64,000 nucleotides of DNA from Bdellovibrionales bacterium (GTDB taxonomy: Bacteria > Bdellovibrionota > Bdellovibrionia > Bdellovibrionales > UBA1609), in contig JAHBUX010000012.1 of the NCBI GenBank assembly GCA_019637855.1, forward strand, positions 1-64,000, read 5' to 3'. Position 1 is the stretch's first letter. Each line of letters opens with the position of its first letter. The notes beneath the pieces were generated by a model, which searched no databases, was not told the DNA's origin, and saw only the letters and a program-made list of their open reading frames with translations. Positions 1 through 64,000 of this stretch are shown piece by piece. Both the position numbers and the translations under genes were made by a program.

Positions 1-135
1 TAGGAAACCGAAGTTCGGATCGCTCTAACTCTCCAGGAGCACAATAAGGGCATTTCGTCTTCATGCGAGAGATATAGGGCAACTCTCACGCCAAAAATCT
101 CAGACGCACATATCTGCAAAGGGAGGGGCCAGCTT

Positions 136-1140
136 TTATTGTTCGTCGAAGCGTGCCGCATCATAATACACATCCACGCGCGTACCCGACGGTTGCACCG
201 ACCAATCAATCTTCTTGCCCAAGTGAATCGCATTTTTCGATGAGTCGAAGGACCAACCGTATTCGTAGTCACGCGGCAGTTCAACTTTGCCATACATCAC
301 TTTGATCGAATCAACGATCGGAGCGCGCGACAGATACACGATCGAGCTCACATGGCGAACAATATCGGTGGCGAATTCAGCCAACTTACGGCCATAGTCA
401 GGATCGCATAAGCTCAAAATGTTTTGGCCAGTGGGATCAGTCATTCTTAAGAAACTCTCCACGTTGACCGGGTTTTCCCAAGCGTCGCGGGTACAGTTGC
501 TTACGCCAGAGGGAACGATCGCTCCGTACGACAGCACTTTGCGCACATCGCCGCCTTTAAGGTCGACCAGAAACTTATGCAGATCTTGAGGCTTGGGATG
601 ATCTTCGCTCTGATCTTCCGCATCGGTGATGAAAATCACGATCAGACTGGCATCGTCGCGCAAAAAGCCAGCATTCCAACCGGCCAAATTCTGCGGCGAG
701 AACGCTTGATAAATCGGATCAAACATCTTCTCATAGGCCGAGCCGTTAGTGCCCATCTTAATATTACGCGCCAGAATCGCATCACCACCGGCCGTTTTAT
801 TGTTCACGATTTTCGGATTGCCATTGAACATGCCGCCGTAAGGTTGATAGGGACCATCGGCGTCAGTGGAAATCACAGCGATGTTGTAATTCAATATGGA
901 CTGCTTCCAGAACACGGAGGTGAATAGCCCAATGTTGGTGGCCAAGTTGTGCTGATGGGTGTACATGCTTCCCGAATTGTCGATTACAAACAAGATATCC
1001 GCCTTCGGATCGAAGGTTTCTGAGTTCATATCGACAATCTTATTGGGGGGAACATAAGGGGGCAGGTATTGCTTAGACGCCTGTGGCGAACAAGCCACCA
1101 ACGCAAATATGAGAAATAGCTGAATACCAACTCTATCCAT
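136..1140 (-). CDS. VWA-domain lipoprotein
   Basis: Predicted envelope lipoprotein of 334 residues. The start is placed at the Met of MDRVGIQLFLIFALVACS, because this begins a signal peptide ending in the lipobox V-A-C; the longer frame upstream has no signal. A von Willebrand A domain fills most of the chain (about residues 45-260). It begins with the metal-ion-dependent adhesion site DNSGSM and a later FITDAED strand. Such domains bind protein partners through a divalent metal. A C-terminal region of beta character (about 260-334) is not recognised. The neighbour on the right is divergent, so the gene appears to be monocistronic. The partner is unknown; adhesion or envelope assembly is inference. 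Confidence 0.8.
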   Translation of the reverse strand: MDRVGIQLFLIFALVACSPQASKQYLPPYVPPNKIVDMNSETFDPKADILFVIDNSGSMYTHQHNLATNIGLFTSVFWKQSILNYNIAVISTDADGPYQPYGGMFNGNPKIVNNKTAGGDAILARNIKMGTNGSAYEKMFDPIYQAFSPQNLAGWNAGFLRDDASLIVIFITDAEDQSEDHPKPQDLHKFLVDLKGGDVRKVLSYGAIVPSGVSNCTRDAWENPVNVESFLRMTDPTGQNILSLCDPDYGRKLAEFATDIVRHVSSIVYLSRAPIVDSIKVMYGKVELPRDYEYGWSFDSSKNAIHLGKKIDWSVQPSGTRVDVYYDAARFDEQ

Positions 1141-1351
1141 GTTGAACTCCCCTGCCGTCCTTGGCTCTTTATATTGCATCATGGGGTAAAAACTGCCGCA
1201 AGACTCGATCGCATTCGGACGAAAGTCCTGCCGCGGCTGGAAAATCGGTGCAGATCTCTCGACTGCGGCCAATGACAGGGGTAAGCGACGCTTATATTAA
1301 AGACGAAAGTCCGTTGGACAAAGAGCGAGTCTTCCGCCACAACTGTGTCGT

Positions 1352-2050
1352 ATGAGCGCATATATTCTTATTGTCGCCGTCTTGATTGTAGGCGCTTGCC
1401 TGGCAGGCGCAGTGGCTCGTAGTGCCCGCCTCGAGTTTCCACAGAACCTAAAAATTCAACAGCAGTTTCTCACCGGCGCGGTTTTGTTCTACGCCGGTCT
1501 GATAGCCGCACTTCTGGCCATTGGTTTTTCGGGGGTTCTCAGGCAGTTCGATGTCACTCCTCCGCCTTTCGCGTTGTTTGTTCTGTTTATTCTGGCCGTG
1601 GCCTGGCTATTCGCATTCTCGAGCTTAGGTACGCTGATCGTAAAACATGTTTCTCTACGAGCACTGGTCGTCTTTCATGCCTTTCGCTTTCTCGCGGAAC
1701 TGGTTTTGCTGACGGCGATGTACGAGGGTTTGGCGCCGATTCAACTCACCCTTGAAGGTTACAACTACGACACCCTCACTGCAGTCACTGCCGTCGCACT
1801 GTTCTTCTATCTGGGCCGACATCCCAACCGCCCTCTGGTGTACGCATGGAATGTGATGGGTCTGAGCTTCTTAGCAATCATCGCCTTTATCGCAGTCACA
1901 TCCATGCCCACGCCGTTAAGACTGTTTATGAATGAGCCTTCAAACGTCTGGGTGACCGGCAATCCGTATATTCTGCTGCCGGGAGTACTCGTCTCGGCCG
2001 CACTGACCGGTCATCTACTGATCTTTCGCAAACTGAAATATTCGCGTTAG
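1352..2050 (+). CDS. conserved multi-pass membrane protein
   Basis: Integral inner-membrane protein of 232 residues with about six or seven hydrophobic helices, starting immediately at the N-terminus. The central segment has a helix with FRFLAELVLL followed by an extramembrane loop with the pattern LTLEGYNYD. A similar arrangement (a helix with F-R, then T-x-E-G-x-N-x-D) is, as I recall, conserved in an uncharacterised membrane protein of Bacteroidetes and Proteobacteria, so I call it conserved but unknown. There are no obvious catalytic residues. It is separated by 45 bp from the downstream udgX gene on the same strand, so cotranscription is possible. No function is proposed. Confidence 0.75.
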   Translation: MSAYILIVAVLIVGACLAGAVARSARLEFPQNLKIQQQFLTGAVLFYAGLIAALLAIGFSGVLRQFDVTPPPFALFVLFILAVAWLFAFSSLGTLIVKHVSLRALVVFHAFRFLAELVLLTAMYEGLAPIQLTLEGYNYDTLTAVTAVALFFYLGRHPNRPLVYAWNVMGLSFLAIIAFIAVTSMPTPLRLFMNEPSNVWVTGNPYILLPGVLVSAALTGHLLIFRKLKYSR

Positions 2051-2095
2051 TTCTGTCCCATTCCCATCGAGCGCGAGCCCTGCTCTATTGAGACG

Positions 2096-2752
2096 GTGAA
2101 GGATATCCACGTGCCGCCGCAGGCGAGCCTCTCACAGGTAGGGAAGATGGCGTGTCGATGTACCGCCTGCCATCTATATAAGCGTGGAACACAAACCGTA
2201 TTTGGCGAAGGAGCGGCACCTGCGCCACTGATGCTGGTGGGCGAGCAACCGGGCAATGAGGAGGATCTCAAAGGTCACCCCTTTGTCGGCCCGGCGGGCA
2301 AAGTTCTCGACAAAGCGTTGGCCATGGCGGGACTTCAGCGCAGCGATGTGTTTATGACCAATGCGGTAAAACATTTCAAATGGGAGCCAAGAGGCAAAAC
2401 AAGACTGCACAAAAAACCGAACAGCAAAGAGGTTCAGGCTTGTCATCCGTGGTTGGAGGCGGAGGTCGAACGCGTAAATCCCCGTCTGATTATCGCTCTC
2501 GGCGCCACGGCGGGAACAGCCGTCCTTGGACGAGTTCCGCGCATCGGTGCCGAGCGTGGCAAAATTCAAAAAGGGAAATGGTTTGAAGCCGCTGTTCTGG
2601 TGACTTGGCATCCCTCAGTAATCCTGCGCAGCCGTACGCATGAGGAACGTGAGCAGCGACTGAAAGAATTAAGCGTGGACATCCAACTGGCGTTGAGGCA
2701 CAGCCGCAAGCTCAAGCCTTCTTCTTCACCCAAGCGCGAAACTCCGCGTTGA
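2096..2752 (+). CDS. udgX: UdgX-type uracil-DNA glycosylase
   Basis: Uracil-DNA glycosylase of the iron-sulfur UdgX clade, 218 residues. Visible are the motif GEQPGNEEDL followed by FVGPAG (residues 49-68), the UdgX-specific R-loop KTRLHKK with His105, and the C-terminal WHPSVILR (171-178). In characterised UdgX the R-loop histidine attacks uracil and leaves the enzyme covalently bound to DNA; family-4 enzymes lack this loop. Cysteines 20, 22, 25 and 116 are candidate cluster ligands. The start is GTG with a poor ribosome-binding site; Met18 is an alternative. Its 3' end overlaps the convergent metallopeptidase gene by 41 bp. The family call is firm; covalent trapping is inferred from the family. 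Confidence 0.9.
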   Translation: MKDIHVPPQASLSQVGKMACRCTACHLYKRGTQTVFGEGAAPAPLMLVGEQPGNEEDLKGHPFVGPAGKVLDKALAMAGLQRSDVFMTNAVKHFKWEPRGKTRLHKKPNSKEVQACHPWLEAEVERVNPRLIIALGATAGTAVLGRVPRIGAERGKIQKGKWFEAAVLVTWHPSVILRSRTHEEREQRLKELSVDIQLALRHSRKLKPSSSPKRETPR

Positions 2753-3389
2753 GATCTTTAATCTCACAATAGGTGCTCAAATAACTCTCCATTCCTTCAC
2801 CAACGCTAAGGCGAAGCAAATTGGCCAGATCACATTTCTTGGCAATCATTTCTAACAAAGCTTGTGAAGCCACATAGTGATAATGAACACGGCTGGCAGC
2901 ACCCGAGTAAGGATGAGTCAGCTTACGCACATCCTCGGGAAACGGCTGCCTGGCGAGCCAGGCGTAATCGACTTTGCCATATTTTCCCAGATGATTGGCC
3001 AAGCCTTCCTCAAGCCATTTAGGAACGGCATCCTTGTATTTTTGTCCGAGGATGATGTGCACCAGCTCATGGCCAAAGACCTGATCAAAATTCTGCGCAT
3101 TCACCAGCGGCCCTAGGTGAATGGTGTTATCGCCCTTGCGTGCTACAGCCATAGCCATGGGACCAAGCCCATGCGCCTTCTGAAACGTGGTCGCGTCTTT
3201 GTACCAAGTCACCTCAATGCGACGAATGCTCCACTCCAACTGGGTTTGAATTCGATCGATAATCTTTTCTACACGGGTGCGCTTCAACCAATCAGGAGCG
3301 TCGGCCATATGGACCGCGTTGGTCTGAATCTCATGAGCGCAAGCAAATTCCACCCTTAGAAGTAACAGAAAAACAAACAATGCCGACAT
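2712..3389 (-). CDS. secreted HExxH metallopeptidase-like protein
   Basis: Exported protein of 225 residues with a signal peptide at residues 1-18 (hydrophobic core, then CAHE). The zinc-site pattern HELVHIILG (HExxH) lies near residue 106. It is followed by WLEEGLANHLG, where the glutamate of EEGLA is placed like the third ligand of gluzincin or peptidase-MA-like enzymes. Probably a periplasmic zinc protease; the substrate is unknown. It is divergent from the PAS kinase across about 110 bp and overlaps udgX tail to tail by 41 bp. The HExxH plus E-G-L-A combination makes the metalloprotein call good, but activity is not shown. Confidence 0.8.
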   Translation of the reverse strand: MSALFVFLLLLRVEFACAHEIQTNAVHMADAPDWLKRTRVEKIIDRIQTQLEWSIRRIEVTWYKDATTFQKAHGLGPMAMAVARKGDNTIHLGPLVNAQNFDQVFGHELVHIILGQKYKDAVPKWLEEGLANHLGKYGKVDYAWLARQPFPEDVRKLTHPYSGAASRVHYHYVASQALLEMIAKKCDLANLLRLSVGEGMESYLSTYCEIKDLNAEFRAWVKKKA

Positions 3390-3502
3390 AGTCTCTCCCC
3401 TCTTGAGAGTAGGCGCGCTTTAAATGATGTCAAATTCATGCGCGCCGCGACTAGTGGCGAAGATTGAGTTGCAACTGATAGCCGTTGGAATAAATCAAAT
3501 CA

Positions 3503-4630
3503 GTGCTGCTTAGGAATGAAAGTTACCTGCAGATTTTGGACGCCGTGGAAGACCTTGTGTTCGTCAAAGGTCCCGAGTCTCGTCTGGTCTGGGCTAATCG
3601 CGCATTTTGTCGCCACTATGGGATGACCAATGAGCAACTGCGGGGAATGATCGACGCCCCTTTCAACGCTCCCGACTTCACTGAACAATACGTGCGTGAC
3701 GACGCTTACGTTTTCAGCACGGGCAAATCGATTGAGATCCTTGAAGAACCTGTTTACCGCCATGATGGCATGATTCGCTTGTTTCATACGGTCAAGTCGC
3801 CAATCTTCGATGCCAATAACAACGTGGTGATGATGGTCGGCATCTCGCGCGACGTCACCGAGCGACGTGAATCCGACAACAAACTAAAGGCTGAAAGGGC
3901 CCGCACCATGTATGCGGCCAAGATGGCCAGTCTTGGCGAGATGGCCGCCGGCGTCGCCCACGAGATCAATAATCCTCTCACCGTGATCAGCGGTTTGGCC
4001 GAAGTGAACAGTGAACTGTTGGAAGAGACCAACCCGGATCTTCAACGTATCGCCAACAACATGGCGGCTATTGAGCGCACCGCCCGTAAACTGGCCAAGA
4101 TCGTGTCAGGCTTGCGAGCGTTCTCGCGTGACGGCAAGTCGGATCCGTTTTTGCCCGTACGGCTTGGCGACGTGATTGAAGACACGCTGGCCTTCTCCAA
4201 AGAACGCATCGCCCTTAACAGTATTGAACTGCAAGTGATCCATTCCTCACCAAGCCCTATGATCGAATGTCGGGCCACTCAGATTGGCCAGGTGGTTTTG
4301 AATCTTCTGAATAACGCCTGTGACGCCATTGCCGAGCAACCGCAGAAATGGATAAAAATAGAAACTCGTGCCGATGGCGATTTTGTTGAGCTTTCAGTGA
4401 CCAATTCGGGACCGCCGATCAGCAAAGAGGTGCGCGACAAACTCTTCTCACCGTTCTTCACTACCAAAGATATCGGCAAAGGGACGGGATTGGGCTTAAG
4501 TATTTCCAAAGGGATCATTGAAAACCACAACGGCGTGCTGTTCTTGGATCAAAACAGCCCGCACACGCGTTTTGTATTTCGTCTTAAAGAGTATCATCTG
4601 CCGCAATCAAAACAGCCCAATCCGAACTAA
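3503..4630 (+). CDS. PAS-domain sensor histidine kinase
   Basis: Soluble histidine kinase of 375 residues with no membrane helices and no attached receiver. A PAS domain occupies about residues 5-125. The dimerisation and phosphoacceptor helix carries GVAHEINNPL with His153. The ATPase domain shows the N box LNLLNNACDA and the G2 box GTGLGLSIS. It probably senses a cytosolic signal through PAS and passes phosphate to a response regulator encoded elsewhere, as no regulator lies next to it. The start is GTG, taken because it begins just before the PAS fold; the upstream ribosome-binding site is weak. It ends exactly where the convergent lipoprotein gene ends (0 bp gap). Confidence 0.88.
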   Translation: MLLRNESYLQILDAVEDLVFVKGPESRLVWANRAFCRHYGMTNEQLRGMIDAPFNAPDFTEQYVRDDAYVFSTGKSIEILEEPVYRHDGMIRLFHTVKSPIFDANNNVVMMVGISRDVTERRESDNKLKAERARTMYAAKMASLGEMAAGVAHEINNPLTVISGLAEVNSELLEETNPDLQRIANNMAAIERTARKLAKIVSGLRAFSRDGKSDPFLPVRLGDVIEDTLAFSKERIALNSIELQVIHSSPSPMIECRATQIGQVVLNLLNNACDAIAEQPQKWIKIETRADGDFVELSVTNSGPPISKEVRDKLFSPFFTTKDIGKGTGLGLSISKGIIENHNGVLFLDQNSPHTRFVFRLKEYHLPQSKQPNPN

Positions 4631-5128
4631 CTAACGTTGATTAAAGCTGATCACTTCGTAGCGCAGAGAGATCTGATCGGCATCGATCTTTATGATCTGA
4701 AACACCAGTTCATAGGCAAAGTGGGTATCCGACTTCTTGAACGAATAGATATCGCCCTCCTTCAGAGCCACAAACTGAATCGTATCGCCCAAGAACTGTG
4801 CTGATTTCGAAATCGGTGATTTCAAGTCTGTCGCATCAGTCAAAAGTGTGAACGAGGCTTCTTGATCGTCAAGCTGCTTACCCAGCAAAGAGAGGTCCGC
4901 CAACACGCTAATAGAACAGACTTCTGCCCCCTGCAGCTGCTTGGTCAGGAACAGACAAGAACGGTTCTGCAAAGTCACATCTGTGGCCTGATTCAAGGTC
5001 GGCCGCTCGAGAATAGCCTTCCCTTTGATGCGCGAGCCGCCTCCTAGAGAGAGCGAACAAGCCGTGCTCAGACATGCAGTAAGAATTATCAAACCGGTGA
5101 CGATATTGCGCCTACAAACCGCGGTCAT
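4631..5128 (-). CDS. small lipoprotein of unknown function
   Basis: 165-residue predicted lipoprotein: a basic N-terminus, a hydrophobic core and the lipobox LSTAC with Cys near residue 24. The mature part alternates short beta-like segments and contains a Cys pair about 17 residues apart (SCLFL ... VCSIS) that could form a disulfide. I do not recognise the family. Its stop codon abuts the stop of the convergent PAS kinase without a gap. Located in the envelope by inference from the lipobox. Confidence 0.7.
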   Translation of the reverse strand: MTAVCRRNIVTGLIILTACLSTACSLSLGGGSRIKGKAILERPTLNQATDVTLQNRSCLFLTKQLQGAEVCSISVLADLSLLGKQLDDQEASFTLLTDATDLKSPISKSAQFLGDTIQFVALKEGDIYSFKKSDTHFAYELVFQIIKIDADQISLRYEVISFNQR

Positions 5129-5194
5129 ATGCCCTCCTTGGACACGAAAGCGACCTCAGAGGAGTGATATTACAATCTCCGTGCCTTGGGCGCG

Positions 5195-6541
5195 CTAGGG
5201 CGACGAAGTCTGCTCAGGAAAGTATTCGGCGGGAACGCGCACTCCCCGTCGCACGATCTTCTCGGTCATAATCGAATTTTTCATCAGCCAATGTGAAATT
5301 AGATAACTGATGGCACAAGCTCCTAAAAGCGGAGCCAATCCTAGTGGCTGACGTGTTGCCTCAAGGGCAAAAATGACCGACGCAAACAGCGCACGCGAAC
5401 AGCCCGCAAAGGTGGCCGCCATTCCAATCAAGGCCAAGACATGCACGTCGACGTTGAGCGATGGCATCAACCACTGCAGAACCAAACCCAGCGACATTCC
5501 GAGCAGCGAGCCAAAAGTCAAAAGCGGAGCCAGAGTGCCACCTGAGGTGCCGCTGCTCAAAGCAAGATTCCATGAACAAAACTTCCAAAAGCAGAGGGCG
5601 AGAGCCGCCGTCAGCGAAAGCTGCGCCGACAATCCCGCACTGATGTTGGTGTAACCTACACCCAGAGTGAGTGGCTCAACTAAGCCAAAGATCCCGACAC
5701 CGACACCGCCCAACATCGGCCACCACATCCAATGCACCGGGAGCTCTTCGAACAGGTCTTCGACATAGTACACGCTCTTGGTAATACCCACGGAGACCAA
5801 ACCAAAAAACACGCCCGACAACAGGTAGATTGGAAGCTGCTGCAGGGTCATGGCAGCAATGCCCGGCATATCGAAAAACGGTTCGGTGGTCCAGAAACCG
5901 GAGCGCACAGTGGCAGCCACCGCAGCGCTGAGGGCCACGGGGATAAACGACTGAGCTTGGAATTCAAAGAGCAGAAGTTCGATGGAGAGGAGTACTGCGG
6001 CCAAGGGAGTTCCGAATATCGCCGTCATGCCACCGGCCGCTCCACAGGACAAAAGAACCTTGCGCTCAAAACCATTGAACGGAAAGAGCTGACCGACGAT
6101 CGAACCCAAAGCGCCGCCCGTCGCAATGATCGGACCTTCGGCTCCAAATGGCCCACCGGAACCGATCGAAATGGCTGAAGACAGGGGCTTCAGAAATAGA
6201 ATGCGGGTGGGAATTTTGCTCTCGTCCAAAAGAATCTTCTCCATCGCTTCGGGGATACCGTGGCCGCGAATAGCCATTGAACCAAAGCGCGCCAGCAGGC
6301 CAACGATCAACCCACCCAGGGCGGGTACAAAAATCGACAACCAACCGAGCAGGGATGGATCCGGTTTCACTTCTTCGAAAGAGAAACGCAGGTAATAAAA
6401 CAAATTGGTGAAGAGGCTGATACTTTTCAGCAGCAAAATGGCCAGTCCGTAAGACACCAACCCAATGGCCACGGCCGTGAGACAAAGGCGAGCTTGATGA
6501 CGACGGAGCAAAGCCGACTTGCTGTTGATCATGATGGACAT
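5195..6541 (-). CDS. ClC-family chloride channel or H+/Cl- antiporter
   Basis: Polytopic membrane protein of about 448 residues with the three ClC selectivity signatures. GHGIPEAME corresponds to the GSGIP region, GPFGAEGP carries the gating-glutamate position of the GxEGP motif, and SSGTSGGTLAP corresponds to the GxFxP loop. Members move chloride through the inner membrane, often coupled to protons. There are no C-terminal CBS domains, as usual for short bacterial forms. The central tyrosine and the proton glutamate were not checked residue by residue, so channel or exchanger cannot be decided. The ATG at MSIMINSK is chosen; an in-frame GTG lies 27 bp upstream. Divergent from the DUF3565 gene. 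Confidence 0.88.
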   Translation of the reverse strand: MSIMINSKSALLRRHQARLCLTAVAIGLVSYGLAILLLKSISLFTNLFYYLRFSFEEVKPDPSLLGWLSIFVPALGGLIVGLLARFGSMAIRGHGIPEAMEKILLDESKIPTRILFLKPLSSAISIGSGGPFGAEGPIIATGGALGSIVGQLFPFNGFERKVLLSCGAAGGMTAIFGTPLAAVLLSIELLLFEFQAQSFIPVALSAAVAATVRSGFWTTEPFFDMPGIAAMTLQQLPIYLLSGVFFGLVSVGITKSVYYVEDLFEELPVHWMWWPMLGGVGVGIFGLVEPLTLGVGYTNISAGLSAQLSLTAALALCFWKFCSWNLALSSGTSGGTLAPLLTFGSLLGMSLGLVLQWLMPSLNVDVHVLALIGMAATFAGCSRALFASVIFALEATRQPLGLAPLLGACAISYLISHWLMKNSIMTEKIVRRGVRVPAEYFPEQTSSP

Positions 6542-6611
6542 CGAAACAAAATAGCGTTTCACTTCCACACTACAAGACGAGCAGCATCGAAACGGTGCGT
6601 CAGGAATTCTT

Positions 6612-6971
6612 ATGCAACAGAAGATCGTAGGTTTTCATCTCGACGAAGAAAGTCATTGGGTCGCGGATCTCGAATGTGGACATAAGCAACACGTACGTCA
6701 CGATCCTCCTTGGCAAGAACGTCCATGGGTTGTGACCGCTGAAGGCCGCGCCTCACGGTTAGGTGTAGAACTAAACTGTGTCCGTTGCGATGAGATGGGT
6801 GAGGCTGTAGCGCGCGCCGCGATTCAAGAATGCAAATCGACTTTGCAGGCAGCCTATCAAGATGCCGGCCTCGCTGGCCTGTGTGCCGAGGGGCGCTTCG
6901 AGGCCGCGGTTTCCGCCTTGGATGGAATGAAGCTCGTGGATATTTTGAGAAAGACCCGTGTTCGCCCCTGA
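6612..6971 (+). CDS. DUF3565 family protein
   Basis: 119-residue cytosolic protein matching DUF3565 by the diagnostic run CGHKQHVRHDPPW followed by RPWV (residues 23-40) and CVRCDE near 55. The cysteines and histidines suggest a metal site, but the family has no established biochemical role that I can name with confidence. The N-terminal half holds the conserved domain. The C-terminal half (about 65-119) is helical and alanine-rich and looks lineage specific. It stands alone between a divergent ClC gene and a separate operon downstream. Confidence 0.8.
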   Translation: MQQKIVGFHLDEESHWVADLECGHKQHVRHDPPWQERPWVVTAEGRASRLGVELNCVRCDEMGEAVARAAIQECKSTLQAAYQDAGLAGLCAEGRFEAAVSALDGMKLVDILRKTRVRP

Positions 6972-7033
6972 AACATCGTAAATCTTTCTTATTCTTAATA
7001 TTATATTGGCGTTAACAGTACTTTAGCACCGCG

Positions 7034-7059
7034 TACAAAACCAGCCGTCCAGCCGATAA
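7034..7059 (+). promoter_or_regulatory. possible sigma-28 (FliA) promoter
   Basis: A perfect GCCGATAA, the enterobacterial FliA -10 consensus, lies at 7052-7059. An A-rich TACAAAA stands 11 nt upstream in the -35 position, but this is a weak match to TAAAGTTT. It is 65 nt before the LysM gene. Since fliA is in this window, control of the LysM/LamG pair by sigma-28 is possible but speculative. Confidence 0.3.
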
Positions 7060-7124
7060 GAACACTGAGAAGTAAATTAGTTCTGCAGCTTTGAAAGTGA
7101 ATCGTATCAGTTCGGGACGTTTGT

Positions 7125-8201
7125 ATGAAGAGACTCAGCCTTTCAGTAACCGTGACTTTGTTTTTCTCCGGCCTGGTGTTCGCCTCGGACGAAGCCTATC
7201 AGCATGTCGTTCAGCAAGGTGAGTCTCTCTCTGTCATCGCGCAAAAATATATCGGCAGCCCTGTCTATCCAAAGCACACCGGATCGCTGGCTCGTTTATT
7301 GAGTATGAATCCGCATATTTCCAATCCGGCGCTGGTGCGCGCGGGTGAGAGAGTTAATCTGGGCGTGATCGAAGTGAGAGAGCCTGCGGCTGAGGAATCT
7401 GCTGTGGGGGCTTCCACACCTACGGCAAGTTTCGCTGCGGCTCCTGCGGCGAACTCGGCACTTGCAACGACGCCGATGGCTAGTGCGGCTGCACCACCTT
7501 CGCCTTTGTTACCGGTCACTGCGCCGGCGACACTTGTCGCTACCGAATTTAAACCCCGCAGCCTCTTCCGCTGGGATTTGGGTGCGGAGTACTTTCGTAT
7601 CGACTCGAAAGACAAGAGCACTGGCGGCAAAGCCGTGTTCCTCTCCAACCTCTCGCCGCAAACGCGCCTGACTTGGGACTTGAATTGGACGGAGCGCTGG
7701 AGCTCGCGCGTGCGCGTCGGACTGCAATCCGAAAAAATCCTCGGTGACGAACAAGCCACTAAGACTTTTAACGACGCCCGCGGCTCACGCGCATCTTTTG
7801 AAGTGGGCGCCATGCGCCGCTGGATCGATTCACAACTCGGTTTTTCCATCGGCCGCAGTCAGTGGATCTTTGCGCGCGGAGTGGACGCTTCCACCATCGC
7901 CTTTGATCGCGTTGAATCCTTTGAAGCCAAGATTTTCCATGAGAGAACTTTGCTGCGCAAACAAACCGTATCGCTTGGGCTTGGGCTTGATGCCCGCCTG
8001 ATCCTCCCCGGCCAAGGCATCGGCTACACCACCCAGACAGGATACGGCGGCAGTGGCTCATTGATCCTACGCCACGAAATGAAAAATTTCTCGGTCGAGG
8101 CGCAAACCTACTATGGCGTGTTCCGCCAAAACAGCAGTCTCACTGAGCAGACAGGTTCCAACACCGGTCTATTCCTCGGTCTGACCTGGGGTATGGAATG
8201 A
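7125..8201 (+). CDS. LysM-domain outer-membrane beta-barrel-like protein
   Basis: 358 residues with a signal peptide (1-20). A LysM-like domain follows (about 24-85): HVVQQGESLSVIAQKYIG, then LARLLSMNP and the AGERVNL ending. Next is an Ala/Pro/Thr-rich linker (about 88-145). The C-terminal half is amphipathic beta strands rich in aromatic residues, ending GLFLGLTWGME, like a small outer-membrane barrel. LysM binds peptidoglycan, so the protein probably ties the outer membrane to the wall. Its stop overlaps the start of the LamG lipoprotein (ATGA), so the two are translationally coupled. A FliA-like promoter is possible upstream. Confidence 0.75.
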   Translation: MKRLSLSVTVTLFFSGLVFASDEAYQHVVQQGESLSVIAQKYIGSPVYPKHTGSLARLLSMNPHISNPALVRAGERVNLGVIEVREPAAEESAVGASTPTASFAAAPAANSALATTPMASAAAPPSPLLPVTAPATLVATEFKPRSLFRWDLGAEYFRIDSKDKSTGGKAVFLSNLSPQTRLTWDLNWTERWSSRVRVGLQSEKILGDEQATKTFNDARGSRASFEVGAMRRWIDSQLGFSIGRSQWIFARGVDASTIAFDRVESFEAKIFHERTLLRKQTVSLGLGLDARLILPGQGIGYTTQTGYGGSGSLILRHEMKNFSVEAQTYYGVFRQNSSLTEQTGSNTGLFLGLTWGME

Positions 8202-10636
8202 GACCCCTAAACGCTCTCGCGTTTGCAGCCCTAGCTTTTCTTCTCGCGGGCTGCACCGGCAATCCGCTGGGGGATGGTAAAACCAGCTCTGAACTGGCTC
8301 CTACCTATCAGCCTGGCATTCCGGGAGAGCCGGCGGAGGGCCAAGGCGAGTGGAGCTTCATCAATGCGGCCGATTACATCTACGACGCGGATTCCATCAG
8401 TATTACGGGCGGCAAAGCCCAGTTAAAAACGGTGGACCTTGTGCACACGGGCACGGACTTGAGTGGCGGCACTCATGTCGGCACGCAATACTCCGGCAGC
8501 GCTCTGCGCTTTAACGGCGATGCCTCAGATATTTCGCTGGCTTCTACGTGGACACCTAAATTTTCGGCACTCGTCGGCTACTGGAAGATGGACAACAACT
8601 GGCAAGATGCTTCGGGCTTAGCTCATCATGGATCGGCCTCCGGCAACGCGGCTTTCACTTCTTCTGCTGCTCAAGCTGTGGTCGGAACGCATGCCGGAGT
8701 TTTTGATGGCACGGGCGACAGTGTGACAACCGATAGCTTCGCGACGAGCCTTCCCTCAAACGTGTTCAGTTATAGCGCTTGGGTACGCCCCGACACCATC
8801 ACAACAACCTACGCCATTGTAGGTTGGTCGGCCGACAACGGCCCTCTTCTCACTCTTGAAAACACCGGTTTGCTCCGCCTCTCGCTGCAAAACGGCACCG
8901 TCATTGCCACTTCCGGTGCAAGCAAGCCACTGTCTGGCGCCACTATCTGGCATCATGTGGCAGCCACCTATGATGCCAGTGGCAACTATGCTCTTTATAT
9001 CAACGGTGAAAATGTCGGCAGCGGAACCAACGTTCAGACTTTTGCGATGGGTACATTGATCATCGGCATGAAGGGCTCCGGCACGACCAATGAATTCAAA
9101 GGTCGCATCGATGACCTCGCCGTGTTCTCGCAAGCTCTTAGCGCAGGCGATGTGGCTCTGATCTATCATCGGCAAAAGCAAAAATACTCCGGCATTTACA
9201 CTTCGACGAAGTTCGATATGGGCGGCGACTTCACCTGGGATTTGTTGAAGACCGTAACCTCACTGCCCTTCGGCAAAGAGCTTCCCGCAGCGGCTGACGT
9301 CGAAGTGGTCGGTGACTATAGCGGAGGCTTTCCCGCCAATCTGATGACCGATCTTGTGGGTCTTTGGCATCTTAACGAGGCCGTGACCGGAGCTGCCGGT
9401 GAAGTGAAGGATTCAAGCGGGTACAATCACCATGGCACTCCCTATGCGATTCAATCCGTGAGCACGGGTCGCTTTGGCCGAGCCATGCAATTTGCCGCCA
9501 ACAACGACCGCATTGTCGTCGCCGATGTGGGAGAATATGACAACACTGACAAACTGAGCATTTCCGCCTGGGTTTATCCCACCAGCCTCACCGGTACGCG
9601 CGGGATTATTTCCAAGCGCGTGGACTCCACCGCGGTCAATTCGTCCTATGGGATCTTTTTCAACAGCGGCGCTTTGACGATCGATATTCACACGGCAAAC
9701 GATCGTTTCACTGCGAACAAAGTGTTCGAAGTGGGCCATTGGTACCATATCGTTGTGGTCTACGATGGCGCGCTTACCGCCGCACAGAGAGTTTCAGTTT
9801 ACGTTGATGGAGTTTTAGACAAAGTCGGGAGCGAAACCAGCGCCTCGATCCCCGACACCGCCGCCGATCTTCAGATCGGGCGTTTGGGTGGATCGGCTTC
9901 GCTGATCGGGTCGCTGGACGAAGTCGCGATCTGGAGACGCGCGCTCACTCCCACCGATGTGACCCATCTCTATCGTCGCGGCGCAAATCGCGTGAAGTAC
10001 CAGGTGCGCAGCTGCGATGATGCGGCCTGCGACACCGAAGAGTGGATGGGACCAGACGGCAAGGCCACCAGCTTCTTCTCCGAATTGCATAACTGGAGCG
10101 CTATTTCCGCCACTGGCGAAGGCAGCGGCTCGGTTCGCGCGGCGGGCTTGAATTTGAATCTTGGCGATTTCAATACGGCCGGCCTCGCCATTCCCGACAA
10201 CCGTTATTTCCAATATCGCGTTCTGCTTGAGAGCGATGAAAGCCAAGGCGCCTGCGCCAGCGGCTGCATACCCGACGTGAAGAGCGTGGCCGTAAACCCG
10301 GGCACGCCCTATCGCGCCGGCAACCCGTCGATCGCCAATCGAAATGGCGTCACCTTCTCGGAGATCAGCGAACTCTTGATCAGCAGTGGTGGCACGTGTA
10401 CGCCGACTTACCAGCTCTCTCAAAATGGCAGCGACTATTTATATTGGAACGGTTCCGCGTGGGTCACAGCCACATTGGGCACTTTGCACTCTAACGACGC
10501 CACAGACTTGCTGGCTCATTTGGATGATTTTGCAAACATGTCGGGGCCGAAAGGTTTCTACTTCCGAGCGTACTTGAACTCAGACACCACGCAATCCTGC
10601 GAACTGGATTCAGTGTTACTGAAGTACACGCCTTAG
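8198..10636 (+). CDS. lipoprotein with two LamG/concanavalin A-like domains
   Basis: 812-residue lipoprotein: signal peptide with lipobox LAGC (Cys19). Two LamG-like jelly-roll repeats follow, about residues 125-325 (from LVGYWKMDNNWQDASG to IDDLAVFSQALSAGDVALIY) and 385-597 (from LVGLWHLNE to LDEVAIWRRALTPTDV). Each repeat has the typical W-x-H-V/I-x strand and closing D-E/D-x-A-x-F/W-x-R/Q-A-L. The C-terminal third has several Cys pairs and unrecognised beta structure. LamG folds bind glycans or proteins, so surface recognition is the likely role. It is translationally coupled to the LysM protein upstream, and the stop is interlocked with the convergent gene. Confidence 0.82.
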   Translation: MRPLNALAFAALAFLLAGCTGNPLGDGKTSSELAPTYQPGIPGEPAEGQGEWSFINAADYIYDADSISITGGKAQLKTVDLVHTGTDLSGGTHVGTQYSGSALRFNGDASDISLASTWTPKFSALVGYWKMDNNWQDASGLAHHGSASGNAAFTSSAAQAVVGTHAGVFDGTGDSVTTDSFATSLPSNVFSYSAWVRPDTITTTYAIVGWSADNGPLLTLENTGLLRLSLQNGTVIATSGASKPLSGATIWHHVAATYDASGNYALYINGENVGSGTNVQTFAMGTLIIGMKGSGTTNEFKGRIDDLAVFSQALSAGDVALIYHRQKQKYSGIYTSTKFDMGGDFTWDLLKTVTSLPFGKELPAAADVEVVGDYSGGFPANLMTDLVGLWHLNEAVTGAAGEVKDSSGYNHHGTPYAIQSVSTGRFGRAMQFAANNDRIVVADVGEYDNTDKLSISAWVYPTSLTGTRGIISKRVDSTAVNSSYGIFFNSGALTIDIHTANDRFTANKVFEVGHWYHIVVVYDGALTAAQRVSVYVDGVLDKVGSETSASIPDTAADLQIGRLGGSASLIGSLDEVAIWRRALTPTDVTHLYRRGANRVKYQVRSCDDAACDTEEWMGPDGKATSFFSELHNWSAISATGEGSGSVRAAGLNLNLGDFNTAGLAIPDNRYFQYRVLLESDESQGACASGCIPDVKSVAVNPGTPYRAGNPSIANRNGVTFSEISELLISSGGTCTPTYQLSQNGSDYLYWNGSAWVTATLGTLHSNDATDLLAHLDDFANMSGPKGFYFRAYLNSDTTQSCELDSVLLKYTP

Positions 10637-11079
10637 GGGGCGAGCTCCTGCGTGAATAGGTCCAAATGCGCAAGCCATTCGGCGCATGTGGCCTTAGTGG
10701 TCGGATCTATGTCGTGCAAATTCAGATAAATCCCCTCTCTCCGAACAAGCAAAAGGATCTTACCGACTCTATCAATAGATCTATCATTGAATTTGTAAGC
10801 CGCTAGCCTCCAGGTCTCCACTCTATCGATAAGTCCATAGGTCGCCCTATTGAGCTGGTCATAGGTCATTGCATTGTCCCGCGCCTGATAAAGCAGAGTT
10901 AAGAGCAGCATAGCCGGATACGACGGCACCCGAATCCGAGTTCCATTGAACACCGCTACATTGGACTCCGGCTGTAAAACCAGTTGATCGCGCGGATCCA
11001 CACACCACGCAGAAGGGCCTAATAAACTAAAAAACAAAAGGACAGAGACTGCTCGCATGAAACGCATGTCTATGGACAC
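10633..11079 (-). CDS. exported protein with a winged-helix-like pattern
   Basis: 148 residues. An N-terminal hydrophobic segment (about 8-26) looks like a signal peptide or anchor. The rest resembles the OmpR/PhoB effector fold: a strand with NGTRIRVPS, a helix LLLTLLYQA, then MTYDQLNRATYG, a long helix, and a closing VRREGIYLN that mimics the wing ending VRGxGYxL. A DNA-binding domain behind a signal peptide would be odd. It may be membrane anchored, or the fold may be reused. This is pattern reading only; I do not recognise the family. The stop codon is interlocked by 4 nt with the convergent LamG gene. Confidence 0.6.
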   Translation of the reverse strand: MSIDMRFMRAVSVLLFFSLLGPSAWCVDPRDQLVLQPESNVAVFNGTRIRVPSYPAMLLLTLLYQARDNAMTYDQLNRATYGLIDRVETWRLAAYKFNDRSIDRVGKILLLVRREGIYLNLHDIDPTTKATCAEWLAHLDLFTQELAP

Positions 11080-11130
11080 AGCCGCATCAGGTCAACAGAT
11101 CGCTGGGAAACTCGCTAGATGAAAAGCATT

Positions 11131-11210
11131 CGATATTGGGTGGCGCGCTGGGGGCTTCGGATACCGGATCAATATCGCGGTTTCTGGCCACCCGTTGCGC
11201 AACGGGTGGC
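11131..11210. repeat. nested palindromes in an intergenic region
   Basis: A 24-nt perfect palindrome at 11187-11210 folds into a GCCACCCGTT / AACGGGTGGC stem with a GCGC loop. To its left an 8-bp inverted repeat CGATATTG / CAATATCG (11131-11138, 11170-11177) encloses a second GGGTGGC, which could compete for the same GCCACCC arm. There is no T-run on either side. It lies between two genes read on the minus strand; terminator, protein site or small RNA cannot be told apart. Confidence 0.5.
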
Positions 11211-11263
11211 TGGAAGCCTTTGGGCTCTCGACGGCGACGCCAGTCGATAGCAGTGGTTTTGGT

Positions 11264-12160
11264 CTAGAGAACTTCTTCCAAATCGCAGATCGCCGAGAGC
11301 CTAAGAAAATTTTTTTCGCTATCGTGATCGCGAATGGTGCTAGGTCTCAACTGCCACTTTTGCGCGTTGGCCGGATTGGGTGCAAACTCAACATTTGTCC
11401 TGCCATTTCTGGATTCAGATGATGACTCGATGAAGTAGCTACTGTTGTATTCAAATCCATTAGGGGTTTCATGAGATACCCCATTAATTTGCTCTCTACC
11501 GTGACCACTCTTCCCAAAGATATGAAAATTTCGAAGTTCGACAAGTGTAGAGTCGATTTCAAAAATCGTACTGGCGGGGGTAATGGAAACCATTTTAATG
11601 GTAGTTCCAGTTCTTATGCGGTTGTGATGAAAAAGAGCTTCACTGGAGGGTTCATATGAACCTTTACAACCTACGACCTTAAATTTGCGGTTAAGAAGTT
11701 GCGAGCGTAGGGGCGGTGCGGACTTGGGCTCTGACTGCACGCATCTGAGGCCCAAAGAGTTACCACGAAAATAATTGAACACATAGTCGGTTGGATAGGC
11801 CTCATATTGGCCTTTTTTATTGCGGACAAATGGTACATATCCCTTCCCACTGACGTCATCTAGGCCATTGCGTCCGTCGTAACGAATTCCGTCTTCAGTG
11901 ATGTCGATTGAAATCTCTGCGTGCGAAGCCAAACCAGATTTTAAATATTCTTTCTCATCCAGGTAGGCGATCGATCCATTTTTATAGACCGCAAAAACAT
12001 GAATTTTAGCGCCGTCTTCCGGAAGTTCAATCGGTCCGGAATCATACGGTTTCGAATAGATAAACTCCGAACCGAAAGAGCAGACCACTGAATTTGCCCA
12101 TGCAAAATTCGAAAAAAGAAAACCTAGTGCCGCGAGTGACGATAGCGAAAATAATCTCAT
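11264..12160 (-). CDS. secreted protein of unknown function, A+T-richer
   Basis: 298 residues with a signal peptide (1-22, ending AWA). The mature part has five scattered cysteines (including SVVCSFG near the N-terminus and AICDLEEVL at the end) and beta-rich spacing. No family is recognised. Its codon use is visibly more A+T-rich than that of the neighbours, it sits just beyond tRNA-Leu, and no operon partner is evident, so recent acquisition is plausible. A G-rich ribosome-binding site (CGGGGGG) precedes the ATG. Confidence 0.6.
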   Translation of the reverse strand: MRLFSLSSLAALGFLFSNFAWANSVVCSFGSEFIYSKPYDSGPIELPEDGAKIHVFAVYKNGSIAYLDEKEYLKSGLASHAEISIDITEDGIRYDGRNGLDDVSGKGYVPFVRNKKGQYEAYPTDYVFNYFRGNSLGLRCVQSEPKSAPPLRSQLLNRKFKVVGCKGSYEPSSEALFHHNRIRTGTTIKMVSITPASTIFEIDSTLVELRNFHIFGKSGHGREQINGVSHETPNGFEYNSSYFIESSSESRNGRTNVEFAPNPANAQKWQLRPSTIRDHDSEKNFLRLSAICDLEEVL

Positions 12161-12313
12161 TGCGAATCCCCCCGGATAACGAATTGAGAAGCGACGCTAA
12201 CAGCTTTGGTTTGCCATGTCCATTTGACTGATACTCGGAGCCTAACTTCCGGTACGACTGCACTGCTCTTTACCGACCGAAGTCCATTTTCGAATTTCGA
12301 TTTTCTATTTTCG

Positions 12314-12335
12314 AAATTTTGCGAAAGCAAAATTT
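12314..12335 (-). terminator. hairpin directly after tRNA-Leu
   Basis: Perfect 9-bp inverted repeat AAATTTTGC / GCAAAATTT with a 4-nt loop, beginning 2 nt after the tRNA CCA end. It is A+T-rich and has no clean U-tract beyond the stem, so it may be a processing or termination hairpin. The call is tentative. Confidence 0.45.
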
Positions 12336-12336
12336 A

Positions 12337-12420
12337 TGGTGCCCGGGAGAGGACTTGAACCTCCACGCCTTACGGCACTGGCTTCTAAGACCAGCGTGTC
12401 TGCCATTTCACCACCCGGGC
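12337..12420 (-). tRNA. tRNA-Leu (anticodon UAG)
   Basis: Cloverleaf read on the minus strand: acceptor stem GCCCGGG pairing with CCCGGGC, discriminator A and an encoded CCA. The D-arm contains GAAATGGCAGAC and the anticodon loop is CTTAGAA, so the anticodon is TAG (leucine, CUA/CUN). A long variable arm is present as expected for class II tRNA-Leu, and the T-arm has GGTTCAAGTCC. It lies 25 bp after the AgmX-like lipoprotein gene on the same strand and may share its transcript. Confidence 0.95.
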
Positions 12421-12445
12421 ATTTCTGATTTTCAAAGACGAACAG

Positions 12446-12850
12446 TTACTTCTTCTCTCCGGCCTCTTTGCTGGAGAAGACGAAGGGGAAAACGATACGA
12501 CCCACTTTGCCTTTTTCACTCGGTTCGGTCGGAAATGTCCAGCTCTCAATCTTCAAAGCCACGCAGTCGTCGACCGCGGGCTCGAATGGCTGTACCACAC
12601 GGACATTGGCGGTTTTACCCTTTTCGCCAATATCCCATTGCATAATCAAACGGCCCTCAAGCTCCGGCTTGCTTTCGAGCTGAGCGTCGTAGCACGCCAA
12701 TATCTCTTTGGCGTGCGAACGAACGGTTTCACGAATGGCGGTTTTATCCATACCACCATAGTCACCGTCTTCAACACTGTGGTGGGCGCTCGCACACGCG
12801 ATCAACCCGCTCACCAACACAACTGAAAGTAAAAGCCGAAAGGTCATCAT
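12446..12850 (-). CDS. AgmX/PglI C-terminal-like lipoprotein
   Basis: 134-residue predicted lipoprotein (lipobox LIACA, Cys19). The mature part fits the TonB-like domain found at the C-terminus of AgmX/PglI proteins. It has ILACYDAQL, then LEGRLIMQWDIGEKG, a second conserved cysteine in DDCVALKIESWTFP, and the closing VFPFVF strand. The two cysteines probably form the family disulfide. AgmX was described in myxobacterial gliding; in other bacteria the domain is an envelope module of unknown role. The ATG shares its A with the gcvH stop codon, so translation is coupled to the glycine-cleavage genes. Confidence 0.75.
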   Translation of the reverse strand: MMTFRLLLSVVLVSGLIACASAHHSVEDGDYGGMDKTAIRETVRSHAKEILACYDAQLESKPELEGRLIMQWDIGEKGKTANVRVVQPFEPAVDDCVALKIESWTFPTEPSEKGKVGRIVFPFVFSSKEAGEKK

Positions 12851-13239
12851 TACTTGGCGATGATCTTCTTGTAGTCCGGAGCACGCATCAGATTGGCGAG
12901 TTCTTTCTCAGTGTCCATCTCGATGCGGATCAACCAACCGTCGTTCATCGGATCGTCATTCAAAGTGCCCGGATTCTCCATCATCGAACCGTTCACTTCA
13001 ATCACAGTGCCACTGACCGGAGCGATCAAATCGCTGACCGCTTTCACGCTCTCGACCACACCGAAGGGTTCACCTTGAGTGACCTTTTGGCCTTCTTCCG
13101 GAAGCTCGACGTAAACCACTTCGCCCAAGTTGTCTTGCGCGAACTCAGTGATGCCTACGGTGACGACGTTCTCGTCCACCTGAGCCCACTCATGATCTTT
13201 GGTGTAATAGTATTCCTCTGGAACGTTAAAGCTGGACAT
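12850..13239 (-). CDS. gcvH: glycine cleavage system H protein
   Basis: 129-residue lipoyl carrier of the glycine cleavage complex in the cytosol. It shuttles the aminomethyl group between the P and T proteins and electrons to the L protein. The lipoylation site is the lysine of ESVKAVSD (Lys66), preceded by the family run NLGEVVYVELPE. The length is normal. It follows gcvT by 13 bp on the same strand. A P protein gene, commonly next in line, is missing here and is replaced by a lipoprotein gene. Confidence 0.97.
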   Translation of the reverse strand: MSSFNVPEEYYYTKDHEWAQVDENVVTVGITEFAQDNLGEVVYVELPEEGQKVTQGEPFGVVESVKAVSDLIAPVSGTVIEVNGSMMENPGTLNDDPMNDGWLIRIEMDTEKELANLMRAPDYKKIIAK

Positions 13240-13252
13240 ATATCCTCCCGGT

Positions 13253-14347
13253 TTATTTCCGATTTACAAACGGCGTGGGCACCACTTCGGCCTGCACCAT
13301 GCGGCCGCGGATCTCCACGTTCAGGCGCTGGCCCGTCTCGCTCAACTCACGAGCGACATAACCCACACCGATGTTGTCATTCAAAGACGGAGACGGTGTG
13401 CCCGAAGTCACAAATCCAGTCTCGCGTCCATCCAAGGCAAAAAGCTTATAACCCTGACGGGGAATTCCGCGTTCGACCATCTTAAAGCCCACCAGCTTGC
13501 GCTGCAAAGCCTTCTCTTTACCAGCCACGATCTTGTCGCGCCCGATAAAATCTTTTTTGTCGGGCTTCACCACCCAACCCAACCCTGCCGAATAAGGATT
13601 AGTGGTGTCGTCGATCTCGTGACCGTAGAGCGGGTATTTCATCTCCGTACGCAAAGTATCGCGAGCCCCCAAACCTACAGGCACAACACCCAAGTCCGAT
13701 CCCCGCTGCATCAACTCGCTCCACAGCTGTGAAGTCAAATCGGCAGGAACAAAAACCTCTACGCCATCTTCACCGGTGTATCCAGTGCGCGCCACGAGCA
13801 CATGACCATTTTTAAAAGCCATCCGCCGAAATTCAAAAGAAGGAATGCCTTCCACTTCCGCACCCAAAACTCGAGTGGCTAGCTGAATCGCTTTCGGCCC
13901 CTGCACCGCGATCTGCCCCCACTGCTCGCTCTCATTCACCATCTCGGCGGAAAAGCGATTGTTGGCCTTCATCCAGGCAAAATCTTTTTCGGTATTCGAA
14001 GCATTCACGCACAACAGATAGTCATGCCCCTTCTCCACGCAATACACGATCAAATCGTCGACGATACCGCCTTGGGCATTGGTCAGCAGAGAGTATTGCG
14101 CCTGGCCGTTCTCAAGTTTGCCAGCGTAATTCGAAGTCAACCATTCGACCGCCTCCAGAGCTTTCGGCCCGCGAATGCGAACCTCACCCATATGCGAAAC
14201 ATCGAACAGACCGACGCCGGCCCGGCATGCGACATGCTCTTCGCGCAATCCAGCGTACTGCACCGGCATGTACCAACCGGCGAAATCGACCATTTTCGCA
14301 CCCAAAGCGATGTGCTGTTCTTTCAAAGGCGTGGACTTAAGAGTCAT
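13253..14347 (-). CDS. gcvT: glycine cleavage system T protein (aminomethyltransferase)
   Basis: 364-residue tetrahydrofolate-dependent aminomethyltransferase. It releases ammonia from the H-protein-bound intermediate and forms 5,10-methylene-THF, which feeds the FolD reaction encoded nearby. Family marks are the N-terminal VDFAGWYMPVQY, DVSHMGE, the GYTGEDGVEV turn and GLGARDTLR. The ATG at MTLKSTPLKEQH is chosen because it matches known GcvT N-termini; a TTG 36 bp upstream would add an atypical leader. It heads a gcvT-gcvH-lipoprotein operon. A 9-bp inverted repeat lies 5 nt before the start codon. Confidence 0.96.
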   Translation of the reverse strand: MTLKSTPLKEQHIALGAKMVDFAGWYMPVQYAGLREEHVACRAGVGLFDVSHMGEVRIRGPKALEAVEWLTSNYAGKLENGQAQYSLLTNAQGGIVDDLIVYCVEKGHDYLLCVNASNTEKDFAWMKANNRFSAEMVNESEQWGQIAVQGPKAIQLATRVLGAEVEGIPSFEFRRMAFKNGHVLVARTGYTGEDGVEVFVPADLTSQLWSELMQRGSDLGVVPVGLGARDTLRTEMKYPLYGHEIDDTTNPYSAGLGWVVKPDKKDFIGRDKIVAGKEKALQRKLVGFKMVERGIPRQGYKLFALDGRETGFVTSGTPSPSLNDNIGVGYVARELSETGQRLNVEIRGRMVQAEVVPTPFVNRK

Positions 14348-14352
14348 GCCGC

Positions 14353-14380
14353 CCAAATTCGTCGCTAATGCCGAATTTGG
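14353..14380 (-). promoter_or_regulatory. inverted repeat in the gcvT leader
   Basis: Perfect 9-bp arms CCAAATTCG / CGAATTTGG with a 10-nt loop end 5 nt before the gcvT ATG, beside the GGGCGG ribosome-binding site. A translational or operator role is possible. The region further upstream does not match the glycine riboswitch well. Confidence 0.4.
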
Positions 14381-14446
14381 CAACTTTTTTCGCCTGAAAT
14401 CAAAGAGATAAGGTCCTCACGCGGCGAAGGCTTTGCACCTACACGG

Positions 14447-14472
14447 CCCTGAGGTCCAAGGAGACCTAAGGG
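14447..14472 (+). promoter_or_regulatory. ribosome-binding site displayed in a hairpin loop
   Basis: CCCT-G-AGGTC pairs with GACCT-A-AGGG (nine pairs, one mismatch) around the loop CAAGGA, which carries most of the AAGGAG Shine-Dalgarno sequence of the transglycosylase gene. The ATG follows 1 nt later. Confidence 0.4.
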
Positions 14473-14473
14473 T

Positions 14474-16531
14474 ATGCGTTTTTCAGGTGCACTCGCGTTA
14501 GTTTTGGTCCTGATTTTAAGCAGTTGCGGGCCGGCCGGCAAACGGGCTGAAAGCCGCCGTCTGCCTAAGTCCTCCACCGGCTTTTATAAAGAGCCTGGGG
14601 TCGACTATATCACCAACGACCCCTACGTGAAGGCGCGGCTGGCCGAGGGACCCAAGACAGCTGCCGCCCCGGCTCAAACACCTACGCCTGCGCTGCCAAC
14701 GACTCCTATCGCGAAGCCGGCCACACCTGCGCAGCAGCCCACGGCGCAAAAGCCCACGACAGTCAGCCTCAAAGGTCGCATCAAAGGTTTCGAGATTTTC
14801 CGTTACGCTGAGGGCGATGGCAAAAAAGACTCGCGCCTCGGCACAGCCAGCTATGCACTCAGTGTGTTCTTCGGCCCAGACGGCGTCGAAAAATTCTCTG
14901 GTCCGATGAAGGCCGCGGAAGCTTCGACCTACGACCTCAGCAATGTAACCAAGCGTTACGCGCTTAAAGGCAAACTCATCGACAGCAAAGCCGCCAACGG
15001 CAAAGAAAGCACTTCGGGTGTATTCACTCTCACCGATACCGTTACACACGAAACTGTCGAAATCTCCTATCGCGCCGAAAAGACTCGGGTGACCATGCGA
15101 CGAAACGCGGACAAAGCAGTGACCGCCGGCTCGTCGATCGAACGCCAGTTGAAGGCCTTCTGTAACGACAGCATCGAAGTGGTCAATCACTGCAAAAATA
15201 CCTTTGGCTGGGTGAACAATTGGACCGTCCTCGATCCTCCAACGGCCGATCGCCCGGCCTTGGGCGGCCCTTCGTTTTACGTTTACGATCTGTTCCGTGT
15301 GGTGAAATCCGAAGAAGAGGCCAAGCAGGCCTCGTACTCCCCCCCCATGTTCTCGATGCGCGGGGAAAGCCTGCGCACCGGTGGTGAGACCGATGTGTAC
15401 CAGTACGCGGCCGAATCCCTGACGCCGGACGTGGCCACCGATATGCAACTCATCGGCAACGGTCTGAACGGCGATCGCATGTTCGAAGCTAAGCTCATCG
15501 ACAAAGACACCAAAGAAGAAAATGAATTCCTCATCGACTTCGACGTGGAAGCTGAGCCGCAGGTGCAAAGTGCAGCCGAGAGCGAACCCGATGTGGTCGG
15601 CGAAGACACCGACTTAAACAGCGGGGGCGACGATGAAAGTATCGGTCCCGAACGCATCGCCGAGGAAGAGCCGGTGGTGCAACAGCAGCAGCAAGCTATA
15701 ACTACAACCAAGGCCAAAGCGACTCCGCCTTCTTCTGTTGGCGACGCCTACTTAGCGACCGATATGTCCAATTCGAATTCGCGGGCGGCTCGCTTAGTGC
15801 GCGACCTCAACCAAAACCGCGATATTCCTGCTGTACGCACCATGATCGTACGCCTCCAAAAGGGTCAATACGCCAGGGGCGGACCGTGGTTGCCCGACGT
15901 TCGCGGCTTCTTTGCCAACACTTACCCCTTCCGCAAGATGCTCAAGTCGATTGCTAAGACCTTCGATATTTCTCCGGCCTTTGCGTACCTAAGCGCTGGC
16001 GAATCCGGCTATTTGATCGACGGAAAATACGCTCTGAAAGCGGGAGATGGCGGCAAAGCTGTCGGTGCTTTCCAAATGCATCCGGCCGCCGCCGGCGAGA
16101 TGGGATTGCCCGCGAAACATCGCGTGTATTTTGCTCCCGCTTCGTGTGCCGCCGCACGCTACTTAAGCGGCTTCGTGAATCAGTTTTGGAAGGGTGACAC
16201 CACCGTCGCGATCCTGGCCTACAATCAAGGTGGGGGCGGCGCCAAGAAGCTGATGGAAAAGTCCATTAAGCTCGGTGGCAAGTATGCTTACAAGTACTCG
16301 GAGATGCAGAAATATTCCGCACTCAGCGTGGCTAACAAAGACTATGTGAATCGCTTTTTAGCTGTGTACTTTGTGGCTAGCAACATGACGCACTATAAGT
16401 TTGATCCGCGCATTCCCGGAGCAAAGACGGCTTTTCCGCAGAACGGCTCGGTGTTCCCTGGCGGAAGCGCCTCGAACATCCAGGACTCGACTTGTCGAGC
16501 CGCGGTTATGCAGGGCGGGGCCTCATCGTAA
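14474..16531 (+). CDS. lipoprotein with C-terminal lytic transglycosylase (SLT) domain
   Basis: 685-residue lipoprotein: lipobox LSSC (Cys18), a Pro/Ala/Thr linker (about 62-95), an unrecognised region of about 300 residues with two cysteines, an acidic and poly-Gln stretch near 400, and a C-terminal SLT domain (about 490-630). The SLT core shows SAGESGY with catalytic-candidate Glu510, GAFQMHPAAAGEMG, a CAAARYL helix and ILAYNQGGGG. These enzymes cleave peptidoglycan between MurNAc and GlcNAc. The long N-terminal part is unusual and may position the enzyme. It starts at an ATG with AAGGAG presented in a hairpin loop and overlaps convergent folD by 9 bp. Confidence 0.85.
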   Translation: MRFSGALALVLVLILSSCGPAGKRAESRRLPKSSTGFYKEPGVDYITNDPYVKARLAEGPKTAAAPAQTPTPALPTTPIAKPATPAQQPTAQKPTTVSLKGRIKGFEIFRYAEGDGKKDSRLGTASYALSVFFGPDGVEKFSGPMKAAEASTYDLSNVTKRYALKGKLIDSKAANGKESTSGVFTLTDTVTHETVEISYRAEKTRVTMRRNADKAVTAGSSIERQLKAFCNDSIEVVNHCKNTFGWVNNWTVLDPPTADRPALGGPSFYVYDLFRVVKSEEEAKQASYSPPMFSMRGESLRTGGETDVYQYAAESLTPDVATDMQLIGNGLNGDRMFEAKLIDKDTKEENEFLIDFDVEAEPQVQSAAESEPDVVGEDTDLNSGGDDESIGPERIAEEEPVVQQQQQAITTTKAKATPPSSVGDAYLATDMSNSNSRAARLVRDLNQNRDIPAVRTMIVRLQKGQYARGGPWLPDVRGFFANTYPFRKMLKSIAKTFDISPAFAYLSAGESGYLIDGKYALKAGDGGKAVGAFQMHPAAAGEMGLPAKHRVYFAPASCAAARYLSGFVNQFWKGDTTVAILAYNQGGGGAKKLMEKSIKLGGKYAYKYSEMQKYSALSVANKDYVNRFLAVYFVASNMTHYKFDPRIPGAKTAFPQNGSVFPGGSASNIQDSTCRAAVMQGGASS

Positions 16532-17386
16532 CGAACGCGCCTCAGCCAAACGCAGAGTGTTCTCTAAAAGCATAGTGATGGTCATCGGCCCGACTCCGCC
16601 CGGCACGGGGGTGGCGGCCTTGACCGTATCTTCAATCTCTTTCAAACGCACATCACCACAGAGTTTGGCCTTCCCACCACTGGTGGCCTTTCTGTGCATG
16701 CCCACGTCGATCACGATCGCGTCTTTCTTAAAGTCTCCACGTCCTAAAAATTCGGGTTGACCGGCGGCCACCACGACCAAATCCGCCGTCTTGGTGTGCG
16801 CACTGAGATCACGCGTTTTCGAGTGGCACACGGTCACCGTCGCATTGGCCTGCACCAGAAGATGCGCCATCGGCTTGCCGACAATATTCGAGCGACCAAC
16901 AACCACGCTGTTCATCCCCACCACATCAATTCCATAATGCTCAAGGATCACCATCACTCCCCAGGGGGTACACGGGATAGTGAGAGGACGGCCACTCCAC
17001 AAGCGCCCAAGATTTTCCGTGGTCAAACAATCGGCATCTTTAGACGGAGAAATCCAATTGATGGCCTCATCCGCTTTGAGCTGTTTGGGCAATGGCAGCT
17101 GCAGCAGAATTCCATCCACCGTCACATTGTCATTGAGAGTCTGAATGACAGCCTTGAGCTGAGCCATATTGGTGTCTGCAGGCAGGCGATGTTCGAAGGA
17201 GGTCAATCCAACCTGTTCACAAGCTTTGATCTTATTGCCCACGTAGACTTGGCTGGCTGGATCCTCACCGACCAGAATCACCGCCAAGCCAGGAGCACGG
17301 CCGTTTTTGCGTTTGAACTCGTCCACGCGGCTTTTGATCGCTTGGCGGCGGGTCTCGGCCACCAGTTTTCCATCGAAAATCTGCAT
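16523..17386 (-). CDS. folD: bifunctional methylene-THF dehydrogenase/cyclohydrolase
   Basis: 287-residue cytosolic enzyme converting 5,10-methylene-THF to 10-formyl-THF through the methenyl form, with NADP. Typical marks are YVGNKIKACEQVG with the catalytic Y/K pair, the substrate loop QLPLPKQL, the signature VVGRSNIVGKP and the C-terminal PVPGGVGPMT. The length is normal. It is near gcvT, which makes its substrate, but in a separate transcript. The 3' end overlaps the convergent lytic transglycosylase gene by 9 bp. Confidence 0.97.
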   Translation of the reverse strand: MQIFDGKLVAETRRQAIKSRVDEFKRKNGRAPGLAVILVGEDPASQVYVGNKIKACEQVGLTSFEHRLPADTNMAQLKAVIQTLNDNVTVDGILLQLPLPKQLKADEAINWISPSKDADCLTTENLGRLWSGRPLTIPCTPWGVMVILEHYGIDVVGMNSVVVGRSNIVGKPMAHLLVQANATVTVCHSKTRDLSAHTKTADLVVVAAGQPEFLGRGDFKKDAIVIDVGMHRKATSGGKAKLCGDVRLKEIEDTVKAATPVPGGVGPMTITMLLENTLRLAEARSLR

Positions 17387-17489
17387 GCTCAGTATTTAGC
17401 GTAGATTGGTCTTTGATTGTAGATGGATCGCCCCATTGACCGGGCGCAGGATTTGCTCTAAAAAGATGCAAACAGGTGAGGAGATTCTA

Positions 17490-17726
17490 ATGGCTGAAAA
17501 AGTTAAGCTTTCCGAAGACGGGTCATCCATCGATTTCGTTCAGTCCGACTCTTTACCGACGTCGATCAAAAAGTTCCGCCAAAGCCCTGAAATCGAAGGC
17601 TTCTACCGTTTCGTGTACGAAAACGACCTGCAGCGCGAAGCCTTTGAGATTTTGGAAAAAATCGTTCAACGTCGCAAAGCCGCGCGCGTAAAGACAAAGC
17701 CGGCAAAAGCTGCCAAATCCAAATAA
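17490..17726 (+). CDS. small protein with basic C-terminal tail
   Basis: 78 residues. The ATG at MAEKVKLSEDG is chosen because GGTGAGGAG stands 7 nt before it; the longer open frame upstream has no such site. The centre (FRQSPEIEGFYRFVYENDLQREAFEILEKI in part) is predicted helical. The last 17 residues are almost all Lys, Arg, Ala and Pro, like a histone-H1 tail, so nucleic-acid binding is conceivable. I do not recognise the family. Confidence 0.7.
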   Translation: MAEKVKLSEDGSSIDFVQSDSLPTSIKKFRQSPEIEGFYRFVYENDLQREAFEILEKIVQRRKAARVKTKPAKAAKSK

Positions 17727-17746
17727 GCCTACTTGTCCGTCCGCCC

Positions 17747-17771
17747 CACGTCCGCCGATATGTCGGACGTG
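17747..17771 (+). terminator. hairpin after the small basic protein gene
   Basis: Perfect 8-bp stem CACGTCCG / CGGACGTG with a 9-nt loop, 20 nt after the stop codon. No U-tract follows. Copies of TGTCCGTCCG flank it on both sides (near 17734 and 17810), so it may also be a binding site. Confidence 0.4.
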
Positions 17772-17823
17772 CGTCCACCCCGTTTCCGCTTAAATTCTAG
17801 ATAAAGCCTGTCCGTCCGATTGC

Positions 17824-17847
17824 AAAGCCTCCCCGTACGGAGGTTTT
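17824..17847 (+). promoter_or_regulatory. hairpin covering the Flp pilin ribosome-binding site
   Basis: CCTCC (17828-17832) pairs with GGAGG (17839-17843), extended by AAA/TTT pairs around one bulge. The GGAGG is the Shine-Dalgarno sequence of the pilin, 6 nt before its ATG. The stem plus TTTT also looks like a terminator, so read-through and translation could both depend on opening it. Confidence 0.5.
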
Positions 17848-17849
17848 CT

Positions 17850-18098
17850 ATGCGTTCACTTAAAAATGCCCGCGGTCAAAGTTTGATCGAATACGTAATT
17901 CTCGTCGCCTTGGTAGCCGTCGCAACCATGGGGATCGTACGAACCTTGCAAGCCACAATTCGTACCAGCATGACCGGAGTGGTCAATGCACTTCAGGGTA
18001 ACCCCAACCGACCCAACTACACGGCGCCGGATCGAGAGAATGCCAATCGCCGTCTGGATTTCAGCGACTTTATGAATGGCGCGGCTTCTCGCGAATAA
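17850..18098 (+). CDS. Flp/Fap-type major pilin
   Basis: 82-residue type IVb prepilin of the Tad system. A short basic leader ends in ARG, followed by QSLIEYVILVALVAVATMG. This gives the cleavage pattern G|xxxxEY with Glu5 and Tyr6 of the mature pilin, then one hydrophobic helix and a short polar tail rich in Asn/Pro. The ATG is chosen for its perfectly spaced GGAGG. The prepilin peptidase that must process it is not in the window. It is first in a run of overlapping genes encoding further pilin-like proteins. High copy expression is expected for a major subunit; the hairpin on its ribosome-binding site suggests control. Confidence 0.88.
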   Translation: MRSLKNARGQSLIEYVILVALVAVATMGIVRTLQATIRTSMTGVVNALQGNPNRPNYTAPDRENANRRLDFSDFMNGAASRE

Positions 18099-18489
18099 AC
18101 GCGGTTCAAGCGTCGTTGAAGCGACGTTGGCGGTGAGTACGATCACGCTTTTAGCAGGGCTGATCTTAACCACCACCTACATCTGGTTCACCCGCGCTTG
18201 GGTCAGCTATCAGAGCGAACAAGCGCTGTACTGTCTGGGCGAGGGGAGACCGCCCAGACAGTGCCGCCAAAAACTACAACGACACCTTAAGACTCAATTG
18301 CCCTTTGTTGACGTGACCGTTGTACAGGCTTGGCGCACCTACCGAATGTGGAATGTCCAAGTGCAATGGGAATGGAGATTGAAATGGGAACAAATAGACA
18401 AGCGCTATGTTCTGCGTTTGCGCAAAGAGCTTTCGATTCAACAAATCGATCGTATGAGGCGGGATTTGCGGTCGCGAGCTTTCTTGTAG
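18076..18489 (+). CDS. TadE-like minor prepilin
   Basis: 137 residues. A leader MARLLANKRG, then SSVVEATLAVS (G|xxxxE pattern, Glu at +5), and one hydrophobic helix of about 20 residues. A basic, Trp-rich polar domain with two cysteines (YCLGEG, RQCRQK) follows, like TadE/TadF pseudopilins. It overlaps the end of the Flp gene by 23 bp, so translation is probably coupled, and its own 3' end is overlapped by the next gene for about 106 bp. Role: minor subunit or assembly factor of the Tad pilus, by position and N-terminal pattern. Confidence 0.72.
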   Translation: MARLLANKRGSSVVEATLAVSTITLLAGLILTTTYIWFTRAWVSYQSEQALYCLGEGRPPRQCRQKLQRHLKTQLPFVDVTVVQAWRTYRMWNVQVQWEWRLKWEQIDKRYVLRLRKELSIQQIDRMRRDLRSRAFL

Positions 18490-19145
18490 TGGTACCGCTC
18501 CTGATGACGGCCGTCATTTTTGTCGGATCCGCCTTTTACTTTCTGCAGAAAAAGTCTGTCGCGCAATCTCTATGCGTGCAAACGGCCGTGCGTTTGCAAA
18601 CAGCTCTAGGCGAGTCGATGGCCAGTCTCATGCAACTCAACCCAAGAGCGGCCGCCCTACGCCGAGAACGGGCCCGAGCCGAACGCGCTTTGCGCCTGGC
18701 GCTCCGAAGCGGAAATCCCAAAGCCATCGCCGCCGCGAAGGCTTTGCGGTACGCCGTGATCTTGGCGCAATACTCTCATCGCGCCCGTCAGCTGACTATT
18801 TTGCGAAGGGCCGGGCTACAGCGCAGTCAGGCCACTCGCGAACTGACGTTCCGCAGTCGCAAGGTCAGACAGAGCGGCCTAATATCGCAAAGCTTTTATT
18901 CAGAAGCCTTAGCGGTGCATCCCGTGCCTGAAAACTCCTTAACTCCCAGCTATGTCAAAGCGCAGCCGTTTGCAAATTTGCAGAGGCATCGTTTTGCGTT
19001 TCAAGTCGATTTGAAGCCGCCGTTTTTCCCTGTCGACTGGTCGCTTAACGGCTTTCGTCAAAACAGTGAATGCATCGTCACTCTTTCTCAGGAGAACACC
19101 ACATGGAATGCCCGAATTCTCGCGGCCAGTGCAGCGTCGAGCTAA
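18384..19145 (+). CDS. TadE/TadG-like pilus protein
   Basis: 253 residues from the chosen ATG (MGTNRQAL), which has GGAG 6 nt upstream; the frame is open 54 nt further upstream. A hydrophobic helix (EAGFAVASFLVVVPLLMTAVI) follows a 24-residue polar leader. Unlike its neighbours it lacks a clear G|xxxxE site. The rest is strongly basic and helical (about residues 65-150), then a polar domain with one late cysteine. It overlaps the preceding gene by about 106 bp in another frame, unusually long. By position and topology it is a TadG-like or minor pilin component; the family match is weak. Confidence 0.6.
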   Translation: MGTNRQALCSAFAQRAFDSTNRSYEAGFAVASFLVVVPLLMTAVIFVGSAFYFLQKKSVAQSLCVQTAVRLQTALGESMASLMQLNPRAAALRRERARAERALRLALRSGNPKAIAAAKALRYAVILAQYSHRARQLTILRRAGLQRSQATRELTFRSRKVRQSGLISQSFYSEALAVHPVPENSLTPSYVKAQPFANLQRHRFAFQVDLKPPFFPVDWSLNGFRQNSECIVTLSQENTTWNARILAASAASS

Positions 19146-19261
19146 TGCTCGTCACCCTACTCATCATCACCACCATTTATTGCGGATTTGAGCGTTGGAG
19201 AACAAGCCAGATTGACCTACTTCCTGACGTGCAACTTTCTCGTCCACGAGGTGGAAGATGA
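19103..19261 (+). CDS. very small Flp-type prepilin
   Basis: 52-residue protein with leader MECPNSRG and mature start QCSVELMLVTLL, a clean G|xxxxE prepilin site with Glu5, then a hydrophobic helix and an 18-residue tail. The start is supported by AGGAG about 8 nt upstream. It overlaps the preceding gene by 43 bp and its TGA overlaps the ATG of the next gene (ATGA). Probably a minor Tad pilin. It is easily missed in annotation because of its size. Confidence 0.65.
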   Translation: MECPNSRGQCSVELMLVTLLIITTIYCGFERWRTSQIDLLPDVQLSRPRGGR

Positions 19262-19749
19262 AATCTTGGTTCAACACATTCTTACGCCAACCCTGGGATA
19301 AACAAATTCTATGGTCGGCGGCGGCGCTCGCGCTTATCCCGGTGCTTTTTACTTGGCTACGCGCCGATAGCATACCCGCCTCCGCCGCTCCCACGGCGGT
19401 GCAGGACATGAGCACGCATATTCCGAAGGGTTTTGTTTTGATCCCGATCGAGGTGCAAAATTACGAAGCTCTGGACTCCATTCTCGGAAGCTTTGCTCTT
19501 GTCGACCTCTATCAAACCGCTCCTAGTGAGGGGGCTAAAACTCAGCTCTTGGGACGCAATGTCCGCCTGCTGCGCGCGCCGCACAACCCGTCTCATTTCG
19601 CCGTCTTAGTACCCGAAAACGAGGCCCCCGCCGTCCTCCGCTTTGGTGGCCCGTTTACGGTCATCGTTAAGCGTCCCGGAAAGAGTGGAACAGAGTTTGT
19701 AAAGGAACCCACGCGGACCCGACGTTCGATCACTTACGAAGGAAGCTAA
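19258..19749 (+). CDS. CpaB/RcpC-like pilus assembly protein
   Basis: 163 residues with one N-terminal membrane helix (about 18-35), then a periplasmic domain. The stretch IPKGFVLIPIEVQNYEALDSILG, followed by FALVDLYQT and a LLGRNVRLLRAP strand, resembles the SAF/RcpC part of CpaB, which associates with the Tad secretin. It is shorter than usual CpaB (about 250 residues), so it is either a reduced form or a distant analogue. It is coupled to the small pilin by ATGA and followed by the next gene after 1 nt. Confidence 0.55.
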   Translation: MKSWFNTFLRQPWDKQILWSAAALALIPVLFTWLRADSIPASAAPTAVQDMSTHIPKGFVLIPIEVQNYEALDSILGSFALVDLYQTAPSEGAKTQLLGRNVRLLRAPHNPSHFAVLVPENEAPAVLRFGGPFTVIVKRPGKSGTEFVKEPTRTRRSITYEGS

Positions 19750-19750
19750 A

Positions 19751-20713
19751 ATGTTTGCACTCATTCTACTGCTAGGGCTTGTCCCGCCGGCTCATGCCGA
19801 AACCGTATTGGTCCCTGCCCCAGCCAGCGTGAAGCGCGAATATGAGGCGCGACTTGCCGCCAGCTCCTTTGCGTCGCCCTCGCAGGTTTACAAGCGCCAG
19901 CATCCGAGCGCAGAAGGACGCGAGCACCTTCTTTCCTCCTACGCCGATGCACAGAAAGCGTTTCTGCAAAATTCACTGACCGAGGCCATTGTTCGATTCG
20001 AATCCGTGGTCAATCGTTTGCCGAGCGAGGATTGGAGCAGGAGCGATCGCGAACTGATCTTGCTTAGTTGCCTGCGCCTGGCCCAAATCGATAGCGTTCG
20101 TCGCGACCAGTGGCTGACGAAAGCACTCCTTTTAGGTCCCGGTTTGGATATCGATGAGCAGCTGTTTCCACCGCCACTCGTTGCACAACTGAAACGCCTA
20201 CGCGCGGAGGTTCCTTCGGTGCAACCGCGCCGCCTGGTGGACTTCAATGAATGGACCCTAGTTTTAATTAATGGCGTTAGCTGCTCACCTTCCGCCTGCC
20301 CCGAGTTCTCGGATCTGCCATTGACCGTGCGCGTGACGTTTGTGTCAGACCGTTGGTTGCCGCAAACTCTGCACTTGCCGCTCAGCGATCTCGGCAAAGC
20401 ACAACCCGAGCGCTTGGCTTGGCTCGAAGGGGCTTGCGGAGCTCCGCGCTTTCATCCCAAGACCGAAACGCTGGGCACGAAATTGGCGTTCTGGGGTTTG
20501 AATTGTGACGGCGTGAACCCCATCGTGCCTCTTGCGCCAACTCCAACCTTGGCTCTGCCCGAAAATGTAAAACCAGCGGCGACACCGTTTTATAAAAACA
20601 AATGGGTGTGGGCAGGGTTGGGGTTGATTACGGCCGCGCTTGTGATCTCACAGCAACAGCAGCGCGACAGCGTGAAAGAAGAGCGCCAGACGTCGACAAC
20701 CTACGGCTTCTAA
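19751..20713 (+). CDS. Tad-locus protein of unknown family, TPR-like plus membrane helix
   Basis: 320 residues: a signal peptide (1-16, ending AHA), then a helical region (about 50-130) with a TPR-like helix pair (AQKAFLQNSLTEAIVRFESV). A beta-rich domain with a Cys-rich loop (GVSCSPSACPEF) comes next, and a C-terminal hydrophobic helix (WVWAGLGLITAALVI) with a short QQQ-containing tail. Its position directly after the CpaB-like gene suggests a role in the pilus machine, perhaps as a secretin pilotin or platform substitute. I do not recognise the family. The stop is interlocked by 4 nt with the convergent amidohydrolase gene. Confidence 0.6.
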   Translation: MFALILLLGLVPPAHAETVLVPAPASVKREYEARLAASSFASPSQVYKRQHPSAEGREHLLSSYADAQKAFLQNSLTEAIVRFESVVNRLPSEDWSRSDRELILLSCLRLAQIDSVRRDQWLTKALLLGPGLDIDEQLFPPPLVAQLKRLRAEVPSVQPRRLVDFNEWTLVLINGVSCSPSACPEFSDLPLTVRVTFVSDRWLPQTLHLPLSDLGKAQPERLAWLEGACGAPRFHPKTETLGTKLAFWGLNCDGVNPIVPLAPTPTLALPENVKPAATPFYKNKWVWAGLGLITAALVISQQQQRDSVKEERQTSTTYGF

Positions 20714-22008
20714 AGAATATGCTCTCCGCGGAACACCACCTGCTTTGGCTTTTCGTCTTGTAGCAGAGTGAATGAATTCGGCGCCCATGAGAGATCACTA
20801 TGCCCCATGTAACTTGCAGGAGAACCGAGCAAACGCGGAATGCCCGCCTCGGCCGAATCGCGTAAAGCCTGAAAAGTGCGCGCCAGACTGGCCGGCTCAA
20901 TCGGAGCATCACTACCAAAATCAAACGGAATCGCCTGCTCCTGCAATCGGCGCCAGGGAAACGCATGCGCAGTGAGATCACCGATCTTTTGCTGCAACCA
21001 ACGCTGATCGCTCAACCAGTGACTGGGCTGCAGATGACAGCGCACATTCATGCCCTTCATCTTCTCAATCGTTTCAGGACGCACAAGCTCGGCATGCTCG
21101 ATATCCAAAGCACCTTCGTGTCCAGCCGCTTTCAACTCGTGGGCGATGTTCATGACATAGTCGGCCGCCTCGTCTCCAATGGCGTGAATGGCCACATGCA
21201 GGCCCTTCTCCCACGCGCGGCGCAGAGTTTCGGTGAGAGCCGGCTTCTCCCACAGAATCAACCCTTTGTTGTCCGAACCATGATAGCAACGCGATAGCCA
21301 GGCGCCTTCGGAGCCGAGAGCGCCATCTAAAAACAGTTTCAAGCCCATCACGCGCAGATTGTTCGTCTGCTCTTTGCGCGCCCGCTCGCAGAGCTCAAGC
21401 TGAGCATCCAAATCGGACACAAGCTTGAGCCAGAAATACTCTTCAACAGCCAAAGTTAAAACGCCGGATTGATCCAAGCGCATCGCTTCGTTCCATTGCC
21501 GCTCATCGCACGTCATATCGCGGATGTGAGTGAACCCGGCCTCGTTAAAAATCTGCATCGCCTTCAAAAGATAACGGCGCATTTCAAAGGGGCTGATGGC
21601 GGGAATATGTTTTTCCACCTCTTCCGCAGCTTGATCCAAAACCACTCCCGTCAATTCACCATCGTGATCGCGCTCCAAACGACCGCCCTGGGGATCGCTT
21701 GAGGATTTCGACAGGCCGGCGCGCTTCAATGCCTCGCTGTTCAGCCACAGTGAATGGCCGTCACAACGCGAGAGCGCTACAGGGCGCTCGGGCATCCAGG
21801 TGTCCAGCACGCGGCGGTGCGGGCGCTCACTCCAGCCGTTGTCGTCCCAGCCGAAACCGAGCAACCATTCACCGCGGTAGTGATGGGCCTCAGGAGTAAG
21901 GCGCGCTATATCCGCCGCGGATTTCAATCCGTCGAGACGAAGACGTTGAGAGAATTCACCGGTGGCGGCCCAGTGCACGTGACTGTCAAAGCAAGCATCA
22001 ATGCGCAT
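20710..22008 (-). CDS. amidohydrolase 3 (YtcJ/NfdA-like) family hydrolase
   Basis: 432-residue metal-dependent hydrolase. The chain begins almost at the first metal motif, DSHVHW (residues 8-13). Later come MGLKLFLDGALGSEGAW, the HAIGDEA histidine, DIEHAEL and DFGSDAPIEP, which supplies the last metal aspartate. Members hydrolyse amides, carbamates or formamides; the substrate cannot be read from the sequence. The usual N-terminal beta-sandwich half is largely absent, so the domain is slightly reduced. It splits the Tad locus on the opposite strand and follows the NPYG-repeat gene by 36 bp in the same direction. Confidence 0.85.
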   Translation of the reverse strand: MRIDACFDSHVHWAATGEFSQRLRLDGLKSAADIARLTPEAHHYRGEWLLGFGWDDNGWSERPHRRVLDTWMPERPVALSRCDGHSLWLNSEALKRAGLSKSSSDPQGGRLERDHDGELTGVVLDQAAEEVEKHIPAISPFEMRRYLLKAMQIFNEAGFTHIRDMTCDERQWNEAMRLDQSGVLTLAVEEYFWLKLVSDLDAQLELCERARKEQTNNLRVMGLKLFLDGALGSEGAWLSRCYHGSDNKGLILWEKPALTETLRRAWEKGLHVAIHAIGDEAADYVMNIAHELKAAGHEGALDIEHAELVRPETIEKMKGMNVRCHLQPSHWLSDQRWLQQKIGDLTAHAFPWRRLQEQAIPFDFGSDAPIEPASLARTFQALRDSAEAGIPRLLGSPASYMGHSDLSWAPNSFTLLQDEKPKQVVFRGEHIL

Positions 22009-22044
22009 GCACCTAAAGTACGTGGGGAATGTCGACAGGTCAAT

Positions 22045-24021
22045 TTAGCGCGAGCGGATGATGCCGCCGGGGCCCGTGGGTGTCGAAATCGGCGGAGGAA
22101 TTGGCAAAGGCGCAGGACGCGGGGGCAAAGGCAACGGATTCAGATTTGTGCCGGGCGTATTGTAGATCGGAGAGAAGTTGTAGTTCCCACCTAGGCCGTA
22201 GCCACCTCTATAGGCGTAGCCGCCGCCATAACCCCCGCCGCTATAGCCGTAGCCATAGGACGGACCCGGGTAAGGCAATACAGCGGGTGAGTTCCCTCCA
22301 TATACTGGAGAATTCTGAATGCCGACCATAGTGCGCTTCATCTGCTCCATCTGATAGTAGAGATTGCCGAGTGAGGCGTTGTTGTAAGCGCCGTAGGGAT
22401 TTCCGTAAGCAACGCCGCCGCCATAGGGATTTCCAGAAGCATACGGGTTCACTAAACCGCCACCATAGGCGTAGGGGTTCGCAGCAAAGGCATTGCCTCC
22501 GTAGGGCCCAGGGAAAGGCAACACGCCAGGGGCCGCGCCATAGAGATTGTTGCCATAGGGATTGCCGCCGCCGTAAGGATTGATGCCGTAAGGATTCACT
22601 CCGTACTGATATTGATTCTGGAAATACGGATTGCCTTGAAACGGCAAAACCGTTGACGCCGCTCCGCCGTAGAGACTGCTGCCATAGGGATTGTTTAAAC
22701 CATATGGATTTACGCCAAACGGATTTTGACCGCTGGCCATGAGATTCGAGAATGGATTGCCCTGCTGAAACGGAGAATAGGGATTGCCGTACGGATTATA
22801 ACCATTCACTCCATTGCCGAGCACCGGGCCGAAACCGGGTCCATAGCCAGGATTGAACACCGAGTTTTGCAGGGCGGGGTTTGCCATCGGATTGGCGTAG
22901 GGATTGCCAAACGGATTGGATGTCGAATTCAAAAACGGCTGTTGGCCCTGAGCATAAGGATTGCCGTACATTGGATTTGTTCCGCCGCAGCCAAAAGCAC
23001 CACGACCAATTCCACCGGGCAGCGCACCGTATACACCGTTCTGCACTCCCATATATCCGGGCGTCACTGCTGGATAAGGATTGCCTGGATAAGCGCCAGG
23101 GCCTGGGAAAGACGGCATGCGCGGTCCGCCGAGCTGGGGCGGAGGTGCACCAAATTGTGGACGATTCTGCTGGTTGAACAGGCTTACACCCACTAAGGCC
23201 AACATGCCCACCATGGGAGAAATCGACTGAGTTACACTGCTTTGCGAATAGCCGCGGCGTTCGATCCCGCAATAGGGACAATAGCGTCCTTCGGCAATCT
23301 CCTCTTCCAGACGACTGACTTTACGCTCGAGAGAGCGGCACTCCGCATCCAGTTGCGCGCGTTTGGCCTGCAAAGCCTCGCGGCGACCGACGTAGTTGTA
23401 GTAGTCGCGCAAACCTTCGCGGCACTCTTGGCTAGCCTGCGGATTGGGGGCGCCCTGAAAGCTCGGAATATTGTAGTTACAAACTTGGTCAGAGATGGTC
23501 CCTTTGTCGTTGGCCAGCTCGGCCCATGTGTTGACCGTCTTGCCACCACGGGGGCGATAGCAGAAATCATCGGGAGGATACACTGGCGTCGTACCGTTTG
23601 CAGAGCCACCGGGATTCGAACCACCACCGCGTTTGGGCAGTGTGGCCGTGACGTTACCCCCGCTAGCGCTAGCGACCGCTCCAGGATTTTGCGGACAATC
23701 GTAGTAGTCGTAATAACCGCGTTTGAATGTGCGATGATCTTCAATGCTGGTGATAGCGGTGCCGGGAAGCACGCGTCTCATATCGCCGCGAGCGCGTTCG
23801 ATCTTTTCATCATAAGTGCCAAGCTCGTTTTCAATCTGGTCGAGCTGCTGGCGAGCGACATCGTAACGCCCTTGCAGGTTGACCACCTCATCGCGCCCAT
23901 TCATAGAGCCCGCGCCCGGCTGATAGCCGTATGGACACTGGGCGCTCGGAGCTATGCCTACGCCATACTGCGCATGAGCACTGGCGGCAAAGGCGATAAG
24001 CATGGCGAGCAAAGGACGCAT
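22045..24021 (-). CDS. large secreted NPYG-repeat protein
   Basis: 658 residues from the ATG at MRPLLAML, chosen because AGGAG precedes it and a signal peptide (1-18, ending AHA) starts there. The N-terminal 240 residues hold two coiled-coil-like stretches and several cysteines, ending in a CPYCG pair. Then a hydrophobic stretch (SPMVGMLALVGVSLF) leads into about 400 residues dominated by Asn-Pro-Tyr-Gly/Ala units (some 16 NPY copies at irregular spacing) plus Gly/Tyr/Pro. The end is Pro-rich with SR. The composition suggests a surface matrix, adhesive or fibre protein. It lies inside the split Tad locus but on the opposite strand. Confidence 0.75.
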   Translation of the reverse strand: MRPLLAMLIAFAASAHAQYGVGIAPSAQCPYGYQPGAGSMNGRDEVVNLQGRYDVARQQLDQIENELGTYDEKIERARGDMRRVLPGTAITSIEDHRTFKRGYYDYYDCPQNPGAVASASGGNVTATLPKRGGGSNPGGSANGTTPVYPPDDFCYRPRGGKTVNTWAELANDKGTISDQVCNYNIPSFQGAPNPQASQECREGLRDYYNYVGRREALQAKRAQLDAECRSLERKVSRLEEEIAEGRYCPYCGIERRGYSQSSVTQSISPMVGMLALVGVSLFNQQNRPQFGAPPPQLGGPRMPSFPGPGAYPGNPYPAVTPGYMGVQNGVYGALPGGIGRGAFGCGGTNPMYGNPYAQGQQPFLNSTSNPFGNPYANPMANPALQNSVFNPGYGPGFGPVLGNGVNGYNPYGNPYSPFQQGNPFSNLMASGQNPFGVNPYGLNNPYGSSLYGGAASTVLPFQGNPYFQNQYQYGVNPYGINPYGGGNPYGNNLYGAAPGVLPFPGPYGGNAFAANPYAYGGGLVNPYASGNPYGGGVAYGNPYGAYNNASLGNLYYQMEQMKRTMVGIQNSPVYGGNSPAVLPYPGPSYGYGYSGGGYGGGYAYRGGYGLGGNYNFSPIYNTPGTNLNPLPLPPRPAPLPIPPPISTPTGPGGIIRSR

Positions 24022-24172
24022 CGGGTGGAAAACTCCTAATACTAAAGACACACGTTCATCTCTCTTTTCGTAAACTAAAGCCCGGAACTTGACCTCGACG
24101 CCGCAAACCAGACTTAAGCCAAGTCGCGGAGCGGTTGCGGGCGTCGCCCAAGGACCTTAGAATTGTTTAGAG

Positions 24173-25276
24173 ATGAAACACCATATTTTGTGCGTCGACG
24201 ACGAAGTCGACAACGTCGATGCCCTGGAGCGGTTGTTCCGCAAGAAGTACACCGTTCATAAAGCCACTTCGGGCAAGCAGGCGCTCAAAATTTTAGAAGA
24301 GAATAAAATCTCATTGATCGTCACCGACCAACGCATGCCGGGCATGACCGGCGTCGAGCTCTTGGCCGAGAGCATGGAGTCCACTCCCGAGGCCATTCGC
24401 ATTCTCCTGACCGGTTACACCGATATCGACTCTGTGATTGCCGCGGTCAACTCCGGCCAAATCTATCGCTATGTCACGAAGCCCTGGGATCCAGTGGATC
24501 TGGCGAACGCCGTCGACAAGGCTTTGGAACGTTACGAGCTTTCGGCCGAGCTCAAAGATAAAAACGCACGCCTTGAGACGGCACTGCGCGAACTACGCAG
24601 TTTAGATGAGGCCAAGTCGAACTTTATGATACTGATCAATCACGAATTGAAGACCCCTCTCACCGTGATTCTAAGTTTTATGGGACTCTTACAAGAGACC
24701 AATTTGAACGACGAGCAAAAAAAGTACCTAGATCGCATTTCACAAAGTGCCGATCGCCTACAGGCCATGATCAGTGATTCGTTGGAGTTGGTGTCAGCCG
24801 AAACGGGCACAATGCCGGTGAAAATTACGGGCATCAATCTCAAGAAGCTAATGAGCGAGTTGAATCAGACCTATCAGGCTCAGCTCGATAAAAAAGGCAT
24901 GACCCTCGATCTGGCTTTTGAAGCCTCCGATGTGCGCGCGGACGCAAAAGCTTTGCGTTCCGTGTTGACGCGCCTGTTGGACAACGCGGTGAAGTTCGGT
25001 CATGAGAAGACGTCGATTGAATTCAGCACTCGCGTGACCGACGAGGGCCACGTGCATGTCTCCATGTCCAACGAGGGTAAGTCCCTCAAGGCCGACACGA
25101 TCGCGAAGATTCTGAAGCCTTTTTCCTTGGATGAGAACATCATGCATCATACGAAAGGTAGTGGTTTGGGCCTAAGCGTGGTGCAAGCTCTGCTGCATCG
25201 CTTGGGTTCGCAGCTGGAGGTGCAGTCGCCGAAAGGCCGCTTCGAAGCCTCCTTTGTTCTGACTTCGGACCGTTAA
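24173..25276 (+). CDS. receiver-histidine kinase hybrid (REC-HisKA-HATPase)
   Basis: 367-residue soluble signalling protein. An N-terminal receiver (about 1-120) starts HILCVDDEVDN, with phosphoacceptor Asp52 in TDQRMPGMTG and a late YVTKPWD, the style of RpfG-like receivers. A helical linker follows. The kinase part has NHELKTPL with His157 and GSGLGLSVV in the ATPase domain. Such proteins take phosphate from another kinase and modulate their own kinase output. It lies between the two halves of the Tad genes on the same strand as cpaC, so it may control pilus expression (inference). Confidence 0.88.
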   Translation: MKHHILCVDDEVDNVDALERLFRKKYTVHKATSGKQALKILEENKISLIVTDQRMPGMTGVELLAESMESTPEAIRILLTGYTDIDSVIAAVNSGQIYRYVTKPWDPVDLANAVDKALERYELSAELKDKNARLETALRELRSLDEAKSNFMILINHELKTPLTVILSFMGLLQETNLNDEQKKYLDRISQSADRLQAMISDSLELVSAETGTMPVKITGINLKKLMSELNQTYQAQLDKKGMTLDLAFEASDVRADAKALRSVLTRLLDNAVKFGHEKTSIEFSTRVTDEGHVHVSMSNEGKSLKADTIAKILKPFSLDENIMHHTKGSGLGLSVVQALLHRLGSQLEVQSPKGRFEASFVLTSDR

Positions 25277-25292
25277 GCGTCCGGCCGGACGC
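25277..25292 (+). terminator. 16-nt palindrome after the kinase gene
   Basis: Perfect GCGTCCGG / CCGGACGC palindrome directly after the stop codon of the receiver-kinase gene, followed by a weak T-rich stretch (CATTTGCCAGTTTATC). A partial terminator or attenuator before cpaC. Confidence 0.4.
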
Positions 25293-25348
25293 CATTTGCC
25301 AGTTTATCGCCGTTGATCGTGCCTCGAGCTTTGCAGAGATGAGCCGTT

Positions 25349-26650
25349 ATGAAGTGGCTTATCTTATTTCTCTTTTCGTTCCCTGCGTTCTCCTCGGAGC
25401 TTTGGCTAAAAGTCGGTGAGGTACGCCACCTCAATGCCCCGCGTACATCCGCTGTCAAAGTCGGTGGGCGCGGGGTGATTCGCATTATCGACGCCGAAAA
25501 TGGAATCCGCATCGTCGGCCTGAAGCCCGGCAGCGTGTCTTTGATCGTGGGCGAGTCCTCCTACAATGTACGCGTAAGCCACTCGGCGCAGAAAAACTTT
25601 GTGCAGGAGCTGCGCGCAGTCGTAGGGAAAATGATGGGGCTGAAGCTCGCATTCAACGGCGATAGCCCTGAAGTGCGCGGCACTTTGCTGCGCTTTTCTG
25701 ACTGGTTAACCTTGGCTCGTCTGGCGCGACAATATGAGGGAGAGTACGTGTTTCGCGCGCGGCCTCTGCCCGACGTCGCCGAAGAAGCCTTAACTCACCT
25801 GCGAGATTTGGCTCGCCAACAGGGTTATCCGATCGTGCGTTTCAGTCACGATCCCGAATTCACCGCCGAGCTGCCACAAACTTCTCCTGCCCTCAAAGCC
25901 GCCGCGGCCGCAAGCTTAAGGCCTTATGGAATCCAAGTCGATATGTCGAAAGCCGAACTCTCCTTGCAGCCTTTAGTGAAGACGCGCGTGATCGTGGCGG
26001 AAGTGTCGCGCCAGTTCTCACGTGAGTTCGGTGTGCAATGGCCCTCTGAATATCTAGGGCAGATTCTACCGCGGATCGCGCCGGGCCAGACGGACTTGAT
26101 GGCGACGTTGAAGGCGCTTGAGTCACGCGGAGAGGCACAGATTTTGGCCTCTCCCAATCTTCTCTGCCGTAGTGGAGGAGAGGCGCGTTTTCATGCCGGG
26201 GGCGAGTTTCCGATCCGCATGACTTCGCGTTCATATCAAAACGTCGAATGGAAATCGCACGGCGTTCTTCTGCGGGTTAAGCCGCGTGCCGACTTTCAAG
26301 GCGCCATGAGCCTAGAGGTGGAAACCGAGGTCTCCCTATTGGATGCGGCCAATTCGGTGGACGGAATTCCGGCTCTAAAGAAAAACAGCGTGAAGAGCCA
26401 CTTTGATCTGGCGGGCAAACGCACCATCGCGCTTTCCGGCTTGCTACGGCAAGAGCTCGGGCAAGCGCGCGAAGGTTTGCCGTTACTCAGCTCCCTCCCC
26501 GTACTGGGTCCGTTGTTCTCAAGCCGGCGTTTTCAGAGCCGGCAAAGCGAGTTAGTTATCTTTGTGACGCCGGAAGTGACCGGCCCCGAATCCGACGAAA
26601 AAATCGAAATGCCGAAAGGCTGGGTGGTGCAAGATGCATTTGGAAACTGA
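25349..26650 (+). CDS. cpaC: Tad-type secretin (CpaC/RcpA)
   Basis: 433-residue outer-membrane secretin of the Tad pilus. A signal peptide (1-16) is followed by the pilus-specific N-terminal domain (about 17-90: LWLKVGEVRHLNA ... GLKPGSVSLIVG). A short middle region leads to the secretin core (about 210-420: FGVQWP, ILASPNLL with GGEARFHAGGEFPI, and LLSSLPVLGPLFSS near the end, then VIFVTPEV). These are the hallmark secretin strands. It forms the outer-membrane channel for the fibre. Its 3' end overlaps cpaF by 17 bp, so the two are coupled. No separate pilotin is seen. Confidence 0.9.
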   Translation: MKWLILFLFSFPAFSSELWLKVGEVRHLNAPRTSAVKVGGRGVIRIIDAENGIRIVGLKPGSVSLIVGESSYNVRVSHSAQKNFVQELRAVVGKMMGLKLAFNGDSPEVRGTLLRFSDWLTLARLARQYEGEYVFRARPLPDVAEEALTHLRDLARQQGYPIVRFSHDPEFTAELPQTSPALKAAAAASLRPYGIQVDMSKAELSLQPLVKTRVIVAEVSRQFSREFGVQWPSEYLGQILPRIAPGQTDLMATLKALESRGEAQILASPNLLCRSGGEARFHAGGEFPIRMTSRSYQNVEWKSHGVLLRVKPRADFQGAMSLEVETEVSLLDAANSVDGIPALKKNSVKSHFDLAGKRTIALSGLLRQELGQAREGLPLLSSLPVLGPLFSSRRFQSRQSELVIFVTPEVTGPESDEKIEMPKGWVVQDAFGN

Positions 26651-27713
26651 CGTGCGTGGCATCCTCGATGCCTTCGAAAAAACGTGGACCTTCGACGTGC
26701 GCGACTTGAGTCGTCCGAGCTCCGCGCAGGTGTTGAATGAATTGATCGCCAAATGTGAAGAAGCTCACCGCCCTAGACTGGAGCTCGAGTTCTCAGGTAG
26801 CGGCCCCTTAGATCCCCTTCTGTCCGATGAAGGCGTACTTGAGATCGTAGTCAATGGGCGTAACGAAATCTGGTTTGAAAAGAGCGGCCGTTTGCAACGC
26901 CACGCCGACGGATTTCTAAGCGATCTGACCTTCAAAAACTTCATTGACCGCATGTGCGCTGAAGCCCAGATGCGCATCGACCTGGCGCAGCCTTTCGCAA
27001 ACGGCCGCTGGCGAGGATTTCGTGCGCACCTGGTATGCGGGCCACTCACTCACTGCGACTACCATCTATGTTTGCGTCGTTTGCCTGAAAATCCGTGGAC
27101 ACTAACCAAACTAGAAAAGGTGGGTTGGTGCACTCCTAAACAGACCGCGCTGCTACGCCGTCTATTGACTGAGCGTCGCAATGTGATTGTGATCGGGCCG
27201 ACAGGCTCTGGTAAAACTTCAGTGTTGGGTGCTTGCCTGCGCGAGTTGCCACAAGAAGAACGTGTGGTGATTATCGAAGACACCGATGAGCTTCCTCGTC
27301 CTAATGCGGCCAGCACCAAACTTCTGACTCGCCCTGAACTCTCCGCCGATCTGCATGAAGTCACCTTAGCTGAATTGGTCAAACAGAGTCTGCGCATGCG
27401 GCCGTTCCGCCTAGCGATCGGCGAAGTGCGCGGGCCGGAAGCAAAAGATCTACTGCAAGCTCTGGCCACCGGTCATGATGGCAGCTGGGGAACCTTGCAC
27501 GCCAGTGATGCGCGACAGGCGCTTTTGCGTTTGGAAATGCTGATACAACTAGGTGCTCCGCAATGGAGCGTACAGGCGATTCGACAGCTGATGCAACTAA
27601 GTGTGGAAGCGATCGTCGTGTGTGGAACGCAAAACGGCCACCGGCGCCTCGAAGGCGTATATCGGGTGGCCGCTCTTGAGTCCATCGGACTCTTACTCGA
27701 ACCTATGACTTAG
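26634..27713 (+). CDS. cpaF: Tad pilus assembly ATPase (CpaF/TadA)
   Basis: 359-residue type II secretion superfamily ATPase. Walker A is GPTGSGKTS (near residue 190), the Asp box is VVIIEDTDEL, and Walker B with the GEVRGPEAKDLLQAL signature and GHDGSWGTLHA follow. The N-terminal domain (about 1-150) carries LEIVVNGRNEIW, as in CpaF. It powers pilus extension (and perhaps retraction) at the inner membrane. It overlaps cpaC by 17 bp. TadB/TadC, its normal platform partners, do not follow; instead the next gene is convergent with a 4-nt interlocked stop. Confidence 0.93.
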   Translation: MHLETDVRGILDAFEKTWTFDVRDLSRPSSAQVLNELIAKCEEAHRPRLELEFSGSGPLDPLLSDEGVLEIVVNGRNEIWFEKSGRLQRHADGFLSDLTFKNFIDRMCAEAQMRIDLAQPFANGRWRGFRAHLVCGPLTHCDYHLCLRRLPENPWTLTKLEKVGWCTPKQTALLRRLLTERRNVIVIGPTGSGKTSVLGACLRELPQEERVVIIEDTDELPRPNAASTKLLTRPELSADLHEVTLAELVKQSLRMRPFRLAIGEVRGPEAKDLLQALATGHDGSWGTLHASDARQALLRLEMLIQLGAPQWSVQAIRQLMQLSVEAIVVCGTQNGHRRLEGVYRVAALESIGLLLEPMT

Positions 27714-28168
27714 GCACGCACATCGATGTACGAACCGCGCGGAGTGTAATCCTCGGGTGCGTCCATCACTTCATGCGCTTCAATGTTGGCATTTTGCGCT
27801 TCACCGGCGTTGCGTGTCTCCGGGGAAGTTCCCATTTCAATGCCATTCACCGGCTCTTGACCGACGATCTGTCCCGTCTTGGGTAACGAGACTTGGTTGT
27901 CTTCGGGGCGACGGATGCGGCTCATAAAAAACTGATCCGCCATGTTCTCGACGACACGGTCCTGTACGGATGATCTGCGCTGTTCGCGCAGTTGCAGATT
28001 TAAGGCGGCGGCACGGCTGGCCGTGGTGCCTTCGCGTTCCGGGCTGGCCGAGGCTTCACCTATGGGCCTTCCGTAACTGGGCGTTCCCGGCCTCACTGCC
28101 GATGAACTTTTCAAATCGACCGAAGACACACGCGAGTTGCCTCGGACGATATTACTGATCTTCTCCAC
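27710..28168 (-). CDS. hypothetical protein, polar and disordered-like
   Basis: 152 residues, no signal peptide or membrane helix, rich in Ser, Arg, Gly, Pro and Glu. One helical segment (ASRAAALNLQLREQR to VENMADQFFMSR) is the only ordered part expected. The C-terminus ends PRGSYIDVRA. I do not recognise it. It is read from its own promoter between the aspS 3' region and cpaF, and its stop is interlocked by 4 nt with that of cpaF. Confidence 0.6.
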   Translation of the reverse strand: MEKISNIVRGNSRVSSVDLKSSSAVRPGTPSYGRPIGEASASPEREGTTASRAAALNLQLREQRRSSVQDRVVENMADQFFMSRIRRPEDNQVSLPKTGQIVGQEPVNGIEMGTSPETRNAGEAQNANIEAHEVMDAPEDYTPRGSYIDVRA

Positions 28169-28272
28169 GACTCACCTCCTGTGATGGGGAGACGAAGACC
28201 CATTCATGGCTCTTCACCCTCTCTATCGGATCTCAAAATGAAACACTGAAGGTAGGGGCTAACATTTCCGGA

Positions 28273-28309
28273 ACTATATGCGAGTTGGCGTCCGAAGCTC
28301 GCATATAGT
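28273..28309. repeat. 12-bp perfect inverted repeat downstream of aspS
   Basis: ACTATATGCGAG (28273-28284) and its complement CTCGCATATAGT (28298-28309) with a 13-nt loop, 10 bp after the aspS stop. There is no U-tract on the aspS side, so it is either a U-less terminator or a protein site. Confidence 0.55.
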
Positions 28310-28319
28310 CGGGGAGAAT

Positions 28320-30107
28320 TTACTTTTCTACGGTGGCGGCTAGACGAATGCCCAGTTCGAGAAGTTGCTCGCGAGCAACGACGCTGGGGGCTTCGGCCAT
28401 AAGGTCGGTGGCTTTGGCGGTCTTGGGGAAGGCCATAACATCACGGATGGCATCGGTGCCGCACAAGAGCATCACGAGGCGATCCACACCCCAAGCGATC
28501 CCGCCATGGGGAGGAGTGCCATAAGACAGAGCTTCGATAAAGAAGCCGAACTTCAACTTTGTCTCTTCCTCACTCAATCCCAAAGCTTCAAACATGGCGG
28601 CTTGCACGGCTTCGCGGTGAATCCGCACAGAGCCACCGGCGATCTCGTAGCCGTTGCAAACCAAGTCATAGGCCTTGGCCAATAAATTCGGGTACTGCTT
28701 CTCGTCGCGCTTGAGCATGATATCCAACTGCTCATCCTTACACATAGTGAAAGGATGGTGGCGGGCGGCCCAACGCTTATTTTCCGCATCGTACTCGAGC
28801 AGAGGGAAGTCGACGACCCACAGGAACTTGAAGGTCTTCTCGTCGATAAGTTTCAACTCGCGACCGAGTTCATTGCGCAGCATAGAAAGAGCCGCGCAAG
28901 TGACGTCGAAATCATCGGCCACGATGAAAGCCGCTCCACCCTTTTCACCGCCGGCCTCAGCGTAGATCTTCGCTAGCGCTTCGGGGGAGAAGAATTTGGA
29001 GACGCTGGACGTGAGCGTACCGTTCTCCTCTTTCAGCCAAACCAATCCCTTGGCGCCCATTTGCTTAGCCAGCGCCGTGAGCTTATCGATGTAGGAGCGC
29101 GAGAATGTGCCACCCTTCGGTACGGCCAAGGCTTTCACGGCACCGCCGCGTGCCACCACATCGTCGAAAACTTTGAAACCGTGACCGCTGACCGCTTTGG
29201 CCACGTCTTTAAGCTTCAGGGGGTTACGTAAATCCGGTTTATCCGAACCGTAGTTGTTCATGACATCGAAGTAGGTCATGCGTGGGATCTCTTTCACTTC
29301 GAATCCCACCGTCTCTTTCCAAATCAGTTTGGCCAAGCCCTCGTTGACGGCCATGACGTCATCCTGATCGATAAAACTCATCTCGATATCGATTTGTGAA
29401 AACTCGGGCTGACGATCGGCTCGCAAATCTTCGTCACGAAAACAACGCGCGATTTGAAAGTAGCGGTCCATCCCACCAATCATCAACAATTGTTTTAACG
29501 TCTGCGGACTCTGCGGAAGAGCATAGAAGGTCCCTTGATTCACCCGCGACGGGACCAAGTAATCACGCGCACCTTCAGGAGTGCTCTTGTAGAGAATCGG
29601 AGTTTCGACTTCGACGAAACCCTGGCCCGACAAGTAGTTGCGCACCAACAAAACCGCTTTGTGGCGCATCAACAAGTGGCCTTGCAAACGGGGGCTGCGT
29701 AGATCCAGATAACGGTATTTCAAACGCAGAGTCTCGGACACCTTGGGATCGTCCACCATAAACGGCGGCGTGTTGGCCTCTGACAAGATCGCACACTTGG
29801 TCACTTCCACTTCGACATCACCAGTGCCGATCTTGGAATTCTGCATGCCACTCGGCCGAGCTTTCACCAAACCATGCACGGCCACCACGAACTCACCACG
29901 CAATTCGTGCGCCGTACGGGTTTCGGGATGACTGGGGTTCAATACGATCTGTACAACTCCCTCGCGATCACGCAAATCGATAAACACCAGGCCACCGTGG
30001 TCGCGACGGGAATTTACCCAGCCCATCAACGTCACGGTCTGACCGACATGTTCTTTGCGCAAAGAGCCGCAGTAATGAGTTCTCTTCAGGGTTTTCAGAA
30101 ACGACAT
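28320..30107 (-). CDS. aspS: aspartyl-tRNA synthetase
   Basis: 595-residue bacterial-type class II synthetase charging tRNA-Asp. An N-terminal OB fold (about 10-110: VTLMGWVNSRRDHGGLVFIDLRDR in pieces) is followed by motif 1 and the flipping loop STPEGARDYLVPSR. Motif 2 is FRDEDLRADRQPEF, and a GAD insertion domain (about 290-420) comes before motif 3, GIAWGVDRLVML. The length fits the bacterial form with the GAD domain. It is monocistronic, divergent from the PHA-system gene. Strand, motifs and length are all as expected. Confidence 0.98.
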   Translation of the reverse strand: MSFLKTLKRTHYCGSLRKEHVGQTVTLMGWVNSRRDHGGLVFIDLRDREGVVQIVLNPSHPETRTAHELRGEFVVAVHGLVKARPSGMQNSKIGTGDVEVEVTKCAILSEANTPPFMVDDPKVSETLRLKYRYLDLRSPRLQGHLLMRHKAVLLVRNYLSGQGFVEVETPILYKSTPEGARDYLVPSRVNQGTFYALPQSPQTLKQLLMIGGMDRYFQIARCFRDEDLRADRQPEFSQIDIEMSFIDQDDVMAVNEGLAKLIWKETVGFEVKEIPRMTYFDVMNNYGSDKPDLRNPLKLKDVAKAVSGHGFKVFDDVVARGGAVKALAVPKGGTFSRSYIDKLTALAKQMGAKGLVWLKEENGTLTSSVSKFFSPEALAKIYAEAGGEKGGAAFIVADDFDVTCAALSMLRNELGRELKLIDEKTFKFLWVVDFPLLEYDAENKRWAARHHPFTMCKDEQLDIMLKRDEKQYPNLLAKAYDLVCNGYEIAGGSVRIHREAVQAAMFEALGLSEEETKLKFGFFIEALSYGTPPHGGIAWGVDRLVMLLCGTDAIRDVMAFPKTAKATDLMAEAPSVVAREQLLELGIRLAATVEK

Positions 30108-30207
30108 GTGCCATCCTCAATTGTGCGAGATAACTTCAATTTTACACGCCCGCACGCCCTGAGCAATAGGTAGACAGAGCGGCAGCGATGATTTATCTTG
30201 CAGGTCT

Positions 30208-30513
30208 ATGCCGTCTATCAAAATTGAAAAACAGTGCAAACACAGTCCTGCAGACACTTTCAAGCGTATTTCCGACCTTTTGTCCAACGACAAAGATCTT
30301 AGAAAGTTGGATGCGTCCTATAAGGCCGAATTCAACGCGCAGAATATGAGCGGCTCTGCCACCGGTTCGATGTTTAAAGCCAACATGAACGTCAAAGAGC
30401 AAGCCGGTGGTTCCAAAGTGGAGATGGTTGTGGATCTCCCCTTTCACCTGTCTTTGGTCAAAGGCATGGTTGAGAAAACCTTGGCCAAAAAGCTGGACGA
30501 GATCCTGGCCTAA
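30208..30513 (+). CDS. polyhydroxyalkanoic acid system family protein
   Basis: 101-residue small protein of the PHA_gran_rgn type: PSIKIEKQCKHSPADTFKRI near the N-terminus, a central G-S-M-F-K-A strand, then LPFHLSLVKGMVEKTLAKKLDEIL. The family often lies near polyhydroxyalkanoate granule genes, but here none is visible. It is followed after 20 bp by rpoH on the same strand, so expression could be shared with the heat-shock sigma factor. Confidence 0.75.
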   Translation: MPSIKIEKQCKHSPADTFKRISDLLSNDKDLRKLDASYKAEFNAQNMSGSATGSMFKANMNVKEQAGGSKVEMVVDLPFHLSLVKGMVEKTLAKKLDEILA

Positions 30514-30533
30514 TTCGGCTGGGGCGAGGATCA

Positions 30534-31619
30534 ATGGTCACTAAAAAATCCGCGCCTAAAAAGCCAAAATCTCCAAATAAGACGAAAGCCTCTCCTAAAA
30601 AGGTGGCTAGCAGAAAAGGCACGTCCAAATCTCTGAAAGGTTTCAAAGCCGTTCAAGGAGAGATCGTCGAACCGGGTGCCGCTCCCGCCAAAGAGCTGGA
30701 AGAGCAAGAACCTCTTGTCGCAGACCCTGAGGGTGATGAGGATGAGACCAATCTCGATTTAGAAAGTCCAACACCTGCTGGCAGTGCAATCACCACCTCG
30801 GACCCGGTGAGCCGATACATGGCCGAGTTGGGTCGCTACCCGCTTTTGACTCGCGAGCAGGAACGCGAATTGGCCGTGCGTTACCGCGAAACCGGCGACG
30901 CCAAAGCCGCCGAGAAACTTGTCACCAGCAATCTGCGCTTTGTAGTGAAGATCGCGGCCGAATACACTCGCTTCGGCGCTCGACTGATTGATCTAGTTCA
31001 AGAAGGCAATGTGGGCCTAATGCACGCGGTGAAGGAATTCAATCCCTACAAAGGGGTGCGACTCATCACCTACGCTGTATGGTGGATCCGCGGTTATATT
31101 CAAGAGTACCTCATGCGCCAGTATTCCATGGTGCGCATTGGGACAACCACCACTCAACGTAAACTCTTTTACCAACTGCAAAAGCAACGTGAAGAGCTTG
31201 AACGCATGGGTCTAGAACAAGGCATAGCCCAACTCAGCGGCAAACTCGGCGTTCCTGAAGAAGAAGTCCAAGCCATGCACGCGCGGCTCAGCGGCCGTGA
31301 CGTCTCCCTCGATGCACCGGTCAGTGAGGATGGTTCAACCCGCTTGGTCGATCTGCAGAGTGAAGCTGACCCTTCAGCGCTGGATGATGAACTCGGCGCG
31401 CGCGAAGAGATCAACTTGCTGCGCGCGAAAATTGAAGAACTGCGGCCATCGTTGAACGAACGCGAGCAGTACCTTTTAGATGCACGTTTGCTGGCCGATG
31501 AACCTATGACTTTGCAAGAGATCGGCGACAAGTACGGCACCACACGTGAGGCCGTGCGCCAAATGGAAGCGCGTCTGATGCAAAAGATCAAACGCACGCT
31601 GGTGGCCGACGAAACCTGA
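30534..31619 (+). CDS. rpoH: RNA polymerase sigma-32 (heat shock) with lysine-rich N-terminal extension
   Basis: 361 residues. From about residue 88 it is a standard RpoH: region 1.2 (SRYMAELGRYPLLTREQE), region 2 with LRFVVKIA, DLVQEGNVGLM and YAVWWIRGYIQEY, the RpoH box QRKLFYQLQK, and region 4 ending with the helix-turn-helix GTTREAVRQMEARLMQKIK. It directs RNA polymerase to heat-shock promoters. The first 45 residues are Lys/Ser/Pro-rich, followed by an acidic stretch, which E. coli RpoH (about 284 residues) lacks. It is convergent with fliA, 4 bp apart. Confidence 0.95.
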   Translation: MVTKKSAPKKPKSPNKTKASPKKVASRKGTSKSLKGFKAVQGEIVEPGAAPAKELEEQEPLVADPEGDEDETNLDLESPTPAGSAITTSDPVSRYMAELGRYPLLTREQERELAVRYRETGDAKAAEKLVTSNLRFVVKIAAEYTRFGARLIDLVQEGNVGLMHAVKEFNPYKGVRLITYAVWWIRGYIQEYLMRQYSMVRIGTTTTQRKLFYQLQKQREELERMGLEQGIAQLSGKLGVPEEEVQAMHARLSGRDVSLDAPVSEDGSTRLVDLQSEADPSALDDELGAREEINLLRAKIEELRPSLNEREQYLLDARLLADEPMTLQEIGDKYGTTREAVRQMEARLMQKIKRTLVADET

Positions 31620-31623
31620 ACAG

Positions 31624-32424
31624 TTAGGCCGACTCGAGCTCTTGGTCTTCGAAGAATTGCGCCAACTTGGCGCGTAGACGGGAGATCGCTTGCGCGTGAA
31701 GCTGCGAAACGCGGCTTTCAGTTACCCGCAAGATTTTGCCGATCTCTTTTAAGTTCAAATCTTCGTAGTAGTACAAAGACAGAACCAGGCGCTGACGCTC
31801 TGGTAGATCTTCAATGGCCTTGGCAACCACTTCCTTCACCGACTTCAAATTCAACTGCGTCAAAGGGTTGTTGAGTTTGCAGCCTTCCAGAATATTCAAA
31901 ATGGATTTTTTATCGACGTTGCTGAAGGTGGCCGCGTCGTCGATCGAAAGAACGGAGATCGGACGCACCTGGTTCAACAGGTCGAAATAATCGTCCATGC
32001 TGATACCGAGTTTTTGCGCCACTTCTTCTTCATTGGCAGAACGGCCGAGTGTGCTTTCAAGCTCAAGAGTGGCGCGATCAAGCATCTTGGCTTTGTCGCG
32101 TACCGAGCGAGGAACCCAATCTTGCGCGCGCAACTCATCCAGGATCGCACCGCGGATACGGAATTCAGCATAGGTTTTGAATTTGTTGTCACGAGTGGGA
32201 TCGTACTTTTCGATCGCGTCCATCAATCCGATCACGCCACTCGAAATCAAATCATCGAGCTCGATGTTCGATGGCAAGCGAACGGCGATCTTCTGAGCAA
32301 TAAACTTGATCAGAGGAGCATACTCCAGGATTAGCTTATCCTTTTGTTGCGCGGTAAGCTTGCTGGGCTCTTCTTTGTACTTCTTCAATAATGAGTTCAC
32401 ATTATTGTTATTGTTCTGATTCAT
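31624..32424 (-). CDS. fliA: flagellar sigma factor sigma-28
   Basis: 266-residue sigma factor of the FliA/WhiG group that transcribes late flagellar genes. Region 2 shows YAPLIKFIAQKI, DLISSGVIGLMDAI, KFKTYAEFRIRGAILDELR and the RSVRDKA element. Region 4 has LPERQRLVLSLYYYEDLNLKEIG in parts, then the helix-turn-helix VTESRVSQLHAQAI. It lacks region 1.1, as usual. Last gene of the fliL-to-fliA operon, 58 bp after flhG. An anti-sigma factor FlgM gene is not seen in the window. Confidence 0.96.
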   Translation of the reverse strand: MNQNNNNNVNSLLKKYKEEPSKLTAQQKDKLILEYAPLIKFIAQKIAVRLPSNIELDDLISSGVIGLMDAIEKYDPTRDNKFKTYAEFRIRGAILDELRAQDWVPRSVRDKAKMLDRATLELESTLGRSANEEEVAQKLGISMDDYFDLLNQVRPISVLSIDDAATFSNVDKKSILNILEGCKLNNPLTQLNLKSVKEVVAKAIEDLPERQRLVLSLYYYEDLNLKEIGKILRVTESRVSQLHAQAISRLRAKLAQFFEDQELESA

Positions 32425-32482
32425 CTCCGCCCCTATACCTTAAGTTTACCAAAACAATTGCCTGATGCAAAAAATCTAACGT

Positions 32483-33304
32483 CTAGGCCACGCCCGAGAG
32501 CTGGTTCCAGAAGAACTGCATACCGCCCTTAAGTTCAGTATAACGATCCGATTGGCTCACCTTCTCAACCATAGAGCGTATGGCGAGGCTGGCAGGGCAT
32601 CGGCTCTGGGCTTGCACGACCATCTGTTGGCTGCGGATGGACTGTCTCAAATTGAGATCGGTTGGAATAGAGCCTCTATATTCAAGACTAACGCACAGGA
32701 AACGGGACGCCACATCGCTCAGTTTCTGAAAAACATGACGGGCTTCCTGCTCGTCGCGGACCATATTGGCTACGATCGAAAAGCGGTTCTCTTTGTAGCG
32801 CTGATGTAAAACCTTAATCAGCGCGTAGGCATCGGTCAAAGACGTGGGATCTGGCGTAACCACTACCAAAATTTCCTGAGCGGCCGCATTCAGATAGAGA
32901 ACGTTGTCATCAATGCCCGGTGCCGTATCCACCAACATGTAGTCAAAACCGCGGTTCAGGCGGCTGACCTGATCCATCAGAATCTGTTTATGCAGGGGCT
33001 GCAGTCGCGCCAGCTCGTAAACTCCCGATCCGCCGGGGATCAATTGCACGTTGGGTGCCACGTCTACGAGAATATCTTCCAACTGACAGCGATTTTCTAA
33101 GACATGGCTAATGTTCAGACGGGCGCGCTGGCCAAACATAATGTCGACGTTGGCCATTCCCAGATCGCCATCCAAAATTAGGACCTTGTTGCCGCGCCGA
33201 CCAAGCTCGTAGGCCATGTTGCAAACGAGCGAAGTTTTGCCGACCCCGCCTTTACCTGAAGTGATGCTGATGGTGCGGGTGCCATCTCTATGGAGCGTGT
33301 TCAT
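32483..33304 (-). CDS. flhG: flagellar number regulator FlhG (FleN, MinD-like ATPase)
   Basis: 273-residue ParA/MinD superfamily ATPase. The deviant Walker A GKGGVGKTSLVCNMA is at residues 18-32, Walker B is LILDGDLGMANVD, and DTAPGID follows. FlhG limits flagella to one per pole by opposing FlhF. A short C-terminal region after the ATPase could be the amphipathic membrane helix. It overlaps flhF by 4 bp (coupled), the standard order in polar flagellates. Confidence 0.96.
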   Translation of the reverse strand: MNTLHRDGTRTISITSGKGGVGKTSLVCNMAYELGRRGNKVLILDGDLGMANVDIMFGQRARLNISHVLENRCQLEDILVDVAPNVQLIPGGSGVYELARLQPLHKQILMDQVSRLNRGFDYMLVDTAPGIDDNVLYLNAAAQEILVVVTPDPTSLTDAYALIKVLHQRYKENRFSIVANMVRDEQEARHVFQKLSDVASRFLCVSLEYRGSIPTDLNLRQSIRSQQMVVQAQSRCPASLAIRSMVEKVSQSDRYTELKGGMQFFWNQLSGVA

Positions 33305-34842
33305 GCCGGTTCCTCTCTTCTAGTCACCTTGCTAAGTTTAAACAAAAAATCCACTACCCGCTCTTTGCTGGCGAACTCGAAGTCTTCCGGAATGCGCGTG
33401 CCAAAGGCGAAGGAATGCAGTGGTACTTTAAAACGATCTTGGAAATTTAAAATCATCCCCTGGCGGCCAGACTCATCCAGACGCGTGAAGATCACGTCAT
33501 TGAAGCCAATGCTCTGGTAGCGTGAGGCGATTTCAAGCGTCTCTTCATCGCGCGCCAGAATCGACTGCACGAAATGAGTGCTCTTGCTGGCGCTGGGGGG
33601 TAACATGCGCTGCAACCACTCGCGCTCTTCCGCATGGCGCAGAGACAATCCGGGGCAATCCACCAAAATGTGATTCACATGCGCCAGCTTCTGCTCCGCC
33701 ACACGCCACTCTTCTGGTGTGCGCACGATTGCAAACGGCACGTTGAGAATCTGCGCGTACAAACGCAGCTGATCAGCGGCACCAAGCTTCATTGTGTCTA
33801 GCGAGATAATGGCGATCGTGCGCTTCTCTTTGAGCATCAGGTGCGAAGCGAACTTGACCAGCGTGGTAGTTTTGCCTTGGCCCGTCGAACCCACGAACAC
33901 ATGGTAACGACTCGCCGTCGGCTGCGCGGTCACTTCGACAGTGTCGAGTAGGCGGCGTACAACCCAAGCATCAACCAGGGCCGGCTTCTTAAGGGTTTCT
34001 GTATCGATTTCTTTTTGTGCTTTTCGCAGTAAGGCTGTCACGATCTGCGGCTGCACGCCTTGCGTGGTCAAGCGTTGATAGATCCCACTCAGCTCATAGG
34101 ACAAACCTTGCTCCGCTCCCGGGTGCATGGACATGGGGATCTGAGGGACGGCTTGAAAGCGTTCAACAATGGCCTTGAGTTCGCGTACCTGAGACTCCAA
34201 AGCCCTTACTTCATTCGAGCGGGCCTGGGGAGCTTGAGCCGCAACTGCAGCTTTCACGGAATTTTGCGCGGGCGGAGCCTCAAACGTGGCCAGCGCGGCA
34301 GAAGCGGCGGCGGCCGCGGCGGCACTGACCCGGGCGCTGCGCGCCGGAACTGCCGGCGCATCTGTACGTTCAACCGCATTGCGTATACGCGGCTGAACGG
34401 CAGCCGTCGTCGCGCCGCGACCATACTCTGCCGGCCGTTTAGTAGGAACTGCATTGCCGCGAACCGGAGCGACTTCATCATCGCCGATATCGATATAGCG
34501 CATGCCTTTGGTTTGCGCGCGCATCTCTGCGGAGATCGTTTCGACCGCCGGCTCTTTCACTGCCTCTTTAAACACTTTGTTAATGAACTGCTTTTGACGA
34601 GCCGCAGGGATCTGCTGAAAGCGTTGGCGCAAATCTTCGCGCAGTTTGGCTTCTGCAATTTTCTTGCGGCGTAAAGTCTCTTCGCTCACAGCGGCAGTAA
34701 CTTCAACGCTCTTCTCGCCCATCAGACCGAAACCTCGGTGCGTGTCTTTAGCAGAGAGAATGATAGCTTCCGGGCCGAGGTGAACTTTCACCAGCTCCAA
34801 CGCTTCCTTCATGGTTTTCGCTTCGAACTTCTTAACCTGCAT
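33301..34842 (-). CDS. flhF: signal-recognition-type GTPase FlhF
   Basis: 513-residue SRP-type GTPase that fixes the site of polar flagellum assembly. The N-terminal B-domain (1-60) begins MQVKKFEAKTMKEAL. A long Ala/Arg-rich variable middle (about 110-220) follows, then the NG domain with G1 GSTGQGKTTTLV, DTMKLGAADQL, LVDCPG and TRLDESGR. These are the Ffh/FtsY/FlhF signatures. It works with FlhG, coupled by a 4-bp overlap, and overlaps the flhA 3' end by 11 bp. Confidence 0.96.
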   Translation of the reverse strand: MQVKKFEAKTMKEALELVKVHLGPEAIILSAKDTHRGFGLMGEKSVEVTAAVSEETLRRKKIAEAKLREDLRQRFQQIPAARQKQFINKVFKEAVKEPAVETISAEMRAQTKGMRYIDIGDDEVAPVRGNAVPTKRPAEYGRGATTAAVQPRIRNAVERTDAPAVPARSARVSAAAAAAASAALATFEAPPAQNSVKAAVAAQAPQARSNEVRALESQVRELKAIVERFQAVPQIPMSMHPGAEQGLSYELSGIYQRLTTQGVQPQIVTALLRKAQKEIDTETLKKPALVDAWVVRRLLDTVEVTAQPTASRYHVFVGSTGQGKTTTLVKFASHLMLKEKRTIAIISLDTMKLGAADQLRLYAQILNVPFAIVRTPEEWRVAEQKLAHVNHILVDCPGLSLRHAEEREWLQRMLPPSASKSTHFVQSILARDEETLEIASRYQSIGFNDVIFTRLDESGRQGMILNFQDRFKVPLHSFAFGTRIPEDFEFASKERVVDFLFKLSKVTRREEPA

Positions 34843-36928
34843 GGCCCATCTCCACTAAGCCGACGGCCTGAATCTGAGCGTCGGACGAAATTTCATTGTG
34901 CGAAAGAACAACAACCTGAGGCAGAAACCGGTTGGTCAGCTTGAAGATGTGACGGCGCGCAGTCGGGCTCGTCAGGAGAATGGGCTGGCCGGCGATCTCG
35001 GGGTGAAGTTCAATCGTTTTACCAATATTGGTCAGGATGCTTTGCGCTTGGCGCGGATCCATCACCAACTGCACGCCTTGCTCGGTCTGCAAGAGCGAGT
35101 TGGCAATCAGTTCTTCCACGCGCGGTGCCAGCGTCATCACGGAAACCTCACCGCGCTCATTCATATATTTATGGGTGATGGAGCGATTCAACGCTTTGCG
35201 CGCGCTCTCCGTCAGCATCTCCGCGTCTTTGTTCTTATGACCTTCATCCGCCAAGTTTTCGAAGATGGTCAGCAGATCACGAATCGAGACCTGCTCTTTC
35301 AACAGGTTCTGCAGAACTTTGACCACGGTACCCAAAGGCAGAACGTCGGGAATAAGCTCTTGCACCACTTTCGGATAGCTCTTCTTGAAGTTTTCAATAA
35401 GGCTATCGGCTTCCTGACGCCCAAAGAGCTCATGCGCATGCGTGCGAATGATCTCTGTCAAATGCGTGGCCATAACCGTGGGTAGATCGACCACCGTATA
35501 TCCCGCGATCTCAGCTTCTTCCTTTTGCCCTTTACCAATCCACAGCGCATCCAAGCCGAATGCAGGCTCTTTGGTCGGCACGCCCGGAACAGGCGAAGCC
35601 ACATTGCCAGGATCCATAGCCAAGAGATTTTCAGGGCGCAGAGTTCCTCCCGCCACGCGATTGCCTTTGATCAGAACGCGGTACTCACCCGGCTGCAGCT
35701 GCAGGTTGTCGCGGATATGAACCGAAGGAACAACGATACCCATATCGAGTGCGAACTGTTTGCGAATACTGACGATGCGCTCCAACAAATCGCCGGATTG
35801 ATCACTCTCGACGATATTGATCAAACCATAACCCACTTCGAGCTCAACCAGATCCAGAGGCAACATCGATTCGATATTTTCTTTTTGCGGTTTACGAGCG
35901 GCCTCTTCCTTCGCTGACTCTTCTTTCTGCACTTTTTCTTCATTGAACTTGGTGATCAACCAAGCCACGCCGGCCAAGAAGGCACCGATGATGAAGAATG
36001 GAACCGTAGGCAAGCCGGGAATCATACCGAACATGGTCACAATAACCGATACGATATAGACTGCCCGCGGCTTCAAGAACAATTGGCTGGCCATCTCTTG
36101 ACCGAGATTGGCCGAAGAAGAGTTACGGGTGACCACTATACCAGCCGCAGTCGAAATGATCAGAGCGGGAATCTGGGTCACCAAACCGTCACCGATGGTC
36201 AACATGGTGTAGGTTTTAGCGGCGGTTTGCAGATCGAGGCCTTTTTGGAACACGCCGATCAAGAGGCCACCGACAATATTGATCAATGTGATGATGATTC
36301 CCGCGATGGCGTCACCACGCACGAATTTGCTGGCACCATCCATAGATCCATAAAAGTCGGCTTCTTTTTCAATGTCTTTACGGCGCTGGCGCGCTTCGGT
36401 CTCGCTGATCAAGCCGGCGTTCAAGTCGGCGTCGATCGACATCTGCTTACCCGGCATGGCATCCAAGGTGAAACGTGCCGCGACTTCCGCCACGCGACCC
36501 GAACCTTTGGTGATAACGATAAAGTTAATCACAACTAAGATGACGAAAACCACGAAACCGATCACATAAGAATCACCGATTACGAAGTGACCGAAAGCTT
36601 GGATCACATCACCGACCGCACCCTCGCCTTTATGGCCCTCGGTCAAAATCAAACGTGTGGTGGCAACGTTAAGCGCCAAGCGGAACAAAGTGGTGAGCAA
36701 GAGCAGGCTCGGGAAAATGCTGAAATCCAAAGAGCGATCAGTGTAAATGCCGACCAACAAAACGAGCAGCGCGAGAGTCAAGGAGGCAGTCAGCGCCAAG
36801 TCCAGCATGAAGGCCGGTAGCGGAACGATCATCACCGCCAGAATCGCGATCAGAACGATCGCGACCAACAAGTCCACGTTCTTTGAAAAGCGCTCAAAGC
36901 GTTTCATAAATTGGAAGACGGCGTCCAT
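34832..36928 (-). CDS. flhA: flagellar export gate protein FlhA
   Basis: 698-residue export gate component. Eight hydrophobic helices lie in the first 330 residues, with the conserved cytoplasmic loop between helices 4 and 5 (RFTLDAMPGKQMSIDADL, then GSMDGASKFVRGDAIAG). The large C-terminal cytosolic domain (about 360-698) binds chaperone-substrate complexes. Length and motifs are those of FlhA rather than virulence homologues such as SctV, judged also by the operon. It couples the proton-motive force to export. It starts 1 bp after flhB ends. Confidence 0.97.
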   Translation of the reverse strand: MDAVFQFMKRFERFSKNVDLLVAIVLIAILAVMIVPLPAFMLDLALTASLTLALLVLLVGIYTDRSLDFSIFPSLLLLTTLFRLALNVATTRLILTEGHKGEGAVGDVIQAFGHFVIGDSYVIGFVVFVILVVINFIVITKGSGRVAEVAARFTLDAMPGKQMSIDADLNAGLISETEARQRRKDIEKEADFYGSMDGASKFVRGDAIAGIIITLINIVGGLLIGVFQKGLDLQTAAKTYTMLTIGDGLVTQIPALIISTAAGIVVTRNSSSANLGQEMASQLFLKPRAVYIVSVIVTMFGMIPGLPTVPFFIIGAFLAGVAWLITKFNEEKVQKEESAKEEAARKPQKENIESMLPLDLVELEVGYGLINIVESDQSGDLLERIVSIRKQFALDMGIVVPSVHIRDNLQLQPGEYRVLIKGNRVAGGTLRPENLLAMDPGNVASPVPGVPTKEPAFGLDALWIGKGQKEEAEIAGYTVVDLPTVMATHLTEIIRTHAHELFGRQEADSLIENFKKSYPKVVQELIPDVLPLGTVVKVLQNLLKEQVSIRDLLTIFENLADEGHKNKDAEMLTESARKALNRSITHKYMNERGEVSVMTLAPRVEELIANSLLQTEQGVQLVMDPRQAQSILTNIGKTIELHPEIAGQPILLTSPTARRHIFKLTNRFLPQVVVLSHNEISSDAQIQAVGLVEMGHAG

Positions 36929-36929
36929 C

Positions 36930-38000
36930 TTATCTCACCTTCTTCTTTCTGAGGCGGTAAACGTATGACAGCACCTCGGCTACCGCGGTATAGAGTTCGC
37001 GCGGAATCGAAGCGCCCACTTTCAATGTTTTAAAAATCGTGCGTGCGAGCGGCTTGTTCTCAACGATGGGAATATTGTGCGCGCGAGCCAGGTCTTTGAT
37101 TTTTTCAGCAATCAGATCTGCACCCTTGGCGACAATGCGCGGCGAGACCATCGTCTCATCGTACTTCAGAGCGATCGCAATGTGCGTCGGGTTAGTGACG
37201 ATGACATCGGCTTTGGGAACGTCTTCCATCATGCGACGGCTGGCGACTTCGCGCTGGACGCGCTTGATGCGCGCGCGGATCATCGGGTCACCTTCTCGCG
37301 ACTTTACTTCTTCTTTGATCTCTTGCTTCGTCATGCGCATCTGGCGCTCAAGATCCCAGCGCTGATAGAAATAATCCAAGCCCGACAGCACGAGCATAAA
37401 GCAGCCCACGCCAAACAGCAGACGCACAGTCAGACTTCCCAAAAACTGAAAGATTTCCAGAATTGAAAAATCCATTAAACGCGGCAACATATTGATCTGG
37501 TTCTTCAACAGCAAGTAAGAGATGAACAAGATCAAACCGACTTTGAGAAGGGACTTGAAGCCCTCGACCAAGGCCTTCAAAGCGAACATGCGTTTGAAAC
37601 CGGCCACTGGGTCCATGCGCTCCCAGCGCACTTCCAAAGCCTCTTCGTTATACAAGAAACCGACCTGCAAAAGCGTGGAGGCAAAACCAACCAACCAAAA
37701 CACCAGCATCATCGGCATGAGGATAAAGGCCATCTTGGTGCCAGCAAATGAAAGCAGATGTAAAACATTGCCTTGGCGAACAGCGGCAACGAGAGCGTCG
37801 CCCATCGACTGATTGAACAACTCATAGATCTGATGAAAGCAAAATCGGCTGGTGACCCAAATCAGCAACACACTCGAGAACAAAAGCAAAACGGACGACA
37901 GCTCACGCGTCTGCGCGACTTGACCACGCTTGCGGAAGTCTTCCCTCCGCTGCTGTGTCGCCTCTTCTGTCCGTTCGCCCTGATCCGCTTCCGAAGCCAT
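36930..38000 (-). CDS. flhB: flagellar export switch protein FlhB
   Basis: 356-residue inner-membrane protein: a hydrophilic N-terminus (DQGERTEEATQQRREDFRKR), four hydrophobic segments (about 35-210), and the cytosolic autocleavage domain with NPTH (VIVTNPTHIAIAL). Cleavage between Asn and Pro switches export from rod/hook to filament substrates. The tail ends in basic residues. It lies between fliR and flhA, as in most flagellar operons. Confidence 0.97.
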   Translation of the reverse strand: MASEADQGERTEEATQQRREDFRKRGQVAQTRELSSVLLLFSSVLLIWVTSRFCFHQIYELFNQSMGDALVAAVRQGNVLHLLSFAGTKMAFILMPMMLVFWLVGFASTLLQVGFLYNEEALEVRWERMDPVAGFKRMFALKALVEGFKSLLKVGLILFISYLLLKNQINMLPRLMDFSILEIFQFLGSLTVRLLFGVGCFMLVLSGLDYFYQRWDLERQMRMTKQEIKEEVKSREGDPMIRARIKRVQREVASRRMMEDVPKADVIVTNPTHIAIALKYDETMVSPRIVAKGADLIAEKIKDLARAHNIPIVENKPLARTIFKTLKVGASIPRELYTAVAEVLSYVYRLRKKKVR

Positions 38001-38016
38001 CCTTGGCTATCCCCTC

Positions 38017-38796
38017 TTAAAACGCTTTCACAAAATCAAATACACGCGTCGTACTTAACTGCAGATAGTCGCCCATCTGGTCCATCAGCATGGGTAATGT
38101 GATCATCAACAAAGCAAATCCGATCATGATGTTGATCGGAAAGCTTGTGACCAGCACGTTCAACTGCGGCACAGTCTTACCAACCACGCCCAGAATCAAA
38201 TTCACCACCAAGATACTGATCACCACCGGCGCGCTAAATTGCAGACCGAGACTTACAACCTCTTGCACCATCTGTCCCACGCCCGCGAACTGCGACGTAT
38301 TCAAAGTCAGCTGCGCGGCCGGCACCCATTGATAGCTGCTGACAATACCGGACACCAAATAGTGATGACCGTTGATACCTAAGTAAAACAGCGATGCCAG
38401 AGTGACGTAGAGTTGCTCGACCGCGGTCGATTGACCGCCCAACGTGGGATTGAACACCTGCGCCGAGCTCAAACCCATCGCCTGGCTGATCATCTCACCG
38501 GCCACCCGAAACGTGAAAAAGAAGAAACGGGCCAAATAGCCCATCGACAAACCCACAAAAACTTCTTTGATGACGGGCAAAACCAAATCGCCCTTGATGA
38601 CTGCCGCCTGCTCAGGCGAAATATGCAGCGTGGGAAATATAACCAGAGTCAGAATAAGGGCGAACAGGATTTTGACCTGCTGACTTACGGTTTCGACGCC
38701 AAAGACCGGCCAGCTGACCACAAACGCGGTCATACGCACCAGAACAAGGAAGAAAAACAAAATCTCGCTTTCGGAAAAGCGGTAGACTTCGGTCAT
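38017..38796 (-). CDS. fliR: flagellar export gate protein FliR
   Basis: 259-residue membrane protein with about six hydrophobic segments. Typical sequence: PVFGVETVSQQVKILFALILT near the N-terminus, a GEMISQAMGLSSAQVFNP loop, and a C-terminal VNLILGVVGKTVPQLNV. FliR joins the FliP5-FliQ4-FliR1 export channel. It overlaps fliQ by 4 bp and is followed by flhB. Confidence 0.95.
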   Translation of the reverse strand: MTEVYRFSESEILFFFLVLVRMTAFVVSWPVFGVETVSQQVKILFALILTLVIFPTLHISPEQAAVIKGDLVLPVIKEVFVGLSMGYLARFFFFTFRVAGEMISQAMGLSSAQVFNPTLGGQSTAVEQLYVTLASLFYLGINGHHYLVSGIVSSYQWVPAAQLTLNTSQFAGVGQMVQEVVSLGLQFSAPVVISILVVNLILGVVGKTVPQLNVLVTSFPINIMIGFALLMITLPMLMDQMGDYLQLSTTRVFDFVKAF

Positions 38797-39068
38797 CGTA
38801 TACGCACCATATCGCCTAAGTTTTCAAATAACTGCACGGTGAAGTGGTTCATCACATCCATCATCCATGGAGCAGCCAAAACCAGAACCAAACCGACAAC
38901 GATCATCTTCGGAATAAAAGTCAACGTGGCCTCGTTGATCTGAGTTACGGCCTGAAACACGGAAACCACCAAACCTACAACCAGGGCTGAAATCAGAAGC
39001 GGACTGGCCAGCATGGCCGTCGTCTTCAGAGTTTCTTGCCCTAGTTTCAGAACCAGTTCTTCCGACAT
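38793..39068 (-). CDS. fliQ: flagellar export gate protein FliQ
   Basis: 91-residue protein with two hydrophobic helices, the family length. The sequence SALVVGLVVSVFQAVTQINE, then LTFIPKMI and the helix VGLVLVLAAPWMMD are typical of FliQ. It is part of the export channel built with FliP and FliR. Between fliP and fliR, with a 4-bp overlap to fliR. Confidence 0.96.
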   Translation of the reverse strand: MSEELVLKLGQETLKTTAMLASPLLISALVVGLVVSVFQAVTQINEATLTFIPKMIVVGLVLVLAAPWMMDVMNHFTVQLFENLGDMVRIR

Positions 39069-39076
39069 CGCTCACC

Positions 39077-39826
39077 TCACCCGAAACTCTTGACCAGAGA
39101 ACCGATCAGCAACGTCCAGCCGTCAACCAACACAAACAGCATGATTTTAAACGGCAGCGAGATCACTACCGGCGGCAACATCATCATACCCATCGCCATC
39201 AAAACAGAGGCGGCGACCATGTCGATCACCAGGAACGGCAGATAGATGATAAAGCCGATTTGAAACGCAGTCTTCAGCTCGGAGAGCACGAAGGCCGGAA
39301 TCAGAACCGTAGTGGGGACATCAGCACGCGTACGCGGAGTGTCCATCTTCGCCAAACGTACGAACAGCTCAAGGTCTTGCGAACGCGTCTGATGGAACAT
39401 GAACACGCGCAAAGGAGCTAAGGACTTCTCTACCGCTTGCTCTTGTGAAATTTGATTGTTCAAAAACGGCTGCAGAGCCTCGTTGTTAATCTTATTGAAG
39501 AACGGAGACATGATAAAGAAGGTTAGAAACAAGGCCAGCCCGACCAACAATTGGTTGGGGGGCATTTGCTGAGTACCTAGCGCCTGACGTACAAACGACA
39601 GAACGATGATGATACGTGTGAAGGCCGTCATCATAATCATGATCGCCGGCGCCAAAGTAAGAACGGTCAAGATCATCAACACTTTCAAAGTGCTGACGAT
39701 CTCTTGCGGGTTGTTGGTCGACTTAAAGCCCAGATTGACAGAAGGCAGCGTCACTTGCGCATGGGCCGAGCTCGCCGCCAGAAAAACTACCAATCCCGCC
39801 AAAGTCGGCCACAACAGGCGCTTCAT
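39077..39826 (-). CDS. fliP: flagellar export gate protein FliP
   Basis: 249 residues from the ATG of [11 protein letters not shown], which begins a signal peptide (cleavage about AHA). FliP is one of the few export proteins with a cleavable signal. Four later hydrophobic helices and the signature [20 protein letters not shown], then [20 protein letters not shown]. Five copies form the channel ring. The longer upstream frame would overlap fliO. Next to fliO (1 bp gap) and fliQ. Confidence 0.96.
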
Positions 39827-39827
39827 C

Positions 39828-40463
39828 TTAACCTCGTGTACCGAGAGCCGTGCGGACATCTTCCACACTGAACTCGTCTTCCAGGAAGTTGTTAAAATCT
39901 TTGCCGATCACATTTTCCAACTCATCGTCGATCAAGGTCACCGGCTTCAACATATTGATGTTCTGATCGGTCACGCCGACCAAGAAGGCTTCGCCAGACA
40001 CGCGCAACAGCGCCACACTTTTACGTGGGCCCAGATGCAACTGATGCATGATTTCGATGCGCGCTTTGCTGCCGCCTTTATCTTTTTGCCGAGAGAAACG
40101 GCGGCTTAAGAAGTAGAAAGCTCCGCCAACGGCAGCCAAGATTCCCAGACTGGCAGCCAAACGCCACAGCACGTTCGAGGATGATTTCTCGCCGGTCTTG
40201 CCGCTTAAGAAAACCGGAATATCCGATTCTTTCGTTTCAGCGGTAATGGCCGGAGTTTCGCTCTGCGCGGCTTCGGTCGTAGCCGTTGCGACTGCAGCCT
40301 CGGTGGCCACCGTCGTTGCTTTTTCACTCTTGCCGTTCTTTGTATCTGCCGGCGTATTTTCTGAAATCAGCTTTTCGGCGGCGGCCACGATGGCCTCATC
40401 GGAAGTCTCCGCGTAGGCGTTCAGACAAAGCAATGCCGTAAGAATCACTGCGGTGAATCTCAT
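39828..40463 (-). CDS. fliO: flagellar biosynthesis protein FliO
   Basis: 211 residues from the ATG of [13 protein letters not shown], with a signal peptide (1-18). A long Thr/Glu/Ala-rich periplasmic stretch (about 20-95) follows, then one membrane helix ([19 protein letters not shown]). The cytosolic tail has [20 protein letters not shown] and [10 protein letters not shown], the FliO-domain signature. FliO stabilises FliP assembly. The periplasmic spacer is longer than in enterobacteria. Confidence 0.88.
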
Positions 40464-40492
40464 AGTTCCCTCTTTCGTCACAAAGACGAGCG

Positions 40493-40870
40493 TTATTTTA
40501 ACTGTTCAACCCGTTCACTGGGCGAGATGATATCGGTCAGGCGTACGCCGAACTTCTCATTCACCACCACCGCTTCACCACGTGCCACCAGCTTGTCATT
40601 GACCAGAACCTCCATCGGTTCACCAGCCAACTTATTGAGTTCAATGACACTGCCCTGCCCTAGGTTCAGCAAATCATTGACCACCATTTTGGTGCGACCC
40701 AACTCAACTGCCACTCTCAACGGAATATCGAGAATGAGCGTCAGATTGCGGTGGCTGGTATCGGGAATACCCGCCATTTTATCCGGCTTGCCCGATGCAT
40801 CGGCTACAGGCTCAGCTGCCGGCGCGACTTCCGCCTCAATTGCCGCCAGATTGGTTTTATCGTCTGCCAT
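40493..40870 (-). CDS. fliN: flagellar motor switch protein FliN
   Basis: 125-residue C-ring protein. After an Ala/Glu/Pro-rich N-terminus (about 1-38) comes the SpoA fold: NLTLILDIPLRVAVELGRT, LGQGSVIELNKLAGEP and VRLTDIISPSERV at the end. It forms, with FliM, the lower C-ring to which CheY-P binds. It follows fliM by 10 bp. Confidence 0.96.
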   Translation of the reverse strand: MADDKTNLAAIEAEVAPAAEPVADASGKPDKMAGIPDTSHRNLTLILDIPLRVAVELGRTKMVVNDLLNLGQGSVIELNKLAGEPMEVLVNDKLVARGEAVVVNEKFGVRLTDIISPSERVEQLK

Positions 40871-40880
40871 GACCTCTACC

Positions 40881-41879
40881 TCACTTCTCTACCGGTCGAG
40901 TGACTTGCACTGCAACCGAACCGTGGTGAATACCGTAGTACGCTTTGAACTTGGAAACGCCTTCTACCAAAACATCAAATTCGCCCGTCGTATCTTGATC
41001 GAGCGGGATCACATCGCCGACCTTCAAGCCCATGAGGTCGTTGAGCGTGATTTCACTTTGCCCCAGATTCACGTTCAGGTTCACGCTCGTGTCGAGAAGC
41101 TGGCTGCGGATAATAGCCGTCCACATTTTCTTATCCGTTTGATCGGATTCGACCTGGAAGCCCGTGGCCAGTTTTTGCTTGATCGGCTCGATCGTGGCGT
41201 AAGGGATCACAAGAGTGATCGTGCCGTTGGCGTTCTCCAACTCCACGTCGAAGGTCGATGCAATTACGATGTCCGTAGGCGGTACGATACCGACGAATTG
41301 AGGGTTGATCTCCGTACGAACAAAACTGGCTTCGATTTTCTCTACCGAAGCCCAAGCGCTTTCCAGATCGTCGATGGCCAAATCCACCACTTTGCGAACG
41401 ATCGACAATTCGATCGGCGTAAAATCTTTTCCTTCGATCTTTGTATACGGGCGATCGGCGCCCCCGAAGAAGTTATCAACCAGAGCGTAAGCCAGCTTGC
41501 TTTCGATCACGAACAGAGCCGAGCCGCGAAGTGCGTTGAAACGCAAAACGCTCATGCACGTTGGCATCGGCAATGTATTGATAAATTCGCCGAACTTCAA
41601 AAAATCCGTCGAAGCATGGGTCAGAGTCGCGATCTTGCGCAAAGCCGAAGACAACGACACGCGGAACGAGCGCATGAACTTTTCATAGATAACGTCGAGC
41701 TGCGGTAAGCGACCGCGAATAATCCGATCCTGCGATGTCAGATCGTAAACGACGACAACGCGCTCATCCCCCGGAGCCCCGCCGCCGGCGGCCGCGCCGC
41801 CTTCACCGCCACCGATCTCGCCTTCGGAGACCGCGGCGAGGAGGGCATCAACTTCGGATTGTGACAGTACCTGACTCAT
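40881..41879 (-). CDS. fliM: flagellar motor switch protein FliM
   Basis: 332-residue switch protein. The N-terminal CheY-P-binding peptide LSQSEVDALLAAV is followed by a Gly/Ala linker, then the middle domain (about 55-225) with LPMPTCMSVLRFNALRGSAL and FFGGADRP. The C-terminal SpoA domain has LNVNLGQSEITLNDLMGLK. It controls rotation direction. Presence of the CheY motif implies chemotaxis control. Between fliL (11 bp) and fliN (10 bp). Confidence 0.97.
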   Translation of the reverse strand: MSQVLSQSEVDALLAAVSEGEIGGGEGGAAAGGGAPGDERVVVVYDLTSQDRIIRGRLPQLDVIYEKFMRSFRVSLSSALRKIATLTHASTDFLKFGEFINTLPMPTCMSVLRFNALRGSALFVIESKLAYALVDNFFGGADRPYTKIEGKDFTPIELSIVRKVVDLAIDDLESAWASVEKIEASFVRTEINPQFVGIVPPTDIVIASTFDVELENANGTITLVIPYATIEPIKQKLATGFQVESDQTDKKMWTAIIRSQLLDTSVNLNVNLGQSEITLNDLMGLKVGDVIPLDQDTTGEFDVLVEGVSKFKAYYGIHHGSVAVQVTRPVEK

Positions 41880-41890
41880 TAACGCCTTCC

Positions 41891-42424
41891 TTAGTTAAGA
41901 ATGAACTCGGTGAAGTAAACCTTGGCGATCTGGCCCTTGGTAAGGAACAGATTGATTTGGTTTTTAATTTCGTCCCGAAGCGCATCCTTACCTTCCTTGG
42001 TGGAGATCTCCGTGAAGGTCTTGCTGCTAACAATGATGATGATGTAATCGCGAATCTTCGGCTTGATCTTTTCGACTTCCTCTTGCACTTCAGCATTGGA
42101 AACCTCGAGCTCCATATTGATCTTCACCAGTTTACGGCCGCGACTGCCCGAGATATTGACCAAAAAGGTTTCCAACGGAACCAGCTTGCCGATGAAGTCA
42201 GTGCTCTTCTCTTCTTCTTTGATCTTCTCGTGTTCGCCCTTAATAACGTCGTCAATGCCGGGCTCAGCGGCTTTCTTCTTCTGCCCCAGGTACAGCATGG
42301 CGCCCACACCCATAACGACAGCCATATTGATGATTGCCAGAAGGATAAACAACGTCGGTTTTCCTCCCGACGAAGAACTAGGTTCCGGCGCAGGTGCTGC
42401 GGGTTGTGCGTTCTGTTCGGCCAC
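41891..42424 (-). CDS. fliL: flagellar basal body-associated protein FliL
   Basis: 177 residues from the GTG of VAEQNAQPAAPAPEP, chosen because AGGGGG stands about 7 nt before it; an ATG 45 bp upstream lacks one. One membrane helix (LFILLAIINMAVVMGVGAML), then a periplasmic stomatin-like domain (about 75-177) with VPLETFLVNISGSRGRKLVK and the C-terminal INLFLTKGQIAKVYFTEFIL. FliL supports stator recruitment. First gene of the operon that ends with fliA. Confidence 0.9.
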   Translation of the reverse strand: MAEQNAQPAAPAPEPSSSSGGKPTLFILLAIINMAVVMGVGAMLYLGQKKKAAEPGIDDVIKGEHEKIKEEEKSTDFIGKLVPLETFLVNISGSRGRKLVKINMELEVSNAEVQEEVEKIKPKIRDYIIIIVSSKTFTEISTKEGKDALRDEIKNQINLFLTKGQIAKVYFTEFILN

Positions 42425-42677
42425 TGATTTTCCCCCTGAGAGATGACTCCCTACTCCGGGTATGAGCAATGCCGATGCCAGCCCGACTAAGGATTAAAAA
42501 GCGGTGAATTTGACAAGCCTTTGTGTGAGGAAATGGGTGGTAAACAAGCACTTAGCCGCGTTCACGGGTGACAAAAGCGCTTTGACGTTCGCGCGATTTT
42601 GACAGGACCAACAGACCTGAGGCAGTTATAAAAAGCCGACTAAGGTTTGCGCCTAACCCTACTCAAAGGAGCAGCAA

Positions 42678-43448
42678 ATGAAATATGGATTGGCTACAAC
42701 GCTCACCCTTTTCGCGGTCGCGGCAGCGGCGGCAACGCACTCGTCACCCATCCAACGAACTATCGACGCCAAAGGCGTAAAAGAGATTGAAGTCGAAATG
42801 TCCTCGACCGACATCCGCATCACCCCTAGCAGCGACGCTCAGATTCACGTGGATATCCATGGTGTGGTGAGCACACAGAAGGTGGACCTCGCGACCAAAC
42901 TTAGCGGTGGAAAACTGACAATGAGCTTAAAGGGAGAGCGCGAGCTTACCGCGAACGACTTGAAGGAAGAGGGGGATATGGAACTTAGAATCCCGGCGAG
43001 CATCAAAGGCCTCGTTGTGAAGACCACGTCTGGCGATATCGACTTGGTAAGAACGATCCTAGACAAAGTCTCTCTCAATACGGTTTCAGGGGATGCGGAG
43101 TTGGATGACGTGAAGATCGGTGCCATTCATTGGCAAACAGTGAGTGGCGATTGGGAATCCGATTCTGGGATTTCCGGTTTCGAGGGAAAATCGACCAGCG
43201 GAGACTACGAGTTCATTTTGCGTTCAGCCGACCCCCGACTGAAACTGACCAGCACCTCTGGTGACCTGAAAATGAAGTTCAGCGCCGCACCCGACCTGAA
43301 ATTGGATTTTCGCACGACCAGTGGACAGTCGAAGATTCGCACGGCTCAGCTTAGCCAAGAGGGCAAAGCCACCAACGCCAAACTAGGCCAAGGTAAAGGC
43401 TCTCTGGACTTTAGCAGCGTGTCGGGCAGCATGACGATTGAGCAGTAG
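42678..43448 (+). CDS. secreted DUF4097-type beta-helix protein
   Basis: 256 residues with a signal peptide (1-20) and a repeated short strand pattern typical of DUF4097. The repeats are TTSGDIDLVRTILDKVSLNT, VSGDAELDDV, TVSGDWESDS and STSGDYEF, each with an S-G-D turn, making a right-handed beta solenoid. Biochemical function unknown in this family; adhesin-like by shape. AAGGAG stands 7 nt before the ATG. Divergent from fliL over a 253-bp region with no other gene. Confidence 0.85.
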   Translation: MKYGLATTLTLFAVAAAAATHSSPIQRTIDAKGVKEIEVEMSSTDIRITPSSDAQIHVDIHGVVSTQKVDLATKLSGGKLTMSLKGERELTANDLKEEGDMELRIPASIKGLVVKTTSGDIDLVRTILDKVSLNTVSGDAELDDVKIGAIHWQTVSGDWESDSGISGFEGKSTSGDYEFILRSADPRLKLTSTSGDLKMKFSAAPDLKLDFRTTSGQSKIRTAQLSQEGKATNAKLGQGKGSLDFSSVSGSMTIEQ

Positions 43449-43449
43449 T

Positions 43450-44253
43450 TTAAGCGCGCAAGGGGCGGATGCGTTGAACCAATTCATCCGCCAATTCGCG
43501 ATTGCCCGCGAGCAATGTGTTGTCACCGAGTTTGTATTCCGAACCCGAATAATCCCACACCACTCCCCCGGCCTCACGCACCAAGACAGTGCCGGCCGCC
43601 GCATCCCACGGTTTGAGGTTAGGTTCCCAGAACGCATCAAACACACCTTCAGCCACTAACGCCAGATCATAGGCTGCCGCGCCGGCTCGGCGTACGCCGC
43701 GCGCATCGTAAACGATGTCAGAGAAAATCTTGAGCTGCGTTTTCAAAGCCGTGGTGTTGTCGGGAAAAAAACCGGTCGCCAACAACGCCTCTTTAATGGT
43801 CTTGCGCTGGCTGACATGAATCGGTTGGCCGTTGACGAAGGCTCCCTGCCCTTTGGCCGCCGTGTAGGTTTTGTCGAGCAGAGGTACATCGACCACACCA
43901 GCGACCAATTCGCCCTGCCACTGAAGGCCAATACTGATGTTGAAGATATGAAAGCCGTGCACGTAGTTAGTGGTGCCGTCCAACGGATCCACCACCCATG
44001 ACGAACGCTGCACGTGATCATCTTTGCTTAAGAATGCCCCTTCTTCGCCAAGCACCGCAATATCAGGAAAGTCTTTCTTCAAAATGGCACTGATGACCTT
44101 TTCGCTTTCAACATCCGCTTCACTGACCAAGCCGGCGTGCGCTTTCTCCTGGACCTTTTTCAGGCGACCGAAGTAGTCGAGCAAGACTTGACGTCCAGCT
44201 TTTGCCGCCTTGAGTGCCGTACCTAGTGCCTGAGTTAAGTCGAGATCTTTCAT
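43450..44253 (-). CDS. suhB: inositol monophosphatase family protein (SuhB-like)
   Basis: 267 residues. Metal and phosphate motifs: GEEGAF (metal glutamates), WVDPLDGTTNYVHGF (motif DPxDGT) and PWDAAAGTVLVREAGG (motif WDxAAG). It dephosphorylates inositol phosphates and in bacteria often doubles as the SuhB antitermination or ribosome-biogenesis factor; which applies is not clear. The ATG is chosen over a TTG one codon upstream. Convergent with the DUF4097 gene, 1 bp apart. Confidence 0.92.
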   Translation of the reverse strand: MKDLDLTQALGTALKAAKAGRQVLLDYFGRLKKVQEKAHAGLVSEADVESEKVISAILKKDFPDIAVLGEEGAFLSKDDHVQRSSWVVDPLDGTTNYVHGFHIFNISIGLQWQGELVAGVVDVPLLDKTYTAAKGQGAFVNGQPIHVSQRKTIKEALLATGFFPDNTTALKTQLKIFSDIVYDARGVRRAGAAAYDLALVAEGVFDAFWEPNLKPWDAAAGTVLVREAGGVVWDYSGSEYKLGDNTLLAGNRELADELVQRIRPLRA

Positions 44254-44357
44254 CAAACCTTTATCAATAGGGCTTCCCAGCCGAAGTCAAGTAGAGCCTA
44301 CGGTTGACCCGTTGGACCTATCACATTTAGAATGAAAGAATCCCACACGGAGGAATC

Positions 44358-45236
44358 ATGTCGTCAGAAAAAGGTAGCTCGAAAGCCGACACCTTGGTGA
44401 AAGTCGTTCTCGTATTCTTCATCTCGCTGTTGTCGTTCTCTGTCGGCACGTTCGTTGGCAAGCAAGTCAGCGACTCCGACCACCGTCGTATGGCCTTAGA
44501 AGGCGAGTACAAAGGTGAGCGTTCGATTGCCTCGACCGATGAACATGCGGAAGGCCACGGCGACAAGATCACGGAAAAAGAAGTTGAGAGCCTGACCGAA
44601 GAGTTCGTGAACAAAGAAAAGGGCCGCGAGCCCGCCGAAGCCAAAGACGCACACGGCGAAGCACATGAAGCCGCCGATGCGAAAGAGCACAAAGCGGATG
44701 GCTACACTACTTACCAAGGTAAGAAGGTCGCAGGTGCCGCCGACAAAAAAACTGAAGCGAAGAAAGAAGAACCGAAGAAAGCCGGTAAAGACGCTCACGC
44801 CGCCGCCGCTGCAGACGCACACGGCAAAGCTGCGGATGCTCATGGCAAGGACCCGGCGCATGCTGCCCCTGGAGCCATTGCCGACGCCGCTTCCAAAGCC
44901 GCCGCCAAAGTGGTTGAAGGTAAAGCTCCGACCGACGGCAAAAAAGAAGAAAGAAAACCGCAAAGCGTTCTGCCCTCTGTCGCCTCCAGCGCCGTTGGCA
45001 AATACGCCGTGCAAGTGGCTTCTTACGCTGACGAAAAAGAAGCTAAAGATCACGCGGCCGACATGAAGGGCAAAGGCTTCAACGCCTTCTATCTGCCCGC
45101 CAATGTGAACGGTAAAACCTGGTATCGCGTTTTGGTTGGTCTGTTCAGCAACATGAAGAGCGCCGATGAGTTCCGCGCTCAGCTAATGAAAGAAGCCGGC
45201 ACCAAGTCGGCCATCGTACAAAAGATCGTTCAGTAG
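44358..45236 (+). CDS. membrane-anchored SPOR-domain protein
   Basis: 292 residues: a short cytosolic N-terminus, one membrane helix (VKVVLVFFISLLSFSVGTFVG, about 15-35), and a long Lys/Glu/Ala/His-rich spacer (about 60-205). A C-terminal SPOR domain (about 213-292) starts GKYAVQVASYADEKEAKDHA and has TWYRVLVGLFSN. SPOR binds denuded glycan at the septum or other cell-wall sites, so the protein probably acts in division or envelope growth. GGAGG precedes the ATG. Convergent with the next gene, 3 bp apart. Confidence 0.88.
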   Translation: MSSEKGSSKADTLVKVVLVFFISLLSFSVGTFVGKQVSDSDHRRMALEGEYKGERSIASTDEHAEGHGDKITEKEVESLTEEFVNKEKGREPAEAKDAHGEAHEAADAKEHKADGYTTYQGKKVAGAADKKTEAKKEEPKKAGKDAHAAAAADAHGKAADAHGKDPAHAAPGAIADAASKAAAKVVEGKAPTDGKKEERKPQSVLPSVASSAVGKYAVQVASYADEKEAKDHAADMKGKGFNAFYLPANVNGKTWYRVLVGLFSNMKSADEFRAQLMKEAGTKSAIVQKIVQ

Positions 45237-45239
45237 TCT

Positions 45240-45773
45240 TTAGAGTTGAACACCGGCGCGAAAGATAAACGCAAACTGCGGATCGGGCCGGTCTTCAACG
45301 ACTGAGGCCCGCGCCTCGCCCTCCAACAAAAGATAATTCCAATACACTGTCGCAATGCCCGCCCCCAAGCCACCCATCCAACGGGTGCCGCGACGCACGT
45401 CCGACTCCTGCGAGTAGGAAGACGTCACGCGATCAAAGCTGGCGCCCGCGCCGGTGGATGCAAACGGCGACCATTTCTCCGACTGGATCAGGTTGTAGCG
45501 AGCCCATGCCGCCACCGAGCCACTCACCGACTGCACACGCAAAGATCCGGCGCCGCTGTCTTTCTTCTGGTAGCCAAACTCGAGATTGGCGCTCCAACGA
45601 TTAAATGAAATCTGCTGAAACAAAACGCCCACTGGTCGCATTTCCATAAAGCCAGGGTTGATCTCGCGATCCACGCGGCCTTCCAGGCCAAGACCCGTTG
45701 CCATTTTGAAAACACGCGCTTCAGCCATGCTCGCCACCAACAACATACAGAGAACGATTACAGCCCGGAGCAT
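45240..45773 (-). CDS. small outer-membrane beta-barrel-like protein
   Basis: 177 residues from the ATG of MLRAVIVLCMLLVASMA, which begins a signal peptide (1-18). The mature part alternates polar and hydrophobic residues with aromatic ends (SFNRWSANLEFGYQK, then WARYNLI) and terminates FAFIFRAGVQL, typical of an eight-strand barrel. Its start overlaps the end of the upstream lipoprotein gene by 16 bp, so the two are coupled and may act together. No family recognised. Confidence 0.7.
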   Translation of the reverse strand: MLRAVIVLCMLLVASMAEARVFKMATGLGLEGRVDREINPGFMEMRPVGVLFQQISFNRWSANLEFGYQKKDSGAGSLRVQSVSGSVAAWARYNLIQSEKWSPFASTGAGASFDRVTSSYSQESDVRRGTRWMGGLGAGIATVYWNYLLLEGEARASVVEDRPDPQFAFIFRAGVQL

Positions 45774-46921
45774 TGGGGGAAACCTTTCCGCAAAGTGTTC
45801 TTCTGAACGGTGTCGCGTAAACGGGCGCAAGCCTTGGCAGTCATCCGCAAATCTGACAGCAGAATAGAAACGATGGCATCCGGCTCCATAATCACGCGAG
45901 CGTAATCAGGACCGATGGCTTCAGGAATTTTTGAGAGACGGTTCATCACCAGAGTCAAAAACTGCTCCGCGGAAAGCTCCGTCGCAAAAGCCAGGTGGTA
46001 CATCAAACGACCAATTTGAGTGCCCTGCTGATATGCATAGGAGGTCAGAAGGCGATCAGACTCTCCCGTTTTTTGAAAGACCGTGTTGGCAAGGAACTGA
46101 AAATCCGCGGCTGTCGCCAGCCGGCGAGGCTCAAGGTCTACGCGACGATGCTCGGAAGAGGACATCGACTCTACAAAGAAGTCCGGGCGATCCGTGAACA
46201 CAGAACCGTAGAAATCAGCCAGCCCCTCATTCCAACCGCGTAGAATGTAGTTGTTCAAACCAAGCGGACTGCGAATATCCTGACCGAGATCATCCGTCGT
46301 AACTTTGGTGGAGGCCGCGTGAACGTGATCGACAGACTGATTCTGCGGCACCATATGATTGAGTTTCGCAATCACCTGGCTTTGAAAGTGCGCATGAAAA
46401 TGCTCATGAGCGACAATACCGTGATTGAGCGCCACCGGAAGGCCGGGCCGTGAGAAGGGCACCACACCGATCGCATCTTGATCGCCAAAGTAGTGAGCGT
46501 TGTTGGCCGTGTCGATGGGATCGCCGCGCATATGAAACTCAACGCCTACTTTGCGCGGCCACGACAGCTGCGCGGCCACTCCTAGGCGCGTATCAAACGC
46601 CAACAAACGATCCATGATGGCGTACGCGGTCAAAGCGATCGAACTTCCTGCATCGGTGGGCACGCAAACGCCATTGCTATTGGTCAAACTGGGTTGGGCC
46701 ACGTCGCCCACGAAACCGTTCTGATCAAAACCGGCCTCATAGTAAACGCGGGCGGCCGGACCACTGAGCTTATAGGGGTCAGAGAGGGTCCCGAGCGACA
46801 CCTCCTTGAACTTGTAGGTGCCCGTTTCACCGGGCCACAGCAAGAGTGCCTTGTCGCCGCACTTGTGTTCTGCATTGGCGCAGCCAATCAAAAAGAGAGA
46901 GAGCAAGAGGCCAAATCGCAT
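45758..46921 (-). CDS. lipoprotein with HExxH zinc-protease pattern
   Basis: 387 residues from the ATG of MRFGLLLSLFLIGCANAEH, a lipobox (LIGC, Cys14). The centre has GIVAHEHFHAHFQ (HExxH) and, about 60 residues on, NEGLADFYGS. The glutamate of that segment is in the position of the third gluzincin ligand, and ADFYG resembles the conserved AxxxxG turn. A surface or periplasmic metallopeptidase is likely; the substrate is unknown. Coupled by overlap to the beta-barrel gene downstream. The upstream part of the frame (MWCFHASC...) has no signal and is left out. Confidence 0.75.
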   Translation of the reverse strand: MRFGLLLSLFLIGCANAEHKCGDKALLLWPGETGTYKFKEVSLGTLSDPYKLSGPAARVYYEAGFDQNGFVGDVAQPSLTNSNGVCVPTDAGSSIALTAYAIMDRLLAFDTRLGVAAQLSWPRKVGVEFHMRGDPIDTANNAHYFGDQDAIGVVPFSRPGLPVALNHGIVAHEHFHAHFQSQVIAKLNHMVPQNQSVDHVHAASTKVTTDDLGQDIRSPLGLNNYILRGWNEGLADFYGSVFTDRPDFFVESMSSSEHRRVDLEPRRLATAADFQFLANTVFQKTGESDRLLTSYAYQQGTQIGRLMYHLAFATELSAEQFLTLVMNRLSKIPEAIGPDYARVIMEPDAIVSILLSDLRMTAKACARLRDTVQKNTLRKGFPQCSGL

Positions 46922-47032
46922 TAGGTTTTTCCTATGGCCTAGCGGTATACGACACGATGCGTGAAAACACCACATTTTCTTGCTAAACCTTCGAAATAAT
47001 TCTTAATTTGGCCCCTTACCGATGGCGATTTT

Positions 47033-49345
47033 ATGAGCATTCTGAAAAAATTTGCAGACGGACTGAATGAGCCTCAAGCGCAGGCCGTGGCCACATTGAA
47101 TGGCCCATTGTTGATCTTGGCCGGCGCGGGCAGCGGTAAAACGCGAGTGCTGACCTATCGCATGGCCAATTTGATTGCTCAGGGTGAAGCCACCGCCGAT
47201 CAAATTTTGGCTGTCACATTCACCAACAAAGCTGCACGTGAAATGGAATCGCGAGTGGTGAAGCTGCTGCAAGAGCTTGGCATTCCGGTTTATGAACGCA
47301 TGTGGGTTTCGACCTTTCACTCCATCTGCGCTCGCATTTTACGCGAAGACATTCACCTGCTCGACTACCAACCCTTCTTTGCCATCTATGACGATTCCGA
47401 TCAGATGTCCTTGCTGCGCAAGGTTCTGCAGATTCTGAACATCAACGAGAAAATGTATCCAGCGCGCAGTTTTCAAGCCCGCATCAACGAAGCGAAGCAG
47501 CTGGCGCAAACCCCGGAAGACCTGGGCAAAAAAGGTTCGATGTGGTGGGACGAGCGCAGCATCGAAGTCTATCGCATCTATGAGCAAGAACTGAAGAAGG
47601 CCAACGCTCTCGATTTCGGTGACCTGCTGTTTAAAACCTATGAACTGTTTCGCACCTATCCCGATATCCTGCTGAAGTACCAAGAGCGTTTTCAGTATAT
47701 CTCGGTCGACGAGTATCAGGACACCAACCACATTCAGTATCTAATCGTAAAGCAGCTGGCCGAACTGCATCGCAATCTATGCGTGGTCGGCGATGAGGAT
47801 CAGTCGATCTACTCGTGGCGGGGCGCAGACATCCGTAACATCTTGAGCTTTGAGCAGGATTTTCCCGAAGCCAAAGTCATCAAACTCGAAGAGAACTATC
47901 GCTCGAGCGGAATCATCGTGCGGGCCGCTTCGGATCTGATCAAGAACAACACCCAACGCAAAGACAAGACGCTGTTCACATCCAACGAAGACGGCGACAA
48001 AATCTGGATTCACGAAGACACCAACGAGTATGAAGAGGCGCGCTTCGTCGTACAAAACATCGAATCGTTAATGAGCTCTCCGTCCGAGGGCCTAAGCTAT
48101 AGCGACTTCGCCGTTTTTTACCGCACCAATGCCCAGTCGCGCGTGCTCGAAGATCTTATGCGTGGTCACAATATCCCCTACAAGCTGGTGGGTGGCGTGC
48201 GCTTTTATGAGCGGATGGAGATCAAAGATGTGTTGGCTTACCTGCGCAGCTTTGTGAATCCCGCCGATGATGTGGCTGTTGAGCGCATCATCAACGTCCC
48301 GGCGCGCGGGATAGGCAAGACCACGGTCGAAAAGATCGAAGAGTACGGTATCAAGAATAAAATGACTTTCTACGACTCCGTGCTGGCCGCCGCCGAACAC
48401 CGCCTGGTGAATACGGGCGCCGCGCGAAAGCTGCGCGACTTCCGCCATTTGATGGATGGGCTGGCAGAAAAGGCGAAAACGCTCAAGCTGTCCGAGCTCT
48501 TTGTCGCACTGCTGGACGCCACTGAGTACGTGATCCGTTTAAAAGAAGAGAACACTCCTGAGTCACAAGCACGCATCGACAACTTGGAAGAGTTCGCCAA
48601 CGCCATTCGCCAGTTCGAACAAGAGCGTGGTGAAGAGGCGACGCTCACCAACTTTCTTGAGGAAATGGCTTTGGTCTCCGACGCCGATCAAGTCGAAGAC
48701 GGCGTCAACACCGTGACCTTGATGACTCTACATATTTCGAAGGGTTTGGAATTCCCCGTGGTCTTTATTGTCGGCATGGAAGAGGGTTTGTTCCCCTCAT
48801 CACGCGCCATCGACGACGCCGATCCAACAAGTGTGGAAGAAGAGCGCCGTTTGGCCTACGTGGGCATGACGCGCGCTCGGCGCAAACTGTTTCTCACCTA
48901 CGCTCGCCAGCGGCGGGTGTGGGGACAAGAGCAAATACATAAGCCCTCACGCTTTTTAGAAGATATTCCGGAAACCTACGTGCATCGCCATGCGCGCATC
49001 CAGCGCCCGGCTTTCTTGGATCGCTATCGCGATAAGTATGGCAGCGCACAAGCCACAGCTTCATCACCGAGTGGCTCCACTTCGATGCGCCCTGAACGGA
49101 GGCGCTCGATCTCGGCGGGCGGACCTGAAAACTTCGACGTGATGCCCGACTACGAAAACGCTGGCAACGACAGTGGCGGGACCCGCTCTTACGAAAAGGG
49201 TATGCGAGTGCGCCATCCGACTTTTGGCGTCGGCTCCATCTATCAAGTCGAAGGTCAGGGCGAAATGCAAAAGGTCAGCGTGGTCTTCCAAGATCAAACG
49301 TTCAAAAAATTCGTCGTCAAATACGCTCGTCTGGAGATCGTCTAA
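47033..49345 (+). CDS. pcrA: ATP-dependent DNA helicase UvrD/PcrA
   Basis: 770-residue SF1A 3'-5' helicase. Q motif LNEPQAQAV, motif I AGAGSGKTRVLTYR, motif Ia TFTNKAAREM, motif II VDEYQDTN, motif III GDEDQSIYSWRGA, motif IV LEENYRSS, motif V TLMTLHISKGLEFPVVF, motif VI YVGMTRARRKL. It unwinds DNA in mismatch and excision repair and displaces RecA. The C-terminus has a Tudor-like segment (KGMRVRHPTFGVGSIY) as in PcrA. The stop overlaps the ATG of the CPXCG gene. Confidence 0.97.
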   Translation: MSILKKFADGLNEPQAQAVATLNGPLLILAGAGSGKTRVLTYRMANLIAQGEATADQILAVTFTNKAAREMESRVVKLLQELGIPVYERMWVSTFHSICARILREDIHLLDYQPFFAIYDDSDQMSLLRKVLQILNINEKMYPARSFQARINEAKQLAQTPEDLGKKGSMWWDERSIEVYRIYEQELKKANALDFGDLLFKTYELFRTYPDILLKYQERFQYISVDEYQDTNHIQYLIVKQLAELHRNLCVVGDEDQSIYSWRGADIRNILSFEQDFPEAKVIKLEENYRSSGIIVRAASDLIKNNTQRKDKTLFTSNEDGDKIWIHEDTNEYEEARFVVQNIESLMSSPSEGLSYSDFAVFYRTNAQSRVLEDLMRGHNIPYKLVGGVRFYERMEIKDVLAYLRSFVNPADDVAVERIINVPARGIGKTTVEKIEEYGIKNKMTFYDSVLAAAEHRLVNTGAARKLRDFRHLMDGLAEKAKTLKLSELFVALLDATEYVIRLKEENTPESQARIDNLEEFANAIRQFEQERGEEATLTNFLEEMALVSDADQVEDGVNTVTLMTLHISKGLEFPVVFIVGMEEGLFPSSRAIDDADPTSVEEERRLAYVGMTRARRKLFLTYARQRRVWGQEQIHKPSRFLEDIPETYVHRHARIQRPAFLDRYRDKYGSAQATASSPSGSTSMRPERRRSISAGGPENFDVMPDYENAGNDSGGTRSYEKGMRVRHPTFGVGSIYQVEGQGEMQKVSVVFQDQTFKKFVVKYARLEIV

Positions 49346-49536
49346 TGGAATTCGAACCCGCCACCGAAGTGCGCTGCCCCCATTGTGGAGAGTCCTTCAC
49401 CACGTTCGTCGATTTGTCACAAGGCGATTCGGTGTACATCGAAGACTGCCAAGTGTGCTGCCAACCGATTCAGTTCAATTTGATTATTCGCGATTTGGAG
49501 CGTGGTGAATTTCGTTTGCACGTGAACCCAGGCTAA
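49345..49536 (+). CDS. CPXCG-motif cysteine-rich protein
   Basis: 63-residue small zinc-ribbon-like protein of the CPXCG family: VRCPHCGESF (residues 9-18) and EDCQVCCQPI (33-42) supply two Cys pairs for a metal site. Function unknown in the family. Coupled to pcrA by an overlapping TAATG. The length is the family norm. Confidence 0.88.
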   Translation: MEFEPATEVRCPHCGESFTTFVDLSQGDSVYIEDCQVCCQPIQFNLIIRDLERGEFRLHVNPG

Positions 49537-49642
49537 CCAAACTCTACAATGGTATGGGAACTAAAGAGGGTGCGCTACAGTTGGAAATTATTAGCCCGTT
49601 GAAACCCGAATTCTTTCGGACGGATACAATTAAGGAAATCAA

Positions 49643-50014
49643 GTGAGCGATCAGCCGATTCCATTTAGGTTACATATCGGTAAAAATGAATTTACTCTGC
49701 CCAATCCAGTCCGCAAACGACTCACAGTGGATGGAGTCCATTTAGTTATGGTAGACTACGCCAACCTTGCAACTCATGACTTAAGAAGAAACGTTTTTGC
49801 CTTCGATTCAGATGGTAACTTTATATGGCGGGTGCAAGCCGCTCCATATATCGGACCCGAGTCCAATAGTTGGACATACTTCCGTGTGGCTGGAAATCAG
49901 GTTCACCTTGGCACTGCTCGTTCAGATTCGAACGAAGTGATTCTGGATATTAAGACCGGGAGAATTTTTTTTGAAGACGGATCGCCAGTTCCTGAGCAGC
50001 CGGATAGAGTCTAA
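49643..50014 (+). CDS. hypothetical protein, A+T-richer
   Basis: 123 residues, cytosolic, no signal peptide. The start is GTG (MSDQPIPFRLHIG) with AAGGAAATC just upstream. Several beta strands are expected (ENVFAFDSDGNFIWRV-like repeats, VILDIKTGRIFFEDG), a layout seen in small beta-propeller or immunity-like proteins, but I do not recognise it. Composition is more A+T-rich than both neighbours, which hints at acquisition. Confidence 0.55.
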   Translation: MSDQPIPFRLHIGKNEFTLPNPVRKRLTVDGVHLVMVDYANLATHDLRRNVFAFDSDGNFIWRVQAAPYIGPESNSWTYFRVAGNQVHLGTARSDSNEVILDIKTGRIFFEDGSPVPEQPDRV

Positions 50015-50041
50015 GCAGCACTCTATTAAGCGGATTGTTGA

Positions 50042-51232
50042 CTATCCCTTCCCATAGTTTTGGCTCTTCAGTTCATTCCATTCGGACAGATATGGTTCTA
50101 GATTTTCTGGCTCAACGGTTGACGTGGGATTTGTATAGACACCTTCAACCCCGTCCCATCCCGAGTAAGTGCGCTCGCCATTTTCATGCTGAGTTTCGAA
50201 GTTCGGCACCAATCCTACTTTGCCTCCTCCACCGGGAACATCCAACGACAAGTTCGGCATCGCTAAACCGGAAAGCCTTCCCCACAGCTCACGCTGAATC
50301 GCTAGCGATTGATCCACTGACGTGCGGAAATGCTCCGAGCCCTCAGAAGGATCGCATTGAAACATGTAGTAGGGCTTCACGCGTAAAAATAGCAAACGTC
50401 GCGACAGCGCTTGTACGATGGCCGCGTGATTGTTGATCCCGTTGAGCAAGACCATTTGATTGAATGATGGAATTCCGTGATCGACAAACCGTTCAAGCGC
50501 TACCGCTGCATCGGCACTGAGCTCGCGCGGGTGATTGAAGTGGGTCATCAAATAGACCGGCTTGAAGCGACGGAGCATCTTAACGGTCTCTTCGCTAACG
50601 CGCATCGGGCACACCACAGGCATACGAGTGCCGATACGGATGATCTCGATATGCTCTAACGCGCGTAGATCGAACAGCACACGTTCAAGTCGGCCATCGG
50701 ACAGTGTCATGGGATCGCCACCGGAGAGAATCACTTCGCGCACGCCGGTGGCACTCCGCAAATAGTTCAGTGCGGCTTCGTAGTCTTTCGAACCGACAAA
50801 AGCTTGCTCCTGACCGGTGAAGTGTTTGCGCAGACAGTAACGGCAGTACAATGAGCACTGATCGGTCACTAAAAATAGCACGCGATCCGGGTAACGATGA
50901 ATCACGCGTTCACGCGGGGAATGTTTGCGTTCACCCAAGGGATCGGAAATCTGCTGACCTTGGGGAGCTAACTCCTCAGCCCGTGGAACGATCATACGCC
51001 GAACCGGGTCTTCGAGATCGGTGTGATCGGCAAGGGCAGCGTAGTAAGGCGTGGAGCGCACTTGGAAACCTGTGCCGCGCGTGAAGGCTTCGCGCTCGGA
51101 ATCACTGAGGGTGAAAACGCGCGCGAAATCCTCCGCCTTGGTCAGGCCGTTACGGAACTGCCAGGTCCATGAGGACCAATCCTCGGCTTGAACGCCGGGC
51201 CAGGGTTCAATTGTACGGAATGAAAACTTCAA
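50042..51232 (-). CDS. kamA: KamA-family radical SAM aminomutase (lysine 2,3-aminomutase-like)
   Basis: 396 residues. The radical-SAM cluster motif is CSLYCRYC, followed by RKHFTG. The SAM-binding GGDPMTLSD segment and the PLP lysine in VPGGGGKVGLVPNF near residue 340 identify the aminomutase family. These enzymes move the alpha-amino group of lysine to the beta carbon, either for lysine degradation or (EpmB type) for modifying elongation factor P. The C-terminal extension with YSGWDGVEGVY favours the KamA type. The start is TTG with AGGGAG 5 nt upstream, inside a strong hairpin. No epmA or efp in the window. Confidence 0.88.
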   Translation of the reverse strand: MKFSFRTIEPWPGVQAEDWSSWTWQFRNGLTKAEDFARVFTLSDSEREAFTRGTGFQVRSTPYYAALADHTDLEDPVRRMIVPRAEELAPQGQQISDPLGERKHSPRERVIHRYPDRVLFLVTDQCSLYCRYCLRKHFTGQEQAFVGSKDYEAALNYLRSATGVREVILSGGDPMTLSDGRLERVLFDLRALEHIEIIRIGTRMPVVCPMRVSEETVKMLRRFKPVYLMTHFNHPRELSADAAVALERFVDHGIPSFNQMVLLNGINNHAAIVQALSRRLLFLRVKPYYMFQCDPSEGSEHFRTSVDQSLAIQRELWGRLSGLAMPNLSLDVPGGGGKVGLVPNFETQHENGERTYSGWDGVEGVYTNPTSTVEPENLEPYLSEWNELKSQNYGKG

Positions 51233-51258
51233 AAGGGCTCCCTATAGGGAACCCTTTA
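51233..51258 (-). promoter_or_regulatory. palindrome covering the kamA ribosome-binding site
   Basis: A 26-nt palindrome with a single mismatched pair: AAAGGG-T-TCCCTA facing TAGGGA-G-CCCTTT. The 3' arm holds AGGGAG, the Shine-Dalgarno sequence of kamA, so folding would hide it. The CCCTTTT end could also terminate the upstream transcript. Confidence 0.55.
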
Positions 51259-51281
51259 TCTGACTTGGGCCGGTGATTCAA

Positions 51282-52691
51282 CTAGCGTTGAAGAACGCTC
51301 TGACCGAGAGCGGGTTTAACGATATTCGAGCCATTAAGCGGGCGACCAGTCGAATTGGGCACCATACCGCGGTTCTGTAGGCCAGGCTGTTGAACACCGC
51401 CGCGATATCCGTTTTGGCCAGGCGTTTGAGTGAGCACATTCGAACCCGGAGCGCCGGCGTAGGAGCCAGAGCTGTTACCGCGAAGATTGCGGCCCGCACC
51501 CGAGTTTACGATTTGGCTGCTCTGACCAGTGGTCGTCAGGTACTCCTGGTGGATCTGAGCGACTCGGGCGAATGCGGCATCCATATCGCTGCCATAGCCA
51601 CCGAGACCTTTAAGATCCCCATACAGACCCGAAGATACGCTGAACGAATCACTCCAGCCCATTGGGTTGCGCAAGCGGCTCACTTCCAAACCGCGGGAGG
51701 CCAAATGACCGCCCCACTGCTGTTGAAGGGTCGCAAGTTTTTGTTTGATTTCGCGTAAGCGCGGATCGTTGGCTTGCAGTTGGCCGGCCATAAGGGTCAG
51801 CGTATCGACCTCTTCGCTCACCGCACCGAATGTCGTCAGATCGGTGATCGACTGAGTGATATAAACATTGCGGCCAGATTTTTTAGCCAAGTACTTCAGC
51901 AGCTCGGCGCCTTTGGCTCGTTGAGCTTTGCACTGATTGGCAGTGCTATTGAATTTGCCAAATGTTCCAACCGGGCCACTCAAGGTCGAAAGACCACCTA
52001 AACCCGCGAGGTTATTGTTGCCCGTACAGCCGATGAGCTTTTGCAACTCAGGCTGAATCTCAAGATCATAGAAAGAGGCGGCCTCTTCGGCCTTCATTCT
52101 CGGAAGCTTGTCCATTTTGCATTTGAGCAAAGTGCTTGAATCAGTGAGCTCTTCGCCATTTCTGCCGATCTCGCAATTGTCGATGCGAGCTGCTTTCAAT
52201 TTCTCTTCCTCTTTCTTTTTACGAGTATCTTCGATTTGAGCGGCGATTTGAGCTTTCTTGTTGGTGGTGATCTCGCGAATCAGTTTAGCCGCCTCGACTT
52301 CGGATTTGGCATAACGAGTGGGTTCGCAATCGGTCGCGATCACACCGGCTCCGTCATCGATCGCGGCTTTCGTGGGGCGCATACAGATGTCGATGCTCCA
52401 TTCGTGGCGCAGTTTTTTAGCCATCGGATCTTCTTTGTTGGCGCGATCGCGAACTTCACGCTCTTCAAACTTGGCGTTCACCGTACCCGACACGACTTCA
52501 TCATTAATATTACAGCCGGCGCTGTCGCCCTCTTCCATTTGGCGTTCGATGCCGCAGGAATCGAGAGAAGAGAGGCTAGTGGTTTGGACAGAAACGGCGA
52601 CTGTTGGCCAGGAGGACAGGTTAAAAGACAACGCTCCCAGCAAAATCGCAAACAGCGGCAAGGAGTTCGATGAATTGTGACGAGCGGACAT
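51282..52691 (-). CDS. large secreted protein of unknown family
   Basis: 469 residues from the ATG of MSARHNSSNSL, which has GGAGG 5 nt upstream; a signal peptide with hydrophobic core LPLFAILLGALSF follows. The N-terminal half contains several cysteines and a charged coiled-coil stretch (TRKKKEEEKLKAARIDNC). The middle is helical. The last 100 residues are Gly/Asn/Gln/Ser-rich (RNLRGNSSGSYAGAPGSN). I do not recognise it. In plan (Cys-containing coiled coil, then low complexity) it resembles the NPYG-repeat protein at 22-24 kb. Confidence 0.65.
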   Translation of the reverse strand: MSARHNSSNSLPLFAILLGALSFNLSSWPTVAVSVQTTSLSSLDSCGIERQMEEGDSAGCNINDEVVSGTVNAKFEEREVRDRANKEDPMAKKLRHEWSIDICMRPTKAAIDDGAGVIATDCEPTRYAKSEVEAAKLIREITTNKKAQIAAQIEDTRKKKEEEKLKAARIDNCEIGRNGEELTDSSTLLKCKMDKLPRMKAEEAASFYDLEIQPELQKLIGCTGNNNLAGLGGLSTLSGPVGTFGKFNSTANQCKAQRAKGAELLKYLAKKSGRNVYITQSITDLTTFGAVSEEVDTLTLMAGQLQANDPRLREIKQKLATLQQQWGGHLASRGLEVSRLRNPMGWSDSFSVSSGLYGDLKGLGGYGSDMDAAFARVAQIHQEYLTTTGQSSQIVNSGAGRNLRGNSSGSYAGAPGSNVLTQTPGQNGYRGGVQQPGLQNRGMVPNSTGRPLNGSNIVKPALGQSVLQR

Positions 52692-52943
52692 AAAGTCCTC
52701 CAATAAGCGGCGAAGAGACAATCCTCTCCCCTAACACCACCTATTCCAAGATCCGCTCCATTGACTACAGAACGCCCAACCTCCCGATTTCACACCCAAC
52801 TTCTCGCCCCTATCGCAACAAGCGCCACTCGAATAACCGTCAAACTTCTGGTCTCAAAAAAACAGGTAGATATGAATAGCCATGTAATTACAATGACTTA
52901 TAAGGAACCACGGGTGCTAACACCCAAAACCCGAAAAAGGCCA

Positions 52944-52990
52944 AAGGTACCAGCTTCCTTTCCGATTATCGGAAAGGAAGCTGGTACCTT
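52944..52990 (-). repeat. perfect 21-bp inverted repeat
   Basis: Perfect 21-bp arms with a 5-nt loop ATTAT, left arm at 52944-52964 and right arm at 52970-52990, a very stable hairpin. It lies directly beyond the T-run of a conventional terminator and is followed on the minus strand by TTTTT after a short gap. A backup terminator or a dyad-binding site. Confidence 0.75.
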
Positions 52991-52996
52991 AAAAAA

Positions 52997-53022
52997 CCCA
53001 GGAGAGGGAAACCCCTCCTGGG
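52997..53022 (-). terminator. intrinsic terminator of the porin-like gene
   Basis: On the minus strand CCCAGGAG and CTCCTGGG pair around a 10-nt loop, followed by TTTTTT, about 76 nt after the porin-like gene. The clearest intrinsic terminator in the window. Confidence 0.85.
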
Positions 53023-53098
53023 CCTTGCCACCACCATCATTTCAAGCTGAGTTCAAGATGCGATCAGGCTGCCGTACAAGATGTAGTCAAAAAGAGTA

Positions 53099-54544
53099 CT
53101 AGAAGCTGATGGCGGCTTTTGTTGCGAGTCCAAATGCGAAGCCAGAATCAAACTGACCGTCGCCTTTCCACACCTGACCGGGGAAAAGGAGGCCGGCTTC
53201 GTTGATCCACATCACGCCTTTACGGGGCGAGAAGTTGAGCGAGATATCCCATTCATATCCCAAGGACTTGCCCGGATTTTTACCGCCACTGAGGGGATTG
53301 GTCGAAAGCCACCCCGTCACCACGGTGTTGTCTAAGCTCCATTTGTCATTGAACGTGTAACGCACGGAGGGAGCCGCATACATCACGTTGCTGATCGTTT
53401 CCACGTCAGGAACATTGATATCGCCATTGGCGTCTCTCACATTGCCGGTCACCAAACGCGTGCGTAGGAAGTCGGCGCGACCAAGCGAATGATTGAACAT
53501 CAACATGGCTACATTGTAATTGCGATTAAACAAGAAGCCTTCGAACTTCGCATCGGTCGACGGGTCATCACCCGAAGCGGTACCAGCTTTCAAGCCCCAT
53601 TTGAAATTGCTGTTCTCTGGGCGCAGCTCGAACTCAGCGGCAATACCATAAGCATCCCACTGCACATTGTCGCCCGAAGCGCTAGTCAACGTCCCCGTAT
53701 CTCCGCTCTGGAAGCTGGCTTCCAAACCGAAACGATAGCGTTCTGTATCTTTTAAAGCGTACAAGCTGGCGGTTTTCAAATTCACCTTGCCGCCATTGAC
53801 CGCGGAAGCGCCACCGAGTACCGGCCCATCCGTCCCCTGATTGAGAGGCGCATCCGAAGCACCCACACCACCGCTACGAATTCTATAGAACACGCCGACT
53901 TCGATATCGGATTCGGGCGCATCGTATTGCAACTGCACCATCAGATCGTTGACATCGTCGGAGTTGATGTTGAGTTCTTTCTCGCTGGTCTTGCCATACA
54001 TGGGCATAATCCACAAATTGCCCAGCACGACTTTGTAACCAACCAAATCATCGGTGTCATACCAATGGTCAAACAGACCATTGCCCGCGCTGTAAGTCAT
54101 ACCCAGACCGAACTGGATCGGAACACGACCAACCACCAAGGCACCGTACTCTTGAGTCAATGTCAGATAGAGCTGCGAAACTTGCAGAGTTTCCGCCTTC
54201 TGAGTTCCTGAGAGGACACTGCTTTCTGCGGCAGAAGTCGCACCGGCCGCGCTGACGCCCGAGCCCCAGATCTGACCGAGCTGCGAGTTCGGATACTTGG
54301 CGTTGTTAAAGATATCGAACTGACCATATATAGTCAGACCGTCCGCAGCGATAATTTTGGGCCGCAACACCAAATGGCTTAACGCGTAGTTGAGTTCGTG
54401 TTTACCACTCAATTCCGAGTTGTTGATGTTGTTGGCTTCAATCCGATAGACTCCGCTCCACTCAATGTCTGCATATGCTGTGCTAAAAAACAAAGATGTC
54501 GTGAGGAAGCTCAGAGTGATGAAAAAAACTGATTTGAATTGCAT
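53099..54544 (-). CDS. porin-like outer-membrane protein
   Basis: 481 residues from the ATG of MQFKSVFF; a GTG one codon upstream is possible. A signal peptide (1-25, ending AYA) is followed by DIEWSGVYRIEANN, alternating strands with aromatic girdles, and a terminal FGLATKAAISF whose last residue is the Phe typical of barrel proteins. Loops are Gly/Ser/Asp-rich. About 16 strands are expected. Substrate unknown. It has its own strong terminator, so it is monocistronic and probably highly expressed (inference). Confidence 0.78.
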   Translation of the reverse strand: MQFKSVFFITLSFLTTSLFFSTAYADIEWSGVYRIEANNINNSELSGKHELNYALSHLVLRPKIIAADGLTIYGQFDIFNNAKYPNSQLGQIWGSGVSAAGATSAAESSVLSGTQKAETLQVSQLYLTLTQEYGALVVGRVPIQFGLGMTYSAGNGLFDHWYDTDDLVGYKVVLGNLWIMPMYGKTSEKELNINSDDVNDLMVQLQYDAPESDIEVGVFYRIRSGGVGASDAPLNQGTDGPVLGGASAVNGGKVNLKTASLYALKDTERYRFGLEASFQSGDTGTLTSASGDNVQWDAYGIAAEFELRPENSNFKWGLKAGTASGDDPSTDAKFEGFLFNRNYNVAMLMFNHSLGRADFLRTRLVTGNVRDANGDINVPDVETISNVMYAAPSVRYTFNDKWSLDNTVVTGWLSTNPLSGGKNPGKSLGYEWDISLNFSPRKGVMWINEAGLLFPGQVWKGDGQFDSGFAFGLATKAAISF

Positions 54545-54678
54545 CACACCCTGCCCGTGAAATTTGCGACCAGACTAGCATCGGCCCCTTTTCAGTCAAT
54601 CAAAACACAGAACCGACGCGTCTTACAAATTAATATGCTGGGAATTTAAGCAGAGTGATTCAATGAATTAAAACTCAT

Positions 54679-55158
54679 CTACTCGGCGATACCGAGCACG
54701 TCCTCTTCGCGCAGAATCAAAAGATCTTTCCCACCGAGGCTGATCTCCGTTCCGGCGTAGCGCGGAAACAAAACAAAATCACCGACGTTCACATCAAGTG
54801 GACGCAAAGTGCCCTTCTTCAGACGCTTGCCGCGCCCTTTAGCCAGCACACGACCGCGCGTAGGACGCTCCGTCACACTGCCGGGAATGATAATGCCACC
54901 CGCCGTTTGTTCCTCCGCGGCTTCAACATCGATTAAAATACGATCTTCCAAAGGCGTGAGAATCTCTTCAAACGCGGCGGCCGAAAGAACTTTAGCTAGC
55001 TTGGGTGTCACAGGGGACTTGGCAGCAGACTTAACTTTTGCTTTTGCCTTCGACTTTGTCTTTACAATCGACTTTGGTTTCGCGGCCGGCTTCACTTTCG
55101 GCGCCGACTTGCCTTTACCCGCAGTTTTCTTAACGGCCTTTTTCTTATTTGTTGCCAC
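54679..55158 (-). CDS. GroES-like co-chaperonin with lysine-rich N-terminal tail
   Basis: 159 residues from the GTG of VATNKKKAVKKTAGKG, chosen for the AGGAG about 10 nt upstream; a TTG 21 bp earlier lacks one. Residues 1-62 are almost only Lys, Ala, Pro, Ser and Val, like histone H1. Residues 66-159 are a cpn10 fold: ILTPLEDRILIDVE, the mobile loop TAGGIIIPG with the GroEL-binding hydrophobic triplet, and VGDFVLFPRYAGTEISLGG. It should cap a chaperonin. The tail is unusual. groEL is not adjacent, so this is probably an extra groES copy. Coupled to the DUF507 gene before it. Confidence 0.85.
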   Translation of the reverse strand: MATNKKKAVKKTAGKGKSAPKVKPAAKPKSIVKTKSKAKAKVKSAAKSPVTPKLAKVLSAAAFEEILTPLEDRILIDVEAAEEQTAGGIIIPGSVTERPTRGRVLAKGRGKRLKKGTLRPLDVNVGDFVLFPRYAGTEISLGGKDLLILREEDVLGIAE

Positions 55159-55420
55159 GTTTCTGCATCTCCTCGTCAAAGTACTTGGCGTACATCACGT
55201 CCCACTCAGGACTGCCTTCGACAACGCCGCGCTTGAGCGACGCCACTTTGGCCTGCACAGCTTTATCAATGTCTTCGACGGTTTTCACGAACTCACTCAA
55301 ACCACGCTTTGCGGCGCGCAGGGCGGCGTCATCGTCGGTGTAGTCAACCAGATCATCGTTCCAGATGCCATCCACCACGATACGAGCCAAATGGGCCAAA
55401 CGGTCTTCGCTTAAAATCAT
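55145..55420 (-). CDS. DUF507 family protein (second of pair)
   Basis: 91 residues of the DUF507 type: MILSEDRLAHLARIVVDGIW, DLVDYTDDDAALRAAKRGLS, and the closing GSPEWDVMYAKYFDEEMQKRG. Cytosolic, helical, function unknown. It is the downstream member of a tandem pair; starts overlap the first member's stop by 4 bp, and its 3' end overlaps the GroES-like gene by 14 bp. Confidence 0.85.
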   Translation of the reverse strand: MILSEDRLAHLARIVVDGIWNDDLVDYTDDDAALRAAKRGLSEFVKTVEDIDKAVQAKVASLKRGVVEGSPEWDVMYAKYFDEEMQKRGNK

Positions 55421-55698
55421 AAAATGATCTTCTTCTCTTTCGCCAAACGCTTCTTCAGCATCGGAAACATTTTAAAACGTTGGAAGGTTTCGCCGGTGTT
55501 CTGCCGCTCCAACTGATCCATCATCGCATTCACTTCTCTATCGAGCTGGGCTTCACGCTCATAGTCAGCCCGGATGATGGCGGTAGCCCGCTCAAGCACC
55601 GTCTCTTCTTTCTCTTTGAACTCGATCACTTTTTGATTTTTGAGACCGTTGAGGATCGCGACTGCCATGCGCTTCATTTGTTTGTCGGTCATTTTCAT
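55417..55698 (-). CDS. DUF507 family protein (first of pair)
   Basis: 93 residues from the ATG of MKMTDKQMKRMAVAIL; a Met two codons later is also possible. It matches the DUF507 pattern in shortened form: AVAILNGLKNQKVIEF, a central charged helix with ERATAIIRADYEREAQLDRE, and an FPMLKKRLAKEKKIIL tail. The two DUF507 genes are typically paired; no function is established. First in a three-gene operon with its partner and the GroES-like gene. Divergent from PBP1B over 42 bp. The upstream extension of the frame lacks support. Confidence 0.78.
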   Translation of the reverse strand: MKMTDKQMKRMAVAILNGLKNQKVIEFKEKEETVLERATAIIRADYEREAQLDREVNAMMDQLERQNTGETFQRFKMFPMLKKRLAKEKKIIL

Positions 55699-55740
55699 GT
55701 CTTTGACTAAAGACAGGGGGCACCCTAATGTCAAGCGACG

Positions 55741-57936
55741 ATGAGACGACGAAACAAGATTCTGCTTCTGCTGTTTGCGCTCTTCACCTCGGGCTTGGCG
55801 CTGGCCGCCTTCGTCATCTACTCGATGCAAGACATGATCAGCACGCGGCTCGAAAAAGGGTGGATTCTTCCACCGCTCGAACTGTACTCACAAGGTCTAC
55901 CGCTCAGTCCTGGGCGGGTCCTCAACCGCAAAGCTCTCGAAGAAGAATTGCAGCGCCACAACCTCAACAGCGGCAGAGACTACGTGCTCGACGATCTCCC
56001 CGCCTGTGCGCAAGCTAGCGGATTAACTTTCACTTCGCCGCACTGCCTGTGGATCAAAGAGCCCGCCGTTGCCGTCGGTTGGGACGAGGACGGTTGGATT
56101 CGCGAACTATGGAGTGGCTCACCGCTGGCACCGGCCACTCACTTCGCGCTGTTCCCGCGTTTGATCACGCAGTTTTATGACGGACAACCGATCATGCAGC
56201 AGAACACGCCGTTGGCCGAAGTACCGCTGCAATGCTTGCAAGCCGTTACCGCCATTGAAGACAAAGACTTCCTTGAGCATAAAGGCGTCAGCGCCACGGG
56301 AACTCTGCGCGCAGTGATGCGTAACCTGCGCCATCGTCGTTTCGCCGAAGGCGGTAGCACCATCACGCAACAGCTGGTGAAGAACTTCTTTCTCACCGCG
56401 AAGAAGACCATTCGCCGTAAACTGGAAGAGCAAGCGCTCGCCATTATGCTCGAATCACAGCTGAGCAAAGATCAGATTCTCGAGATGTATCTGAACGTGA
56501 TCTACATGGGACAGAACGGTCCCTACCAAGTGCGCGGGTTAGGCAGCGCCAGTCTGCGCTATTTTGATAAACCAATCGCACAACTCAATTTGCCCGAATG
56601 CGCTTTGCTCGCCGCCATTATCAACAGCCCCGGCCGCTACAATCCGTGGGAAAAAGCCGACAACGCCAAAGCCCGGCGCGAACTGGTCCTAAAGAAAATG
56701 GTGGAAGCGGGAATGATCGACGAGCGCGAACAAGGCGCGGCGGCAAGTGCCCCAATGCCGCCCGCCCCGGTGGCGCAGGCGCGAGCGCACGCTCCCTATT
56801 TCGTCATGAGCGCACTTAAAGAATTTCAAAGCTTGGATATGCAAGTCGAAAGCGGCGCGCGCATTTACACCACACTCGATGCCGATGCACAGAACATTTT
56901 GGTCGACAGCGTTACCAAGATCCTGCCAGTGGTGGAAAAGCGCGTGAAGAAGCCGTCCAAGCAACCGCTTCAGGTCGCCGCTCTCACCATTGATCTGCAA
57001 ACCGCGCAGACAGTGGCGTTAATCGGTGGACGTGACTATCGCGCCACGCAGTTCAATCGCGCCACCGATGCGCGCCGCCAGATCGGTTCGATCATTAAGC
57101 CGTGGGTGTATTGGCCAGCGCTCAAAGACAATTCCCCGCTGACCGAAGTCATCGACGAACCTTTTGAGTGGAAAGTCGGCAAGCAGGTGTGGAAACCGCG
57201 CAACTATGAAAAGGGCAATGAAGGCGCCGTTCCCTACTTCTACGCACTGGCCGATTCGCTCAACGTACCCGCCGCCAAAGTGGGTCAGCAGGTGGGCCTT
57301 GAAAGCGTCGCCGAAGCGATTCGCCGTAGCGGTATCCGCACGGAGGTGCCACTGTTGCCCTCACTCACATTGGGGGCCTTCGAGTTGTCGTTACAAGAGG
57401 TGGCGCAGGGCTACTCCACCTTAGCGCGGCTCGGTCGCGGCGCTGAGGTGCACACTTTACGTAAGGTGGAAGACTTTAGCGGCAACACGCTTTTTAGCCG
57501 CGAGGCCAGCGAGGATTTAGCTCTTGAACCAATTCCCACGGCCGTGCTGGTCGGGATGATGGAACAGGCCGTTGAATTCGGTACCGCCAAAGCAGCGCGA
57601 GCATGGGGTCTAAAAGGTGCTTACGCCGGCAAGACCGGAACCACCAGCGACACCAAAGACGCCTGGTTTGCCGGCTTTAACGGCCGGCTGCTGACCGTGG
57701 TGTGGGTAGGCTATGACGACAACACAGTGATGGGCCTTACCGGTGGGGGGGCCGCTCTTCCAGTTTGGGTCGATATGCAGAAGAAGCTTGAGACTCTCTA
57801 CCAAGCCACCGACTTCCAATGGCCCGCCGGAACCGAGCTGCGTACTCTTTCTAAAGAGGAGATCTTGAAGCAGTATCCTCACCTTAAAAACCTGCCCGAT
57901 TCCCTCACACTGGTATTTACCGGATGGGCTTCTTGA
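55741..57936 (+). CDS. mrcB: penicillin-binding protein 1B-type bifunctional synthase
   Basis: 731-residue class A PBP. One N-terminal membrane helix (about 5-26), a UB2H-like regulatory region (about 55-120: RVLNRKALEEELQRH), then the glycosyltransferase domain with EDKDFLEHKGVS (catalytic-candidate Glu173), GGSTITQQLVKNFFLT and RKLEEQALAIMLE. The transpeptidase domain has GSIIK (Ser450), ADSLNVPAAK (SxN) and GKTGTTSDTKDAWF (KTG). It polymerises and crosslinks peptidoglycan in the periplasm. The UB2H region places it with PBP1B rather than PBP1A; an LpoB partner is not seen. Confidence 0.93.
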   Translation: MRRRNKILLLLFALFTSGLALAAFVIYSMQDMISTRLEKGWILPPLELYSQGLPLSPGRVLNRKALEEELQRHNLNSGRDYVLDDLPACAQASGLTFTSPHCLWIKEPAVAVGWDEDGWIRELWSGSPLAPATHFALFPRLITQFYDGQPIMQQNTPLAEVPLQCLQAVTAIEDKDFLEHKGVSATGTLRAVMRNLRHRRFAEGGSTITQQLVKNFFLTAKKTIRRKLEEQALAIMLESQLSKDQILEMYLNVIYMGQNGPYQVRGLGSASLRYFDKPIAQLNLPECALLAAIINSPGRYNPWEKADNAKARRELVLKKMVEAGMIDEREQGAAASAPMPPAPVAQARAHAPYFVMSALKEFQSLDMQVESGARIYTTLDADAQNILVDSVTKILPVVEKRVKKPSKQPLQVAALTIDLQTAQTVALIGGRDYRATQFNRATDARRQIGSIIKPWVYWPALKDNSPLTEVIDEPFEWKVGKQVWKPRNYEKGNEGAVPYFYALADSLNVPAAKVGQQVGLESVAEAIRRSGIRTEVPLLPSLTLGAFELSLQEVAQGYSTLARLGRGAEVHTLRKVEDFSGNTLFSREASEDLALEPIPTAVLVGMMEQAVEFGTAKAARAWGLKGAYAGKTGTTSDTKDAWFAGFNGRLLTVVWVGYDDNTVMGLTGGGAALPVWVDMQKKLETLYQATDFQWPAGTELRTLSKEEILKQYPHLKNLPDSLTLVFTGWAS

Positions 57937-57969
57937 CAACCTGAGTCTGCAGCCCTATACGTGGTCCCG

Positions 57970-57986
57970 CTTATACGTTGTATAAG
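57970..57986 (+). promoter_or_regulatory. dyad beside the ribosome-binding site of the six-cysteine gene
   Basis: Perfect CTTATAC / GTATAAG with a 3-nt loop. Its last two bases are the first two of the AGGGAG Shine-Dalgarno sequence. Possible operator or translational hairpin. Confidence 0.4.
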
Positions 57987-57994
57987 GGAGAAAC

Positions 57995-58252
57995 GTGTTT
58001 AAAGTCCTGGCCCCTGCCATCCTTATATTTGCTTCAAGTGCTGTGCTGGCCGCCCCCGGTTTAGATGTGCGCCCTGGAGTGGACTTTGAACGCGCCGACG
58101 AGATCACTACAGTTCAACAAATGATCCCCCGTTACGATAACTTACAGTGCCAAGCGCGCTGTGATGGAAGGGCCGAATGCGGCCAGTTCAAGGACATGGA
58201 CACTTGCCTAGACCTGGGTGAAACTGCCGGCTGTTTTTGGGCCTGCGATTGA
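57995..58252 (+). CDS. small secreted protein with six cysteines
   Basis: 85 residues, GTG start with AGGGAG 4 nt upstream. A signal peptide (1-19, ending VLA). The mature part has six cysteines in its last 35 residues (QCQARC, ECG, TC, GC, AC), enough for three disulfides, and an acidic character. Shape and size recall small secreted effectors or inhibitors, but no family is recognised. Not obviously in an operon with PBP1B, which ends 58 bp before. Confidence 0.65.
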   Translation: MFKVLAPAILIFASSAVLAAPGLDVRPGVDFERADEITTVQQMIPRYDNLQCQARCDGRAECGQFKDMDTCLDLGETAGCFWACD

Positions 58253-58367
58253 TCCTTTAAGCCGTTTTTCGGCGATGACTCCCCCTCAATTCATTTAAAA
58301 CGCATCGCGGCGTCGGCACTCCTTTTGAACAATTTTCAGCCGGATTCAGACTGTCCGGGAGGGCACT

Positions 58368-59276
58368 ATGCATAAAACCAAGTTTCAAATCACCACAACC
58401 GTTGTTGTTCTCTCAGCCATGCTCGTCGTTATTGGTTGCGGCGATGGCAAGCGCAAAAGCCGCGCTCGCGTTTCGCGCGCCAATCAACAAATGAAGCTCG
58501 ATAAAAACGGCAATCCTGTCAACGCACCTACAAATCCCAGCAACGACGCAAGCAAAACCGCCGGCACAGTTCCCAACGCCGACGCCTTGAAACTGCAAGG
58601 TGAAGCCGAAGAGAAAATCGCCGCTCTTTGGAAAACGCAGCAAGGAAACGTGGGCCAGAACATCGACCAGCTGGAAAACGGCACTTACACTCTAAAGGCC
58701 GTGGCTTCGGAAGTGATGATCCGTAAAGCGGCCCAATCGCTTTGGACACGCGCCGCTGTGGTGACCAAGATTGAAGGCGGACGACTGCACGATTCCGACC
58801 GCGCCCAAACTGCGCTCGATCCGAATGGGACGGGTGACTTAGGTTACGCCATCGAAGTTCCCAGTTCATTTGAGGTGCAGCAACCGTGGTCCCCGAAAGC
58901 CGACACGGCTCAGAGCTACGCCATCACCGCCCTGGTAGAGAACAAGGCAATCGACGGCAACCAAGCCACCGCAATGACGAACAAGCTCGCCGCAGCCGTT
59001 GGAACACGTACGGCAGTGGCTCTTATGGCAGTACTTGCTGGCGAACGCACGGATGTGACGGGCAAACAAGTGGCTTTAAGAAGCCTCACGAAATCCGACG
59101 ACGGATCGATTCATGTCGAATTGACTTTGGATGACGTGAAGGGTGACACCACAGTGACTCGTAACTTCATTTTTACCTTCGGTTTCGTGAAAAAGGTCGT
59201 TAAGACCGCCCAAGCTGAGCCGGCCACCGATTCGCAACCGGCCGCTCTACCCACCGAAATTCAAGACAACGAATAG
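58368..59276 (+). CDS. hypothetical lipoprotein
   Basis: 302 residues. Signal peptide with VVIGCGDG lipobox (Cys24), then a basic and Asn-rich stretch (about 28-62), and a mixed alpha/beta domain with WTRAAVVTKIEGG and a repeat of YAIEVPSSF / YAITALVEN type. Two predicted strands near the C-terminus end with NFIFTFGFVKKVVK. Not recognised. Monocistronic by spacing (115 bp before, 166 bp after). Confidence 0.7.
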   Translation: MHKTKFQITTTVVVLSAMLVVIGCGDGKRKSRARVSRANQQMKLDKNGNPVNAPTNPSNDASKTAGTVPNADALKLQGEAEEKIAALWKTQQGNVGQNIDQLENGTYTLKAVASEVMIRKAAQSLWTRAAVVTKIEGGRLHDSDRAQTALDPNGTGDLGYAIEVPSSFEVQQPWSPKADTAQSYAITALVENKAIDGNQATAMTNKLAAAVGTRTAVALMAVLAGERTDVTGKQVALRSLTKSDDGSIHVELTLDDVKGDTTVTRNFIFTFGFVKKVVKTAQAEPATDSQPAALPTEIQDNE

Positions 59277-59314
59277 TCATCCGACCGCCATCTAAACAGC
59301 TGTGAATAATATAT

Positions 59315-59357
59315 AGGGCCTGAAAGGGCCCTTGGCACTCTGGTGTCACTCTGACAC
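59315..59357 (+). terminator. two short hairpins after the lipoprotein gene
   Basis: AGGGCC / GGCCCT with a 6-nt loop (59315-59332) and GTGTCA / TGACAC with a 3-nt loop (59343-59357). Neither has a clear U-tract; weak termination or leader elements of the next operon. Confidence 0.35.
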
Positions 59358-59442
59358 TGTACGTTCGAGCTGAGGTCCTTCGCTCTGGCGCTCCTATTGC
59401 TATAGCTCCAGGCACTGGTCCCGCCGCTCAAGGAGAGAGTGC

Positions 59443-61323
59443 TTGGCCGTCCCTTTCTTAGAAAACTGGCTGAAAAACAAATGGGTGCTTCATGCCCTGC
59501 GGATCGCGTTCGCGGCCGTGATCACCATTCTCCTGGCGCCCTTTAAACTCGACGTTCTCGAGTACACCACCTACGACTGGCGCATGCAGCTCACCCCCCG
59601 CCCTCCGGTGAGCGGCAATGTGGTGCTGCTGTCGATTGATCGCGAGACCCTGGAGAAACTCAAGCGCGAGCCCGAAGCTTTGGATTGGGCCGTGGTTCTA
59701 CAGAAGCTGGCTTTAGGCAATCCGGCGCAAGTGGTGAGCTTTATCAATCCTTCGCAGATTCAAGGCTCCTACGATGATCTTCAGCTGCTGGCTGATGTAG
59801 CCGGGCGTTTGCCGTTTCAATACGGTGACGACGATCTACCCAAGCCCGGCTTAGGGAAACTGGCGCAACTAGCGCCACCGTTTGAGAAGCTAACCATCAC
59901 TCCTGCACCCCGCACGGTCGACTGGACCCTGCTAGCCAAAGACGGCGCCACTCGCCGATTGATTTATTCTTACGAAGGTCAGCCGACTCTGCACCCGCAG
60001 CTAGCCGAGCGTTTCAACGGGCTTTCACAGGACTGGCAATACTCCGGCCTATTCGATGTGCTGGAGTCCAAGCAGATGCTGGTGCGCTATCGCAATAAAG
60101 GTTCCTACCCGCGCATCAAATTTATCAATGCGTTGGAGGGATCAATCAATCCAGCTGACGTGGCAGGCAAGATCGTGCTGATCGGTCGCGACACCACAGA
60201 GATCTCGAAGGACTACGCCACCACGCCGCTCGATAAGAGTTTGGTAAGCATGAGTGTGTTGGAGTTGCATGCCAATATCCTCGACACGTTGATTCTGAAT
60301 CAAGCGCCACGTATCTCGCCCGATTGGGTGAAGATTCTAGTCACATTTTTGATCTCGCTTCTGGCCATATATGTGGTGATGTCGGTGCGGCCTGGCAAAG
60401 GCCTGGTGGTGCTCGGTACGGCGGTAGGTATCTATCTGCTGGCGGCGATGGCGCTATTCGCCACCATGCGCTGGGTGGTGCCGGTGGCACATCCCTTGGT
60501 CGCTGTCTTTATCTGCTATTACTTCGTCATCCCCTATCGTCTGATCATCGAGAATCGCCGCAGCTGGGAGTACTATCAGAAGAACCGTTTGCTGATTCAA
60601 GTGGAAGAATTGAAATCCAACTTCATGCGCATGATGTCGCATGACTTAAAGACACCCTTGGCGCGCATTCAAGGCATGACCGATGTGATTCGCCAAGACA
60701 GCTTGAGCGAAACGCAGGGGCGCGCGCTGAACAGCATTTCCGAGTCTACTGAGGAGCTTACCGACTTTATCGGCTCCATCCTTTCACTGTCTCGGATTGA
60801 GAGCAAAGAGTTAAAACTGCAACTGCGCAGTCGTGACGTGAATCAACTGGTGCGCGAAGCTATTCGTCGCACGGAGTATCTGGCGAAGAAGAAAGACATT
60901 GAAGTGGTCGATGAGTTGGAACCGCTGTTCAGCATCAAAGTCGACGAGGACCTGCTAAAAACGGTGCTGATCAATTTGCTTGAAAACGCCATCAAGTATT
61001 CGAATAACCGCACCCGCATCATGGTGACGACCGAAGAAGTCGACAACGATTTGGTCATTCAGGTTTCCGATCAGGGACGCGGCATTCCCAAAGAGGAGTT
61101 GGCGCATATCTTCGATCGTTTTTACCGTGCCCGCAACTCGCGCTCGATCACGGCCGGCAACGGTCTTGGCCTCTATCTCGCCAAGTACTTCGTGGAGTTG
61201 CATAACGGTCGTATCGATGTCGAGAGCGTGCTCGACAAAGGATCGACCTTCACCGTGCGCCTACCTATGAATTTACACAAAGACACCGAGCAGTTTGAAG
61301 CCCAGGGAGGACTCTATGTTTAA
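59443..61323 (+). CDS. CHASE2-domain sensor histidine kinase
   Basis: 626 residues. The TTG start has AAGGAG 7-8 nt upstream. An N-terminal membrane helix (about 15-37) is followed by a periplasmic CHASE2 domain (about 40-285: TTYDWRMQLTPRPPVSGNVV, later IVLIGRDTTEISKDY). Three membrane helices (about 285-370) lead to HisKA with MMSHDLKTPLARI (His400), and the ATPase with INLLENAIKYS and GNGLGLYLAKYF. It senses an external signal and probably phosphorylates the NtrC-type regulator whose gene overlaps its end by 8 bp. Confidence 0.93.
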   Translation: MAVPFLENWLKNKWVLHALRIAFAAVITILLAPFKLDVLEYTTYDWRMQLTPRPPVSGNVVLLSIDRETLEKLKREPEALDWAVVLQKLALGNPAQVVSFINPSQIQGSYDDLQLLADVAGRLPFQYGDDDLPKPGLGKLAQLAPPFEKLTITPAPRTVDWTLLAKDGATRRLIYSYEGQPTLHPQLAERFNGLSQDWQYSGLFDVLESKQMLVRYRNKGSYPRIKFINALEGSINPADVAGKIVLIGRDTTEISKDYATTPLDKSLVSMSVLELHANILDTLILNQAPRISPDWVKILVTFLISLLAIYVVMSVRPGKGLVVLGTAVGIYLLAAMALFATMRWVVPVAHPLVAVFICYYFVIPYRLIIENRRSWEYYQKNRLLIQVEELKSNFMRMMSHDLKTPLARIQGMTDVIRQDSLSETQGRALNSISESTEELTDFIGSILSLSRIESKELKLQLRSRDVNQLVREAIRRTEYLAKKKDIEVVDELEPLFSIKVDEDLLKTVLINLLENAIKYSNNRTRIMVTTEEVDNDLVIQVSDQGRGIPKEELAHIFDRFYRARNSRSITAGNGLGLYLAKYFVELHNGRIDVESVLDKGSTFTVRLPMNLHKDTEQFEAQGGLYV

Positions 61324-62806
61324 GGTACTAGTTTGCGACGACGACGCCGGATTGCGTTTGAGCGTGCAAGCCGCGCTGGCCGCCACCGGCCGCTTTGAGG
61401 TCGATGAGGCTTTCGACGGCGTCAACGCTCTCGAAAAGATCAAATCCAAAACCTACAACATGGTTCTGCTCGATGTGGATATGCCGCGCATGACCGGTAT
61501 GGAAGCTTTGAAGGCGATCAAAGAGCATGATCCTTCGATCATCGTGCTCATCCTTACCGCTTACGCCAACATCGACGACGCCGTCCGCGCCGTTAAGGAA
61601 GGCGCTTTCAACTATGTTTCTAAGCCGATCAAAAGCGAAGATCTGGTGGCCATGGTGGATCGCGCCATCAACGCGTTCTCTTTGATTTCGCAAGCCACCG
61701 CCTCTTTCCCAATGCAGGTCGAACCGGGGCGCGAGATCATCGGTCACACTTCGCAGATGAAAAAGGTGTTCAACGTAATCATGCGCTTGAGCAAGGTGGA
61801 CACGCCGGTCTTGATCCGCGGCGCTTCGGGGACGGGTAAAGAGCTGGTGGCACGCGCCATTCACTCAAACTCGTCTTTCAAAGACGGCAAATTTGTGGCC
61901 ATCAACTGCTCGGCTATTCCTGAGAACCTGTTTGAAAGTGAACTATTCGGTCATGAGAAAGGCGCTTTTACCGGCGCCGATCAACGCAAAATCGGGAAGT
62001 TTCAATACGCCGAGGGCGGCACACTGTTCTTGGATGAGATCGGCGATCTTCCGCTCCTGATGCAAGTGAAGCTCTTGCGCGTTTTGCAAGAGCGCACCTT
62101 CACGCCCGTCGGCGCCAACCGCGAAATTGAAAGCAACGTGCGCATCATCGCCGCGACCAATCGCCCCCTTGAAGAGATGAACAAGAAGGGCACATTCCGT
62201 GAGGATCTGTACTATCGACTCAACGTGATGCCGATCAATCTGCCATCACTGGCCGACCGGCGCGCCGATATCGATCACCTGGTGAACCTGTTCATCCAGA
62301 AGTTCAACCGTGCCCAAGGCAAAAAGGTCGTGGGCGTAGCCCCCGAAGCTCTGACCGTGCTGAAAAAGTACGACTGGCCGGGAAATATTCGCGAATTGGA
62401 AAACATCATCGAGCACGCTTTTATTTTGGAGGAATCCAATATGATTCAAGTGAGCTCGCTACCGGAAACAATTCTCGGTGCGACAGGCACAGAGCTCTCG
62501 GCGGCCCAGCTGCGCGCGCGCGAAGAGTCCATGGACAAAGGTTTAGGCGACAGTGATTTAGATGGCGACAATGCCAACGATAGCGACGACGACGGCGGCA
62601 GTGATCAAGAGATGGTGAAGATCAGCGGCGACACTTTGGACTTCAACAAGCACAAAGAGGCGTTTGAGCGTGAGTTCATAATCAAGGCGCTTAAGATGTT
62701 CAAAGGCCGCATCAATCAAACGGCCCTACACGCCAATATTCCCAAGAAAACATTGCTGCGCAAAATCGAGAAATACGGAATCAACGCTCGCGACTATGCC
62801 GACTAG
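61316..62806 (+). CDS. NtrC-type sigma-54-dependent response regulator
   Basis: 496 residues from the ATG of MFKVLVCDDD, with GGGAGG upstream. A receiver (about 1-120; Asp53 in LLDVDMPRMTG) and an AAA+ domain (about 145-385) with Walker A GASGTGKELVARAIH. Next the sigma-54 contact motif GHEKGAFTGADQ and Walker B GGTLFLDEIGDL. A strongly acidic linker (about 415-440, runs of D/S/G) follows, then a Fis-type helix-turn-helix (MFKGRINQTALHANIPKKTL). Output is sigma-54 promoter activation. Operon partner of the CHASE2 kinase (8-bp overlap). Confidence 0.94.
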   Translation: MFKVLVCDDDAGLRLSVQAALAATGRFEVDEAFDGVNALEKIKSKTYNMVLLDVDMPRMTGMEALKAIKEHDPSIIVLILTAYANIDDAVRAVKEGAFNYVSKPIKSEDLVAMVDRAINAFSLISQATASFPMQVEPGREIIGHTSQMKKVFNVIMRLSKVDTPVLIRGASGTGKELVARAIHSNSSFKDGKFVAINCSAIPENLFESELFGHEKGAFTGADQRKIGKFQYAEGGTLFLDEIGDLPLLMQVKLLRVLQERTFTPVGANREIESNVRIIAATNRPLEEMNKKGTFREDLYYRLNVMPINLPSLADRRADIDHLVNLFIQKFNRAQGKKVVGVAPEALTVLKKYDWPGNIRELENIIEHAFILEESNMIQVSSLPETILGATGTELSAAQLRAREESMDKGLGDSDLDGDNANDSDDDGGSDQEMVKISGDTLDFNKHKEAFEREFIIKALKMFKGRINQTALHANIPKKTLLRKIEKYGINARDYAD

Positions 62807-62835
62807 CATGGCCGCGAACGCAAAAAGTTCTTAGA

Positions 62836-63372
62836 CTACTCTTCGAACTTTCCACCGACGTCTTCGTAGTACTCCAGGGCGGCCAGTGGTTGGCCCAGCG
62901 GATCGCTGACACGAATATCGATCACGACCGGAATCATCTCGTTCGGCAAAGCTCCGGCTCGGTAGCCGCGCACGATCAGATAAATTCCAGGTGGCTCATC
63001 ATTATTCATTTTCCATCGACGAGCCATGGACACGCGCGGATGGATGGCCGCGAGCTCCGCCCGCACAAAATAAAGCGCAGCGCCATTGGTGATCACCAAG
63101 TTGCGCGGATTTAAATTCGGACCATCGAGCAATTGCACGATACGGCCCGTAACACGCTTGGAGTTGGGAATCGTTTTGAAGAACAGATCATCACTGTACC
63201 TGTACCAAGACAGGTCAATCAGATGATCATTTACAAACTCTTGATCAAGGGCCGCGGCGCGCGCGTAGTAAACATAGTCAGGATGCGACGCTTTGATTTC
63301 GGGAAACAGTTCCACAGCAGATGCCGATGCGGTCACGCACATCAACGCCGCGAGAGCGAACTTAGCAAACAT
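62836..63372 (-). CDS. hypothetical secreted protein
   Basis: 178 residues with a signal peptide (1-19, ending ASA). A mixed domain with the sequence HPDYVYYARAAALDQEFVND near its start and a beta part with VVIDIRVSDPLGQPLAALEY near the end. No cysteines in the mature chain. Not recognised. Convergent with the regulator gene, 29 bp apart. Confidence 0.65.
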   Translation of the reverse strand: MFAKFALAALMCVTASASAVELFPEIKASHPDYVYYARAAALDQEFVNDHLIDLSWYRYSDDLFFKTIPNSKRVTGRIVQLLDGPNLNPRNLVITNGAALYFVRAELAAIHPRVSMARRWKMNNDEPPGIYLIVRGYRAGALPNEMIPVVIDIRVSDPLGQPLAALEYYEDVGGKFEE

Positions 63373-63459
63373 GATTTTCCTCCTAAGAAAGTAGCTTGGT
63401 CATAGTCAGGGCAACCGCATGAGGCAAATAAAACCCTGTTTCTTACACAGTTTTGTATT

Positions 63460-63480
63460 TGTGGATAAGTCTGTTGATAA
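63460..63480. promoter_or_regulatory. two DnaA-box-like 9-mers
   Basis: TGTGGATAA (63460-63468; complement of the consensus TTATCCACA) and TGTTGATAA (63472-63480; TTATCAACA on the other strand) lie in the same orientation, 3 nt apart, followed by an A+T-rich tract. They stand about 125 nt before the final gene. Two boxes are too few to call an origin; DnaA-controlled transcription is possible. Confidence 0.4.
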
Positions 63481-63603
63481 ACGGTGGACACGATTGGGGG
63501 TAAATTTTTCGTCAAAGGATTTCGAAAAATCATCGGGGAAATTTTCGATTCAGGCAAAAAAGGTTGCCGCGGTTAGGACTCTCTTTTTAGGCTTTCAAAA
63601 CAC

Positions 63604-64000
63604 ATGGCCCTTACTAGCAAGTTACCACCGCAAGCCTATACACGCGACACGCTCGTGAAAGCCATCGAATGGCTTTCGGGCCAACCGTCTGCCGTGAGAG
63701 AGAGAGCGAGTTCGGCTGACTTGATCGTGAGTCACTACCTGCAAGCCCGGCGGCAACACGCCGCCACCGCGGTGGAGCAGGCTCCGATCAGTCAGGAATC
63801 CTTCAAGGCCGATCTTAAGCACCTAGCTGAAGATATGAAGCAGTTTGAAGAACCATCCGCCCCCCCACCTGCGCCGAATCGCGCTCCCTCTTACGTCAGA
63901 GACCAACTGGAGACCATCGTGAATCACCACCGTCAAGACAGCCTGTTTCGCCACGAGCTGACCCGTCAGGAACGCCAGGAAACACGCACACCGGCGCCCA
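63604..64000 (+). CDS. partial gene of unknown function running off the right edge
   Basis: Open from an ATG at 63604 to the end of the window (132 complete codons, no stop), so the gene is cut by the edge. The only in-frame start after a stop at 63574 is this ATG, with no strong ribosome-binding site. The protein starts MALTSKLPPQAYTRDTLVKA. A helical N-terminus (residues 12-55) is followed by a charged segment, a Pro-rich stretch (EPSAPPPAPNRAP) and a Gln/Arg-rich helix. No signal peptide. Not recognised. It lies downstream of two DnaA-box-like sites. Confidence 0.65.
   Translation, partial: MALTSKLPPQAYTRDTLVKAIEWLSGQPSAVRERASSADLIVSHYLQARRQHAATAVEQAPISQESFKADLKHLAEDMKQFEEPSAPPPAPNRAPSYVRDQLETIVNHHRQDSLFRHELTRQERQETRTPAP

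Follow-up and report, generated by a model that had tools for sequence, protein, structure and literature searches.

In a 64-kb stretch of a Bdellovibrionales genome (G000:C4:1-64000, hereafter the window; source genome 3.37 Mb, 99.98% complete), we identified a locus that is intact and derived from Tad pilus genes. It probably encodes a second, dependent Tad pilus system that lacks a platform of its own and runs on shared TadB/TadC. The locus has two blocks on the plus strand, a pilin block (17850-20713) and a kinase–secretin–CpaF block, which are split by two minus-strand genes. An earlier note, written from the sequence alone, had described Flp-type pilins, TadE-like and TadG-like proteins, a secretin and a CpaF ATPase in two blocks, and each of these genes is an intact open reading frame (ORF) where it had been placed.

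The pilin block opens with the major pilin (17850-18098), which matches Pfam Flp_Fap at E 2.6e-7 (30.8 bits, slightly below the 32.2 cut-off). It carries the type IVb prepilin motif (G^xxxxEY) as RGQSLIEY, and the Flp pilins of relatives keep GQ(G/S)L(I/V)EY. The TadE-like minor pilin (18076-18489) has an RGSSVVEA motif and a hydrophobic helix; orthologues lie at the same place in relatives, where the motif is retained. The larger, TadG-like minor pilin (18459-19145) was assigned from alignment of its N-terminus (G^FAVAS, lacking the glutamate at +5) and from its conservation in 17 of 20 relative loci. Neither the TadE-like nor the TadG-like protein has a Pfam match, and the putative TadE/F/G-type minor pilins are proposed from prepilin-type N-termini at the expected place. 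A fourth pilin-like gene, absent from the earlier note, encodes 63 residues (19070-19261) with a GQxxxE prepilin motif (RGQCSVEL) and a hydrophobic helix, and an ORF with the GQxxxE motif occupies its place in all nine relatives read. Genes for a 163-residue (19258-19749) and a 320-residue protein (19751-20713) complete the block. Since the genes of the block overlap successively, and those for the 163- and 320-residue proteins are one base apart, the block is probably a single transcript.

The 163-residue protein has no Pfam match, and NCBIfam searches with the small proteins of the locus were uninformative. Its AlphaFold2 model (pLDDT 85.8) consists of one transmembrane (TM) helix and a D2-type ring domain. 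By VIA-align the model matched residues 119-241 of Pseudomonas aeruginosa RcpC (PDB 9gzr; PMC12307814) with Z 9.0 over 95 residues (rmsd 2.8 Å), the runner-up reaching Z 4.5, and Foldseek also ranked RcpC first (probability 0.99, E 0.016). By sequence, the profile comparison with CpaB gave a probability of only 0.4%, though in the expected register, and Pfam RcpC was found for one of the 21 family members (E 0.15). We therefore base the call on structure: the protein is predicted to resemble the D2 ring domain of RcpC/CpaB. In P. aeruginosa, the RcpC D2 domains form a C12 ring of the alignment complex, preceded by D1 (PMC12307814). The window protein would share the D2 fold; unlike RcpC, it has no SAF/D1 domain. 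The earlier note listed a short CpaB-like protein apart from a 163-codon gene of no clear family; the two appear to be one gene.

Between the two blocks lie an amidohydrolase (Amidohydro_3, Pfam 1.6e-54; 20710-22008, minus strand), which is probably not part of the machine and is missing from its place in several relatives (e.g. L060, L062, L068 and L072), and a 668-residue secreted protein rich in Gly, Asn and Tyr (22045-24051, minus strand). The latter, transcribed divergently from the kinase, keeps its place and poorly keeps its sequence, ranging from about 500 to 930 aa in relatives, and is a possible secreted or surface protein. These two genes and the kinase gene had been taken together as three unrelated-looking genes. 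The kinase (24173-25276) does not fit that description: this hybrid protein, with receiver, HisKA and HATPase domains (Pfam Response_reg 1.1e-21, HisKA 1.2e-16, HATPase_c 1.1e-15), is encoded directly before the secretin in nearly every relative, and it probably belongs to the module as its regulator.

The RcpA/CpaC-type secretin (25349-26650; Pfam Secretin 1.3e-34) is one of four secretins in the genome, and a profile built from it also matches the secretins of Shewanella Tad loci. It adjoins the CpaF/TadA ATPase (26634-27713; T2SSE 4.9e-37), in which the Walker A, Walker B and His motifs are intact and fall in invariant or nearly invariant columns of the alignment. The best NCBIfam match of this window-type CpaF is the TadA-family model TIGR03819 (1.9e-66, under its cut-off). 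In a CpaF tree the standard-type CpaFs separate from the window type (97/97); the long branches L132 and L126 are unsure and their placement was not used. In one relative (L089), either decay or sequencing error has split both the amidohydrolase and the window-type CpaF (296 + 85 aa) across frames. A gene for a 152-residue protein of no known family (27710-28168, minus strand) lies between cpaF and aspS here and in most relatives. At the other end, beside folD, lies a gene (14474-16531, plus strand) whose 685-residue product weakly matches lytic transglycosylase (SLT); several relatives keep this gene next to the locus as well. Tad pili are not known to be accompanied by any peptidoglycan hydrolase (PMC12307814).

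TadB, TadC, TadZ and a prepilin peptidase had been reported as absent from the window, and our profile and domain searches agree. TadB and TadC profiles, which recover the genome's own proteins at 1e-112 and 1e-117, respectively, found nothing in the 64 kb (best E 0.36), and none of the locus proteins has more than two membrane segments. Pfam detected no MinD/CpaE-type protein, as expected of TadZ, among the locus proteins scanned. The only two A24 prepilin peptidases of the genome map elsewhere, at C1:581604 and C21:139522.

The earlier note had offered two possibilities, that the missing parts are encoded elsewhere or that the machine is stripped down and uses new ones. The former holds, as TadB, TadC, a CpaF-fused TadZ and CpaA/TadV are all encoded elsewhere in the genome. 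A fuller Tad locus on C1 (L017) contains a Flp-like pilin, CpaA/TadV (the 171-aa A24 peptidase), more pilin-like proteins, a CpaB with SAF and RcpC domains, a secretin, a 762-residue protein in which a MinD-type (TadZ-like) domain is fused to CpaF, and the single TadB (C1:588213-589088). It continues with an RHS-repeat protein and a 90-residue protein (L017:12089-14062), whose positions correspond to those of Bd0109 and Bd0108 in the host-interaction locus. The single TadC (C1:805597-806505) is 217 kb further on, among FHA proteins (L018). The second A24 peptidase (283 aa, PilD-type) and a third CpaF (372 residues) are both on C21. In total, the genome has six T2SSF domains: those of two two-domain PilC/GspF-type proteins (405 and 418 aa), TadB and TadC. 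Elsewhere in the genome there could also be a platform protein that has diverged beyond the reach of PF00482.

The same arrangement recurs across the order. We compared gene order, as the earlier note had proposed, and found that folD, the pilin block, kinase–secretin–CpaF, the 152-residue gene and aspS keep their order in relatives including Bdellovibrio bacteriovorus kdesi (L085). Twenty related genomes show this order, as do about 35 named contigs from Bdellovibrionota, in full or up to the contig ends. A profile search of the window and of 58 related loci found no platform gene. Genome-wide, exactly one strong TadB is present in 58 of 59 genomes of the order (lacking in G003) and exactly one TadC in 57 (lacking in G017 and G038), and some of these exceptions are fragmented or incomplete assemblies. 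In most genomes, the T2SSF domains number six. The window-type CpaF scores above 400 bits in at least 48 of the 59, besides other CpaF types, and most genomes among those listed also have the other two types, of about 375 and about 760 residues. The kdesi strain, for example, has three CpaF proteins, one TadB and one TadC. The occurrence of a single TadB/TadC beside several CpaF types throughout the order argues for a conserved, platform-less accessory system and against a degenerate one.

That the locus is the degenerate leftover of a duplicated Tad operon is accordingly very improbable. Its reduced gene set and short RcpC would fit such an origin, as would the laboratory silence of flp3, a B. 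bacteriovorus pilin gene (PMC5430801). The C1 locus is also nearly a complete Tad operon, all but TadC. Against this, the ORFs are all open, catalytic residues and ATPase motifs are kept, and synteny extends across the order, where protein identity of the secretin and CpaF is about 28-63%. We therefore reject the degenerate copy.

The 163- and 320-codon genes had been noted as occupying the place of the missing components, and structure prediction identifies neither as a substitute for the platform. The AlphaFold2 model of the 320-residue protein (pLDDT 86.9) has a signal sequence, TPR-like helices (52-153), a small beta domain (170-250) and a C-terminal TM helix (284-308). Its helical bundle reaches Z 8-10 against many TPR proteins, scores that are common for helical repeats. 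The TPR-like helices would suit a TadD pilotin; this reading is not supported because the protein, with its C-terminal TM helix, has no lipobox. From the model, it is best described as a putative periplasmic TPR/beta/TM protein of no known family. A machine that dispenses with the usual platform, in which CpaF drives a filament or protein export and the 320-residue or another protein stands in for the platform, would be consistent with the lack of a platform gene at the locus in every relative read and with the 320-residue protein being a conserved member (43 of 59 genomes). Nevertheless, the lone C-terminal TM helix and periplasmic body of this protein are unlike the multi-helix T2SSF fold, for which reason we rejected it as a platform, and nearly every genome has TadB/TadC. 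We consider such a machine improbable.

Related loci elsewhere also bear on the platform. In two Bacteriovoracaceae contigs (L126 and L132), a window-like secretin–CpaF pair is followed by a divergent T2SSF protein of 358 and 284 aa, respectively (L126:8460-9533, E 4e-8; L132:1771-2622, E 1.9e-8), with two matched stretches, and a profile of the two matches TadC at 1.5e-9. Because the pair there precedes a T2SSF gene of its own, these contigs suggest that a window-like motor normally uses a T2SSF-fold platform. We found no private platform copy in Bdellovibrionia, either in the window and related loci or in genome-wide T2SSF searches. Genus g20 (G022:C85 and G034:C53) differs from the rest in that about 11-15 kb separate TadC from the window-type CpaF. 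Prepilin peptidases vary as well. In G042, G043, G048, G053 and G056, the single A24 peptidase is of the PilD type and the small TadV type was not found, as in family f8 as a whole (G042, G048, G053 and G056). PilD therefore probably processes the Flp pilins in these five genomes, and Bdellovibrio has been stated to lack TadV (PMC5430801).

Gene counts and published locus tags lead us to infer that the window locus is the counterpart of B. bacteriovorus bd3297 (flp3) to bd3307 (cpaF), with bd3306 as the secretin; the gene count agrees exactly when the 63-residue gene is included. The B. bacteriovorus pilin, secretin (bd3306, called pilQ) and ATPase genes have been named singly, and flp3 is counted among the pilin genes that lie outside the TAD locus (PMC5430801; PMC3818213). 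No condition tested gave flp3 expression, predation was unaffected by its deletion, and the gene failed to complement flp1 or flp4 (PMC5430801). As flp3 is silent and dispensable for predation in B. bacteriovorus, expression of the locus is likely to be conditional, and the system may rarely be made.

The same data could be read differently, with kinase–secretin–CpaF giving pilins encoded at other loci (e.g. Flp4 or those of the hit locus) an alternative motor and exit pore, and the pilin block being a separate, rarely used unit. In agreement, flp3 is silent (PMC5430801), while bd3307 is among the genes whose attack-phase level exceeds that of host-independent strains (PMC3818213). Minus-strand genes split the two blocks, and three loci (L107, L108 and L111) have secretin–CpaF with no recognised pilin block within the flank fetched. 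However, where enough flank is available the blocks nearly always adjoin, and we regard this reading as unlikely.

Under our preferred reading, a dependent pilus system on a shared platform, the locus would supply its own pilin set (Flp, TadE-like, TadG-like and 63-residue pilins), together with an RcpC D2-like alignment ring, secretin, CpaF motor, TPR/beta/TM protein and regulator. Prepilins would be cut by CpaA/TadV or by PilD. The CpaF hexamer would dock under the single TadB/TadC pair, with TadB coming from the hit-type locus and TadC from the FHA operon, and the filament would pass through the D2-type ring and then the secretin. The kinase would set the timing of expression, and one platform pair would be shared by several CpaF motors, probably at different times. 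Here we infer docking on the shared platform, timing and filament formation alike.

Tad machines are usually regarded as self-contained. In the proposed system, a cell that has as many as three CpaF proteins and two Tad-type secretins would make do with a single platform pair and one or two prepilin peptidases, an arrangement conserved across an order that includes predators. Motor exchange on a shared Tad platform would be directly testable in B. bacteriovorus, where flp3, hitherto listed as an orphan silent pilin, would gain a machine. The 163-residue protein would offer a natural minimal RcpC for learning which portion of the alignment ring is required.

Single genes of the bd3297–bd3307-type locus have been described before, as has the Tad family at length. 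In the freely accessible article texts searched, we found no description of bd3297–bd3307 as one platform-less Tad-like locus. In B. bacteriovorus kdesi, its gene order is the same as in the window. The layout of the C1 locus corresponds to the Bdellovibrio hit/TAD locus bd0108-bd0119 (PMC5430801; PMC3818213), and TadC is apart from the Tad locus in our genome just as bd0470 is apart from the TAD locus (PMC3818213; PMC6561027). In Bdellovibrio, flp1, flp2 and tadC are required for predation (PMC5430801; PMC6561027). The hit/TAD locus and the window locus have Flp pilins, secretin and CpaF in common by kind, and the predicted RcpC-like protein of the window locus would correspond to CpaB. In contrast to the window locus, the hit/TAD locus includes TadB, a TadZ–CpaF fusion and a full, SAF-containing CpaB (plus CpaA in this genome). 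The Kil system of Myxococcus is likewise Tad-derived, predator-associated and equipped with several minor pilins (PMC8460266; PMC12075869), but it includes platform proteins, KilG and KilH, whereas the window locus has none.
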